Below the pieces are notes generated by a model. It searched no databases, was not told where the DNA came from, and saw nothing but the letters and a program-made list of their open reading frames with translations. The position numbers and the translations under genes are program-made. From the NCBI GenBank assembly GCA_018057455.1, contig JAGPDT010000028.1:1-39016 (forward strand): a stretch of 39,016 nucleotides of DNA, in the 5' to 3' direction. Every line of letters starts with the position of its first letter. The stretch's first letter is position 1. Origin of the DNA: Flavobacteriales bacterium. GTDB taxonomy: Bacteria; Bacteroidota; Bacteroidia; Flavobacteriales_F; PHOS-HE28. This document shows, piece after piece, positions 1 through 39,016 of the stretch.

Positions 1-69
1 AGAAAAGGATCGACCCCGAAGGGCGTCGCACAATGCCTTGCACGAACTTGCTGTATCAAGAAACGGCAT

Positions 70-115
70 GTTCAGTACGCTGAGCTGAACAGGCCCTTCG
101 ACGGGCTCAGGGCAG
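70..115. repeat. Intergenic REP-like sequence downstream of fecR
   Basis: The 157 bases before the fecR stop codon hold no convincing gene. They contain a short imperfect palindrome (TTCAG...CTGAA, about 71-89) followed by CTTCGACGGGCTCAGG. That word resembles the CTTCGACAGGCTCAGG family of short repeats found between genes in many bacterial genomes. The resemblance is from memory and has not been searched. A TonB-dependent receptor, the usual third member of a sigma/FecR locus, would lie further left, outside the window. Confidence 0.3.
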
Positions 116-157
116 CGGGACCGGAGGCAGCTGAACTGCTCGCTATGTTCACGAAGC

Positions 158-1123
158 TCAGCACCCATCACCTTCCAATTTGTAGCCGCCGTCTGCCTCG
201 GTCACGTTCAGGCCGAATGTTTGGGCGATCACCTCGAGGATGCTGGCGACCGGTTCATCGTTGAATTCAGCGGTGAGGCGGCAATTGGCGATGCGCTCGT
301 TGCCCAAGGTGATGCGTACCTGGTAGAGGTTCTCCAATTGCTCCACCACGCGCGCCATGGGCGCACCCTCGAACTTCAGCACGCGCAGACCATAGACTTC
401 CATCGGCGGGGCCGGGCGGCGTTCCAACCGATGGCGCTGCTTGTCGTAGCGGAGGTGGTCGCCGGCCAACAGCTCCACGGTATCGGCGCCGGCCACCACG
501 CGCACATGGCCGGTGCGCACGCGCACGGTGGCGAAGGCGGCGGTATCGTAGTCGGCCACTTCGAAGGCGGTGCCCAGCACGGTCACCTGGAGATCCCCGG
601 CATCCACGGTAAAGGGCCGCTGCTCATCACGGCGCACCTCGAAGTAGGCGCGCCCTTCCAGCTGCATGGCGCGCTGCTTGCCCATTCGCTCCTTCAGCTT
701 GGAGCCGGGGAAGAGCACGGTGCGGCTGCTGTCGGCCAAGAGGATCTGCTCCGGCTGCGCTTGGGCGAGGTAGGTGGTGGTTGCCGGCTGGAAGAACCAG
801 CGGGCGGCGAGCACCAGCAGGGCCACCATGGCCGCTGCTGAAAGCCAACGGCTCCTGTTGCGCGCACCGATGGAACGCACGCGCCCCTTGCCTTCAGCAT
901 CGGCGATGCCACTTTCCAGCTGCTTCCATGCGGCGTCCACGTTCACCTCGGGCACATCCAGGGCCTGGCCACCGAGGTCCCACAGCGCACGCATGCGCCG
1001 CAGTTCATCGGCATTCCCCGGATCATCCGCCGCCCAGGCCTCCACCGCATGGCGCTGCGCCCCATCGGCTTCGCCGGAGAGGTAGCGCGCGAGGAGCTCG
1101 CTGGGGATGGAGGGGGAGTTCAT
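158..1123 (-). CDS. FecR family anti-sigma factor
   Basis: This is a single-span inner-membrane anti-sigma regulator that normally holds an ECF sigma factor inactive until an outer-membrane TonB-dependent receptor signals substrate. The protein is 321 residues. It has a cytoplasmic N-terminal helical part (about 1-85, starting SELLARYLSGEAD), one membrane helix (about 93-111), and a periplasmic FecR domain (about 125-225, with GRAYFEVRRDEQRPF and VLGTAFEV). A C-terminal DUF4974/STN-like domain covers about 247-316. This is the full domain order of Bacteroidota FecR proteins. The cognate sigma gene lies 99 bases upstream on the same strand, so the two probably form an operon. The start ATG at 1123 is preceded by a palindrome at 1132-1148. 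No receptor gene is visible, so the ligand is unknown. Confidence 0.93.
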   Translation of the reverse strand: MNSPSIPSELLARYLSGEADGAQRHAVEAWAADDPGNADELRRMRALWDLGGQALDVPEVNVDAAWKQLESGIADAEGKGRVRSIGARNRSRWLSAAAMVALLVLAARWFFQPATTTYLAQAQPEQILLADSSRTVLFPGSKLKERMGKQRAMQLEGRAYFEVRRDEQRPFTVDAGDLQVTVLGTAFEVADYDTAAFATVRVRTGHVRVVAGADTVELLAGDHLRYDKQRHRLERRPAPPMEVYGLRVLKFEGAPMARVVEQLENLYQVRITLGNERIANCRLTAEFNDEPVASILEVIAQTFGLNVTEADGGYKLEGDGC

Positions 1124-1131
1124 TGGGATCG

Positions 1132-1148
1132 TCGATCCAATGGATCGA
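1132..1148. promoter_or_regulatory. Perfect palindrome before the fecR start
   Basis: TCGATCC, three bases, GGATCGA forms a perfect 7-bp inverted repeat between the sigma gene stop and the fecR start codon, nine bases from the ATG. It could be an operator or a leader hairpin affecting fecR translation relative to sigma. No regulator is known from the sequence, and chance occurrence is possible. Confidence 0.3.
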
Positions 1149-1222
1149 CTGTACAGGCGATCAATGGCTGATCCGTGCCGTGGCTAGTGGAGTTCATCCG
1201 ATAGGTATGACAATCATCCCGC

Positions 1223-1825
1223 TCAATTCCCCCATCCTCCCCCATCGCCCATCCAAAAAAGCCACGGCAGCAGCGGCACCAGGTCGGCCAGTTCCTCTCG
1301 GAGGGTCTTGAAGGCCTTGCCCATCTGGTTCTCCACGGTCTTCACGGAAATGCCCAGCCGTTCGGCGATCTCGTGGTACTTCAGCCCTTCATAGCGGCTC
1401 AGCTTGAACACTTTTCTTCTCTCCTCCGGCAACTGCTCGATGGCGGCCTGCACCCGGGCGATGCGTTCGGTGTGTTCGTCTTCACTGCGTTCCTCGGCTG
1501 CGGCGAGGTCTTCTGTTTCCTCGTTCACCACGCGCATGCGGGCCCCGGCCTTCACGGCATTGAGGCAGCGGTTGCGCACCGAGGCGTAGAGGTAGGCCTT
1601 GGTGCTGGTGGTGATGTTCACCTTCTCGCGGTCCAGCCACAGGCGGAAGAAGAGGTCCTGCACGAGGTCCTCGGCACGGTCCATGTCCTTGAGGTAGCCC
1701 ACGGCGAAGGCGCACAACGGCCGGTAGTGCAGGCGGAAAAGCGCCTCGAAGGCGGCACGGTCACCGGCGGCGATGGGCGCGAAATCCATGGCGCGGCGAA
1801 AGTAGCTGCCGAAATCAAGGTCCAC
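1223..1825 (-). CDS. ECF RNA polymerase sigma-70 factor (FecI-like)
   Basis: This is an alternative sigma factor that directs RNA polymerase to a small regulon, normally including a TonB-dependent receptor gene. It has 200 residues, typical for the Bacteroidota expansion of ECF factors. Region 2 is visible as FEALFRLHYRPLCAFAVGYL followed by AEDLVQDLFFRLW. Region 4 begins at QLPEERRKVFKLSRYEGL and carries the helix-turn-helix HEIAERLGISVKTVENQMGKA. The acidic linker between them is rich in Glu. An internal ATG (residue 13, MDFAPIAAGD, position 1789) is an alternative start close to the usual N-terminus of the family. The gene is immediately followed by fecR on the same strand, the standard sigma/anti-sigma arrangement. 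Confidence 0.93.
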   Translation of the reverse strand: MDLDFGSYFRRAMDFAPIAAGDRAAFEALFRLHYRPLCAFAVGYLKDMDRAEDLVQDLFFRLWLDREKVNITTSTKAYLYASVRNRCLNAVKAGARMRVVNEETEDLAAAEERSEDEHTERIARVQAAIEQLPEERRKVFKLSRYEGLKYHEIAERLGISVKTVENQMGKAFKTLREELADLVPLLPWLFWMGDGGGWGN

Positions 1826-1856
1826 AGCGTGAAACCTTGTTGTGGCCCTGAACAGT

Positions 1857-2017
1857 CAAGTGCGCCGACGCGGCGTACCAGTCCTGAACCTTGGTTTCTT
1901 CCGGGGATCGAGGCGGCTATCCCAGAACGCAAGCAACTCAACGTGATCATCGCTGACCCTGTAGATCAACAAGTCCCAATGCATCACCAACGCCTCCCGA
2001 ATGGCATCGGAGCCACC
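1857..2017 (-). pseudogene. Remnant of a RelE/ParE-type toxin (C-terminus)
   Basis: Read on the minus strand, this stretch encodes SDAIREALVMHWDLLIYRV followed by SDDHVELLAFWDSRLDPRK, then a short tail to a TGA. The IYRV...VELLAFWDSRLDP pattern matches the last two beta strands and C-terminal tail of RelE/ParE-family toxins. A TGA lies in frame immediately upstream (2018-2020), and no N-terminal half was found. I read it as a decayed toxin gene rather than a functional one. No antitoxin gene is visible beside it. The call is by pattern only and could be mistaken, because the fragment is short. Confidence 0.5.
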
Positions 2018-2188
2018 TCAGAGTCCCATCAAGGTCTCGCAAAGCGGACCTTGACGTAGGAGAATGAACACCGCCATTCCGTCCGCAAAGCCCCGCCCCT
2101 GCTGGACATTTTGACATCCACGAACCCCGCGTAACTGCCAGTTGTTCCGTTATAGCTTCGCGGTGCGGGGGTTGAGGTGGCTGGAAGA

Positions 2189-2309
2189 GTTGTTGGTTGT
2201 CAGTTGCTAGTTCGCAGGGGTGCAACTGGCCAAGTACTGCGGACTTCACCCTTCGAACCACGAACCACGCCCTCCGAACTACTCCCCACGAACTCCGAAC
2301 CACGAACTA
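2189..2309. repeat. Heptamer repeat array upstream of clpB
   Basis: A degenerate tandem repeat with strict 7-base period fills the sequence directly upstream of clpB. From 2189 there are four GTTGnnn-type units (GTTGTTG, GTTGTCA, GTTGCTA, GTTCGCA). From 2254 to 2309 eight consecutive 7-mers follow, most of them CGAACCA, CGAACTA or CGAACTC, ending six bases before the ATG. The 5' units are partly complementary to the 3' units, so the array could fold on itself. Related arrays occur at 15991-16089, 17272-17352, 17516-17579 and 18157-18205. Confidence 0.85.
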
Positions 2310-2315
2310 CCACCC

Positions 2316-4964
2316 ATGGACCTCAACAAATTCACCATCCGCTCCCAGCAGGCCATCCAACAGGCGCAGACCATTGCCGCCGGCTTGAAAAACCAGCAAG
2401 TGGAAACCGGCCATCTGCTGAAAGGATTGCTGGAAGTGGACAAGGATGTGACGCCCTTCCTGTTGAAAAAGCTCAACGTGAACGTGGCCACGCTGCAACA
2501 GGCGTTGGACCGCATCGTGAGCGGCTACCCGAAAGTGGAGGGCGGCGACATGGTGCTGAGTCGCCAGAGCGGGCAGGTGCTGAACAACGCGCTGGCCTCG
2601 CTGAAGGAATTCGGTGATGAGTTCGCCAGCGTGGAGCACTTGCTGCTGGGCTTGGTGGAAGGCAGCGACAACACGGCGCAACTGCTCAAGGACGGCGGCG
2701 TGACGCGCAAGGACCTCGTGGCGGCCATCAAGGAATTGCGCAAAGGCAGCAAGGTGACCAGCCAAAGCCAGGAAGAGACCTACAACGCGCTGAACAAATA
2801 CGCCAAAAACCTCAACCAGCTCGCCAAGGAAAACAAGCTCGACCCGGTGATCGGGCGCGACGAGGAGATCCGTCGCGTGCTGCAGATCCTCAGCCGCCGC
2901 ACCAAGAACAACCCCATCCTCATCGGCGAACCCGGCGTGGGCAAAACAGCCATCGCTGAAGGCATCGCGCAACGCATCGTGAGCGGCGACGTGCCGGACG
3001 ACCTGAAGAACAAGCAGGTCTTCAGCCTGGACATGGGCGCGCTGATCGCCGGCGCGAAATACAAGGGCGAATTCGAGGAACGCCTGAAGGCCGTGGTGAA
3101 GGAAGTGACCGGCGCGGAAGGCAGCGTGATCCTCTTCATCGACGAGATCCACACCTTGGTGGGCGCGGGCGGCGGCGAGGGCGCCATGGACGCGGCCAAC
3201 ATCCTGAAGCCTGCCCTGGCCCGCGGCGAACTGCGCGCCATCGGTGCCACCACCTTGAACGAATACCAGAAATACTTCGAAAAGGACAAGGCCCTGGAGC
3301 GCCGTTTCCAGAAGGTGATGATCGAGGAGCCTTCACGCGAGGACGCCATCAGCATCCTGCGCGGGCTGAAGGAAAAGTACGAGAGCCATCACAAGGTGCT
3401 GATCAAGGACGCCGCCATCATCGCCGCCGTGGAACTCAGCACGCGCTACATCAGCGACCGCCAACTGCCGGACAAGGCCATCGACCTCATCGACGAAGCC
3501 GCCAGCAAGCTGCGCATGGAGATCAACTCCAAGCCCGAGGAACTCGATGAAGTGGACCGCCGCGTGATGCAGCTGGAGATCGAGCGCGAGGCCATCAAGC
3601 GCGAAGGCGACCAAGGCCAACTCGCTGAACTCAACAAAGAACTGGCCGAGCTGGGCGGCAAGCGCGATGTGCTGAAAGCCCGCTGGGAACACGAGCGCGG
3701 GCTGGTGGAAAAGATCCAGGAAGCCAAGGACCGCATGGAACAACTGAAGTTCGATGCCGCCCAGGCCGAGCGCGAAGGCGACTATGCGAAAGTGGCGGAG
3801 ATCCGCTACGGGCGCACCAAGGAGACCGAGGACCAATTGGCCAAGGCCAAGGAGGAACTCGCCCAGGTGCAAACCTCCACCAAGATGATCAAGGAAGAAG
3901 TGGACGTGGACGAGATCGCCGCCGTGGTGAGCCGCTGGACGGGCATCCCCGTTACCCGCATGCTGGAGACCGAACGCATGAAACTGCTGACCCTGGAGGA
4001 CGAGCTGCACAAGCGCGTGGTGGGCCAGGACGAGGCCGTGCGCGCCGTGGCAGACGCCGTGCGCCGCAGCCGCGCGGGCATGGGCGACGAGAAGCGGCCC
4101 ATCGGCTCCTTCATCTTCCTGGGCACCACCGGCGTGGGCAAGACCGAACTCGCCAAGGCCCTCAGCGAAGTGCTCTTCAACGACGAACACGCCATGACGC
4201 GCATCGACATGAGCGAGTACCAGGAACGCCACAGCACCAGCCGCCTGGTGGGCGCGCCTCCGGGCTACATCGGCTACGAGGAAGGCGGCCAGCTCACCGA
4301 GGCCGTGCGCCGAAAACCTTACAGCGTAGTGCTGCTGGACGAGATCGAAAAAGCGCACCCCGACGTGTGGAACATCCTGCTGCAAGTGCTGGACGACGGC
4401 CGCCTCACCGACAACAAGGGCCGCGTGGTGAACTTCAAGAATACCATCATCATCATGACCAGCAACATCGGCTCGGACATCATCCAGGAGAACTACGAGA
4501 AGATCGACGACCGGAACCACGACGAAGTGCTGCGCAAAACCCGCGACCAAGTGATGGACCTGCTGCGCAAGAGCGTGCGCCCCGAGTTCCTCAACCGCAT
4601 CGACGAGGTGATCATGTTCGAGCCGCTGAGCCGCACCGACGTGCGCGAGATCGTGAAGATCCAGCTGGACGCGCTGATGAAGAAGCTCGCCGAGCGCGAC
4701 ATGCTGCTCACCCCCAGCGAGGAACTGGTGGCCCACATCGCGCACACCGGCTACGACCCGCAATTCGGCGCGCGGCCCATCAAGCGCATGATCCAAAAGG
4801 AACTCCTCAACGAGCTCAGCCGCTGGATCATCGAAGGCAAGGTGGAGGCCAACACGCCGATGGTGATCGATGTGTTCGACGGGCAGATCGTGTTCAGGAA
4901 GCCGTTGGAGGAAGAGGGTGCGAAGGGTGAGAAGAAGGGCAAGGGGAAGAAGGTGGAGGTGTGA
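2316..4964 (+). CDS. clpB: ATP-dependent chaperone ClpB
   Basis: This hexameric AAA+ disaggregase works with DnaK/DnaJ/GrpE to pull apart heat-aggregated proteins in the cytoplasm. The start at 2316 ([18 protein letters not shown]) gives 882 residues, the normal length. An upstream in-frame ATG at 2220 would add 32 residues encoded by the heptamer repeat and is rejected. The N-domain covers about 1-145. The first AAA module has Walker [10 protein letters not shown] near 204 and Walker [12 protein letters not shown]. The coiled-coil middle domain spans about 410-525. The second AAA module has Walker [10 protein letters not shown] near 602 and the [14 protein letters not shown] segment. The C-terminal part contains [10 protein letters not shown] and [10 protein letters not shown]. 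No CIRCE or obvious heat-shock promoter could be identified; the immediate 5' region is the heptamer array. The gene appears to be monocistronic. Confidence 0.98.
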
Positions 4965-4989
4965 GGGGGCGTGTCCCTTTCCACCGCGC

Positions 4990-5145
4990 AAGGCCTACGC
5001 ACGGGCCGGGCTGTCCGCTTTAGTTGCCTTGTCCCGGCCTGCAACGCATCGGGCTGCGGGTCCTGCTCGTTCCTCGCAGTATCCTCGCTCCGTGCGTTGC
5101 CGGGCCGGTCCTGCGGCAAGCTGCCGCTGCCATCCCTCACGCGGC
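4990..5145. ncRNA. Structured intergenic element between clpB and the helicase
   Basis: The gap after clpB contains nested inverted repeats. GCAACGC (5041-5047) pairs with GCGTTGC (5094-5100), extended by CCGGCC (5034-5039) with GGCCGG (5103-5108). An inner stem is CTGCG (5054-5058) with CGCAG (5075-5079). A separate tight hairpin is GCGGCA, AGC, TGCCGC (about 5113-5127). The two ends, with GGGCTGTCCGCT on one side and CCATCCCTCACGC on the other, resemble a repeated intergenic element I remember from many Bacteroidota genomes at 3' ends of genes. That link is from memory. Whether it is transcribed is not known; 'ncRNA' is the closest available type. Confidence 0.4.
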
Positions 5146-5166
5146 AGAGGCACGTCCAACCTTGTA

Positions 5167-8100
5167 TCAATATGGTACCAAATGCCCATGGAATTCCACC
5201 AAATAGATATATCCCCGTCCTCTGGCCCTTTGGCCCCATCCATCATAGTAGTGCATGCCATGTTCTTGGTCATAGTTCTGACAATCTTCTGCCGTATATC
5301 GAACAATAGCGCTGACCACAAGCCCTCCATACCGCTGGGCTTGTAATCGGTCGTTCGCCCACGCGGGCATCAGCCTCTCGACCCTTACCTCCCTATGTAC
5401 CAGATAGCTGCCCTCCCCATTGTGCTCGATCGTAAGCTCATCACCCATACTAATTCGACTCCTGATGTGATTGTGGATTGCTTGAAACCTGGCTTCATTT
5501 GCTTTCCATGAAAGTACTGTGTTCACATTTTCAGGAGCCACATACAGGGCTCCACCACCGTTCTCCGCTGGCACATAAGGTTGGCCAGCGTTCAGTGCTC
5601 GCTCGCGACCACCGATATGTCGGACCAAGCGCTGCTTCGCTCTTGAACAAGCCACATAATACAATCGGCGCTCTTCGGCAATGGCCTCCATTTGAAGTCC
5701 ATTCTGATGGTTTCCCATAGGCGCCGCCGTCGTCCCAGGGGGTAATAGCACGCATTGGTACTCCAAGCCCTTTGCCTTATGCATGGTGCTAAGGACCACT
5801 TCCTTCACCGGAGGTCCGGCAAAGTGCTTCCGTAAAAGCTCTTCCAACTGGCCGTCTTCCCTGCGCGTCAGGTCACTTAGGAAATCCTCGAACTCGTTGA
5901 ACCCCGTCGCTTGTGGATACATCTCCCGATAATACCGCCATGCCTTATGGACCTCCTGTACCAAGTCAACATCCCATTGGGGGAATTGCATAGCAAGCAC
6001 GTTCAGTTGTTCATCAACATTCTGTTCGTTCGCCACACACTCCCGGATGGTGTCCAAGACGGCAGCCACCTCCCTTCGCTTCACATAGACGGCCCCACTC
6101 CCCTTTATTCGCAATCGGTATCCATATTCTTCGGCATGTGCTTTTGCTGCACGATATGCCATGTACAGTTCGCGGTTTGATCGAAACAGCAACGCCACTT
6201 GCCGCCATTGGCCCTCTTCCAAGAGCGTCATAAGCGAATCAGCCCAATTTCCACCTTCGATGATCGATACGGAATTGCCGTCGATGTCAGGATTACTCGC
6301 TTGCAACCCCGCGTCCCTGTCGTTCTTGGGAAGTGCTTGTGAAGCCGCATTGATGATGGCCTGTGTGGAGCGATAGTTCACTTTCAAGGACAATCCAATG
6401 GGCGTATATATCTCATTGAACTTCTCGTAATACGGCCCCGGATCGATATTTCCATTGGGGTTGTTCAGCACTCGTTCATACCCGTAGATGCTCTGGTTGG
6501 GGTCGCCTATCACACTCACATACGCAGTACCTGGTGGAGCTACTGCCCGCAACGTGGCCAAACGGAGCGAAGTGATGTCTTGGAACTCATCCACAAAAAC
6601 AAACTCCACATTCAAGTACGTGCCCAATGCCCCACGACCTCGTTCTTGCATAAGCTGCTGAAAACGACCTTGCACTTCTTGCATAGGTACATTCAGGATC
6701 CCATTCTGATTCAATACGGCATACATGAGGCCATGAAAGGTTTGGACCTTGAGCGATCTTGTAAGGCTGTGGTAGCCCAGCTCAGCGAACAATCGCCTCA
6801 AACGCATCTTCAACTCCTCCACCACGGCCCGGTTATACGCCAACACGAGGATCCTACCTGGTGCAACATGTTCCTGCTGGATCAAGCGGGCCACCCGCAG
6901 CACCAGCGTATGGGTCTTACCTGTGCCCGGGCCTGCCTTCACGCTGATGTTGGATCGGATCTCGGCTTTATAGACCGCCTTCTGCTGATCATTCAGCCGA
7001 TTTACTTGATCATCCAATGCCTCCTCCCGAAATATGGCAAGTACAGACTTTGCATCATCCTCCAGATACAGTTCCAGCAGTGCGATGATATCATCGGGTG
7101 AACTGCACCCAAAATATTCCCGGATAAACTCATCCTGCCTGTCCCGGTCCTTGAGCTTGGCGAAAGCCTGCAGCACGATCAGTCTCAGCTTTTTCAACCG
7201 AAAGGCATCGCTGTAGGCCACCCTCACGGCCTCATCCCCCGGCCGCTCACCGATGCGCTCGCTCTCCTTCAACACCGCTTCAATAGCCATGGGCAGCAGT
7301 CCCCCTTGGAACCTGATGTACCCCAGCTTGCGCAATAGCACGAAGCAATGCTCGATCACTTCCAACGGCCGCTCATGCAGGCCCGCCGCGATGATCACCT
7401 GGCCCAGGTCCTTCACCGGGCCTTTCACTTCGTGGAGGGCCGTGAACAAGCGCTGAACATCTGCCGTGGTGCGATCCAGGATCCCGATCACTTCCTTCCT
7501 CCCCTTTCGCAGGGTAATACGTTGGTGGACGGTTGAGCCATCCTCCACGATCACGGAGGCACATGTTGCTGCACCCTCGGACCTCAGCAGGTCAAAGACA
7601 CATTTCAGCCTGGCTGTGCCGCCCTTGACCATTCTCCGCATGTCCCGGATATTGATCAGGTCTTCACCTTCCACGCCCCTTAACCACGCCCGAAATCCGG
7701 GATCGGCATTCTTCAAGGCACCGATGCTCGGCGCGGTCAAATACACCCCGAGATGGGGTTCATCAGCTCCGGCTTCGTTGATGAACCGCTCTATCAACTG
7801 GCTTTGGATGATCTTGTTCCATTCCCCGCCCAGCCATTCATCTTCCGGTTCGATCGCCTCGAATGCATCCCTATTTCTGATCAATTCCCCAGCCATGGCC
7901 CGGACCGCTTGGGCCAGCAGTAGTGCATTGGCCGCCCCAGGTTCACCATGCAGGCGGACCTCGGACCTTGCAAGTTCCGTGAGATCCACCCGCACCTCAT
8001 TTCTGAGCATTAGATGGCTTTGCTTCCGGGCACGGAGAACCAACATGAACAATTCACTCCTGCTCTTGAGGCCGAGCCTGGCCATCAGCAAGGCACCATC

Positions 8101-9027
8101 CATTAAGATGCTCTCCTGGCCATTGCCCCCGGCCTGCTTCGCCTCGCACACCAACCCATGAAGAGCACGGACTTGCTCGTCAAGGATCGTGTTCCCATGT
8201 TCCGAACTGAGCCTTTCATCATTCTCGAACTCGAGCATGGCGGGCACCAAATAGCGCGATCGGATCCGGCCCAAACGCTCCATCCAATAGAGGGCCGTAC
8301 GGTACAACCCGGCAGGTTCTTGATCCCTATCCCTATAGCGGGCGCTGGTGGAAAGTATGTTCAATGGTACCGGAAGGAACTCCGGCGCTTGAGCATCTTC
8401 TTTTCGGAACCGGACGAAGAACCCACTGAAGATCTCGAAGGCATTGAGGATGTCATTCCAACTGATCTGCCCCCGTTGGACCCGGTCCTGTGCCTTACGG
8501 AAGGAATCCTCCGTGGCAAAGCACACCGCCTTGATCCGCTTGCCGTCCTTGAACCCTGCAGCATTCAATGCACGCTGGTCACGCCCGGCCCGCCCTACTT
8601 CTTGCAAGTAATCCTCGAATGTGCTGGAAGGCCCCAAATGATACACGAAATGGATGTTCGGTATGTCCATCCCCATGCCGAACGCCTTGGTGGCAAAAAG
8701 AACGAGGATCTCTCCTTTTTTGAACCGGTCCACGAGCGATGCCCTTGAGTCGGATTCCAACCCCGCATGGAAATAGGCCGTCCGCCCATGAAACTGTTCG
8801 TTATCCGCGAAAAGATCGTTCAAGGCAGCGGCACCCTCTTCGGTTGCCCTCCGGCTGTGGCAGAATACAATGGCGCGGCTTCGCGTCGGATCCATACCTT
8901 CAGCCAAGGCATCATGGATCGGCTGAAGCGCTTGGTCCGGGTCCAGGTCAACAAATTCAAGCTCAATGTGGTCCCTCACGGGATTGAGCTCGCCATACTT
9001 GTCCAAGGACAGAAACTCAGAGGGCAT
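5167..9027 (-). CDS. C-terminal half of exonuclease-RecQ-SF1 enzyme: RecQ RecA2 lobe plus UvrD-type helicase
   Basis: This is the downstream part of a large helicase. The N-terminus (numbering from an upstream in-frame codon at 9054; subtract 9 for the ATG start) is the second RecA lobe of a RecQ-type SF2 helicase: AIVFCHSRRATEEG, FHAGLES, VLFATKAFGMGMDIP (about 118-132) and motif VI QEVGRAGRDQ (151-160). No RecQ zinc-finger cysteine cluster follows. A region of about 500 residues without recognised motifs comes next. Then there is a complete UvrD/Rep-type SF1 helicase: Walker A KAGPGTGKTHTL (706-717), VDEFQDIT (821-828), GDPNQSIYGY, NYRSTQAI, STMHKAKGLEYQ (1089-1100) and RRLYYVACSRAKQR (1129-1142). 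The C-terminal 115 residues are unassigned. The ATG at 9027 overlaps the stop of the upstream gene by 11 bases (ATGCCCTCTGA), so translation may be coupled, or the two frames may be one gene broken by a single-base insertion. Confidence 0.85.
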   Translation of the reverse strand: MPSEFLSLDKYGELNPVRDHIELEFVDLDPDQALQPIHDALAEGMDPTRSRAIVFCHSRRATEEGAAALNDLFADNEQFHGRTAYFHAGLESDSRASLVDRFKKGEILVLFATKAFGMGMDIPNIHFVYHLGPSSTFEDYLQEVGRAGRDQRALNAAGFKDGKRIKAVCFATEDSFRKAQDRVQRGQISWNDILNAFEIFSGFFVRFRKEDAQAPEFLPVPLNILSTSARYRDRDQEPAGLYRTALYWMERLGRIRSRYLVPAMLEFENDERLSSEHGNTILDEQVRALHGLVCEAKQAGGNGQESILMDGALLMARLGLKSRSELFMLVLRARKQSHLMLRNEVRVDLTELARSEVRLHGEPGAANALLLAQAVRAMAGELIRNRDAFEAIEPEDEWLGGEWNKIIQSQLIERFINEAGADEPHLGVYLTAPSIGALKNADPGFRAWLRGVEGEDLINIRDMRRMVKGGTARLKCVFDLLRSEGAATCASVIVEDGSTVHQRITLRKGRKEVIGILDRTTADVQRLFTALHEVKGPVKDLGQVIIAAGLHERPLEVIEHCFVLLRKLGYIRFQGGLLPMAIEAVLKESERIGERPGDEAVRVAYSDAFRLKKLRLIVLQAFAKLKDRDRQDEFIREYFGCSSPDDIIALLELYLEDDAKSVLAIFREEALDDQVNRLNDQQKAVYKAEIRSNISVKAGPGTGKTHTLVLRVARLIQQEHVAPGRILVLAYNRAVVEELKMRLRRLFAELGYHSLTRSLKVQTFHGLMYAVLNQNGILNVPMQEVQGRFQQLMQERGRGALGTYLNVEFVFVDEFQDITSLRLATLRAVAPPGTAYVSVIGDPNQSIYGYERVLNNPNGNIDPGPYYEKFNEIYTPIGLSLKVNYRSTQAIINAASQALPKNDRDAGLQASNPDIDGNSVSIIEGGNWADSLMTLLEEGQWRQVALLFRSNRELYMAYRAAKAHAEEYGYRLRIKGSGAVYVKRREVAAVLDTIRECVANEQNVDEQLNVLAMQFPQWDVDLVQEVHKAWRYYREMYPQATGFNEFEDFLSDLTRREDGQLEELLRKHFAGPPVKEVVLSTMHKAKGLEYQCVLLPPGTTAAPMGNHQNGLQMEAIAEERRLYYVACSRAKQRLVRHIGGRERALNAGQPYVPAENGGGALYVAPENVNTVLSWKANEARFQAIHNHIRSRISMGDELTIEHNGEGSYLVHREVRVERLMPAWANDRLQAQRYGGLVVSAIVRYTAEDCQNYDQEHGMHYYDGWGQRARGRGYIYLVEFHGHLVPY

Positions 9028-12000
9028 AGAGGATGCGTTGCAAGTCAAGTTCAACCTGTTTGGTTATGGTTGCCGATAGCAGAAGGATGGGGAACGGAAT
9101 TTGAGCTGCGCTACGCAACTGTGAACAACAACGCGCCCCGTGGACGTAGTCCGGGCGGAACTCATTTCCCCACTGCGATATGCAGTGGGCTTCGTCAAAC
9201 ACAAGGTACTCGAGCCGGCCGTCACGCCTTATCCGCTCTTCCAACGACCGTAGGAAGCTTCGTGCGCGAAACCGTTCAGGAGCCACGAATACCATGCGCA
9301 GTTCCCCTCCGGCCATTCGCCGGTAGATGTCCTGCACCTCCATGCTCCCCTTGTCGCTATTGACGCATTCCACGCTGTTCCAGAAACCAAGCTGATGGAG
9401 CCCAAGGACATGGTCATCCATGAGTGCCTTAAGTGGCGTTACCACCACCGTCAATCTCCCTGTGGTATTGGACTTGAACAAAGCCGGGCCTTGGAAAAGC
9501 ACGGATTTGCCGGTACCAGTGGGAAGCGTGACAAGCACATCGCGGTCTCCGGGAAGGATCACGCGCAGGTAATCCAATTGGGCCTTGCGGAAAGTGCCAT
9601 CCCCACGGTCCCGGAGGAACAATGTTCCGATCCGGGCAATTTCTTCCTCCGTCTCCGCTGGTGCCATTGGCCCAACATCCTGACGAGGTGCATGGAACAG
9701 CGCACCACAAACGTTGGCCACCGAATCACACCGCTGCCTATTGCCTGCGACTGGGTTAATGGGGCTTGCCGAGCGCATGCCACACGTGTCACGACCAGCA
9801 CGCGGATCCAACATGATAAGGATGTTCCTCGGATGGTTTTCAAGGATCCGGCCTCGCATGAGCCTATAGTAGGGTTCCAGCCGCCGGATCGCACCCATCG
9901 ATGAAAATCGTTGGGCACTTTCGGCTTCATCCGCTCCAGGTTCACCGTTCAGTTCATCCTCGCCGTCCCCGATATTGGCCAACGCCGCATCTTCTTCATC
10001 AACATCATCCAACTCGGCTGGCTCTTCTTCCCGGAGATGATCCCAGCGCTGAGGATGAAGGCTCTCCATCATGAAGGTGCACCCCTTGTCCAAGTTCATG
10101 GCCAACAACCGCTCCATTCCAGCCAGATCCACCACCACAATGCCACGCTCTGCCGCAACCGCCAGTTCCACCTGCCTTCCCAGTGAGGCATCAGGCGATG
10201 GTACAGTATACCCCATGGCCTTCAACGCTTCACGGACCGTGGACAGCTCCTTACTATGCTCCACTACCAAAACCAGCGGATTTGGCCTATCGGCCAAGCC
10301 TCCGATGGCATCAGCCTTCAGGAGGACTTGTGCCCAATATTCGCTCCGGTATAATGTTTCAGGATTGAGGGGAAAAGTATACTGCTCGTCGTAGCGGCCC
10401 ATTACGAATTGACAGCGATCACCTTCCGCTGCATCCCTTGTTGGGATATCAAGCCTTTCGGTCATTTCAACCCCTGGAATGACTGATGGATGGCTGAACC
10501 GTTCAAGCACTTGATAACTGTCGAAACCCGACCGGGTGATCCACTGTTTGTCACCGATCGGGGGGCGGTTCACCAGACCCGAGAACTGGCCTGGTGAAAT
10601 GGACACGGAACTCACCCCGTTCGAAAATCTGGCCCATAGTCCCTGCGCCTGCTCAGCATTCAACTGGTCACTCCGGCACTCGGCCGCGATCCGGTAGGAT
10701 GAGTAGTCCCAATGTTCAGCGGCTACAATGACCACGCCTTCGTGACCATACTCTTCCTCAAGCAATTCCCGATATTCAACAAAATACCACTCGGATACCA
10801 TCAAGCGATCAACCTTCGCTGGCGAAGCGCACAGCTGATCCAATGGGATGAAAGTGTCTATGCGAACCTTGACATAGGGCGAAAGAAATCGGGCAAACGG
10901 AATGCGACCTTGGCGTTCGCATTCGTGCAGGAATCGCATCAGGCAGGTGAAGAGAAAGGAATCCCTATCCCGCATAGGCTTCACACGGTCCTTGTCCAAC
11001 ACATTGGTCAGGGGATCCATCCTTTCGCCACCCGCAAAGCCCAATGCCGGGTCATGGCTGAAATAGCCCCAAAGCGGCTCAGGGCACACCAAAAGCTTAC
11101 CATTCAATGGCGGCAACTCCATTGCAACTGCTCTTCCTGCCTTGAAGAACTTGGCGGCAAAGTCTTCAGGCAGCCTTTCCTGAAAATGCAACAGAGGGTT
11201 TTCCCGGAGGCTGTCCAAAATCGGTACAACTTCTGGCGGAAGGCATGGGCGGATCAAACCATAGGCATCCTTTTCAAGGGCGACCAATCGGGCAAGTTGA
11301 CAGGCAAACAATTCACGCGTGTGTACGACATCGCGTTCCGCAGCATGGTCGGCCTTTAACGCATAGGTCGATGCGAAAGGATCCAACAAGGCTTCGACCT
11401 CCAGTGTGTCCCACACCTTCTCATGCGCCGACTCGGCAAAGCCACCAATATGCGGCAAGTCAAATGCGCGGATATTATGGCCGAGCACGATTTGCGAGCC
11501 ACGGATCACTTCCCTAAGCCGGTCCACTATATCCTTCGTTGGCTGTTTATGGGCGAACATTTCGTTGGCGCTCCAATAAGCCAGCTCCCGGATGGCATGG
11601 TCCGCAGGACTTACCTCCAAATCGAAGCAGCACACCGCGAGCTGCTCCTCCACAGTGTGCCTTACATGAGCTGACCATGCCTTGTAGACCTTTGTGGATA
11701 CCACGGTATGCCCATTCATGAGTGCGGTGTACTGCGCCATACCAAGCTGCTCGATGCAGCGTAGGGCATCATCCACCTTCAGTGCGCTAGCTACCGCAGC
11801 TCTTCGTGCTTCCGGGATGACCGGTATTTTGCCATCTACCCACGCCACAAAGAGTGAACGGTCATCAAGACCGGTATGGAGTGCACCCAAATGGTCCTCA
11901 CTTGCATCAGGATGGTCTTTTAGTTCAGCTACTCGGGCAAGCATCAACTCCCGCGGCATGTCCTTGAACTTGATCTCCGGATTGTGAAGGTCATCCAGAT

Positions 12001-12778
12001 CAAACAAGTGCATCGGCAGCTTTCCATTCAGCCACATCAGCGCTCGGCTTGAGGCTTCAGGTATCAAGAACTTGCAGAACTCCTTATCCATCAGGTCATC
12101 GCCAGCCGTATAGAACCCAAACAATACCCCAGCACGAACAGCTGCGTCCAGTTCAGGTGACCATGTTTCTACTACAGCTGTTAAGCTGGACCTAATCATT
12201 TCGACCGGCACTTTAAACTTCCTTATTACACGAAGGAGGTCCGGTAGAAGCCGGTTGGTAGCTACTGAAGGATTGATAAGGCTTCTTAGGTACAGTGCGT
12301 AGAACTGAGCCTTCCACTGTTCAATATCCTGGATATCCGTAATTTCCTGGACCTCAAAGCGCCGATTCTTGATTTTGAGCGTACAGGTCTTGAACCCTCC
12401 TCCATAATTCGTTGGCCCTGATTGGTCAATCCAAATGGACTGCTCCTCATGCCCAATATCCGGTGGCACTACTGTAATTCTCGCACCCTCCATTGTATGG
12501 CAGAGCAATTCGGTCCTTGACAAGGAATATTCCCTGCGCTTCAAATCAGCGCCTACTTCAAAAAGCTGCCCCCAACTTATGCGACTTTCAGGTGGCAATT
12601 GTATGTATGGATCATTTCTTTGCCAGTTAACAATCACGTTCCAATCAGTATTATTGATATTTTCGATCAGCTTAATATAGGCGCGATTGCCTTGCTCCGG
12701 TACGGCAATTGCCACCCCAAGTCGTACCAACCCAGCATTTCTGGCCCCCTTTTCAAACCCTTGTAATGGATCGAGCAT
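9017..12778 (-). CDS. N-terminal half of exonuclease-RecQ-SF1 enzyme: DEDDh exonuclease plus RecQ RecA1 lobe
   Basis: This 1,253-residue protein is preceded immediately by an in-frame TAG, so it starts at or after 12778. Residues 1-370 are not recognised. A DEDDh 3'-5' exonuclease domain follows: Exo I in AVCCFDLEVS (D386, E388), Exo II in VLGHNIRAFDLP (N435, D440) and Exo III in KADHAAERDVV (H478, D483). Residues about 500-1000 match no family with certainty. The segment LVLVVEHSKELSTVREAL...GIVVVDLAGMERLL and PYYRLMRGRILEN...ILIMLDPRA looks like a degenerate DinG/XPD-type C-terminal helicase lobe, interrupted by an acidic linker (about 917-955). Residues 1040-1253 are the first RecQ lobe: LPTGTGKSVLF (K1091), TPLKALMDDH, VFDEAHCISQWGNEFRPDY (DEAH 1195-1198) and LLLSATITKQ. 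The second lobe continues in the overlapping next gene. The 5' part looks more AT-rich than the flanking genes, which suggests acquisition by transfer. Confidence 0.85.
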   Translation of the reverse strand: MLDPLQGFEKGARNAGLVRLGVAIAVPEQGNRAYIKLIENINNTDWNVIVNWQRNDPYIQLPPESRISWGQLFEVGADLKRREYSLSRTELLCHTMEGARITVVPPDIGHEEQSIWIDQSGPTNYGGGFKTCTLKIKNRRFEVQEITDIQDIEQWKAQFYALYLRSLINPSVATNRLLPDLLRVIRKFKVPVEMIRSSLTAVVETWSPELDAAVRAGVLFGFYTAGDDLMDKEFCKFLIPEASSRALMWLNGKLPMHLFDLDDLHNPEIKFKDMPRELMLARVAELKDHPDASEDHLGALHTGLDDRSLFVAWVDGKIPVIPEARRAAVASALKVDDALRCIEQLGMAQYTALMNGHTVVSTKVYKAWSAHVRHTVEEQLAVCCFDLEVSPADHAIRELAYWSANEMFAHKQPTKDIVDRLREVIRGSQIVLGHNIRAFDLPHIGGFAESAHEKVWDTLEVEALLDPFASTYALKADHAAERDVVHTRELFACQLARLVALEKDAYGLIRPCLPPEVVPILDSLRENPLLHFQERLPEDFAAKFFKAGRAVAMELPPLNGKLLVCPEPLWGYFSHDPALGFAGGERMDPLTNVLDKDRVKPMRDRDSFLFTCLMRFLHECERQGRIPFARFLSPYVKVRIDTFIPLDQLCASPAKVDRLMVSEWYFVEYRELLEEEYGHEGVVIVAAEHWDYSSYRIAAECRSDQLNAEQAQGLWARFSNGVSSVSISPGQFSGLVNRPPIGDKQWITRSGFDSYQVLERFSHPSVIPGVEMTERLDIPTRDAAEGDRCQFVMGRYDEQYTFPLNPETLYRSEYWAQVLLKADAIGGLADRPNPLVLVVEHSKELSTVREALKAMGYTVPSPDASLGRQVELAVAAERGIVVVDLAGMERLLAMNLDKGCTFMMESLHPQRWDHLREEEPAELDDVDEEDAALANIGDGEDELNGEPGADEAESAQRFSSMGAIRRLEPYYRLMRGRILENHPRNILIMLDPRAGRDTCGMRSASPINPVAGNRQRCDSVANVCGALFHAPRQDVGPMAPAETEEEIARIGTLFLRDRGDGTFRKAQLDYLRVILPGDRDVLVTLPTGTGKSVLFQGPALFKSNTTGRLTVVVTPLKALMDDHVLGLHQLGFWNSVECVNSDKGSMEVQDIYRRMAGGELRMVFVAPERFRARSFLRSLEERIRRDGRLEYLVFDEAHCISQWGNEFRPDYVHGARCCSQLRSAAQIPFPILLLSATITKQVELDLQRILYAL

Positions 12779-13070
12779 CTACAGAGTGGTCAATACAGCC
12801 GTATCGTCATTGTGGCAAAGCTGGCATTCAACTTGGATAATCGCAATAGTATGCCAAAGATGCCCCGGCTGTGAACCATCCGAACAGAAAGCAACATCCA
12901 GTCACTCACGGGATCAACCCAGCACCCGGTTATGATGCACCTTCGGAAATGTGGCGTAGCGCGGAACGGTAGTTTCGCGGCACGCAGGTCGGACGGGAAG
13001 CCCCGCCACTTCAACCACACCCTGCGAACCTCGAACTGCATTTGACTATTGGCTGCCTTTGGGCAAGCTC

Positions 13071-13304
13071 ATGAAAGCCATGGCCGATACCAAGGACAAG
13101 ATCACCCTCACCGTCCGTCGGGATATTGCTCGCAAGGCGCGCTCCCTGAGCCGCTCGCGGAAACAGTCCGCTTCGCACATGTTCGAGGAATGGGTGCAGC
13201 GCATGTCGGATACGGAGGATCCCATGCTCGCCCTCGCAGGCCTGTGGAAGGACCGTGACATCACGCTTGAAGAGTTCCGCCGGAAGGCATGGACGCGGTC
13301 CTGA
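13071..13304 (+). CDS. Antitoxin-like protein of a VapBC-type module
   Basis: A small basic protein of 77 residues. KDKITLTVRRDIARKARSLS resembles the ribbon-helix-helix DNA-binding N-terminus of VapB/DUF6364-type antitoxins. The C-terminal part, DPMLALAGLWKDRDITLEEF, has the toxin-wrapping character seen in this group. It overlaps by 16 bases the start of a PIN-toxin remnant, the usual antitoxin-toxin coupling. Upstream in-frame TTG (13059) and the downstream ATG (13080) are alternative starts. Two copies of a CGAACnn heptamer (13025-13038) lie a little upstream, a possible weak member of the heptamer repeat family. With its partner broken, the antitoxin may be orphaned. The remaining 292 bases up to the helicase gene show nothing else recognisable. 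Confidence 0.7.
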   Translation: MKAMADTKDKITLTVRRDIARKARSLSRSRKQSASHMFEEWVQRMSDTEDPMLALAGLWKDRDITLEEFRRKAWTRS

Positions 13305-13410
13305 TCGATTCCTCGGTCGTCATTTGAGTACTGCGGGACCATGCCAATGCCATGGATCTGGCGCTCGTGCCAGCCCATGCATTCAACAACGGACATTCAC
13401 CGCACCTTAA
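13289..13410 (+). pseudogene. Truncated VapC-type PIN toxin
   Basis: The ATG at 13289 starts MDAVLIDSSVVI, the first strand of a PIN domain with its catalytic Asp, but a TGA follows at 13325-13327. Beyond it the same frame reads VLRDHANAMDLALVPAHAFNN, still toxin-like, after which the sequence runs into the promoter of the next gene. A PIN toxin should be about 130 residues, so most of the protein is missing. The 16-base overlap with the upstream antitoxin supports its identity as the toxin of that pair. It should be inactive. Confidence 0.6.
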
Positions 13411-13430
13411 CCCCAATGGGCCCGATTTCC

Positions 13431-13438
13431 TATCTTTG
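13431..13438 (+). promoter_or_regulatory. Bacteroidota-type -7 box (TATCTTTG) before gene 13443
   Basis: TATCTTTG matches the TAnnTTTG consensus of Bacteroidota primary sigma promoters. It ends only four bases before the ATG at 13443, so transcription would begin at or within the start codon, suggesting a leaderless message. A matching -33 TTTG is not obvious. Confidence 0.45.
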
Positions 13439-13442
13439 AAAC

Positions 13443-13757
13443 ATGCCAGGCTCCACGCAAAACGACAGCATCCGGCTTGAATTGATCGCTTGGATCCAAC
13501 GCTTGGATGACCAAGGGCTGTTGAAGGCGTTGCAGGGCCTGAAGAAGCTCGTTCAGCGCTCGGCGGACAAACCGGGCCTGACGTCCAAGGAAAGAGAAAC
13601 CATTGCTGCTGAACTGGGATCGATCGGCCATTCGAGCGAAGAACGTGACTTCTGGAAAGCGTTGGCCGCCCACGGGCTGCAGCGCGCGTACAGCGCGGAG
13701 GAACCGGACATCTCCGGCATCACCCTGCTGGAGCCAAATCCAACGTACAAGCCGTGA
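13443..13757 (+). CDS. Hypothetical protein, putative antitoxin partner of the MazF-like gene
   Basis: A protein of 104 residues that I do not recognise as a family. It is mostly helical by composition (LELIAWIQRLDDQGLLKALQ, KKLVQRSADKPGLTSKERET) and ends LLEPNPTYKP. The last codons overlap by four bases (GTGA) with the GTG that would begin the MazF/PemK-like frame, so the two are translationally coupled as in a toxin-antitoxin operon. The position and size fit an antitoxin. The sequence itself lacks a clear DNA-binding motif, so the role is inferred from context only. Confidence 0.6.
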   Translation: MPGSTQNDSIRLELIAWIQRLDDQGLLKALQGLKKLVQRSADKPGLTSKERETIAAELGSIGHSSEERDFWKALAAHGLQRAYSAEEPDISGITLLEPNPTYKP

Positions 13758-13782
13758 AGCCAGGCGATGTGGTGCGGGTGCC

Positions 13783-14094
13783 ATGCCGCAGGCGGATGGC
13801 GCACGCAAGGCCCGGCCTGCGGTTCTCCTGTGCAGTTTTCCTCCCTTTGGCGACTGGCTGGTACTTGGCATTAGCAGCAGTATCGGCTTGGCGGTTCCGG
13901 GCTTGGACCTGGTGATCCATGAGGAGCATCCTTCCTATACCCTGTCCCGGTTGGACTTTACCGGTGTGGTCCGGCTCGGGCACGCAAATGTGGTTCCTGT
14001 TGAATGGATTGAAGGCATCATCGGGCGGGTGGATCCCGAAACGCTGCAAACATTGACGGAGCGATTTGTGAAGCAAGTGTTGAAAGGGGAATAG
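13783..14094 (+). CDS. MazF/PemK-family toxin-like protein, N-terminus possibly frameshifted
   Basis: From the ATG at 13783 the protein is 103 residues: MPQADGARKARPAVLLC, then FPPFGDWLVLGISS and LDFTGVVRLGHANVVPVEW. The DG..KARPAVLL and RLGHANVV segments match the core of MazF/PemK endoribonucleases, which cut mRNA at short sites. The true N-terminus of such toxins is a KPGDVV strand, and exactly that (VKPGDVVRVP) is encoded just upstream from the GTG at 13754, but in another frame. A single missing base near 13780 would restore the whole toxin. So this is either a recently frameshifted toxin or a sequencing error; the shortened form would lack its first beta strand and is probably inactive. 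It is coupled to the gene ending at 13757. Confidence 0.65.
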   Translation: MPQADGARKARPAVLLCSFPPFGDWLVLGISSSIGLAVPGLDLVIHEEHPSYTLSRLDFTGVVRLGHANVVPVEWIEGIIGRVDPETLQTLTERFVKQVLKGE

Positions 14095-14155
14095 GCACTG
14101 CCGATCCTCCGCAGAAGTCAGCAGACATCAAGGAGCATTGAAGACAGAATTCACC

Positions 14156-14923
14156 ATGACCTTCCAATACGCCAGCGACCTGCACCTGGAATTTTCCGAG
14201 AACCGGGAATGGCTGCACACGCACCCCTTGGAACCCGGTGCAGACGTGCTGTTACTGGCCGGTGATGTGCTGCCCCTGCACCTGGTGCCCAAGCACCGCA
14301 AGTTGCTGAACGAAATCGCGCAGCCTTTCAAAGAGGTGATCTGGATCCCCGGCAACCACGAATACTACGGCAACAGCATCCCTCCCGAAGGGGACGACCT
14401 GGACATGCAACCCTTGGCCAAGTGGCGCATCGTGAACAACCGTTCCGTGCAAATTGGCACTGCACGCATCCTCTGCACCACGCTGTGGACGGCCATCAGC
14501 CAACTGAACGAAACACACATGCGCCACAGCATGAACGACTACCTGCAGATCCGCCACGGCGGAAAACTGCTGCTGCCCGCGCACACCACCCGCCTGCATC
14601 AGCGCAGCTTAGCCTGGCTGAAAGCCGAACTGGCCAAGCCCTTCGCCGGCCCCACCGTGGTGATGACCCACCACGTGCCCACCATGATGCACTATCCCGA
14701 ACGCTTCAAGGGCGATGCCCTGAACGAGGCCTTCGCCGTGGAACTGCACGACCTGATCCACGCCAGCGATATCCACACCTGGATCTACGGGCACCACCAC
14801 CACAACACGCCCGCGTTCACCATCGGCGGCACCTGCATGCGCACCAACCAAGTGGGCTATGTGCAGTACGGGGAGCAGAGGAGCTTTGATCGGGGCGGGT
14901 GCTTTGGGGTGGAAGGGAATTGA
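14156..14923 (+). CDS. Calcineurin-like metallophosphoesterase
   Basis: A predicted cytoplasmic phosphoesterase with a two-metal centre; the substrate is unknown. The protein is 255 residues from the ATG at 14156 (MTFQYASDLHLEF). A TTG six codons upstream is less likely because the conserved DxH motif should lie near the N-terminus. The five metal-binding blocks are all present: DLHLEF, LLLAGDVL, IPGNHEYY, VMTHHVP and YGHHHH. No signal peptide or membrane segment is seen. It sits after the toxin-antitoxin genes and before the REP/RAYT element. The family includes both housekeeping nucleases/phosphatases and accessory genes, so the role cannot be fixed from sequence. Confidence 0.9.
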   Translation: MTFQYASDLHLEFSENREWLHTHPLEPGADVLLLAGDVLPLHLVPKHRKLLNEIAQPFKEVIWIPGNHEYYGNSIPPEGDDLDMQPLAKWRIVNNRSVQIGTARILCTTLWTAISQLNETHMRHSMNDYLQIRHGGKLLLPAHTTRLHQRSLAWLKAELAKPFAGPTVVMTHHVPTMMHYPERFKGDALNEAFAVELHDLIHASDIHTWIYGHHHHNTPAFTIGGTCMRTNQVGYVQYGEQRSFDRGGCFGVEGN

Positions 14924-14955
14924 AGCGGTAAGGTCTAGTGAAGATGTTCAAAGCC

Positions 14956-15016
14956 GGGTGCGCCGGACTCCAGTCCGGCAAAAACAAACGCTGGGTAACC
15001 CGAACTCCAGTCCGGT
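14956..15016 (+). repeat. REP elements, copies 1 and 2
   Basis: Two REP units in direct orientation lie in front of the 3' end of the RAYT gene. Each has GGGT, two variable bases, then an 18-bp palindrome. Copy 1 has GGGT at 14956-14959 and the perfect palindrome GCCGGACTCCAGTCCGGC at 14962-14979. Copy 2 has GGGT at 14993-14996 and a degenerate palindrome at 14999-15016. Both are followed by AAAAAC. The layout, a tetranucleotide tag 5' to a hairpin, is what RAYT transposases recognise. Confidence 0.85.
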
Positions 15017-15024
15017 AAAAACAT

Positions 15025-15789
15025 CTACTCCGCCTGCCTTCCCTCACCACCAAACCCAGAAGACCACTGCCAATCTTCTGCCCTGCGTGCCAAACCCGCC
15101 TTCACCGGGTTGTTGTGAATGTAATCCACAACCGTTGCAAAGTGACCATCATCGCGGATGTAGCGGTCGAAGTAGTCGCGGTGCCAAACGGGTGAGCCGG
15201 ACTCCAGTCCGGCCGAAACACCCGGTGGCACCGCCCCCATTGTGTGCACCCTCAAATACGCATTGATTCTTCGCCCCGTGTACTTCTTCCACGAGGCTAC
15301 GATGCTGCTCATCGTCCACCCTTCCGCCGCTTGAAAAAGCACATGCACGTGATTGGGCATTACGCACCATGCAAAAACGTGGTATCGTTTGTCCTGAAAG
15401 TGAAGGAGCGTTTGCTGCACCAAGTGCGCCAGCTCAGGGACCCGCAGCACGCAACTGCCCCTGCCCGCATCCAAGTAGCCGGCGATCCGCTTTTCCTTTT
15501 CCGTATCCCGGAGTGAAGGCGGTACGCTTTTCAGTTCAGCGGCCATTTTCTCCACCAAATGCCTCGGCAGGCTGTCGGCCAAATGAAATGTTACATGCTG
15601 GATCAGGCGCGGGCTTTCCACATGCGGATGGTATCCACGATCCCACCAAACCCGTTCACCGGAATTTCCCACCGCCTTCAAGCCCTTTCCCAACCGCCCA
15701 TACCCCAACCCCTTCCTGGGTCCGCCGGACTCCAGTCCGGCACAACTGCCCGGTCCGCTATTCTCATCCTTTCCTTCCATCATCATCAT
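15025..15789 (-). CDS. REP-associated tyrosine transposase (RAYT, Y1/IS200-like)
   Basis: A single-strand DNA transposase of the HUH superfamily thought to act on REP hairpins. From the first of four consecutive ATGs (15789) the protein is 254 residues. WWDRGYHPHVE and VTFHLADSLP mark the conserved N-terminal strands. The HUH metal site is in MPNHVHVLF (about residues 144-152). Candidate catalytic tyrosines are in WHRDYFDRYIRD (about 203-213), followed by the family signature YIHNNPVKAGL. Two REP palindromes lie inside the reading frame (15196-15213 and 15724-15741), both encoding AGLESG without breaking it. Three more flank the gene. An open frame continues upstream to 16260 but is shadow. 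It may still be active, since the HUH and Tyr regions are intact. Confidence 0.9.
   Translation of the reverse strand: MMMMEGKDENSGPGSCAGLESGGPRKGLGYGRLGKGLKAVGNSGERVWWDRGYHPHVESPRLIQHVTFHLADSLPRHLVEKMAAELKSVPPSLRDTEKEKRIAGYLDAGRGSCVLRVPELAHLVQQTLLHFQDKRYHVFAWCVMPNHVHVLFQAAEGWTMSSIVASWKKYTGRRINAYLRVHTMGAVPPGVSAGLESGSPVWHRDYFDRYIRDDGHFATVVDYIHNNPVKAGLARRAEDWQWSSGFGGEGRQAE
15190..15213 (+). repeat. REP element, copy 3, inside the RAYT gene
   Basis: GGGT (15190-15193), GA, then the perfect 18-bp palindrome at 15196-15213. It lies within the transposase coding region, between the HUH motif and the tyrosine segment, and is read in frame as SAGLESGS. It has the same orientation on the DNA as copies 1, 2 and 4. 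Confidence 0.88.
15718..15741 (+). repeat. REP element, copy 4, in the 5' end of the RAYT gene
   Basis: GGGT (15718-15721), CC, then the perfect palindrome at 15724-15741. It lies near the N-terminal codons of the transposase if translation starts at the ATG run (15780-15789), and is read as CAGLESGG, in the same frame as copy 3. Confidence 0.85.
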
Positions 15790-15848
15790 CCTAAATCGAT
15801 CCAATCCGCATGGCGCAGTATGCCCAATATAGAACACAATGTGTTCCA

Positions 15849-15872
15849 GCCGGACTGAAGTCCGGCACACCC
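15849..15872 (-). repeat. REP element, copy 5, inverted
   Basis: A palindrome at 15849-15866 differs from the others only in the two central bases. Its GGGT tag is on the minus strand at 15869-15872, so this copy is in the opposite orientation and bounds the RAYT gene on its 5' side. Copies 1-2 on one side and copy 5 on the other give the inverted flanks expected for a REP/RAYT unit. Confidence 0.85.
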
Positions 15873-15990
15873 AATGTGCTCTATTCCCAAATGCAAGAAC
15901 CTGGACCTGGTCTGTAAGCTGATCGTGGAGTTCGACCATATGGCGAAGAAGTTCTTTGCGGGGGTGTGAGGGGAAGGATACTTTCTTCGC

Positions 15991-16089
15991 CTTTCGCCTT
16001 CCGCCTTGCGTCTTGTGGCTTGTGACTTGGGCCTTGTAGCTTGGACCTGGCCACTTTGCACTTCCTGCCAACAAACAACGAACAACCCG
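15991..16089. repeat. Heptamer repeat array upstream of gene 16102
   Basis: Eleven consecutive 7-base units run from 15991 to 16067, most of the form CTTGnnn (for example CTTGTGG, CTTGTGA, CTTGTAG). One base later three CAACnnn units follow (16069-16089). The gene starts at 16102. Together with REP copy 5 this explains most of the 311 bases between the RAYT gene and gene 16102. It is the longest and cleanest of the five arrays. Confidence 0.88.
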
Positions 16090-16101
16090 CACCTGCCCCC
16101 C

Positions 16102-16491
16102 ATGCCCTCCCCCACCCACAACCCTTTCGGCGCCACCAAGCTGGACCAGGTGCTTTGCGTGGAAGCCCGCCGCTACCGCACCCGCGCTGATGGCGATATC
16201 TTCGTGTACTTGGCCATGGACGCCGTTTCCTGGCATGCGCACCACTTCAGCGTATAGCAAAGCGACACGGTTGCGGACTACATCGCGTTCACCGGGGAAG
16301 CTTTGGGCAAATACAAATTACCCAAAGGCAGCACGCTGGCCATTTTGCTGCCTCCTACGGCGGGAAAAGAGCTGCAAGCCGCCTTCCTGGCTTTCGGCAA
16401 GGTGATCTGCGGTACCGCCGGCATGGCGCAGGTGACGCGGAAATTTCACACGGGCTTTGCGGCGCAGATGGGAGCCATCGTGATGAACTGA
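16102..16491 (+). pseudogene. Unknown gene interrupted by an in-frame TAG
   Basis: A frame of 129 codons is open from the ATG at 16102 (MPSPTHNPFGATKLDQV) to a TGA at 16489-16491, except for a TAG at 16255-16257. Both halves read like normal protein: FVYLAMDAVSWHAHHFSV before the stop, and SDTVADYIAFTGEALGKYKL then KGSTLAILLPPTAGKELQAA after it. The frame is the same on both sides, so one base substitution explains the break. I do not recognise the family. It may be a recent pseudogene or, less likely, a site of stop readthrough. A shorter product could start at the ATG at 16303. Confidence 0.6.
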
Positions 16492-16566
16492 AGGTGTGCG
16501 AGGTCTGCAACCTCGTGCTCTTTGCCAAACAGGCCACACATGTCAGGCTGTTCATGATGCAGCCTG
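16492..16566. other. Two hairpins after gene 16102
   Basis: CGAGGT (16499-16504) and ACCTCG (16510-16515) form a 6-bp stem extendable by G-U pairs. CAGGCTG (16544-16550) and CAGCCTG (16560-16566) form a perfect 7-bp stem with a 9-base loop. Neither is followed by a T run, so they are not typical intrinsic terminators. The first resembles a short dispersed repeat. The rest of the gap up to 16757 shows nothing recognisable. Confidence 0.45.
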
Positions 16567-16756
16567 TTCCCCACAGCCGTGCTGCCGGCAATATCCCCGG
16601 TAAAGACCGCGATCCACAGACCATGGAGTGATCAAAGCACAGATGACCTCTTTGGGATTTACACTTCCGAAAACCAATCAAGGCCATGTACTGCCTTAAT
16701 AACGCTGCCGTACCGACCCGTTCCCGATAGCCGATACATTAGCCAGCCACTTCCCC

Positions 16757-17272
16757 ATGGACCGCCTCTCCTTCCTCCGCAACCTCCTTGGCAGCGCCGC
16801 GCTGCTCACCCTGCCCCCGCGCGAGCTCCTCGCCGAGCACCAGCCGGGCCTGCTGGACTGGACCGGGGAATGCGAACTGCTCCACGCCTGGGACGGCTAC
16901 GTGAAAGGCTTCCGCTTCCACGATGGGCCGAAGGTGCTGGCGCAGATCAAGGACGAGGATGAGCTGGACCTGCTGCGCGAGTACGACAACGAACACGACC
17001 CCGATGCCGTGGCCGTGTACTGGCAAGGCCGCAAGCTGGGCTTCTTGCCCATGAACGAGAACCGCACGCTGGCCAACCTGATCGACCATGGCATGAAGCT
17101 TTCCGCGTACGTGATCTACACGCAGCCCGCTGAGGATCCCTGGGTGCAGTGCTTCATCGGCGTGCAGCTGATCGTGCCCTCCAACCCTTCCTTCCAACGC
17201 TACATCGACGACTACTTCGAGCGGCCCGATGCGGGGTACAAGCTGCACAAGCACTACGGGGGTGAGGGCTAG
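16757..17272 (+). CDS. HIRAN domain protein with an export-like N-terminus
   Basis: A protein of 171 residues. HIRAN domains, known from eukaryotic HLTF/Rad5 and from bacterial proteins, bind DNA ends or stalled forks. Here the domain spans about residues 47-140: YVKGFRFHDGPKVL, LREYDNEHDPDAVAVYWQGR and KLGFLPMNENRTLANLID, which are the family's characteristic segments. The N-terminus MDRLSFLRNLLGSAALLTLP looks like a twin-arginine signal peptide in which the second arginine has become leucine, followed by a hydrophobic stretch. If exported, the domain would act outside the cytoplasm, which would be odd for a DNA-binding fold. The flanking regions are accessory, and HIRAN genes often accompany helicases. 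Partner and function are not known. Confidence 0.8.
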   Translation: MDRLSFLRNLLGSAALLTLPPRELLAEHQPGLLDWTGECELLHAWDGYVKGFRFHDGPKVLAQIKDEDELDLLREYDNEHDPDAVAVYWQGRKLGFLPMNENRTLANLIDHGMKLSAYVIYTQPAEDPWVQCFIGVQLIVPSNPSFQRYIDDYFERPDAGYKLHKHYGGEG

Positions 17273-17352
17273 TTGTTCGTTTTCCGTTGCCAGTCGTCCG
17301 TGACCGCGCCCGTTGTTCTTCGCGCATCCCCACAACTGGCAACCAACAACTG
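17272..17352. repeat. Heptamer repeat array with inverted arms, upstream of gene 17389
   Basis: The left arm from 17272 has five 7-base units (GTTGTTC, GTTTTCC, GTTGCCA, GTCGTCC, GTGACCG). The right arm from 17332 has ACAACTG, GCAACCA, ACAACTG, which is the complement of the left-arm type. The array could fold into a long imperfect hairpin. It begins at the stop codon of the HIRAN gene and ends 36 bases before the next ATG. Confidence 0.8.
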
Positions 17353-17388
17353 GGCAGGTGTTCTACCTTTCGCCCTATCCCCCACACC

Positions 17389-17508
17389 ATGAACAAATTC
17401 CTCCGAGCCCTCATCGCCGGATACGGTGCCAAGAAACTCGGTGGCGGCTGCGTAAGCACCGTGGTGATCTTCCTCCTCCTGTACTGGCTGCTGGGGACGT
17501 GCAATTGA
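17389..17508 (+). CDS. 39-residue small membrane protein
   Basis: MNKFLRALIAGYGAKKLGG is followed by GCVSTVVIFLLLYWLLGTCN. The second half is a single hydrophobic helix of about 17 residues; the first half is basic. Such very small Lys-rich, Gly-Gly-Gly-Cys membrane proteins occur in Bacteroidota, as I recall, but their function is unknown. It is bounded on both sides by inverted heptamer arrays. No conserved partner is evident. The coding call rests on composition and the sensible start. Confidence 0.65.
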   Translation: MNKFLRALIAGYGAKKLGGGCVSTVVIFLLLYWLLGTCN

Positions 17509-17515
17509 GGGATCC

Positions 17516-17579
17516 GTTGTCAGTGGTCGGTTGTCAGTTCTCCGGTCCCGTCAACTGACAAACGACCACTTGGCACTTC
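17516..17579. repeat. Heptamer repeat array with inverted arms, upstream of gene 17677
   Basis: GTTGTCA (17516), GTGGTCG (17523), GTTGTCA (17530) and GTTCTCC (17537) form the left arm. CAACTGA (17552), CAAACGA (17559), CCACTTG (17566) and GCACTTC (17573) form the right arm. The arms are complementary over about 20 of 24 positions with a loop of about 12 bases, giving a strong hairpin. It begins seven bases after the stop codon of the 39-residue protein. Confidence 0.85.
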
Positions 17580-17676
17580 CCCCCGATCGTTGGATCGATC
17601 GTGCATAACCCGTTCCCGCAAGGTTGATCGCGCATGGATGTGGAGGATAGTTTGCGATCGAACCAGAAGACGTGAA

Positions 17677-18120
17677 ATGACCTTGACATCCCAATTGGAC
17701 GAGATGCTGGTGGCCTTGCGGCAAACGCATGCACGGCTGCTTGCACCCATGGACCACCAGCAATTGCTGCTGCCCACCGACCCGGAGATCTTCGTGGAGG
17801 ACGTGCTGCAATACGTGATGGACGAATGGAGGACCGACCTGCTGAAAGAGGGCCACGCCTTGGACGAGGTGACCACCTGGAAGGATCCGCTGAACCACTA
17901 TCCGCGCTTCGAGTTGCGCATCCGTGGCGGGGCCAAACTGGACGTGCTCTTCACGGGCAGCTACCCGGACACCTTGTTCATGCACGTTTCCAAGACCATG
18001 CCCGGCAAAAACCAGTTCAGCGATGCGCAAGCCGTGTGCGTACCCCTGAGGGTGAGCAATGACCCCAACGCGCTGCTCTTCTCCATCCTCGGCGGGCTGA
18101 AGGAGATCGCGAAGGCCTGA
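17677..18120 (+). CDS. Hypothetical cytoplasmic protein
   Basis: A protein of 147 residues from the ATG at 17677 (MTLTSQLDEMLVALRQTHAR). An in-frame upstream ATG at 17590 would add 29 Arg-rich residues that look non-coding. No signal peptide or membrane helix is present. Visible segments are DPEIFVEDVLQYVMDEWRTD, FELRIRGGAKLDVLFTGSYP and LFSILGGLKEIAKA. I do not recognise the family. The hairpin array at 17516-17579 lies upstream and another heptamer array follows. It may be co-oriented with, but not in an operon with, the SixA gene. Confidence 0.75.
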   Translation: MTLTSQLDEMLVALRQTHARLLAPMDHQQLLLPTDPEIFVEDVLQYVMDEWRTDLLKEGHALDEVTTWKDPLNHYPRFELRIRGGAKLDVLFTGSYPDTLFMHVSKTMPGKNQFSDAQAVCVPLRVSNDPNALLFSILGGLKEIAKA

Positions 18121-18156
18121 ATGGCACTTCGCCATAGGCCGTTGGACCACCCATGC

Positions 18157-18205
18157 CTTGGAGTTTGTGCCTTGATCCTTGTATCTTGAACTTCGCACCT
18201 CGTGC
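18157..18205. repeat. Heptamer repeat array upstream of the sixA-like gene
   Basis: Seven consecutive 7-base units, CTTGGAG, TTTGTGC, CTTGATC, CTTGTAT, CTTGAAC, TTCGCAC and CTCGTGC, run without a gap from 18157 to 18205. The array ends 26-35 bases before the likely start of the downstream gene. It is the same CTTGnnn type as the array at 15991. Confidence 0.85.
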
Positions 18206-18239
18206 ATGAAACCTCCTATCCGACCTTCCCATTAGAACC

Positions 18240-18716
18240 TTGTACATCACCCGCCACGCGAAGAGCTCCTGGGCCTCCCCCGGGCAAGATGACTTCGACC
18301 GGCCGCTCAATGAGCGCGGCCTGCGGGAAGCACCGATGATGGCGCAGCGTTTCGCCCAGCGGAACGAACCCCTGCCCATGCTGGTCAGCAGTACGGCCAA
18401 GCGCGCCATTTCCACTGCACGGGCCTTCGCGAAGGCCTTGGGCGATGCCCCCATCACGGAGCGGCCCGAAGTGTACCATGCACCGCTGCAAACGCTGATG
18501 CACATCGTGGAAAGCCTGCCCGATGCGGCACAACAGGTGATGGTCTTCGGCCACAACCCGGGCCTGAGCGAACTGGTGGAGCACCTTGCCGGGCAGGGCC
18601 TGGGGTCCATCGATCCCTGCACCACGGTGCGGATCGACCTGCATGTGGACAGCTGGAAAGCAGCCGCGGCGGATACGGGCACGGCCGTGTGGTGGGATGC
18701 GCCTTCGGAAGACTGA
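18240..18716 (+). CDS. sixA: SixA-type phosphohistidine phosphatase
   Basis: A histidine phosphatase superfamily protein that removes phosphate from phosphohistidine or small phosphate esters. The catalytic RHA motif is at the N-terminus (YITRHAKSSW), and the second catalytic His is in VFGHNPGLSELV. SSTAKRAISTARAFA is the usual third block. The length of 158 residues fits SixA. The start is unclear. TTG at 18240 is the first standard start codon in frame, but the family begins M-K-T-L-Y, and here the three codons before TTG read ATT AGA ACC (Ile-Arg-Thr). Initiation at ATT 18231 would therefore give exactly the expected N-terminus. A short decoy ATG at 18206 is in another frame. The gene converges with the next gene, with nine bases between their ends. 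Confidence 0.88.
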   Translation: MYITRHAKSSWASPGQDDFDRPLNERGLREAPMMAQRFAQRNEPLPMLVSSTAKRAISTARAFAKALGDAPITERPEVYHAPLQTLMHIVESLPDAAQQVMVFGHNPGLSELVEHLAGQGLGSIDPCTTVRIDLHVDSWKAAAADTGTAVWWDAPSED

Positions 18717-18725
18717 CCGGAACGC

Positions 18726-20063
18726 TTACATCTCCTCCCGGTAGATCGTGCGCTTCTGCAACGTGCCCACGGGCCGCCAGATGTAGTACACCTTGCCCCC
18801 ATGCACCTGTACCCGCTGCGGGTGGTGCACGGCAAGCCGGAAGGGATCGCCCATGCGCCCAGTGACCGGATCGATGGCGCGAAGCCATGCAACGCCGTTG
18901 CGCAGGAATTCAGCATACACCTGCCGGGTGATCCGGTCCTGAAGCAAATGTCCGGTCCAGTTGCGGGCCTGTTCCCCGCCTTGGTAGGACAATTGCACCG
19001 ATCGGGCTTCCACGAATGCCCGCGTGAATTTCCGCAAGCGCCTCCTCGCATGGTCGAACACCAGCAGCGTATCGCCCTCTACGAAGAGCGGCGCGTACAA
19101 CGGCTGGTACCAGATGTTCCTGCTGAAGCCGCTCATGTACCCGGCCACGGTTTCCTTGTCCACGCCCAACTCGGAAGCGAGGTTCATCGCCAGCACCTTG
19201 TCGGGACCTTTCAGGTATTTGTATTCACTGCGAAACAGGTCCATCATGAAGCTGTCCACCACGGTGCAGATGCGTTGCAGGGTGTCACGCACGGGATTAT
19301 AGGCCACATGGTCCAGCGCCGGGTAGTCCGCATTGGCGTTGGACCCCACCACCTTGCCCGGGATGCTGTCGGTCCATGGAAGAACGCTGTTGTGCAATTC
19401 CTCCAACGTGAAGGGCTGCAGCGCGATGCCGTCTGCCGTTCGGGCCACGCTGAATGCATGAAGGGTGCCTTCGATCAATGCCTCGTTGCGCAGGTCGGTC
19501 CGCAAGCCCAGCACTTCCTCGGGCACGGCGCAGGAGGCCACTTCATGGAACAAGGTGTCCAACAGCACCAGGCGCACATCGCGCAGGTTCTCCTTGCCCG
19601 CATCGCCTTCGGCACGCACCATGCGCGGGTGTTCGTACGCCAGCACCCACAGCCCGGCATCGTTCACCAGCAAGTCCGCGGCGTGCAGGTCGGCGCGCCG
19701 GAAAACTTCTTCCGGCGCGGCACGGCCCACGGTAATGGCCGGAAGCAGCAGGTCGCCGGGCACCAACAGGACCACGTGCACCTGGGAGGGATCCAACCCC
19801 GCCATGCGCAACTCACGCGGCCGGTAGCTGGTGTGGGAGAAATGGAAGAGCATGGAAGATGAACCGGTGACCACGGCCATGCCTTGTGCATCGGTGATCC
19901 ATCGCACACCGTCCTTGTTGGCGATCGCCACGTCAGCAATCGGGGCGCGGTCCGCACTGTCCAGCACTTGCACCTGGAACGCCGTCTGCTGGGCTGATGC
20001 CACGCAGGCCACCGCCACAGCAAGGAGCAAGAACCAAAGCCTGCATGGGAGCGACGGTATCAT
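18726..20063 (-). CDS. Secreted protein with carboxypeptidase-regulatory-like domain
   Basis: A protein of 445 residues from the ATG at 20063. The N-terminus (CRLWFLLLAVAVACVASAQQ) is a clear signal peptide with cleavage after ASA. Residues about 26-105 look like a CarboxypepD-regulatory/CNA-B-type beta sandwich: FQVQVLDSADRAPIADVAIA, WITDAQGMAVV and HTSYRPRELR. This domain is common at the start of Bacteroidota outer-membrane and periplasmic proteins. The remaining 340 residues have no recognised family and could form a beta-rich periplasmic domain. The upstream extension to 20189 is rejected because it would place a Cys/Arg-rich stretch before the signal peptide. It is probably transcribed with the membrane protein upstream (65 bases apart). 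Confidence 0.8.
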   Translation of the reverse strand: MIPSLPCRLWFLLLAVAVACVASAQQTAFQVQVLDSADRAPIADVAIANKDGVRWITDAQGMAVVTGSSSMLFHFSHTSYRPRELRMAGLDPSQVHVVLLVPGDLLLPAITVGRAAPEEVFRRADLHAADLLVNDAGLWVLAYEHPRMVRAEGDAGKENLRDVRLVLLDTLFHEVASCAVPEEVLGLRTDLRNEALIEGTLHAFSVARTADGIALQPFTLEELHNSVLPWTDSIPGKVVGSNANADYPALDHVAYNPVRDTLQRICTVVDSFMMDLFRSEYKYLKGPDKVLAMNLASELGVDKETVAGYMSGFSRNIWYQPLYAPLFVEGDTLLVFDHARRRLRKFTRAFVEARSVQLSYQGGEQARNWTGHLLQDRITRQVYAEFLRNGVAWLRAIDPVTGRMGDPFRLAVHHPQRVQVHGGKVYYIWRPVGTLQKRTIYREEM

Positions 20064-20127
20064 AGCTGTGTGCAAGATGCACCGATCGCTCCGAATGCAC
20101 AGCACGCCGCACCGGTTCGGGCAGCCC

Positions 20128-20841
20128 TCACTTCCTCTGCACACGCGAGGCCCTGTGCATGCCGTACAACGGCACCGTGGCCAACGCACATGCCAAGAGG
20201 AACAACGGCCAATGGAACGACTGGGGCACGTATGCCTCCAAAGCCGTCATGGCGGAAGCGCCCATGGCGTGCTCGGGGGCGGTGGCCATGAGGTAGCGCA
20301 CGGGGTCCACCAGGAAGGTGTAGAGCATGACCGCACCGGAAAGGATCAACACGGTCCAATGCCATCGCGCCGGGGCAAATTCCGGGTTTCGCCCACGCCC
20401 GCGCAAGATCACCGCGGCCAACAGCATCAAACCCACTGACACCATGCAAGGTGCGAGCACGGGCCCCACCCATACGGTAGGCAGCAGGAAGAGCACATCC
20501 CACGTGAGCCAGCTTCCGGGCCAGCCCAGCAGCAACTTCAGGAAGACATAGTAGAAGATGTCCCACACGGCAAATGACCAGCAGAACCAGGCGAAGCGCT
20601 CCAGGCGCTTGCGCGAGAGCAGCGCACCGGGGGCCAGCAACATCACCAAGGTGGCGGCTTCGCGCAACAGCTCGGTGATCACCAGCTTATTGTCCAAGGG
20701 CTTCAGGGGAAACGCAAATCCTTCGGGGTAGGCCACTGCCCGCAGGTACACCACCACGGCTGCCTCCAGCAAGCCCATGGCCATGGCGAAGGCCGTGATC
20801 CACGGGAGTACACTGCGCCAAGTCCGTTCAATCTCCCGCAT
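20128..20841 (-). CDS. Polytopic inner-membrane protein of unknown function
   Basis: A protein of 237 residues from the ATG at 20841 (MREIERTWRSVLPW); a start at 20880 would add 13 residues. About six or seven membrane helices are visible, for example ITAFAMAMGLLEAAVVVYL, AATLVMLLAPGALL, WDVLFLLPTVWVGPVLAP, MVSVGLMLLAAVIL and FLLACALATVPLYGM. The charged N-terminus suggests a cytoplasmic start. No transporter or enzyme motif is recognised. It lies just upstream of the secreted protein on the same strand. Confidence 0.8.
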   Translation of the reverse strand: MREIERTWRSVLPWITAFAMAMGLLEAAVVVYLRAVAYPEGFAFPLKPLDNKLVITELLREAATLVMLLAPGALLSRKRLERFAWFCWSFAVWDIFYYVFLKLLLGWPGSWLTWDVLFLLPTVWVGPVLAPCMVSVGLMLLAAVILRGRGRNPEFAPARWHWTVLILSGAVMLYTFLVDPVRYLMATAPEHAMGASAMTALEAYVPQSFHWPLFLLACALATVPLYGMHRASRVQRK

Positions 20842-20910
20842 GCCCGATCCACCTGTTTGCAGCGGAATCAACGGATACAAACGATGGATCGGTACGTTGC
20901 GCCAGACCGT

Positions 20911-21987
20911 TCAATCAACGCCCACCAACCAACCATGCTTGTCCGCCAGATGGCCGCGGCGGATGTCATCGAGCATCTTGCCGATCAGGTTCACTTCACT
21001 GTCGGCGCCCAGCTGGGGCAAGGGGAGGTCCTCTCCCTTGTACCCCACCACGCTGATCGGGGCGATGGTTGCGGCCGTGCCGGCACCGAAGGCGGCGCTC
21101 ACACTCCCGTTGCGGATGCCCGCCACCACTTCTTCCACGCTTACTTTCCGCTCCGCTGTCTTCAATCCTTTCTCCCGGGCCAAGGTGAGGATGCTGTCGC
21201 GGGTGATCCCCGCCAGGATCGTACCGTCCAAGCTGGGCGTGGTGAGCACCCCATCGATGATGAAAAAGACATTCATGGTGCCGCTCTCCTCGATGTACTT
21301 GTGCTCCATGGCGTCCGTCCACAGGTTCTGGTGGTAGCCTTTGTCCTGTCCCATCTTCGAGGGGTAAAGGCCCCCCGCGTAGTTGCCGCCGCACTTCACC
21401 TCGCCGGTACCGCCCGGGAAGGCGCGGCTGTACTCCAGTTCCAATTTCACGCGCAACGGCTCCTGGTAGTAGCCCCGCACCGGGCAGATGAAGATCATGA
21501 AGCGGTAGCCTTCGCTGGGCTTCACGCCGATGTACTCATCGCTGGCGAACATGAACGGGCGGATGTACAGCGCAGCGTCCTTGCCTTGGGGATGCCAGGC
21601 GGCGTCCATGCGCACCAGTTCCTTCAACCCTTCCAGGAACACCTCCTCCGGGATGGCCGGCATGCACATGCGGTGCGCACTGCGGTTCATGCGGGCGATG
21701 TTGGCGTGGGGGCGGAAGAGGCTCACCTTTCCTTGGTCATCCCGGTAGGCCTTCATGCCTTCGAAGATCGTCTGGGCATAGTGCAGCACCAGCGTGGCCG
21801 GGCTCAGCTCCAGGTCTGCATACGGCATGATCCGAGGCTGCTGCCATGCGCCGTCCACGTAGTCCATCATGAACATGTGGTCCGTGAACACGCGTCCGAA
21901 CTTCAAGTGCTCGAGGTCGGTTTCCTTCAAGCGTGACTTGTCCACACGCTGGACAGCTATTGGGGGCATGGTACCGATCATGGCCAT
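20911..21987 (-). CDS. ilvE: Branched-chain amino acid aminotransferase
   Basis: A PLP enzyme that interconverts branched-chain amino acids and their 2-oxo acids, using glutamate/2-oxoglutarate. The protein is 358 residues from the ATG at 21987 (MAMIGTMPPIAVQRVDKS), the size of the class IV BCAT-II type. Conserved blocks are HYAQTIFEGMKAYR, RMNRSAHRMCMP, YIRPFMFASDE and the PLP-lysine segment VKCGGNYAGGLYPSK. TMNVFFIIDGVLTTPSLDGT and ITRDSILTLA complete the cofactor site. A TACCTTTG -7 box is placed 11 bases upstream. It is transcribed away from recQ. Confidence 0.96.
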   Translation of the reverse strand: MAMIGTMPPIAVQRVDKSRLKETDLEHLKFGRVFTDHMFMMDYVDGAWQQPRIMPYADLELSPATLVLHYAQTIFEGMKAYRDDQGKVSLFRPHANIARMNRSAHRMCMPAIPEEVFLEGLKELVRMDAAWHPQGKDAALYIRPFMFASDEYIGVKPSEGYRFMIFICPVRGYYQEPLRVKLELEYSRAFPGGTGEVKCGGNYAGGLYPSKMGQDKGYHQNLWTDAMEHKYIEESGTMNVFFIIDGVLTTPSLDGTILAGITRDSILTLAREKGLKTAERKVSVEEVVAGIRNGSVSAAFGAGTAATIAPISVVGYKGEDLPLPQLGADSEVNLIGKMLDDIRRGHLADKHGWLVGVD

Positions 21988-21998
21988 AAGGTTTGGCC

Positions 21999-22006
21999 CA
22001 AAGGTA
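21999..22006 (-). promoter_or_regulatory. -7 box (TACCTTTG) for ilvE
   Basis: On the minus strand TACCTTTG matches the Bacteroidota -7 consensus TAnnTTTG exactly. It lies 11 bases before the ilvE ATG, implying a very short leader. No clear -33 TTTG was found at the normal distance. Confidence 0.5.
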
Positions 22007-22061
22007 ACCCCATCGCCGTGTATGGGTCCAGCGGTCCCGATCACGTATCCTTGTGGGAGCA

Positions 22062-23846
22062 ATGCCGCGCGACATCCATGCCGTGCTCCGGGAAACGTGG
22101 GGCTATTCCGGCTTCCGCCCCATGCAGGAAGAGGTGGTGAAGGCGGTGATGAACGGCATGGACACCTTGGCACTGCTGCCCACCGGCGGCGGCAAGAGCC
22201 TCTGCTTCCAAGTGCCCGCGCTGGCCATGGGCAAGTTGTGCATCGTGGTGTCGCCGTTGATCGCGCTGATGAAGGACCAGGTGCAACGCCTGCAACGCCA
22301 AGGTGCACGGGCCAAGGCCATCACCAGCGGCATGGCCTTGCGGGAGATCGACAATGCGCTGGACAGCGCAGCCCACGGCAAGCTTGACTTCCTCTATGTA
22401 TCGCCCGAGCGCATCGGCTCGGAGCTCTTCACCGCCCGGTTGCCGCGCATGCCCATAGGACTGATCGCCGTGGACGAGGCCCACTGCATCAGCCAATGGG
22501 GCTATGATTTCCGGCCGGCCTACCTGCTGGTGGGCAAGCTGCGCGAAGTACATCCGCAGGTGCCCGTGCTGGCCCTCACTGCATCTGCAACGCCGGCCGT
22601 TGCGGCAGACATCATGCAGCGCCTGGCGTTCCGCAAGCCCCTCCTGCTGCAAGGCTCATTCCTCCGGCCCGAGCTCACTTTCTGGGCCAGCCGGGGTGAA
22701 GACAAACTGGGCCGGCTGCTGCGCATCGCCGCCAAGTTGCCCGGCAGCGGCATCGTATACCTGCGCAGTCGCCGGGGCACCGTGCAAACCGCACATTTCC
22801 TGCAGCAGCACGGCATCAGTGCCGCAGCCTACCACGCCGGGCTCACTGTGGAGGAGCGGGACCGCGTGCAGCAGCAATGGGCCGCCGGCACACTCCGTTT
22901 TGTGGCTGCCACCAACGCCTTCGGCATGGGCATCGACAAGGCCGACGTGCGCTGCGTGGTACACCTCGAACCTCCGCCGGACATGGAGAGCTACTACCAG
23001 GAAGCGGGACGTGCAGGGCGTGACGGGCAAGCGTCGTACGCCTTCCTGCTGGCCCATGCCACCGATGGGGAGAAGATGCGCGAGCGGCTGGAGGCCGCCT
23101 TCCCTTCCTTGACCGAGGTACGCCGTGTGTACCAAGCATTCGCCGACCAGCACCGCATCGCCTTGGGCGCCGGTGAATTCGAGGCCTACGACCTCGATGT
23201 CGCGAACATCGCCCGGCGCACGGCCCTCCATGCCGGCAAAGTGCACAGTGCCATGAAGGCGCTTGAGCTGGACGGGAGCCTGGCGCTCTCCGACGGCGCC
23301 CGCAACCCCACCCGTGTGATGATGCGCGCCGCCGGCAGCACCGTGCACCACCTGCGTGTGTCCAACAACCGTTACGCCCCGCTGCTGGAGGCGCTCTTGC
23401 GCAACTATGGCGGGCTCTTCGAGGAACCTGCCATCGTGGACGAGGAACGCCTCGCCCAACAGCTCCGCCGATCGGTGGACCATGTGCGCGCCCAACTCAA
23501 GGACCTCGCCCGGGACCACGTGCTCTTCCACTACCCCCGCACGGACCTGCCCACCGCCACCCTGCTCACCCCACGGCGTGATGCGGCACAATTGACCTTG
23601 GACCCGCAAGCCTTGAAAGCACGCCACGAACGCGCCCGCCAGCGCTTGGAGACCATGCTGCACTACACCTTCCAGGAACAGGGTTGCCGTGAGGCCGCCG
23701 TACTGCGCTACTTTGGCCAGCCTACAATGGAACCATGCGGCCGCTGCGACAATTGCCAGACCATGGACCGGGCCTCCCTGGTGGCCGAGCCGCCCATGCG
23801 CTGGGCCGCAGATGAAGAAAGACCCCAGGTGCCGGGCAACGCGTGA
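22062..23846 (+). CDS. recQ: RecQ family ATP-dependent DNA helicase
   Basis: An SF2 3'-5' DNA helicase for recombination and fork repair. The protein is 594 residues from the ATG at 22062; a GTG three codons upstream is an alternative. Motifs are FRPMQEEVVKAV, Walker A LPTGGGKSLCFQ (about 40-51), DEAHCISQWGYDFRPAY (about 137-153), ALTASATP, NAFGMGIDKADVRCV and YYQEAGRAGRDG. Near the C-terminus four zinc-binding cysteines follow the order GCREAAVLRYFG...CGRCDNC. There is no HRDC domain, as in short Bacteroidota RecQ proteins. It is distinct from the RecQ-type helicase at 5167-12778, which lacks the zinc cluster. It overlaps the next gene at TGATG, so the two are probably co-translated. Confidence 0.96.
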   Translation: MPRDIHAVLRETWGYSGFRPMQEEVVKAVMNGMDTLALLPTGGGKSLCFQVPALAMGKLCIVVSPLIALMKDQVQRLQRQGARAKAITSGMALREIDNALDSAAHGKLDFLYVSPERIGSELFTARLPRMPIGLIAVDEAHCISQWGYDFRPAYLLVGKLREVHPQVPVLALTASATPAVAADIMQRLAFRKPLLLQGSFLRPELTFWASRGEDKLGRLLRIAAKLPGSGIVYLRSRRGTVQTAHFLQQHGISAAAYHAGLTVEERDRVQQQWAAGTLRFVAATNAFGMGIDKADVRCVVHLEPPPDMESYYQEAGRAGRDGQASYAFLLAHATDGEKMRERLEAAFPSLTEVRRVYQAFADQHRIALGAGEFEAYDLDVANIARRTALHAGKVHSAMKALELDGSLALSDGARNPTRVMMRAAGSTVHHLRVSNNRYAPLLEALLRNYGGLFEEPAIVDEERLAQQLRRSVDHVRAQLKDLARDHVLFHYPRTDLPTATLLTPRRDAAQLTLDPQALKARHERARQRLETMLHYTFQEQGCREAAVLRYFGQPTMEPCGRCDNCQTMDRASLVAEPPMRWAADEERPQVPGNA

Positions 23847-24430
23847 TGTACGACAAGCTTCCACGATCGTTCTATGACCGTGCCGATGTGGTGCGCATTG
23901 CCCGCGAGCTGCTCGGCATGGTGCTCGCCACCAAGTTCCACGGCCGGACCACGGCCGGGATCATCACCGAGACCGAAGCCTACAACGGTGCAACGGACCG
24001 TGCCTCCCATGCCCACGGCGGCAAAGTGACCCCGCGCAACCGCATCATGTACGGTGGACCGGGACATGCCTACGTCTATCTCTGTTACGGCATCCACCAC
24101 CTCTTCAACGTGGTGACCAACGGGCCGGGCGTGGCGCACGCCGTGCTCATCCGTGCCATCCATCCGTTGGAAGGCAAGGACCTGATGCTCCGGCGCAGAA
24201 AGACCAAGCTCCTTTCAACCTCCGGCCCGGGCATGCTCACCCAGGCGCTGGGCATCCGCACCCGGCACAACGGCACCGACCTGCTCAACGGGCCCATCTG
24301 GCTCGAGGACCGCGGGTACATCATCCCCGCACACGCCATCATCACCGGCCCGCGGATCGGCGTGGACTATGCCGGTGCCGATGCGCTGCTCCCCTACCGT
24401 TTCCATTTTGATCCGCTCTGTTTGCCATGA
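23846..24430 (+). CDS. 3-methyladenine DNA glycosylase (AAG/MPG type)
   Basis: A base-excision repair enzyme that removes alkylated purines. The protein is 194 residues from the ATG at 23846, which overlaps the recQ stop. Family motifs are FYDRADVVRIARELLG, ITETEAYNGATDRASHA (the catalytic Glu region), RNRIMYGGPGHAYVYLCYG, HHLFNVVTN and AVLIRAIHPLEG, then GPGMLTQALGI. It overlaps fmt by four bases (ATGA). The run recQ-mpg-fmt thus looks like one operon, with two DNA-repair genes upstream of a translation-initiation gene. Confidence 0.96.
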   Translation: MYDKLPRSFYDRADVVRIARELLGMVLATKFHGRTTAGIITETEAYNGATDRASHAHGGKVTPRNRIMYGGPGHAYVYLCYGIHHLFNVVTNGPGVAHAVLIRAIHPLEGKDLMLRRRKTKLLSTSGPGMLTQALGIRTRHNGTDLLNGPIWLEDRGYIIPAHAIITGPRIGVDYAGADALLPYRFHFDPLCLP

Positions 24431-25383
24431 ACCATCGCATCCTCTTCATGGGCACACCGCCTTTCGCCGTGGCCTCGCTCAATGCCCTCATCAACGCCAA
24501 CATGAACGTGGTGGGCGTGGTGACCGCTCCGGACCGCCCGGCCGGACGCGGGCGCCAATTGCGCATGAGCGCCGTGAAACAGCGCGCACAGGAACTCGGG
24601 CTGCCCGTGCTGCAACCCGCCAACCTCAAGGACCCCGGCTTCCATGCACAGCTCGACCAGCTCGATGCTTCCTTATATATAGTGGTCGCCTTCCGCATGC
24701 TGCCCGCCCTGGTTTGGGACAGGCCCGTGCACGGTACCGTGAACCTGCATGCCTCCCTGCTGCCCAACTACCGCGGCGCCGCGCCGATCAACTGGGCCAT
24801 CATCAACGGCGAAACACGCACCGGCGTCACCACCTTCCACATCAACGAGCGCATCGACACCGGCGACATCCTGCTGCGCGAAGCCGTGGACATACGACCG
24901 GACGACACCGTTGGCAGCCTGCACGACCGCCTGATGGACATCGGCGCGGAGCTGCTGGTGCGCACCGCCAAGAACCTCTTCGACGGCACGGCCACGCCCA
25001 TCCCGCAACACGACTACGTGGGCGACGACCGCAAGGAAGCACCCAAGCTCACCCCGGCGAACTGCCGCATCAACTGGAACATGGACGCGCAACGCGTGCA
25101 CGACCACATCCGCGGCCTATCGCCCGCGCCCGGCGCATGGACGGTTTGGCAGGCCCAAGGCCAACCCGGGCGGCAATTGAAAGTGCTGGGCGCTCGTCCG
25201 GTGCATGCGCACGTTGAGAGGTCCGCACCAGGCAACGTGACCTGCGCAGGCGACCAGCTCTTGGTGCAATGCGCCACCGGCACCATTGAACTACTGCACC
25301 TGCAGATGCAGGACAAGCGCCCCATGGATGCCGCTTCCTTTCTGCGCGGCATGCAACAACGGCCTGCGGTCATCCTGGTTTGA
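24427..25383 (+). CDS. fmt: Methionyl-tRNA formyltransferase
   Basis: Transfers a formyl group from 10-formyl-tetrahydrofolate to the initiator Met-tRNA. The protein is 318 residues. It begins [19 protein letters not shown] and has [13 protein letters not shown], the folate-site segment [20 protein letters not shown] and [11 protein letters not shown]. The C-terminal OB-fold (about 205-318) includes [12 protein letters not shown] and the usual KVLGARPV. Length and domains are normal. The ATG overlaps the stop of the glycosylase gene. A perfect palindrome (25394-25407) follows the stop but has no T run. Confidence 0.97.
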
Positions 25384-25459
25384 ACGCATCCCCCATGGCC
25401 GGCCATGCCAGCGGCCGCAATCCGCATCCAAGGCCGAACTGCACCGGCGCATTGGGCTG

Positions 25460-25496
25460 AAACCCTTGGTATCAGGGCGATTGCTGGCTACTTATG
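25460..25496 (+). promoter_or_regulatory. Upstream promoter copy for HU
   Basis: TTG at 25466-25468 and TACTTATG at 25489-25496 give a -33/-7 pair with one mismatch from the Bacteroidota consensus. The -33 part sits in AAACCCTTGGTATCAGGGC, which recurs almost unchanged 81 bases downstream, so this looks like a duplicated promoter. The CCCT and AGGG ends also form a short inverted repeat that could be an operator. Confidence 0.4.
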
Positions 25497-25540
25497 AACA
25501 AACCCCTCCATTTATCAACATTTCCCGGAGGGACCGCCGC

Positions 25541-25576
25541 AAACCCTTGACAGCAGGGCATCCGCGGATACATTTG
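25541..25576 (+). promoter_or_regulatory. Main promoter of the HU gene
   Basis: TTG at 25547-25549 and TACATTTG at 25569-25576 are separated by 19 bases. This is a good match to the Bacteroidota promoter (TTTG at -33, TAnnTTTG at -7). The predicted start near 25583 gives a leader of about 33 bases before the ATG at 25616. The -33 is embedded in AAACCCTTGACAGCAGGGC, repeated upstream. Confidence 0.65.
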
Positions 25577-25615
25577 CCTGTGTCCTCAAACAAACACCAT
25601 AAACCAACGCAGAAC

Positions 25616-25894
25616 ATGGGACTGAACAAAGCAGAACTGATCGAATCCATCGCCGCTGAGGCGAAGATCTCCAAGGCTGACGCCAAGCGTGCCCTGGACG
25701 CCTTCGTGAACAACACCACGAAGGCCCTGAAAAAAGGTGACCGCGTGGCCCTCGTTGGCTTCGGCACCTTCAGCATCACCAAGCGTGCCGCCCGCAAAGG
25801 ACGCAACCCCCAAACCGGCAAAGAGATCAAGATCGCTGCCAAGAAAGTGGTGAAGTTCAAGGCCGGTGCGGACCTGAGCAAGAAAGTGAAGTAA
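25616..25894 (+). CDS. DNA-binding protein HU
   Basis: A small dimeric nucleoid protein that bends DNA. It has 92 residues starting [16 protein letters not shown]. The conserved [18 protein letters not shown] segment leads into the DNA-contacting arm ([11 protein letters not shown]), and the last helix is [13 protein letters not shown] consensus promoter lies upstream and a strong terminator follows at 25912-25945, so it is monocistronic and probably highly expressed. The symbol (hup or similar) is left open because the paralog cannot be told. Confidence 0.97.
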
Positions 25895-25911
25895 GCACAA
25901 CGCCATACGGG

Positions 25912-25945
25912 AAGGTCCTCCACGCATGGGGGACCTTTTCTTTTG
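25912..25945 (+). terminator. Intrinsic terminator after HU
   Basis: AAGGTCC (25912-25918) and GGACCTT (25931-25937) form a stem that continues with CC/GG pairs around a short loop. A T-rich tail (TTTTCTTTT) follows. It lies 18 bases past the HU stop codon. Confidence 0.9.
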
Positions 25946-25962
25946 TACCCGATCCATCCATC

Positions 25963-26643
25963 ATGGCAACCAACGCGGAACGATACGCCCAGCTCGCCCC
26001 CTTCATCACCGACCACAAGCGCGCGCTCTTCGACCGCATTGCGCCCCAACGCACGCGCCACATCACCGTGGTACTGGAGGACATCTACCAGCCGCACAAC
26101 GCCAGTGCCGTGGTACGCACCGCCGACCTGGTGGGCGTGCAGGACATCCACATCATAGAGAACCGGAACAAGTACACGGTGAACCCGGACGTCACCCTGG
26201 GATCCTCGAAGTGGATCGACATGGTGCGCTACCGCGAGGCCGGCGCCGACAACTCCGGCCGCTGCATGGCGTCGCTCAAAGAAAAGGGATACCTCCTGGT
26301 GGCCACATCACCGCGCGCGGACAACGTGACCCCGGAGGACATTCCCTTGGACCGGCCGTTGGCCTTCTGTTTCGGAACGGAGCTCACGGGCCTGGGCGAC
26401 GGGATGATGAAGCAGGCCGATATACTCCTTCGCATTCCCATGCACGGCTTCACCGAGAGCTTCAACATCTCGGTGTCCGCCGCCATCGTGCTCTATACCG
26501 TGATGCAGCGTTTGCGCAACAGCGACGCACCATGGCGCCTTGCGCCGGAGGAGATCGATGCATTGAAGCTTTCATGGGCGCGCAAGACCGTGCACTCCGC
26601 CAAGCAGATCGAAGCACGCTTGGACGCTGGGGCGGAGCAGTGA
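25963..26643 (+). CDS. trmH: SpoU/TrmH family RNA 2'-O-methyltransferase
   Basis: A SPOUT-fold enzyme that methylates the 2'-O of ribose in tRNA (TrmH acts on G18) or rRNA, using SAM. The protein is 226 residues. The three family motifs are NASAVVRTADLVGV, LAFCFGTELTGLGDG and RIPMHGFTESFNISVSAAI. The extra N-terminal helix and C-terminal WRLAPEEIDALKLSWARKTV fit the TrmH group more than the RlmB group. It is separated from HU by the terminator, so it has its own promoter. Confidence 0.9.
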   Translation: MATNAERYAQLAPFITDHKRALFDRIAPQRTRHITVVLEDIYQPHNASAVVRTADLVGVQDIHIIENRNKYTVNPDVTLGSSKWIDMVRYREAGADNSGRCMASLKEKGYLLVATSPRADNVTPEDIPLDRPLAFCFGTELTGLGDGMMKQADILLRIPMHGFTESFNISVSAAIVLYTVMQRLRNSDAPWRLAPEEIDALKLSWARKTVHSAKQIEARLDAGAEQ

Positions 26644-27011
26644 TCTTCAACACCGCGGTCTTCGCATCGGCATGCACTTCCACCATTGAGGCACCGCTTC
26701 AACCATGGCTTGGATGCGCGTTGGACCGTTCACGAAGCGGCACGTTCCATCCGTTGAAGCATGCACACCAGAACTTTTCCTTGTGATCGGGCAACATGCG
26801 CACAGCACATGGAAACACCCCGCACACCGCACGCATGCGATCGCACAAGGCATTGAATTCTTCCAGCAGCAGCGCGGCTTTCAACGCATGTGCACGATAG
26901 GCGACAACCGGCGCCACATGCATGTTGCCCGATGAAATGCGCCAAGGTTCTCAACACCTGTACGTGGAGAAATGAAACCATGCCACACCACATCGCGTTA
27001 CAGCACGCCGA
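26644..27011. other. Gene-free stretch
   Basis: About 370 bases between the SpoU gene and the bTHX-like gene. Short Cys-rich frames on the minus strand (for example 26699-26923) are interrupted and look like chance open frames. No tRNA, hairpin array or repeat was found. I see nothing in it that I can support. Confidence 0.5.
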
Positions 27012-27019
27012 TAGATTTG
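27012..27019 (+). promoter_or_regulatory. -7 box (TAGATTTG) for the bTHX-like gene
   Basis: TAGATTTG matches TAnnTTTG exactly, 25 bases before the ATG at 27045, giving a leader of roughly 19 bases. A -33 TTTG is not clear. Confidence 0.5.
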
Positions 27020-27044
27020 GCACAAATCCTAAACACTCCAGACA

Positions 27045-27290
27045 ATGGGTAAAGGTGATATGAAGACGAAGAAAGGCAAGCGTACCGCCGGCAGCAAAGG
27101 CAAGGCCCGTCCTGCCAAGCGCACGGTAGCCACTGCCAAGAAGGCCGCCGCCAAGAAGGCTGCGCCGAAGAAGAAGGCCGCTGCCAAGAAGGCCGCGCCG
27201 AAGAAGAAGGCTGCCGCCAAGAAGGCTGCCGCCAAGAAGGCTGCGCCGAAGAAGGCCGCCGCCAAGAAGGCTGTTGCCAAGAAGAAGTAA
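27045..27290 (+). CDS. bTHX-like ribosomal protein with long Ala/Lys repeat tail
   Basis: The first 25 residues, MGKGDMKTKKGKRTAGSKGK then ARPAK, resemble the small 30S protein bTHX (Thx) of Bacteroidota, which starts MGKGD-KTK-GK and is normally about 25-40 residues. The remaining 56 residues are a repeat of AAKK, APKKK and AAAKK units like the C-terminal tail of histone H1 and some bacterial nucleoid proteins. The total is 81 residues, almost entirely Lys/Ala/Pro. The N-terminus suggests ribosome binding; the tail suggests RNA or DNA binding. Slippage within the repeat can easily change its length. A promoter -7 box precedes it and a strong terminator follows. Confidence 0.85.
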   Translation: MGKGDMKTKKGKRTAGSKGKARPAKRTVATAKKAAAKKAAPKKKAAAKKAAPKKKAAAKKAAAKKAAPKKAAAKKAVAKKK

Positions 27291-27313
27291 GCGTCTTGTC
27301 CGCTACAGAAGCA

Positions 27314-27339
27314 AAGACCCCCGAGAGATCGGGGGTCTT
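27314..27339. terminator. Bidirectional terminator between the bTHX-like gene and pdxH
   Basis: AAGACCCCCGA (27314-27324) and TCGGGGGTCTT (27329-27339) form a perfect 11-bp stem with a 4-base loop. It lies between two converging genes, and the terminal T/A bases allow it to serve both strands, although the T runs are short. Confidence 0.88.
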
Positions 27340-27363
27340 CTGCATTTGGGCCCTGCCACGTGT

Positions 27364-28008
27364 TCACGGCTGCAGGCGCATGCGTTGCCAGCTTCCATCC
27401 CCGAAGCGCTCATAGGCCAAGCGGTCGTGCAAGCGGTTCGCACGGCCTTGCCACAGTTCAATGCGCACGGGCCGCACCAACAGTCCTCCCCAATGATCGG
27501 GCCGCGGCACCTCCATTCCTTCGAAGCGCTCGCTCCACCGCTTGAAGCGTTCCTCGATCGCCGACCGGTCCTCCACCATGCGGCTTTGATCGCTGCACCA
27601 GGCACCGACCCTGCTTTCACGCGGGCGGCTTGCGAAGTAGGCATCGCTCTCCTCCACGGGCAACCGCTCCGCCCTTCCCTCCACGCGCACCTGCCGCTCC
27701 AAGGTGGGCCAATGGAACAAGAGCGAGGCCCGTGGATCACGTTCCAGGTCCATGGCCTTGCGGCTGTTGTAGTTGGTGAAGAACGAGAAGCCGCGCCCGT
27801 CCACTTGCCGCAACAACACCACGCGGCTGCTCAGGCTCAGGCTGCCCACGGTGGACAGCACCATGGCATTGTGGTCCGGCAGGCCTTGCTGTTGCGCTTC
27901 ATCCAGCCACGCCATGAAGAGGCGCACCGGGTCCATGCCCGCTTCGCCTTCGTCCAAGGAGGTCTTCACATAATCAGTGCGCGTTGATACGGTCCGTTCT
28001 TCCGCCAT
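27364..28008 (-). CDS. pdxH: Pyridoxamine 5'-phosphate oxidase
   Basis: An FMN enzyme that oxidises pyridoxine or pyridoxamine phosphate to pyridoxal 5'-phosphate, the cofactor of the aminotransferases in this window. The protein is 214 residues from the ATG at 28008 (MAEERTVSTRTDYVKTSLDE). Motifs are NAMVLSTVGSLSLSSRVVLL, FFTNYNSRKAMDLERDP, LLFHWPTLERQVRVEGRAER, SDAYFASRPRESRVGAWCSD and RIELWQGRANRLHDRL, ending with RMRLQP. The longer open frame upstream is shadow of yqgE. The gene is divergent from yqgE with 82 bases between the starts. Confidence 0.97.
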   Translation of the reverse strand: MAEERTVSTRTDYVKTSLDEGEAGMDPVRLFMAWLDEAQQQGLPDHNAMVLSTVGSLSLSSRVVLLRQVDGRGFSFFTNYNSRKAMDLERDPRASLLFHWPTLERQVRVEGRAERLPVEESDAYFASRPRESRVGAWCSDQSRMVEDRSAIEERFKRWSERFEGMEVPRPDHWGGLLVRPVRIELWQGRANRLHDRLAYERFGDGSWQRMRLQP

Positions 28009-28090
28009 GTCCTGGTTGGTTCGATGGGCCGAAGTTACCGGTGCACAAGGCAACCTCATGATCTGATCCGCTATCTTTAAGCCATTCGCC

Positions 28091-28678
28091 ATGGCCCTCG
28101 ACCCGCTTGAATTCGATCCGCCCAACCCCATGCCACCGCAACAAGGCACCTTGTTGGTGAGCGGCCCCTTCCTGCCCGATCCGTATTTCCGCCGCACCGT
28201 GGTGCTGTTGTGCATGCACGATGAACAGGGCAGTTTCGGCCTGGTGCTCAACCGGCCCACGGGCATGGGCGTGGACAACCTGATGGACGATATGCCCAAG
28301 CTGTCCTCACCGGTGGGCATCGGCGGGCCGGTGCAAAGCGGCAACTTGTTCTTCCTGCACACCTTGGGAACACGGATCGAGGGATCGTTGCACGTGCTGG
28401 ACGATGTGTACATGGGCGGCGATTACGAGCAACTGCGGGCGATCCTCACCAATGCGCCCAGCCTGGCCCGCCATGTGCGCTTCTTCGTGGGCTACAGCGG
28501 TTGGGGCGAGGACCAACTGCACAACGAGGTCCGGCAGCGCTCCTGGTTGATCCACCCGGCCAACAAGCAGGCCGTGATGCTGGACCGCCCCGCCAGCCTA
28601 TGGGCCGATACCCTCCGTGCGATGGGGCCGGCCTATGCGCCGCTCGCCAACTTCCCCGAGGACCCGTCGCTCAATTAA
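28091..28678 (+). CDS. yqgE: YqgE/AlgH family protein (UPF0301)
   Basis: A widespread protein of uncertain role; AlgH was linked to alginate regulation in Pseudomonas. The protein is 195 residues. Signature segments are QGTLLVSGPFLPDPYFRRTV, GSFGLVLNRPTG, IGGPVQSGNLFFLH and VRFFVGYSGWGEDQLHNE. It is divergent from pdxH. Its stop overlaps the stop of the convergent aminotransferase gene by four bases. Confidence 0.95.
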   Translation: MALDPLEFDPPNPMPPQQGTLLVSGPFLPDPYFRRTVVLLCMHDEQGSFGLVLNRPTGMGVDNLMDDMPKLSSPVGIGGPVQSGNLFFLHTLGTRIEGSLHVLDDVYMGGDYEQLRAILTNAPSLARHVRFFVGYSGWGEDQLHNEVRQRSWLIHPANKQAVMLDRPASLWADTLRAMGPAYAPLANFPEDPSLN

Positions 28679-29511
28679 CGCAGCACCTTTTCCACCAGCA
28701 GGTCCTGCAGGCGCAAGGCCATCCGGTGGCCGTACCGCTTGGTGCGGTAGGTGCCCACCCACTGCACGCCGGTGGCCGCGTTGGTGAAGAACAGCTCGTC
28801 CGCAACGAGCAGGTTCTGCGGGTTCAGGGAGCTTTCATACACCTTGATCTTGTTCTCCAGTGCGATGTTGATCACCTGCATGCGCATGATGCCACCGATG
28901 CAACCGTCGCTCAACGGTGGCGTGTACAGTACGCCGTTGCTCACGATGAACAGGTTGCCCGAACTGCTTTCGATGATGTTGCCGCGGTCGTTCTGCAACA
29001 GGCAGTTGTCCAGGTGCTGCTCAATGCTCCACAGGCTGGCCATGACATTGAGTTGCGCACCCAGGGCCTTGTGCACCGAGAGCATGTTCACCGGTTTGCG
29101 CATCACGGGATACAGGTCCACCGTGAACCCGCGATCGTTCAGGATGAAGTTGCCGTGCTCCACGGTGAAGAGCTCCAGGGCGTAGGCTCCTTTGTTGTGG
29201 GCAGGCCGGTAGTATCCGGGCGAATCACGGTACACGGTGAGGCGGCACCGCGCGGCTTGCAGTCCGTTGCGTTCCAGCAGCTCACCGATCGCTTGCCGCA
29301 ACCGGTCCAGGCCCAACCCTTCGGGCATGTCGATCCGCAACGCACGCAGCCCTTCGGTGAGCCGCGCCCTATGGGCATCAAGGAAGCATGCCCGCCCCTT
29401 GACGACCCGGATCGTTTCAAACAGCCCGTCGCCGAAGTGGAAGGCGCGGTTGTTCATGGGCAGCACCGGCCCATCGGCCGGGAAATACGTTCCGTTGTGG
29501 TTCACTTGCAT
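28675..29511 (-). CDS. Class IV PLP aminotransferase
   Basis: A fold-type IV PLP enzyme of 278 residues from the ATG at 29511 (MQVNHNGTYFPADGPVLP). Relatives include branched-chain aminotransferase, D-amino acid aminotransferase and 4-amino-4-deoxychorismate lyase (PabC). Features are NRAFHFGDGLFETIRVVKG, the probable PLP lysine in SVHKALGAQLNVMA, ESSSGNLFIVSNGVLYTPPL and GIMRMQVINIA. The substrate cannot be fixed by eye. PabC is a reasonable guess because of the length, and a separate ilvE is present. It overlaps the GmhB-type gene by 10 bases, so the rhomboid-phosphatase-aminotransferase run is an operon. Confidence 0.93.
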   Translation of the reverse strand: MQVNHNGTYFPADGPVLPMNNRAFHFGDGLFETIRVVKGRACFLDAHRARLTEGLRALRIDMPEGLGLDRLRQAIGELLERNGLQAARCRLTVYRDSPGYYRPAHNKGAYALELFTVEHGNFILNDRGFTVDLYPVMRKPVNMLSVHKALGAQLNVMASLWSIEQHLDNCLLQNDRGNIIESSSGNLFIVSNGVLYTPPLSDGCIGGIMRMQVINIALENKIKVYESSLNPQNLLVADELFFTNAATGVQWVGTYRTKRYGHRMALRLQDLLVEKVLR

Positions 29512-30008
29512 CCGATCATTCCTTCGTTTTCCAAGGTGCCCAACAACGATGAATTGGCCTCCACCAGCACGCCACGGATCCCGGCCGCATGGGCTGCATC
29601 CACATCCCGTTGGCGGTCGCCCACCATCAACGATCGGGCGGGGTCGATGCCGAACCGGGCCACGGCGCGCTCCAGCAGCAGGCTGCCGGGCTTGCGGCAC
29701 AGGCAACGGCCTTGGCTCGGGTGATGGGGACAGTAGTAGATGCCATCGACATCGGTGCCTTGCACGGCCAGTTGCCCGTGCAGGTGGACATGAAGCCGTT
29801 CCACATCGGCGTGGCCGTAGAGGCCCAGGCCGATGCCGCTCTGGTTGGTGACCACCACCACCACCATGCCTGCGGCGTGTGCGGCCTTCACCGCAACGGC
29901 CACGTCCGGCAGCACTTCAAAGTCCTCCAACCGCCAGGTATGTTCACCGCGTTCGCGGTTGACAACACCGTCGCGGTCCAGGAAAAGCGCGGGGTTGGCC
30001 TTGTCCAT
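29502..30008 (-). CDS. gmhB: HAD-IIIA phosphatase, GmhB type
   Basis: A HAD phosphatase of 168 residues. The GmhB family removes the 1-phosphate of D-glycero-D-manno-heptose 1,7-bisphosphate in LPS core synthesis; relatives act on histidinol phosphate. The nucleophile motif is ALFLDRDGVVN (D11, D13), motif II VVVTNQSGIG, and the zinc loop YYCPHHPSQGRCLCRKPG (C93, H95, C102, C104). Motif IV is SLMVGDRQRDVDAA. The zinc loop and length fit GmhB better than HisB. It starts one base after the rhomboid stop and overlaps the aminotransferase. Confidence 0.9.
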   Translation of the reverse strand: MDKANPALFLDRDGVVNRERGEHTWRLEDFEVLPDVAVAVKAAHAAGMVVVVVTNQSGIGLGLYGHADVERLHVHLHGQLAVQGTDVDGIYYCPHHPSQGRCLCRKPGSLLLERAVARFGIDPARSLMVGDRQRDVDAAHAAGIRGVLVEANSSLLGTLENEGMIGCK

Positions 30009-30009
30009 A

Positions 30010-30621
30010 TCAGAAGCCCATGGTGCTGAAGAAGTGGGGGACGGAGGCGGGATCGATCAGTGCCGTGAACGCAATGCCGAACAAAGCGCCGAAATAGTGG
30101 GCATCATGCGCGATGCCATCCCTGCCGCGTTTGCTCATGTACCACTCATAGGCGAGGTACAGCGCGCCGAAGATCCATGCAGACAAGGGGATGGGCAGGA
30201 AGATCAGCATCAGCTTGGTATCGGGATGCAGCAGGATGAAGGCGAACACCACCGCCGAGGTGGCGCCCGATGCACCCACGGCGCGATAGGCCGGATCATG
30301 CCGGTGCTTGTAGTAGCCCGGCAGTGAACTGAGCACGATGCCGCCCAGGTAGAGCAACAGGTAGGCCAGCCAGCCTTGCCCGCCGAGCAGCTCGCCGAAT
30401 GCCTGCTCCACCGCGGTGCCGAACATCCAGAGCACGTACATGTTCACCAGCAGGTGCATGATGCTGCCGTGCACAAAGCCGTGGGAGAGGAAGCGGAACC
30501 AATCCCTGCGCGCCTGGATCACGAAGGGTTGGAACAACAGGTTCTCGAACAAGGTGCTGTTCCTCAGTGCAGCCATGGATACCAGCACGGTGAGGGCAAT
30601 GATGACCAAGGTGATGGACAT
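30010..30621 (-). CDS. Rhomboid family intramembrane serine protease
   Basis: A membrane protease of 203 residues with about six helices. The catalytic Ser is in GASGATSAVV (S118) and the catalytic His in HDAHYFGALFG (H175). The HxxxN motif HLLVNMYVLW is present in helix 2 (H56, N60). FRFLSHGFVHGSIMH is a conserved loop. The substrate is unknown. It is the first gene of a three-gene minus-strand operon. The 178 bases upstream show nothing but a weak TAACTTGC promoter-like word just before the ATG. Confidence 0.94.
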   Translation of the reverse strand: MSITLVIIALTVLVSMAALRNSTLFENLLFQPFVIQARRDWFRFLSHGFVHGSIMHLLVNMYVLWMFGTAVEQAFGELLGGQGWLAYLLLYLGGIVLSSLPGYYKHRHDPAYRAVGASGATSAVVFAFILLHPDTKLMLIFLPIPLSAWIFGALYLAYEWYMSKRGRDGIAHDAHYFGALFGIAFTALIDPASVPHFFSTMGF

Positions 30622-30799
30622 GGGCGCAAGTTAGCCCCGGACCGCATTGGCAAGCGGCTGCTGCAAGGGCCATCGGGGCCTATCCGTGGGGCCTGCCGGC
30701 TCGATCAAGCATGCACGGGAACCAAGGACCCGCGCGGGCTTTGCATCCGCAAGGCGACCGCGGGCCGATCGCCTTGGGCTGCATCTACCACGGCCGTGG

Positions 30800-31228
30800 T
30801 CAGTAGGTGTGGTCACGGATGATCCGCCAGCCTTGCGCCTCCTGCTGCCACAGCAAGCTGAAGCCCCCGGACAACGTATCGGAGGTGCGTAGCAAGTGCC
30901 ACCGGCCCGTGCACCAGGCATGTCCAGGTCCGGCGGACAACACTTCCAACCCATCGAATTCCAACCGGCCCATGGCCGCAGCATCGGGATAACGCGCCTG
31001 GTAGCGCTTCGTTACAAGAGCCTTGCCGCACGTACGGCCGGCGGCGCTGATGAAGCACACCTCTTCCGCGTAGGCCTCCATGAACCCGGGAATGTCCCCC
31101 GCATTCCATGCTTGTACCTGCCGGTCCATGGCCGTGCGCACCGCTTGCCCGGCCCCACTGCCCGGTGGCGAGCAGCCCCATAGAGGCCAGAAGGCCAGCA
31201 GGTACCAAGGGCTTCCGGACAGGCGCAT
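30800..31228 (-). CDS. Lipoprotein with SnoaL/DUF4440-like domain
   Basis: A protein of 142 residues from the ATG at 31228; five more codons are open upstream to 31243. The N-terminus (MRLSGSPWYLLAFWPLWGC) is a lipoprotein signal peptide with a lipobox LWGC. The mature part has the cone fold of NTF2-like/DUF4440 proteins: AMDRQVQAWNAGDIPGFMEA, EVCFISAAGRTCGKALVTKR, RLEFDGLEVL and GGFSLLWQQEAQGWRIIRDH. Enzymatic function in this family varies, and none can be assigned. It is a monocistronic gene upstream of the rhomboid operon. Confidence 0.88.
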   Translation of the reverse strand: MRLSGSPWYLLAFWPLWGCSPPGSGAGQAVRTAMDRQVQAWNAGDIPGFMEAYAEEVCFISAAGRTCGKALVTKRYQARYPDAAAMGRLEFDGLEVLSAGPGHAWCTGRWHLLRTSDTLSGGFSLLWQQEAQGWRIIRDHTY

Positions 31229-31302
31229 GGGCGATCGATCCAAATGGGCGGGTGCCGAAATTACAGGAGCGGACGCACCGGACGGGCCGGAATGGAACGA
31301 AA

Positions 31303-31328
31303 AGCCCTCCGGCAGCTGCCGGAGGGCT
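31303..31328 (-). terminator. Terminator of tRNA-Met
   Basis: A perfect 26-base palindrome (31303-31328), a GC-rich stem, with TTTT just after it in the minus-strand reading. It lies 14 bases past the 3' end of the tRNA gene. Confidence 0.88.
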
Positions 31329-31342
31329 GGTCCTTGCCTCTG

Positions 31343-31416
31343 TAGCGCGGGAGAGACTTGAACTCTCGACCTCAGGATTATGAATCCTGCGCTCTAACCA
31401 GCTGAGCTACCGCGCC
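31343..31416 (-). tRNA. tRNA-Met (CAT), elongator type
   Basis: A 74-base cloverleaf on the minus strand. The acceptor stem is GGCGCGG with CCGCGCT (a G-U pair at position 1-72). The D arm contains AGCTCAGCTGGTTAGAGC, the anticodon stem-loop is CAGGA-TTCATAA-TCCTG with anticodon CAT, and the T arm is GAGAG-TTCAAGT-CTCTC. CCA is not encoded. It pairs at 1-72, unlike initiator tRNA, so it is an elongator; a tRNA-Ile with lysidine-modified CAT is possible but less likely. Confidence 0.95.
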
Positions 31417-31532
31417 AATTCGGGCCGCGAATATAGTACGGTCGGCTTCCCGGCAAATTCCAAAATTCCGCTTGCGAGAAAAGCCCACCTGCTTACCTTT
31501 CCCGGCACCCCATCAGCTCCGCTCCGACCACC

Positions 31533-32660
31533 ATGGCGAGACCTACCAAAAGATCCCGTACAACTACCTCCGTATCCGCCAAGGCTGGAACGCGTGGCCC
31601 ATCCGGCCGCACCAAGGCAGCTTCCGGCAAGTCCCCGGCGCGGAAAACCGCCAAGCGCAAGGTGGCGGTGAAGGGCGGCGCCAAGCGGAAAGCCGCCGCC
31701 GCCAAGCCCGCCCCGGCGAAGAAGGCAGCTCTGCGGGCGTCCACCGCCGCCAAACCCCAACCGGGGAACAAGGCCAAGCTGAACTCCACGAAGACCGGAA
31801 CAAAGCGGCCCGGCCCCAAGCCGTCCGCCAAGGGCAAACTCCGCGGCGGTACGGCAGCCAAACCGGGCCAGGTGAAAAAGACCGCGGTGAAAAAAACCAC
31901 CGGCGCAACCAAACCGGCATTCAGGAAGATCGCCACGCCCAAGGTCAGCAAGCGCGCACTGCCCGGCCAGCCGGTGAAGACCAAGGGAGCCAAGAAAGGC
32001 CCTGCGGTGAAGAAGGTACCGCGGCCCGTGGCCGGAAAGAAGATGGCGACAAAGCAGGCGAAACCACCTGCCAAGGCCGCACCGCCCTCCCGGGTGAAAA
32101 CCGCCGTGAAGAAGTTGGTGCGCCCCGCTCCAAGCTCCACCAAGACCAGCCCGGCAAAGCCCTCCGGCACCCGCACTCCCGTGCACAAGCCACCGGTGGC
32201 GCCCCTGGTACCGGTGGCCGCAACAGCCCCAACCGACGCCGTGACCGAAGCTCCGAGGCCATCGGTGATGCCCGCCCTGAAGCAGCGCTTCCAACTGGAG
32301 TTCTACCTGAACGCCTCGCTGGCATCGCTCTTTGAGCTGATCAGCACGCCCAGTGGGTTCAGTGAATGGTTCTGCGATGATGTGAACGTGAGCGATAACC
32401 TGTACACCTTCAAATGGGGCGATGATTCTGAATCGGCCCTGTGCATCGCCCAGCACCATGGCGAGTACATGCGCTTCCGCTGGTCCGAGGACCTGGAGGA
32501 AGACCCGGGCGCGTTCTTTGAACTGCGGATCCGTGTGGACGGCATGACCAATGAGACCTGCCTGGTGGTGACCGACCATGCCTGGCCGAAGGACCTGGAA
32601 GAAGAGCGCGCCTTGTGGGAGGCCCAGATCCATACACTGATCCGTGTGCTCGGGGCGTAA
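31533..32660 (+). CDS. START-like (AHSA1-type) protein with histone H1-like basic tail
   Basis: A protein of 375 residues in two parts. Residues about 1-245 are low-complexity and very basic (Lys, Ala, Pro, Arg, Thr), with KKAA/PAKK-type motifs like the histone H1 tail. From about residue 248 it is the Bacteroidota START-like domain: LKQRFQLEFYLNASLASLFE, STPSGFSEWFCDDVNV, YMRFRWSEDLEEDPGAFFEL and CLVVTDHAWPKDLEEERALW. The domain alone, about 128 residues, is the usual size of the flavobacterial homologue, so the tail is an N-terminal addition. The fold binds hydrophobic ligands or chaperones; the tail suggests nucleic acid binding. The next gene (lptF/G) is 66 bases downstream. Confidence 0.88.
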   Translation: MARPTKRSRTTTSVSAKAGTRGPSGRTKAASGKSPARKTAKRKVAVKGGAKRKAAAAKPAPAKKAALRASTAAKPQPGNKAKLNSTKTGTKRPGPKPSAKGKLRGGTAAKPGQVKKTAVKKTTGATKPAFRKIATPKVSKRALPGQPVKTKGAKKGPAVKKVPRPVAGKKMATKQAKPPAKAAPPSRVKTAVKKLVRPAPSSTKTSPAKPSGTRTPVHKPPVAPLVPVAATAPTDAVTEAPRPSVMPALKQRFQLEFYLNASLASLFELISTPSGFSEWFCDDVNVSDNLYTFKWGDDSESALCIAQHHGEYMRFRWSEDLEEDPGAFFELRIRVDGMTNETCLVVTDHAWPKDLEEERALWEAQIHTLIRVLGA

Positions 32661-32726
32661 CACCCGGAAGTGGCCCACGCCGTCCGCCGCGCGGCCACCG
32701 GATCGGGCGATCTTTGCGCCCCGCCC

Positions 32727-34175
32727 ATGAAGCGATTGCACCGCATGATCATCGGGGCCTACTTGGGGCCCTTGTTCATCACGTTCCTGGTCGTGCTCTT
32801 CCTCTTCAGCATGCAATGGCTGTGGAAATGGCTGGAAGACCTCATCGGCAAGGGACTGCCGTGGGATGTGCTGGCCAAGCTCATCGCCTTTGCCACTTCC
32901 GCCTTCGTGCCCGCCGTCTTGCCCTTGGCCGTGCTGCTCAGTTCCATCATGACCATGGGGGGGCTGGGTGAACGCTCCGAGCTCACCCCCATGCGCTCCG
33001 CAGGGCTGGGCTTGTTCAAGATCCTGGCCCCCTTGCTGCTCTTTGTGGTGGGCTTGGCGGGGTTCTCCTTCTACTTCAGCAACAACGTGTTGCCGGTGGC
33101 CAACCTGAAGTTCCAGAGCCTCTTGTGGGATGTGACCCGCACCAAGCCCGCCCTGAACCTGCGCCCGGGCGTGTTCCACGGCGGGCTGGACGGCTTCTCC
33201 ATCCGCGTGGGTGAAAAGGACGACCGCACCGGTGAGCTGCGCGACGTACTGATCTACGACCACCGAAAGCCGTTCCAGGCCAACAAGACCGTGATCCGTG
33301 CCGAAAAGGGGACCATGGGCCGCAGCACCGACAACCGCTTTCTGGTGCTGGTGCTGGAAAACGGCCGGATCTACGACGAACAAAGCGGGGCCAATACACG
33401 TGCCTCCAACGAAAGCCCTTTGCTGCGCGGCAGGTTCCAACGCGAGGAGATCCACATCGACCTCTCCGGCCTGGGCATGAAACGCACCGATGAGGACCTC
33501 TTCAAAGACCACTACAAAATGCTCACCTTGGGGCAACTGCACTACGCGCAGGACAGCCTGCAACGCCGCCTTCGGGAACGGGTGGCCGACCAGGAAGGCA
33601 ACATGCGCAACACCTTGTTGCCCTTGCGAAGCGACAGCGGCGAGCACCGCCACGATCCCCGTGGGGCACCGCCCGGCGGCATCCGCACGGACCCCGGCGC
33701 CCAAGCGGTGCTTTCCACCATGGCCATGGACAAGGCCCGCGCCGCCATCAACGAACTGGAGCACATGGCCAACGAACGCGCGGACCGCGGCGGGCAGATC
33801 GCCAAATTCCAGGTGGAATGGCACCGCAAGCTCATGCTTGCCTTCGCCTGCGTGGTGTTCTTCTTCATCGGCGCTCCCTTGGGCGCCATTGTGCGCAAGG
33901 GCGGCATGGGCCTGCCGGCGGTGATCTCCATCGTCTTCTTCCTGGTCTTCCACATCATCAGCTATTCCACCGAGCAGATGGTGAAGGCCGGCACCCTCCC
34001 GGCGTGGCCCGGCATGTGGATCAGCACCTTGGTGCTGCTCCCCATCGGCATCTTCATCACCTGGAAGGCGGCATCCGACAGCCCGCTTTTCGACCGCGAT
34101 GCGTATGATCGCGCTTGGAGCCGGATCCGTTCCACCCGCAAGCCACGCCATGCGCATCCTCCAACTGTGCAATAA
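32727..34175 (+). CDS. LptF/LptG family lipopolysaccharide export permease
   Basis: A subunit of the LptB2FG transporter that lifts LPS from the inner membrane to the Lpt bridge. The protein is 482 residues from the ATG at 32727 (MKRLHRMIIGAYLGPLFITF). Three membrane helices precede a long periplasmic beta-jellyroll (about 130-370), and three follow it (near FACVVFFFIGAPLGAIVRKG and PAVISIVFFLVFHIISYSTE). The periplasmic part is longer than usual and ends in a helical stretch. Whether it is LptF or LptG is not clear. The next gene overlaps its end by 26 bases, and two glycosyltransferases follow. Confidence 0.92.
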   Translation: MKRLHRMIIGAYLGPLFITFLVVLFLFSMQWLWKWLEDLIGKGLPWDVLAKLIAFATSAFVPAVLPLAVLLSSIMTMGGLGERSELTPMRSAGLGLFKILAPLLLFVVGLAGFSFYFSNNVLPVANLKFQSLLWDVTRTKPALNLRPGVFHGGLDGFSIRVGEKDDRTGELRDVLIYDHRKPFQANKTVIRAEKGTMGRSTDNRFLVLVLENGRIYDEQSGANTRASNESPLLRGRFQREEIHIDLSGLGMKRTDEDLFKDHYKMLTLGQLHYAQDSLQRRLRERVADQEGNMRNTLLPLRSDSGEHRHDPRGAPPGGIRTDPGAQAVLSTMAMDKARAAINELEHMANERADRGGQIAKFQVEWHRKLMLAFACVVFFFIGAPLGAIVRKGGMGLPAVISIVFFLVFHIISYSTEQMVKAGTLPAWPGMWISTLVLLPIGIFITWKAASDSPLFDRDAYDRAWSRIRSTRKPRHAHPPTVQ

Positions 34176-35349
34176 GCCGCCCTACCCGCCCATGGACGGC
34201 GGCGCCAAGGCCATGCACAACATCACCCGTGGCCTGTTGGAGGCCGGCCACCAGGTGAAGGTGCTCTGCATCAGCACCCCCAAGCACCCGCTCAAGGTGG
34301 CCGCCATCCCCGAGGAGTACCGCCTGCAGACCGGCATTGAGGGAATCTTCGTGGACACCGGGCTCAACATCGTGGACGCCTTCACCGACCTGGTCACCGC
34401 GGACAACTACAACATCAGCCGGTTCTTTTCACCGGACATGGACATCCGGTTGATCCAGCTGCTCTCCCAGGAGGAATTCGACATCATCCACTTGGAGAGC
34501 CTGTTCGTCACCCCGTACATCCCCACCTTGCGGCGCTACTCCAAAGCCAAGATCATCCTGCGCTCCCACAACCTGGAACATGTGATCCAGGAGCGCATCG
34601 CCCAAGGCGAACGCAACTTCCTCAAGCGGCCCTACCGCAAATTCCTGGCCCGCCAACTCAAGCAATATGAACAGGCCGTGCTCAAGCAGGTGGACGGCGT
34701 GGCGGCCATCACCACGGCCGATGCCCTGCACATGGAGGGCCATGGCAGCGGCACCCCCGTGGCCACCATTCCCTTCGGCGTATGGCCGGAGGAGTTCCAA
34801 GCCACCTGGCCGCCCGGCCCGCCCATCTTCTTCCACTTGGGCAGCATGGATTGGCTCCCCAATGAAGAAGGGATCCGCTGGCTATTGCGCCATGTATGGC
34901 CCAAGGTGGTGGAAAAACACCCCGGGGCCCAACTGCACCTGGCCGGCAACCGGATGCCCAAGGACCTTGTCCGCACCCGCTTGCCTGGATCCACCGTTAC
35001 GGGGCGGGTGCCCGATGCCCTCCGCTACCTGGCCCATCGCCACGTGATGCTGGTGCCTTTGTTCAGTGCCGGCGGCATGCGGGTGAAGATCATCGAGGGC
35101 ATGGCCATGGGCAAGTGCATCATCAGCACCACCACGGGTGCCGAAGGCATCAGCTACCGCGCCGGGCACAACCTGTTGCTGGCCGATACGGCCGAGACCT
35201 TCATCCACCAGATCGAGCTCGTGCTCGCCGAACCCATCCGCGCCGAACAGATCGGCATGCAGTCCATGGAATTGATCCGACAGCACCACAACAACACCTT
35301 GATCATCCAGGACCTGGTCGCGTTCTACAACCAGCTGCCGGGGAAATGA
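34150..35349 (+). CDS. Glycosyltransferase family 4-like protein
   Basis: A GT-B fold glycosyltransferase of 399 residues starting MRILQLCNKPPYPPMDGGAK. The N-terminal acceptor domain includes HNITRGLLEAGHQVKVLCIS. The C-terminal donor domain includes FFHLGSMDWLPNEEGIRWLL, VTGRVPDALRYLAH and VPLFSAGGMRVKIIEGMAMG, the usual GT4 sugar-nucleotide site. The substrate is unknown, but the operon context (LptF/G, a second GT) suggests a cell-surface polysaccharide or LPS sugar. The start lies within the lptF/G gene; its end overlaps the next ATG by four bases (ATGA). Confidence 0.93.
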   Translation: MRILQLCNKPPYPPMDGGAKAMHNITRGLLEAGHQVKVLCISTPKHPLKVAAIPEEYRLQTGIEGIFVDTGLNIVDAFTDLVTADNYNISRFFSPDMDIRLIQLLSQEEFDIIHLESLFVTPYIPTLRRYSKAKIILRSHNLEHVIQERIAQGERNFLKRPYRKFLARQLKQYEQAVLKQVDGVAAITTADALHMEGHGSGTPVATIPFGVWPEEFQATWPPGPPIFFHLGSMDWLPNEEGIRWLLRHVWPKVVEKHPGAQLHLAGNRMPKDLVRTRLPGSTVTGRVPDALRYLAHRHVMLVPLFSAGGMRVKIIEGMAMGKCIISTTTGAEGISYRAGHNLLLADTAETFIHQIELVLAEPIRAEQIGMQSMELIRQHHNNTLIIQDLVAFYNQLPGK

Positions 35350-36569
35350 GGTTGCTGGTGGTCCTCTCCCGCCCGCCCTATCCGCTGGAAAAGGGCGACA
35401 AGCTGCGTGCCTACCACTTGGTGAAACGGTTGGCCGACAAGCATGAGATCTTCCTGTTCTGCCTGAGCGACCAGCGCGTGAAGCCCGCCGATGAGGAACA
35501 CCTGCGCGGCATCTGCGCCCACCTGCGCATCGTGCACATCCCTTTGTGGAGGATCCTGCTGCGCATGGCCGCCGCACCCTTCTCGCGCCTGCCCTACCAG
35601 GTGAGCTACTTCCACCATCGCCATGCCCAGAAAGCCATCAACCGGGTGATCGACACCTTCCAACCCGACCATGTGCTCTGCCAACTGGTGCGCACCACCG
35701 AATACGTGAGGCACCGGTATGACCTGGCCAAGACCTTGGATTACATGGACACCCTGAGCAAGGGCATGGAACGGCGCGCGCGCAACAACCCCTTCCCTTT
35801 CCGGCTCCTGCTGAAGACCGAGACCCGGCGGCTGATCGCCTATGAGAACCTCATGTTCGACCTCTTCGACAACCAGGTGATCATCAGTGCACAGGACCGC
35901 GACCTGCTTTACCACCCCGACCGCGAGCACATGCTGGTGGTGCCCAATGGCGTGGACACGGAGTACTTCACCCCGCGCGAAGCCCCCAAAACACACGACC
36001 TGCTCTTCACGGGCAACATGAACTACCCGCCGAACATCGACAGCGTGCTGTTCCTGGTGCACCACGTATTGCCCTTGGTGCACGCCCGGCGGCCCGGCAC
36101 CACCTTGATGATCGCCGGGGCCGATCCCGACCAGCGCGTGCGCAAGCTCGCCACCGACCACCCCGAGGTCACCGTGACCGGCTGGATGAAGGACATCCGG
36201 CAGGCCTATGCCTCGGCCCACGTGTTCGTGGCACCCATGCAGATCGGCACCGGCCTGCAGAACAAATTGCTCGAGGCCATGGCCATGGGCATGCCCTGTG
36301 TTTCCTCGGACCTGGCCAACAACGCCGTGGGCGCCGCCCCGGGCGAGGCCATCCTCATCGGCCATGAGCCGCAGGAATACGCCGACCACATCCTGCACCT
36401 GCTCCACCATGGTGCCGAACGCGAGCGTTTGGCCGGCAACGGACAGCGCTTCGTGCGCAACAGCTTCAACTGGGACGTGGCCGCCCACCGGCTCCATGCC
36501 CTCATGCGCCAACCGGCCATGGCCAGCCCGGCCGCATCGCCGATGCCCCCGGCACCGGACCAGGCATGA
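35346..36569 (+). CDS. Glycosyltransferase, TIGR03087-like
   Basis: A second GT-B glycosyltransferase of 407 residues starting [20 protein letters not shown]. It resembles the sugar transferases named TIGR03087 (linked elsewhere to exosortase systems): [38 protein letters not shown] and [13 protein letters not shown]. The donor domain has [40 protein letters not shown] and [17 protein letters not shown]. No PEP-CTERM or exosortase gene is visible. It probably works with the upstream glycosyltransferase on the same glycan. It is co-translated with it (ATGA overlap). Confidence 0.9.
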
Positions 36570-36576
36570 AGAAGCG

Positions 36577-36584
36577 TAAATTTG
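36577..36584 (+). promoter_or_regulatory. -7 box (TAAATTTG) for ribBA
   Basis: TAAATTTG matches TAnnTTTG exactly. It lies 29 bases before the ATG at 36614 and overlaps the region encoding a possible longer N-terminus of RibBA, favouring the internal start. A -33 TTTG is not evident. Confidence 0.45.
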
Positions 36585-36613
36585 CGCCCGCATTCCCCCA
36601 TCCTCCCCCGCCC

Positions 36614-37828
36614 ATGGTGCACGAACCGCATTTTGACAGCATCGAAAGTGCCATTGAAGACATCAAGGCCGGCAAACTGGTGATCGTGGTGGACGACGAG
36701 GACCGCGAGAACGAAGGCGACTTCATCACCGCGGCCCGCAACGCCACGCCGGAAGTGGTGAACTTCATGGCCACCCACGGCCGGGGCCTCATTTGCACAC
36801 CGCTCACCGAGGAACGCTGCGGCCAGTTGGGCCTGGACCTGATGGTGCAGGACAACACCGCGCTGCACCAAACACCCTTCACGGTAAGCATCGACCTGCG
36901 CGGGCACGGCACCACCACCGGCATCAGCGCCAGCGACCGCAGCAAGACCATCCTGGCCCTGATCGACCCCGCCACCAACGCTGCCGACCTGGGGCGGCCC
37001 GGCCACATCTTCCCCTTGAAAGCCCGCAATGGCGGCGTGCTCCGCCGTGCCGGGCATACCGAGGCCACGGTGGACCTGGCACGCCTGGCCGGCCTGGAGC
37101 CCGCCGGGGTGCTGGTGGAGATCCTCAATGAAGATGGCACCATGGCCCGCCTGCCGCAACTCCGTGAGGTGGCCCAGCGCTTCAACCTGAAACTGATCAG
37201 CATTGAGGACCTGATCGCCTACCGCATGCGCACCGAGCGCAGCGTGGAACGCGTCGTGGAGGTGCAGATGCCCACCGAGCACGGCGAATTCAAGCTGATC
37301 GCCTATCGCCAAAAGGACACCGGGGAGGAACACCTGGCCTTGGTGAAAGGCAGTTGGCAGCGCGATGAACCCGTGCTCGTGCGCGTGCACAGCAGCTGCC
37401 TCACCGGCGACATCTTCAGCAGCTGCCGCTGCGATTGCGGACCCCAGCTGCACGCCGCCATGGAAATGGTGGAGAAGGAAGGAAAGGGCGTGGTGCTGTA
37501 CATGCAGCAGGAAGGGCGTGGCATCGGCCTGATGAACAAACTGAAGGCCTACAAGCTGCAGGAACAAGGCGCTGACACCGTGGAGGCCAACCTCATGCTG
37601 GGCTTCGACATGGATGCCCGCGACTACGGCGTGGGCGCCCAGATCCTGCATGAGCTGGGCGTGCGCCGCATGCGCCTGCTCACCAACAACCCCAAGAAGC
37701 GCACCGGCCTGATCGGCTACGGCCTGGAGATCACCGAGAACGTGCACATCCAGGTGCCGCCCAACGCGCACAACCACGGCTACCTGCTCACCAAGAAGCT
37801 GAAGATGGGCCACGAACTGGACGTGTAG
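36614..37828 (+). CDS. ribBA: Bifunctional 3,4-dihydroxy-2-butanone 4-phosphate synthase/GTP cyclohydrolase II
   Basis: It makes two precursors of riboflavin: the butanone phosphate from ribulose 5-phosphate (RibB) and the pyrimidine from GTP (RibA). The protein is 404 residues from the ATG at 36614. An ATG at 36566 overlapping the upstream stop would add a proline-rich, unlikely N-terminus. The RibB domain has [28 protein letters not shown] and [19 protein letters not shown]. The RibA domain has [20 protein letters not shown] with the zinc cysteines, [20 protein letters not shown] and [11 protein letters not shown]. Both sites look intact. The gene ends six bases from the convergent TamB gene. 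Confidence 0.97.
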
Positions 37829-37834
37829 GCGGCC

Positions 37835-39016
37835 CTACTTCCCGTCCGCCTGCCCCACCGGCTTCCTGCCGGTGATCAGGCGTGAGAGCTTGCGGAAGAA
37901 TTCGCCCAGCGTGTTGAACTCCTCGCGGTAGGCCACGCCCACCCCTTGGGTGGTGAGCGCCTGGTCAGCCTGGTTCAAGTTCCGGTCGTTGCTCTGGCTG
38001 AAGGCCTTCAGGCGCAGCTTGCCATCCTGGGTCAGGCTGTACTCGGCCGAGAAATCACCGATCAAGGAATTGGCGCCCTGCTGGGTGCCCCCCGATCCAT
38101 AGGCCAAACCCAGGTTGGTGTTGAGCTGCAGCCGGTCGTTGAACACGGCGGTGGACACGGCCAGCTCCACTTCATCCTGCGAGATCAGGTCGCCGGTGCG
38201 CCAATTCACCCCCAGGTCGATGTTGCTGCTGAAGGAACTGAGCCAGTTGCTCAATTGGTTGCTCAGCAGCTCGGTGCCCGTGGCCGACGTGGCGCCGCCG
38301 AAGCCGCTGCCCTCGCCGGTGGCCGCGGCGGCATCGCTGGGCAGGAACCGGTTGAGCACGATCAGGGCGAAGACCTGCTTGTTCATGTCGTCCTGCGTGG
38401 CCAGCGCGCTGCGCACCTGGGTGCGCACCCCTTCGTCCACCGTGGGCAGCTTCACGTCGAAGCCCACGTCCGGGTTCATCAGGTTGCGCGACAGGTGCAT
38501 GTGCACTTCCACCGGGAAGCGTTTCTTGTATGCCTCGGTGCGCAAGGCCGCCGGTATCACATCGTAGAGGCTGGTGCGCAAGCGGTACACGGCATCCACA
38601 TTGAGGATGGCATCGAAGGGCGACCCGTACCAGGTGATGTGCCCGCCGGGTTCCACGCTGAAGCGCTTGTTCACCAGGTTGCGCAGGGTGAAGAGGTAGT
38701 CGCCGTCCACCAGTTCCACATCGCCCTTCATGCTGAAATCGCCCGATGGGGTGACCGTCATGGTGATGTTGCCACTGCCCCGGCCCCGCATGATGTCGCC
38801 CACCGTGGGGTCGAAGATGAGCTCGAAGCGTGCCTGCGGTGTTACCGCCACCTTCATGTCCAGCCGGATGCCGCTGAGGTCCACGTCCTGTGCCGCCAGG
38901 TGCCCTTCGCTGCCCAGGTCGGTGAAGTGCACGAAGGAAATGCCGCTTACCTCCTGGCTGGCCCCCAGCGGGAAATGCACATCGGTGCCCTCGCCGGTGG
39001 CGGCATCCACGTTCAC
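37835..39016 (-). CDS. C-terminus of a TamB/DUF490 translocation and assembly protein (partial)
   Basis: The last 393 residues of a large periplasmic protein; the start lies beyond the window. It has the C-terminal TamB domain: DPTVGDIMRGRGSGNITMTV, GDVELVDGDYLFTLRNLVNK, YGSPFDAILNVDAVYRLRTS and a final NDRLQLNTNLGLAYGSG region, all beta-rich. TamB-like proteins in Bacteroidota run over 1,400 residues and span the periplasm, delivering lipids or assembling outer-membrane proteins. The frame is open to the edge. Confidence 0.93.
   Translation of the reverse strand: MNVDAATGEGTDVHFPLGASQEVSGISFVHFTDLGSEGHLAAQDVDLSGIRLDMKVAVTPQARFELIFDPTVGDIMRGRGSGNITMTVTPSGDFSMKGDVELVDGDYLFTLRNLVNKRFSVEPGGHITWYGSPFDAILNVDAVYRLRTSLYDVIPAALRTEAYKKRFPVEVHMHLSRNLMNPDVGFDVKLPTVDEGVRTQVRSALATQDDMNKQVFALIVLNRFLPSDAAAATGEGSGFGGATSATGTELLSNQLSNWLSSFSSNIDLGVNWRTGDLISQDEVELAVSTAVFNDRLQLNTNLGLAYGSGGTQQGANSLIGDFSAEYSLTQDGKLRLKAFSQSNDRNLNQADQALTTQGVGVAYREEFNTLGEFFRKLSRLITGRKPVGQADGK

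Follow-up and report, generated by a model that had tools for sequence, protein, structure and literature searches.

A single-copy RAYT locus with private GGGT-tagged REPs in a Flavobacteriales genome

The window analyzed here, a 39,016-nt stretch of contig JAGPDT010000028.1 from a Flavobacteriales bacterium, carries on its minus strand a gene for a REP-associated tyrosine transposase (RAYT, a Y1 HUH nuclease) at positions 15025 to 15789. The product is 254 amino acids long when read from the ATG at 15787 to 15789, the presumed start codon. It scored 100.7 bits against the NCBIfam model NF047646 (REP_Tyr_transpos; cut-off, 80 bits) and matched the Y1_Tnp domain (PF01797). Structure 4ER8, a RAYT bound to its REP hairpin, was the best solved relative by sequence and also the top fold match (E = 2e-7) of the predicted model (mean pLDDT, 83). 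The HUH motif (H-V-H) lies at residues 147 to 149 (15343 to 15351, minus strand), and the presumed catalytic tyrosine, Y223 in VDYIHNNP (15121 to 15123, minus strand), aligned with the DYI tyrosine of Escherichia coli TnpA_REP; H147, H149, and Y223 were all invariant in a 67-sequence alignment. With an HUH motif, a single presumed catalytic tyrosine, and a predicted Y1 fold, the gene is, by family and fold, a RAYT, and it was the only one in the genome to exceed the cut-off.

Five REP copies lie around and inside this gene. A pattern search for GGGT+NN+GCCGGACTNNAGTCCGGC found four exact copies: REP 1 (14956 to 14979, plus strand; intact, GGGT+GC+palindrome), downstream of the RAYT gene; REP 3 (15190 to 15213, plus strand) and REP 4 (15718 to 15741, plus strand), both within its open reading frame (ORF); and REP 5 (15849 to 15872, minus strand), upstream. 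The remaining copy, REP 2 (14993 to 15016, plus strand), reads GGGTAACCCGAACTCCAGTCCGGT, three mismatches from the exact pattern. The full pattern GGGTNNGCCGGACTNNAGTCCGGC matched the window four times exactly and once with three mismatches, and zero matches to GGGT+NN+GCCGGACTNNAGTCCGGC were expected by chance (100 shuffles). Folded as single-stranded DNA, the four exact copies formed a 7-bp stem (-7.8 to -8.1 kcal/mol), whereas REP 2 has decayed and lost its stable hairpin (-1.3 kcal/mol; z = +0.89). A first-pass annotation of this DNA had described five hairpin REPs, each with GGGT, two variable bases, and an 18-bp palindrome, four pointing one way and one the other, that together enclose the RAYT gene. 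The tag and its 2-nt spacing were indeed kept in five of five copies, and the pattern search recovered the same orientations, the inverted one being represented by a single copy; the hairpins, however, number four. The outer copies do flank the gene as inverted tagged palindromes (14956 to 14979, plus, versus 15849 to 15872, minus), but REP 3 and REP 4 sit inside the ORF rather than around it, antisense and in frame. The stem of each encodes AGLESG, at residues 193 to 198 between the HUH and Tyr motifs for REP 3 (peptide SAGLESGSP) and at residues 17 to 22 near the N terminus for REP 4 (CAGLESGGP). In the predicted model, the REP 4 peptide falls in a segment with pLDDT below 50 (residues 9 to 31), and the REP 3 peptide falls in a stretch of lower confidence (residues 181 to 200; mean pLDDT, ~73) that follows a long helix and precedes the strand starting at W202. 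A 21-nt inverted repeat (15352 to 15372 and 15808 to 15828; 81% complementary) also pairs the HUH coding region with DNA upstream of the RAYT gene and may be due to chance.

Pattern searches of the whole 3.31-Mb genome (99.4% complete) found zero REP copies outside this locus with up to three mismatches allowed. The bare stem, with up to two mismatches, matched elsewhere in the genome no more often than a reversed-pattern control, that is, at chance level, and a search of plasmid DNA with the locus returned zero matches. The high genomic copy number that defines the canonical GTAG REP superfamily is absent here, with five copies, all local. The RAYT locus therefore has private REPs and does not belong to a genome-wide REP family, contrary to what the first-pass annotation had implied. 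That annotation had proposed a genome-wide count and had treated a lack of other copies as grounds for abandoning the REP/RAYT reading; other copies are lacking, but the reading does not fall with them. With five copies, one of them decayed, the REPs might be what is left of a system that is no longer active.

The outer neighbors of the locus, by synteny, are clpB (2220 to 4964, plus strand; TIGR03346, 1,281 bits) and, on the other side, a HIRAN-domain gene (16757 to 17272, plus strand; PF08797). The order clpB-RAYT-HIRAN recurred in two other genomes of the genus (G030 and G033), a third (G017) shared the HIRAN side, and a fourth (G042) had clpB and HIRAN without a RAYT gene. The DNA between clpB and HIRAN in G042 was unrelated, so no clean junction and no precise empty site could be recovered there. 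G030 lacks some 10 kb of the clpB-RAYT interval (5000 to 14920), and its clpB lies ~0.5 kb from the RAYT gene. A neighboring metallophosphoesterase gene was considered as a locus marker, but it lies elsewhere in relatives and is uninformative on the locus. On its minus strand, the same interval in the window holds a RecQ-type helicase broken into two ORFs (5167 to 9054 and 9017 to 12778; overlap, ~38 nt), with DEAD ending one ORF and Helicase_C and UvrD beginning the next frame; this may be a frameshift, an assembly error, or a programmed shift. An 84-nt piece at 15893 to 15976 (encoding about NLDLVCKLIVEFDHMAKKFFAGV) recurs at ~73 to 84% identity in several genomes of the genus and once adjoins the RAYT gene of G033. 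Pairwise dN/dS (Nei-Gojobori) of the RAYT gene was 0.11 to 0.17 against eight relatives and 0.11 to 0.26 over all pairs computed, with synonymous sites near saturation in many pairs; the former values indicate that the gene is under purifying selection. Being single copy, under apparent purifying selection, and placed between clpB and HIRAN in relatives, the gene reads as inherited vertically at one locus and not freshly mobile.

Relatives of the RAYT protein were found in 26 of 45 genomes of the same order. In most of the sixteen genus loci inspected, the RAYT gene had its own hairpins; their stems varied (GCCAGACT, GCCACGCT, GCCAAGCT, and GCCGGGCT, among others), and their tags were of the GGG or GGT type. 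A scan of 44 genomes with a loose REP pattern, in which true palindromes were told apart by eye, placed convincing REPs almost exclusively at RAYT loci, with few elsewhere. Two stray REP-like matches (G016:C85 and G028:C144) were discarded after a repeat search found no repeated REP at either. The tag-plus-hairpin grammar of REP/RAYT systems that had been proposed for this locus is also seen in its relatives. The genus also holds a second, more distant RAYT type (L040, L041, and L042) with very long open frames and pairs of GCGGACC..GGTCCGC hairpins on either side. At another locus (L034, 1357 to 1600, plus strand), tandem REPs, mostly spaced every 48 nt, extend upstream into the RAYT frame; the N terminus of that protein may therefore consist of REP-encoded repeats. 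A 22-nt unit is repeated in tandem, in ~12 copies, at L203 (1654 to 1963).

The individual REPs differ in their distribution among relatives. REP 5 has a counterpart at the same position in G000, G019, G030, and G033 and a slightly decayed one in G017. REP 4 is peculiar to this genome and absent from that place in four orthologues; the net difference, 12 nt, preserves the frame. In the HUH-Tyr interval, where REP 3 lies, we counted 26 REP palindromes, of which all were in frame 0 and 25 carried the tag on the noncoding strand (the exception was one of two in L030); many of the 26 are inherited copies rather than independent events. A looser scan added two further HUH-Tyr palindromes in frame 1. 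Several relatives had no intragenic palindrome. In a tree built without the insert, the genus clade (support, 100/100) and an insert-bearing clade of WM-type RAYTs (100/96) were not sisters, with weak intervening forks, and this loop may have acquired an insert on more than one occasion. At loci having both intragenic and outer REPs, the intragenic arm was identical to an outer arm from the same locus in five of six genus loci (2.0 expected; P ~0.009) and in 9 of 15 other loci (5.8 expected; P ~0.003), with expectations drawn from shuffled loci that ignore relatedness. The orthologous intragenic site also showed a compensatory stem change, reading GCCGGACT..AGTCCGGC here and GCCAGACT..AGTCTGGC in L027 and L028.

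The GGGT tag is not confined to this genome: it is a local version of a broader GGG[A/T]NC tag that we recovered from many phyla. A scan of named genomes yielded 80 RAYT loci from Gammaproteobacteria, Verrucomicrobiota, Kiritimatiellota, Acidobacteriota, Chlorobiota, and others. Recurrent perfect palindromes were gathered around each RAYT gene and oriented by GG at positions -5 and -4 only, and random flanks were treated alike as a control to limit circularity. Beside the hairpin, the REPs of 53 loci in other phyla carried C[T/C]GGGA[A/G]C. Outside the genus, GG stood on exactly one side in 192 of 215 REPs (16% in random flanks), and on that side A occupied -3 in 93% (24% in random flanks) and C occupied -1 in 96% (29%); position -8 was mostly C and -7 mostly T or C. 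The tag was looser within the genus than elsewhere, with G at -6 in 54%, T at -3 in 57% (26% in random flanks), and C at -1 in 59% (21%). GGGT itself occurred outside the genus at three loci (L117, L158, and L167). GT[AG]G was present within 8 nt upstream in 3 of 215 REPs outside the genus and in 9 of 72 in the genus set, which includes the distant RAYT type of L040 to L042; at the locus studied here it is absent, all five copies reading GGGT+NN. Across 20 whole genomes, a GGGANC-tagged stem pattern was counted 115 times in Ectothiorhodospira mobilis, 134 times in Microbulbifer rhizosphaerae, 115 times in a Methylococcaceae genome, 37 and 32 times in two other hosts, and 0 to 12 times in the rest (reversed control, 0 to 4). 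Since counts reach 115 to 134 in some hosts versus 0 to 12 elsewhere, GGG-tagged REPs can proliferate in certain hosts but remain at their own locus in others, of which the present host is one.

Residues linked to the reading of the GTAG guide in E. coli TnpA_REP are Q95, E100, H101, and R104, next to a conserved W94 whose role is unclear (PMC6006769). Alignment to 4ER8 placed their counterparts here at H203, D208, R209, and R212, with W202 for W94 (15154 to 15186, minus strand). Because D and R at the E100 and H101 positions occur also in GTAG readers (PMC6006769), the Q95 change is the sole candidate among the matched residues for the altered tag, though tags are not cleanly sorted by it. 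The residue after W is H here and M in most relatives. We considered whether this residue (Q, M, or H) sets tag base -3, but the correspondence was imperfect: A was found at almost all WM, WH, and WQ loci outside the genus, and the four loci with T at -3 were of the WM (three) and WH (one) types.

Terminal hairpins on both sides of the gene, a Y1_Tnp domain, and RAYT loci at several distinct places in the genus might suggest that the hairpins are the ends or remnants of an IS200/IS605-like insertion sequence and that the REP-RAYT-REP unit moves as such. We regard this as very improbable. The protein scored 22.8 bits against the IS200 transposase model NF033573, far below the cut-off of 55, whereas the REP_Tyr model was passed, and one copy in the genome exceeds that cut-off. 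IS200/IS605 ends act on one strand, and the outer hairpins here are inverted, unlike such ends. The orthologous clpB-HIRAN position is moreover retained across ~76% DNA identity. GC-rich hairpins are common between genes, and chance palindromes or terminator-like structures beside an unrelated gene would look superficially alike; shuffling, however, gave an expectation of 0, and the recurrence of tag plus hairpin at homologous RAYT loci in many phyla refutes this explanation, to which we assign next to no probability.

A different proposal would add to the RAYT reading without replacing it, namely, that the intragenic REPs are kept as functional sites, such as a hairpin with an autoregulatory role in the RAYT mRNA or a site at which the nuclease binds its own gene. 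The match of intragenic to outer stems above shuffled loci (5/6 versus 2.0 and 9/15 versus 5.8), the compensatory change at the orthologous coding site, and the use of the same loop, nearly always antisense, in two non-sister clades are consistent with such a role. Yet the arm-match statistics ignore phylogeny and reflect few independent events, several relatives do without an intragenic palindrome, and repeated insertion into the sole tolerant loop would give the same pattern; we consider the proposal unlikely, if worth keeping in view. A broader claim joins two parts: RAYTs with GGG[A/T]NC REPs would constitute a large branch, spread across phyla, that has a guide code of its own and adds a third tag class to GTAG and CGTC, and the intragenic REP would be held in agreement with the outer REPs by virtue of a function (e.g., in autoregulation or cis-targeting). 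The two together are put forward only tentatively.

The sequence data document the family, the tag, the confinement of REP copies to the locus, the in-frame position of two of them, the synteny, and the selection; on that evidence, this is quite probably a single-copy RAYT locus (REPtron) of a branch with a GGG[A/T]NC guide, with local REP copies, and the locus is inherited vertically and kept under purifying selection. By analogy with the RAYTs of E. coli, Stenotrophomonas, and Marinomonas, the Y1 HUH nuclease would bind the REP as folded single-stranded DNA, reading tag plus hairpin, and would nick near it; we infer binding, nicking, and local copying. The output of the RAYT would stay local in this lineage, with copies only around and inside its own gene, and intragenic copies would survive only where in-frame peptides are tolerated, that is, in the disordered N terminus and the HUH-Tyr loop. 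The E. coli RAYT, one of three studied in vitro, cuts at CT (PMC8266576), and the CT that often precedes GGG (C at -8, T at -7) could, by analogy, be the cleavage site here.

Earlier work has described the RAYT family and its in-frame REPs located in the HUH-Tyr interval; what is new relative to the literature found is the non-GTAG tag. Most REPs have been sorted into GTAG and CGTC classes (PMC3733652). The automatic REP search of an earlier survey required GTAG or GTGG (PMC6006769), so other tags would have escaped it. A GGG[A/T]NC tag was not described anywhere in the freely readable REP/RAYT literature that we searched. RAYT biochemistry to date rests on GTAG-tagged REPs of gammaproteobacteria, and a naturally occurring branch that uses another tag and has M or H as the Q95 counterpart offers a direct test of guide reading and cut choice. 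A private five-copy locus, set against related hosts with more than 100 copies, likewise offers a natural contrast for what makes REPs spread or stay home.

The nearest parallel among described systems is TnpA_REP subclass 2.4 (Bertels RAYT group 4); its tag is GT[AG]G, its motif is WQ, and it has been reported to carry in-frame REPs in the HUH-Tyr interval (Quentin et al. 2018, PMC6006769). The present RAYT shares the subclass motifs NH[IFV]H and YIxNNP (here NHVH and YIHNNP), a variable HUH-Tyr insertion of in-frame REPs (here REP 3), a stem foot of three G-C pairs, and an occurrence in Bacteroidetes and scattered phyla. Because its tag is of the GGG type (GGGT here, GGG[A/T]NC more widely) and WQ is replaced by WH here and WM in most relatives, we class it as functioning in the manner of subclass 2.4 rather than as an established member. 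Cyanobacterial references of that subclass, sought via plasmids, gave three weak matches only. The E. coli TnpA_REP system (subclass 2.2; PDB 4ER8) likewise has a Y1 HUH fold, a 5'-tagged hairpin, and inverted flanking REPs, but there GTAG adjoins a bulged hairpin present in ~600 copies and Q95, E100, and H101 stand where H, D, and R stand here, whereas this locus has a perfect stem, GGGT two bases off, and five copies. In the Marinomonas REPtrons Ma and Mb, REPs are also concentrated near the RAYT gene, and in Mb the tag lies 2 nt from a small perfect stem; their tag is GTAG, however, and they have been read as recent arrivals (PMC8266576), whereas the present RAYT appears to have been inherited at one locus. 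Finally, intragenic REPs and Rickettsia palindromic elements (PMC3733652) resemble REP 3 and REP 4 in being palindromes placed in frame within coding genes, but they occupy unrelated host genes, while here the only gene that carries them is the transposase's own.

Follow-up and report, generated by a model that had tools for sequence, protein, structure and literature searches.

The window analysed here, the whole 39,016-nucleotide stretch of contig JAGPDT010000028.1 from a Flavobacteriales bacterium, contains at positions 31533-32660 of the plus strand an open reading frame that runs uninterrupted from ATG to stop and encodes 375 residues. As an earlier note on this DNA had described, the product consists of a long Lys/Ala/Pro N-terminus followed by a START-like domain. 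This gene, its two neighbours and the other genes of the window that are discussed here are listed in Table 1.

Table 1. Features of the window discussed in the text
Feature	Positions	Strand	Basis
HU-family DNA-binding protein (context only)	25622..25894 (about)	+	PF00216, E 1.1e-32
Ribosomal protein bTHX core, aa 1-25 of the second tailed gene	27045..27119	+	TIGR04560
KKAA/APKK repeat tail of bTHX, with stop codon	27120..27290	+	Tandem repeats; tails on relatives' bTHX
tRNA-Met(CAT), elongator-like, divergent upstream neighbour	31342..31416	-	ARAGORN
N-terminal Lys/Ala/Pro tail, aa 1-244, predicted disordered	31533..32264	+	Composition; AF2 full-length model
START_2 domain (Pfam aa 250-375) with stop codon, Aha1/SRPBCC-type fold	32265..32660	+	PF19569; AF2; PDB matches
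LptF/LptG-like permease, directly downstream	32709..34175	+	PF03739, E 3.9e-73

A START_2 domain behind a polycationic tail

Pfam START_2 (PF19569) matched aa 250-375 with an E-value of 1.9e-30 and 105.8 bits, above the curated cut-off of 23.6, and covered profile positions 4-126 of 126. When the complete protein was searched against Pfam and NCBIfam up to an E-value of 1, START_2 was the sole Pfam match and NCBIfam gave none. The AF2 model of the domain has a pLDDT of 93.3, and its first-ranked Foldseek match was BfR322 of Bacteroides fragilis (PDB 2LIO), a member of the same domain family that phmmer also detected (E 2.8e-17). The solved 2LIO chain has 136 residues, with the match beginning at its residue 3, and therefore, unlike the protein described here, lacks a long tail. 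An Aha1/SRPBCC (START-like) fold is further indicated by the superposition on the Aha1-type protein 2M89 (Z 15.7, rmsd 2.3, 123 aligned residues). Many START/SRPBCC folds hold hydrophobic ligands. The modelled domain may itself accommodate such a ligand or interact with another protein, the fold alone giving no function.

The preceding 244 residues form a low-complexity Lys/Ala/Pro/Thr stretch (K 19%, R 7%, A 19%, P 14%, D+E about 1%) with a net charge of approximately +63. In the full-length AF2 model, 10-residue blocks over aa 1-240 have mean pLDDT values of 46-58, and secondary structure is absent. A net charge of at least 20 per 60-residue window was reached by only two of 275 genes, mechanically picked and in part spurious, from the window and 20 genome stretches, two of which had been selected for containing pattern hits; these two were the START_2 gene and the gene at 27045. 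The tail resembles that of histone H1; the protein gave no match to HC2 (PF07382) or to NF038053, and the only sub-cut-off hits to H1-like families fell on bTHX. The exact KPAA motif is absent from aa 1-244, so that the likeness to KPAA repeat arrays is one of composition only, and a homology search with the tail as query returned only the tail itself.

The earlier note had pointed to two genes of the window with the same type of basic repeat, and to HU lying between the islands. Both products are strongly basic, but the gene at 27045 encodes ribosomal protein bTHX (TIGR04560, 31 bits against a cut-off of 26) and not a histone, which weakens the argument drawn from the pair, and the HU gene lies upstream of both. 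TIGR04560 was found in 53 of 58 relatives. The bTHX tail is built of tandem repeats of 15/33-bp units at 27135-27284; tailed bTHX is widespread in the class, the number of repeats varying among relatives.

The proposal that unrelated proteins receive H1-like tails in this lineage is supported, since seven protein types bear basic tails in this one genome: START_2, bTHX, bL21, DNA topoisomerase I (C-terminal tail; identified by reading its sequence rather than by a family search), a DksA/TraR-like protein (190-residue N-terminal tail), a VOC/glyoxalase-like protein and a biotin-carboxylase-like protein. The list comes from pattern searches together with the stretch sample and is not exhaustive, as the patterns miss the START_2 tail. 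A search of the same genome with NF038053 recovered bTHX and one weak hit, and nothing more. In the biotin-carboxylase-like protein (NF005096; locus L257, 4427-5968, minus strand) the basic N-terminal arm is short.

Conservation of the tail and selection on its charge

The START domain was present in 105 of 118 related genomes, 44 of them of the same genus. Tailless close relatives, an upstream frameshift or a different start, which had been named as grounds for doubting the tail, were not encountered: it is present in frame in 43 of the 44 same-genus loci, the remaining one (L126) breaking off where its contig ends, and wherever the 5' end of a genus locus can be read, the tail is there. The tail is therefore not the product of a frameshift, a wrong start or an assembly artefact. 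The start methionine and a MAK/MAR-like beginning recur among relatives.

In the 14 closest pairs, one of them identical, the domains are 93-98% identical, and the tails, outside that one pair, 45-70%. Over these pairs, dN is approximately 0.007-0.05 in the domain versus 0.2-0.6 in the tail, and dN/dS approximately 0.03 versus 0.4. The third codon positions of the plus frame are the most variable, which, together with a dN/dS below 1, rules out that the gene is an antisense or shadow frame of an overlapping 921-residue minus-strand ORF. Judged from these comparisons, the domain is strictly held and the tail is held in composition only.

What is retained in the tail was analysed in 67 complete tails, after exclusion of eight that were mislabelled, had no ATG or ran into the end of a contig or locus (L156, L146, L032, L128, L141, L030, L132 and L136). 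Net charge was 52 +/- 13 over a GC content of 0.31-0.68, with a slight residual dependence on GC (rho 0.24, p 0.05), in tails whose length ranged from 52 to 372 residues. The A+P fraction tracks GC (rho 0.84), while K decreases and R increases with it. The average K/(K+R) was 0.88 in the tails versus 0.43 in their own domains, and within the genus 0.83 versus 0.26, indicating that lysine is retained against the GC trend. Additionally, Arg and Glu each lie one A-to-G transition from a Lys codon, and among single-base differences at Lys codons, scored over 15 disjoint pairs within the genus, the partner was Arg 11 times and Glu once (two-sided p 0.006). The near-constant charge at all GC contents, the tracking of GC by Ala and Pro and the preference for Lys over Arg argue for selection on charge and not on sequence. 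The property maintained is thus positive charge, preferably as lysine, along with the predicted unstructured state.

Distribution across the class

The claim that the START-like protein normally consists of the domain alone is true of many lineages. None of the 64 named loci outside the genus, which are those nearest by domain sequence, carries the tail, and of 296 genomes drawn evenly from the phylum 74 had the domain, with an open frame longer than 200 residues only in the genome of the window. Since so many lineages do without the tail, the basic job of the domain would not require it. The claim fails for 13 further families of the class (f4, f6, f7, f15, f18, f20, f27, f28, f37, f41, f44, f45 and f110), in which tails were confirmed on loci fetched from a kin-weighted sample of 383 genomes and from the 118-genome set; f27 and f28 include both tailed and tailless forms. 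Tailed START_2 is not special to this lineage.

On the domain tree, with L156 labelled tailless and L146, L032, L128 and L141 tailed, the tail state needs seven changes over 74 rows, versus a mean of 24.1 after shuffling, and the starred branches force only two. A single tailed clade is not rejected by the AU test (p 0.068). By the tree, the tail is strongly grouped, and it may have arisen or been lost once or more than once.

Neither neighbour accounts for this distribution. The divergent tRNA-Met accompanies the gene at 39 of 41 loci in the genus, at 14 of 28 tailed loci elsewhere and at 61 of 94 loci without a tail; an LptG-like gene is adjacent at 43 of 43, 2 of 30 and 16 of 100 loci of these three groups. 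Because tailed and tailless loci share these neighbours, the locus looks orthologous in both forms. The tRNA-Met(CAT)/START_2 divergent pair is itself long-lived, occurring in many families, tailed or tailless.

N-terminal H1-like tails of about 95-292 residues, a range that holds for most tailed cases, also occur on DksA/TraR-like proteins of the genus and of many families of the class (L268, 592-1569, minus strand; L277-L336). In the genus, all 30 fetched loci carry one, including a locus cut by a contig end (74 residues, KR fraction 0.19). In same-class genomes outside the genus, a tailed DksA-like protein was found in 14 of 15 genomes with tailed START_2 versus 10 of 45 with tailless START_2 (raw p 1e-6; 2x2 counts compiled by hand). 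In this count G078 and G051, with weak or short DksA tails, were scored as untailed (scoring them as tailed gives 12 of 45), as was G081, the long frame of which belongs to the upstream gene. The tree offers only one (starred branches) to six (all branches) independent pairs, so the co-occurrence is not significant after phylogeny and may reflect shared ancestry.

Known lysine-rich arms and possible roles of the tail

Tails of this kind are known from other bacteria. AlgP (AlgR3) and PhaF of Pseudomonas likewise join a folded domain to a long disordered Lys/Ala/Pro arm, with charges of +55 and +35, and are thought to reach the nucleoid; AlgP is described as a DNA-binding protein whose KPAA tail is needed for granule positioning (PMC9239181). 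Their arm is C-terminal and made of KPAA repeats, whereas that of START_2 is N-terminal and placed on an Aha1/START fold. HupB and HupS, DNA-binding proteins with lysine-repeat tails (PMC11229371), are likewise cytosolic and bear a disordered tail rich in lysine doublets, but their folded part is the DNA-binding HU domain itself. Lys-rich regions of L21 and low-complexity regions of topoisomerase 1 are reported (PMC6821194). In this genome both proteins have tails of the same type, placed at the C-terminus and on partners whose nucleic-acid target is known, in contrast to the N-terminal tail of START_2. A search of the open literature found nothing on START_2 tails. Among the literature matches listed, there was nothing relevant for DksA/H1 tails, nucleoid-associated lysine tails or 2LIO/PF19569, and nothing bearing on the START_2 gene for bTHX tails or for SRPBCC/AHSA1 in Bacteroidetes. 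As far as the literature was searched, the kind of tail and the domain are each known and their combination is unreported.

The reading we favour, to which we give about an even chance, is by analogy with these arms that the N-terminal polycation serves as a nucleic-acid tether. An Aha1/START-fold protein would have acquired an intrinsically disordered lysine polycation of about 200 residues, which would attach to a polyanion regardless of its sequence, chromosomal DNA being the likeliest and RNA following closely. It would keep the conserved cytosolic domain at the nucleoid, much as AlgP and PhaF would keep their cargo domains there through KPAA tails. The retention of the tail in the genus and the constancy of its lysine-based charge support this reading. 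DNA is judged somewhat likelier than RNA because the similarly charged lysine-rich arms of AlgP, PhaF and the HU relatives either bind DNA or extend to the nucleoid, and because the majority of tailed partners act on nucleic acid (topoisomerase I, the DksA-like RNA-polymerase factor, bTHX and bL21). The VOC and biotin-carboxylase-like partners, without a nucleic-acid role, speak against a tether, as do the many tailless lineages. On this analogy, nucleoid association is plausible.

For bTHX and bL21, being ribosomal proteins, RNA is an equally likely target, and they also provide the best in-genome matches to the START_2 tail. Together with the tRNA-Met divergent from the gene in most loci and the Lys-rich low-complexity regions reported to be common in L21 (PMC6821194), they lend some appeal to an anchoring of the tail on rRNA or nascent mRNP that would keep the domain near translating ribosomes. 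We regard this as possible but doubtful, as the tRNA is equally near tailless loci and so does not explain the tail, and TopA and the DksA-like protein suggest the nucleoid. That the tail is a low-complexity expansion which the protein tolerates and which contributes little function by itself would fit its fast drift and its wide range of lengths; it is an unlikely explanation given the near-constant charge across GC, the preference for Lys over Arg, the avoidance of Lys-to-Glu changes and the presence of the tail in every genus locus with a readable 5' end. The constant downstream LptG-like gene of the genus, along with the hydrophobic ligands that START/SRPBCC folds often carry, might point to lipid handling, with the tail bound to acidic phospholipid or to the envelope on its cytosolic side, while the domain would act with the permease. 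This is rather improbable, since outside the genus the permease is rarely adjacent, tail and neighbour being uncoupled, and ribosomal proteins bear the same tails. Binding to inorganic polyphosphate and localisation to its granules, on which KPAA-tailed AlgP is reported to be enriched (PMC9239181), is very unlikely, because PPK1, the kinase searched for, had no match in the genome of the window (99.4% complete) or in the tailed G002 and G018 (99-100% complete), and was found in 92 of 118 genomes irrespective of the tail.

A PPK1 match was present in 38 of 45 genus genomes, the near-complete G000 (the genome of the window), G002 and G018 having none. The PPK1 open frames are mostly about 880-1270 residues long in the genus versus about 670-730 in most other families. 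In all seven fetched genus loci (L347-L353, from G039, G010, G041, G023, G004, G027 and G017), PPK1 is extended at its N-terminus by about 200 residues that bear HD-phosphohydrolase-like motifs, resembling an HD-PPK1 fusion; the one tested matched Pfam HD (E 2.6e-8).

Returning to the nucleic-acid tether, a wider and decidedly speculative extension would be a lineage-wide "tail code", in which unrelated core proteins of many families, above all the DksA-like RNA-polymerase factor and START_2, became polycation-tethered, chromatin-like components concentrated on the nucleoid, where the START fold would act as a bound ligand sensor or co-chaperone. Within one bacterial class, polycationic H1-like arms have repeatedly been joined to conserved proteins of unrelated kinds, their charge remaining constant while the sequence drifts. 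If these arms tether their proteins to the nucleoid, they would represent a simple bacterial route to concentrate enzymes and regulators on the chromosome, for which orthologues with and without the tail at one chromosomal location provide a natural test.
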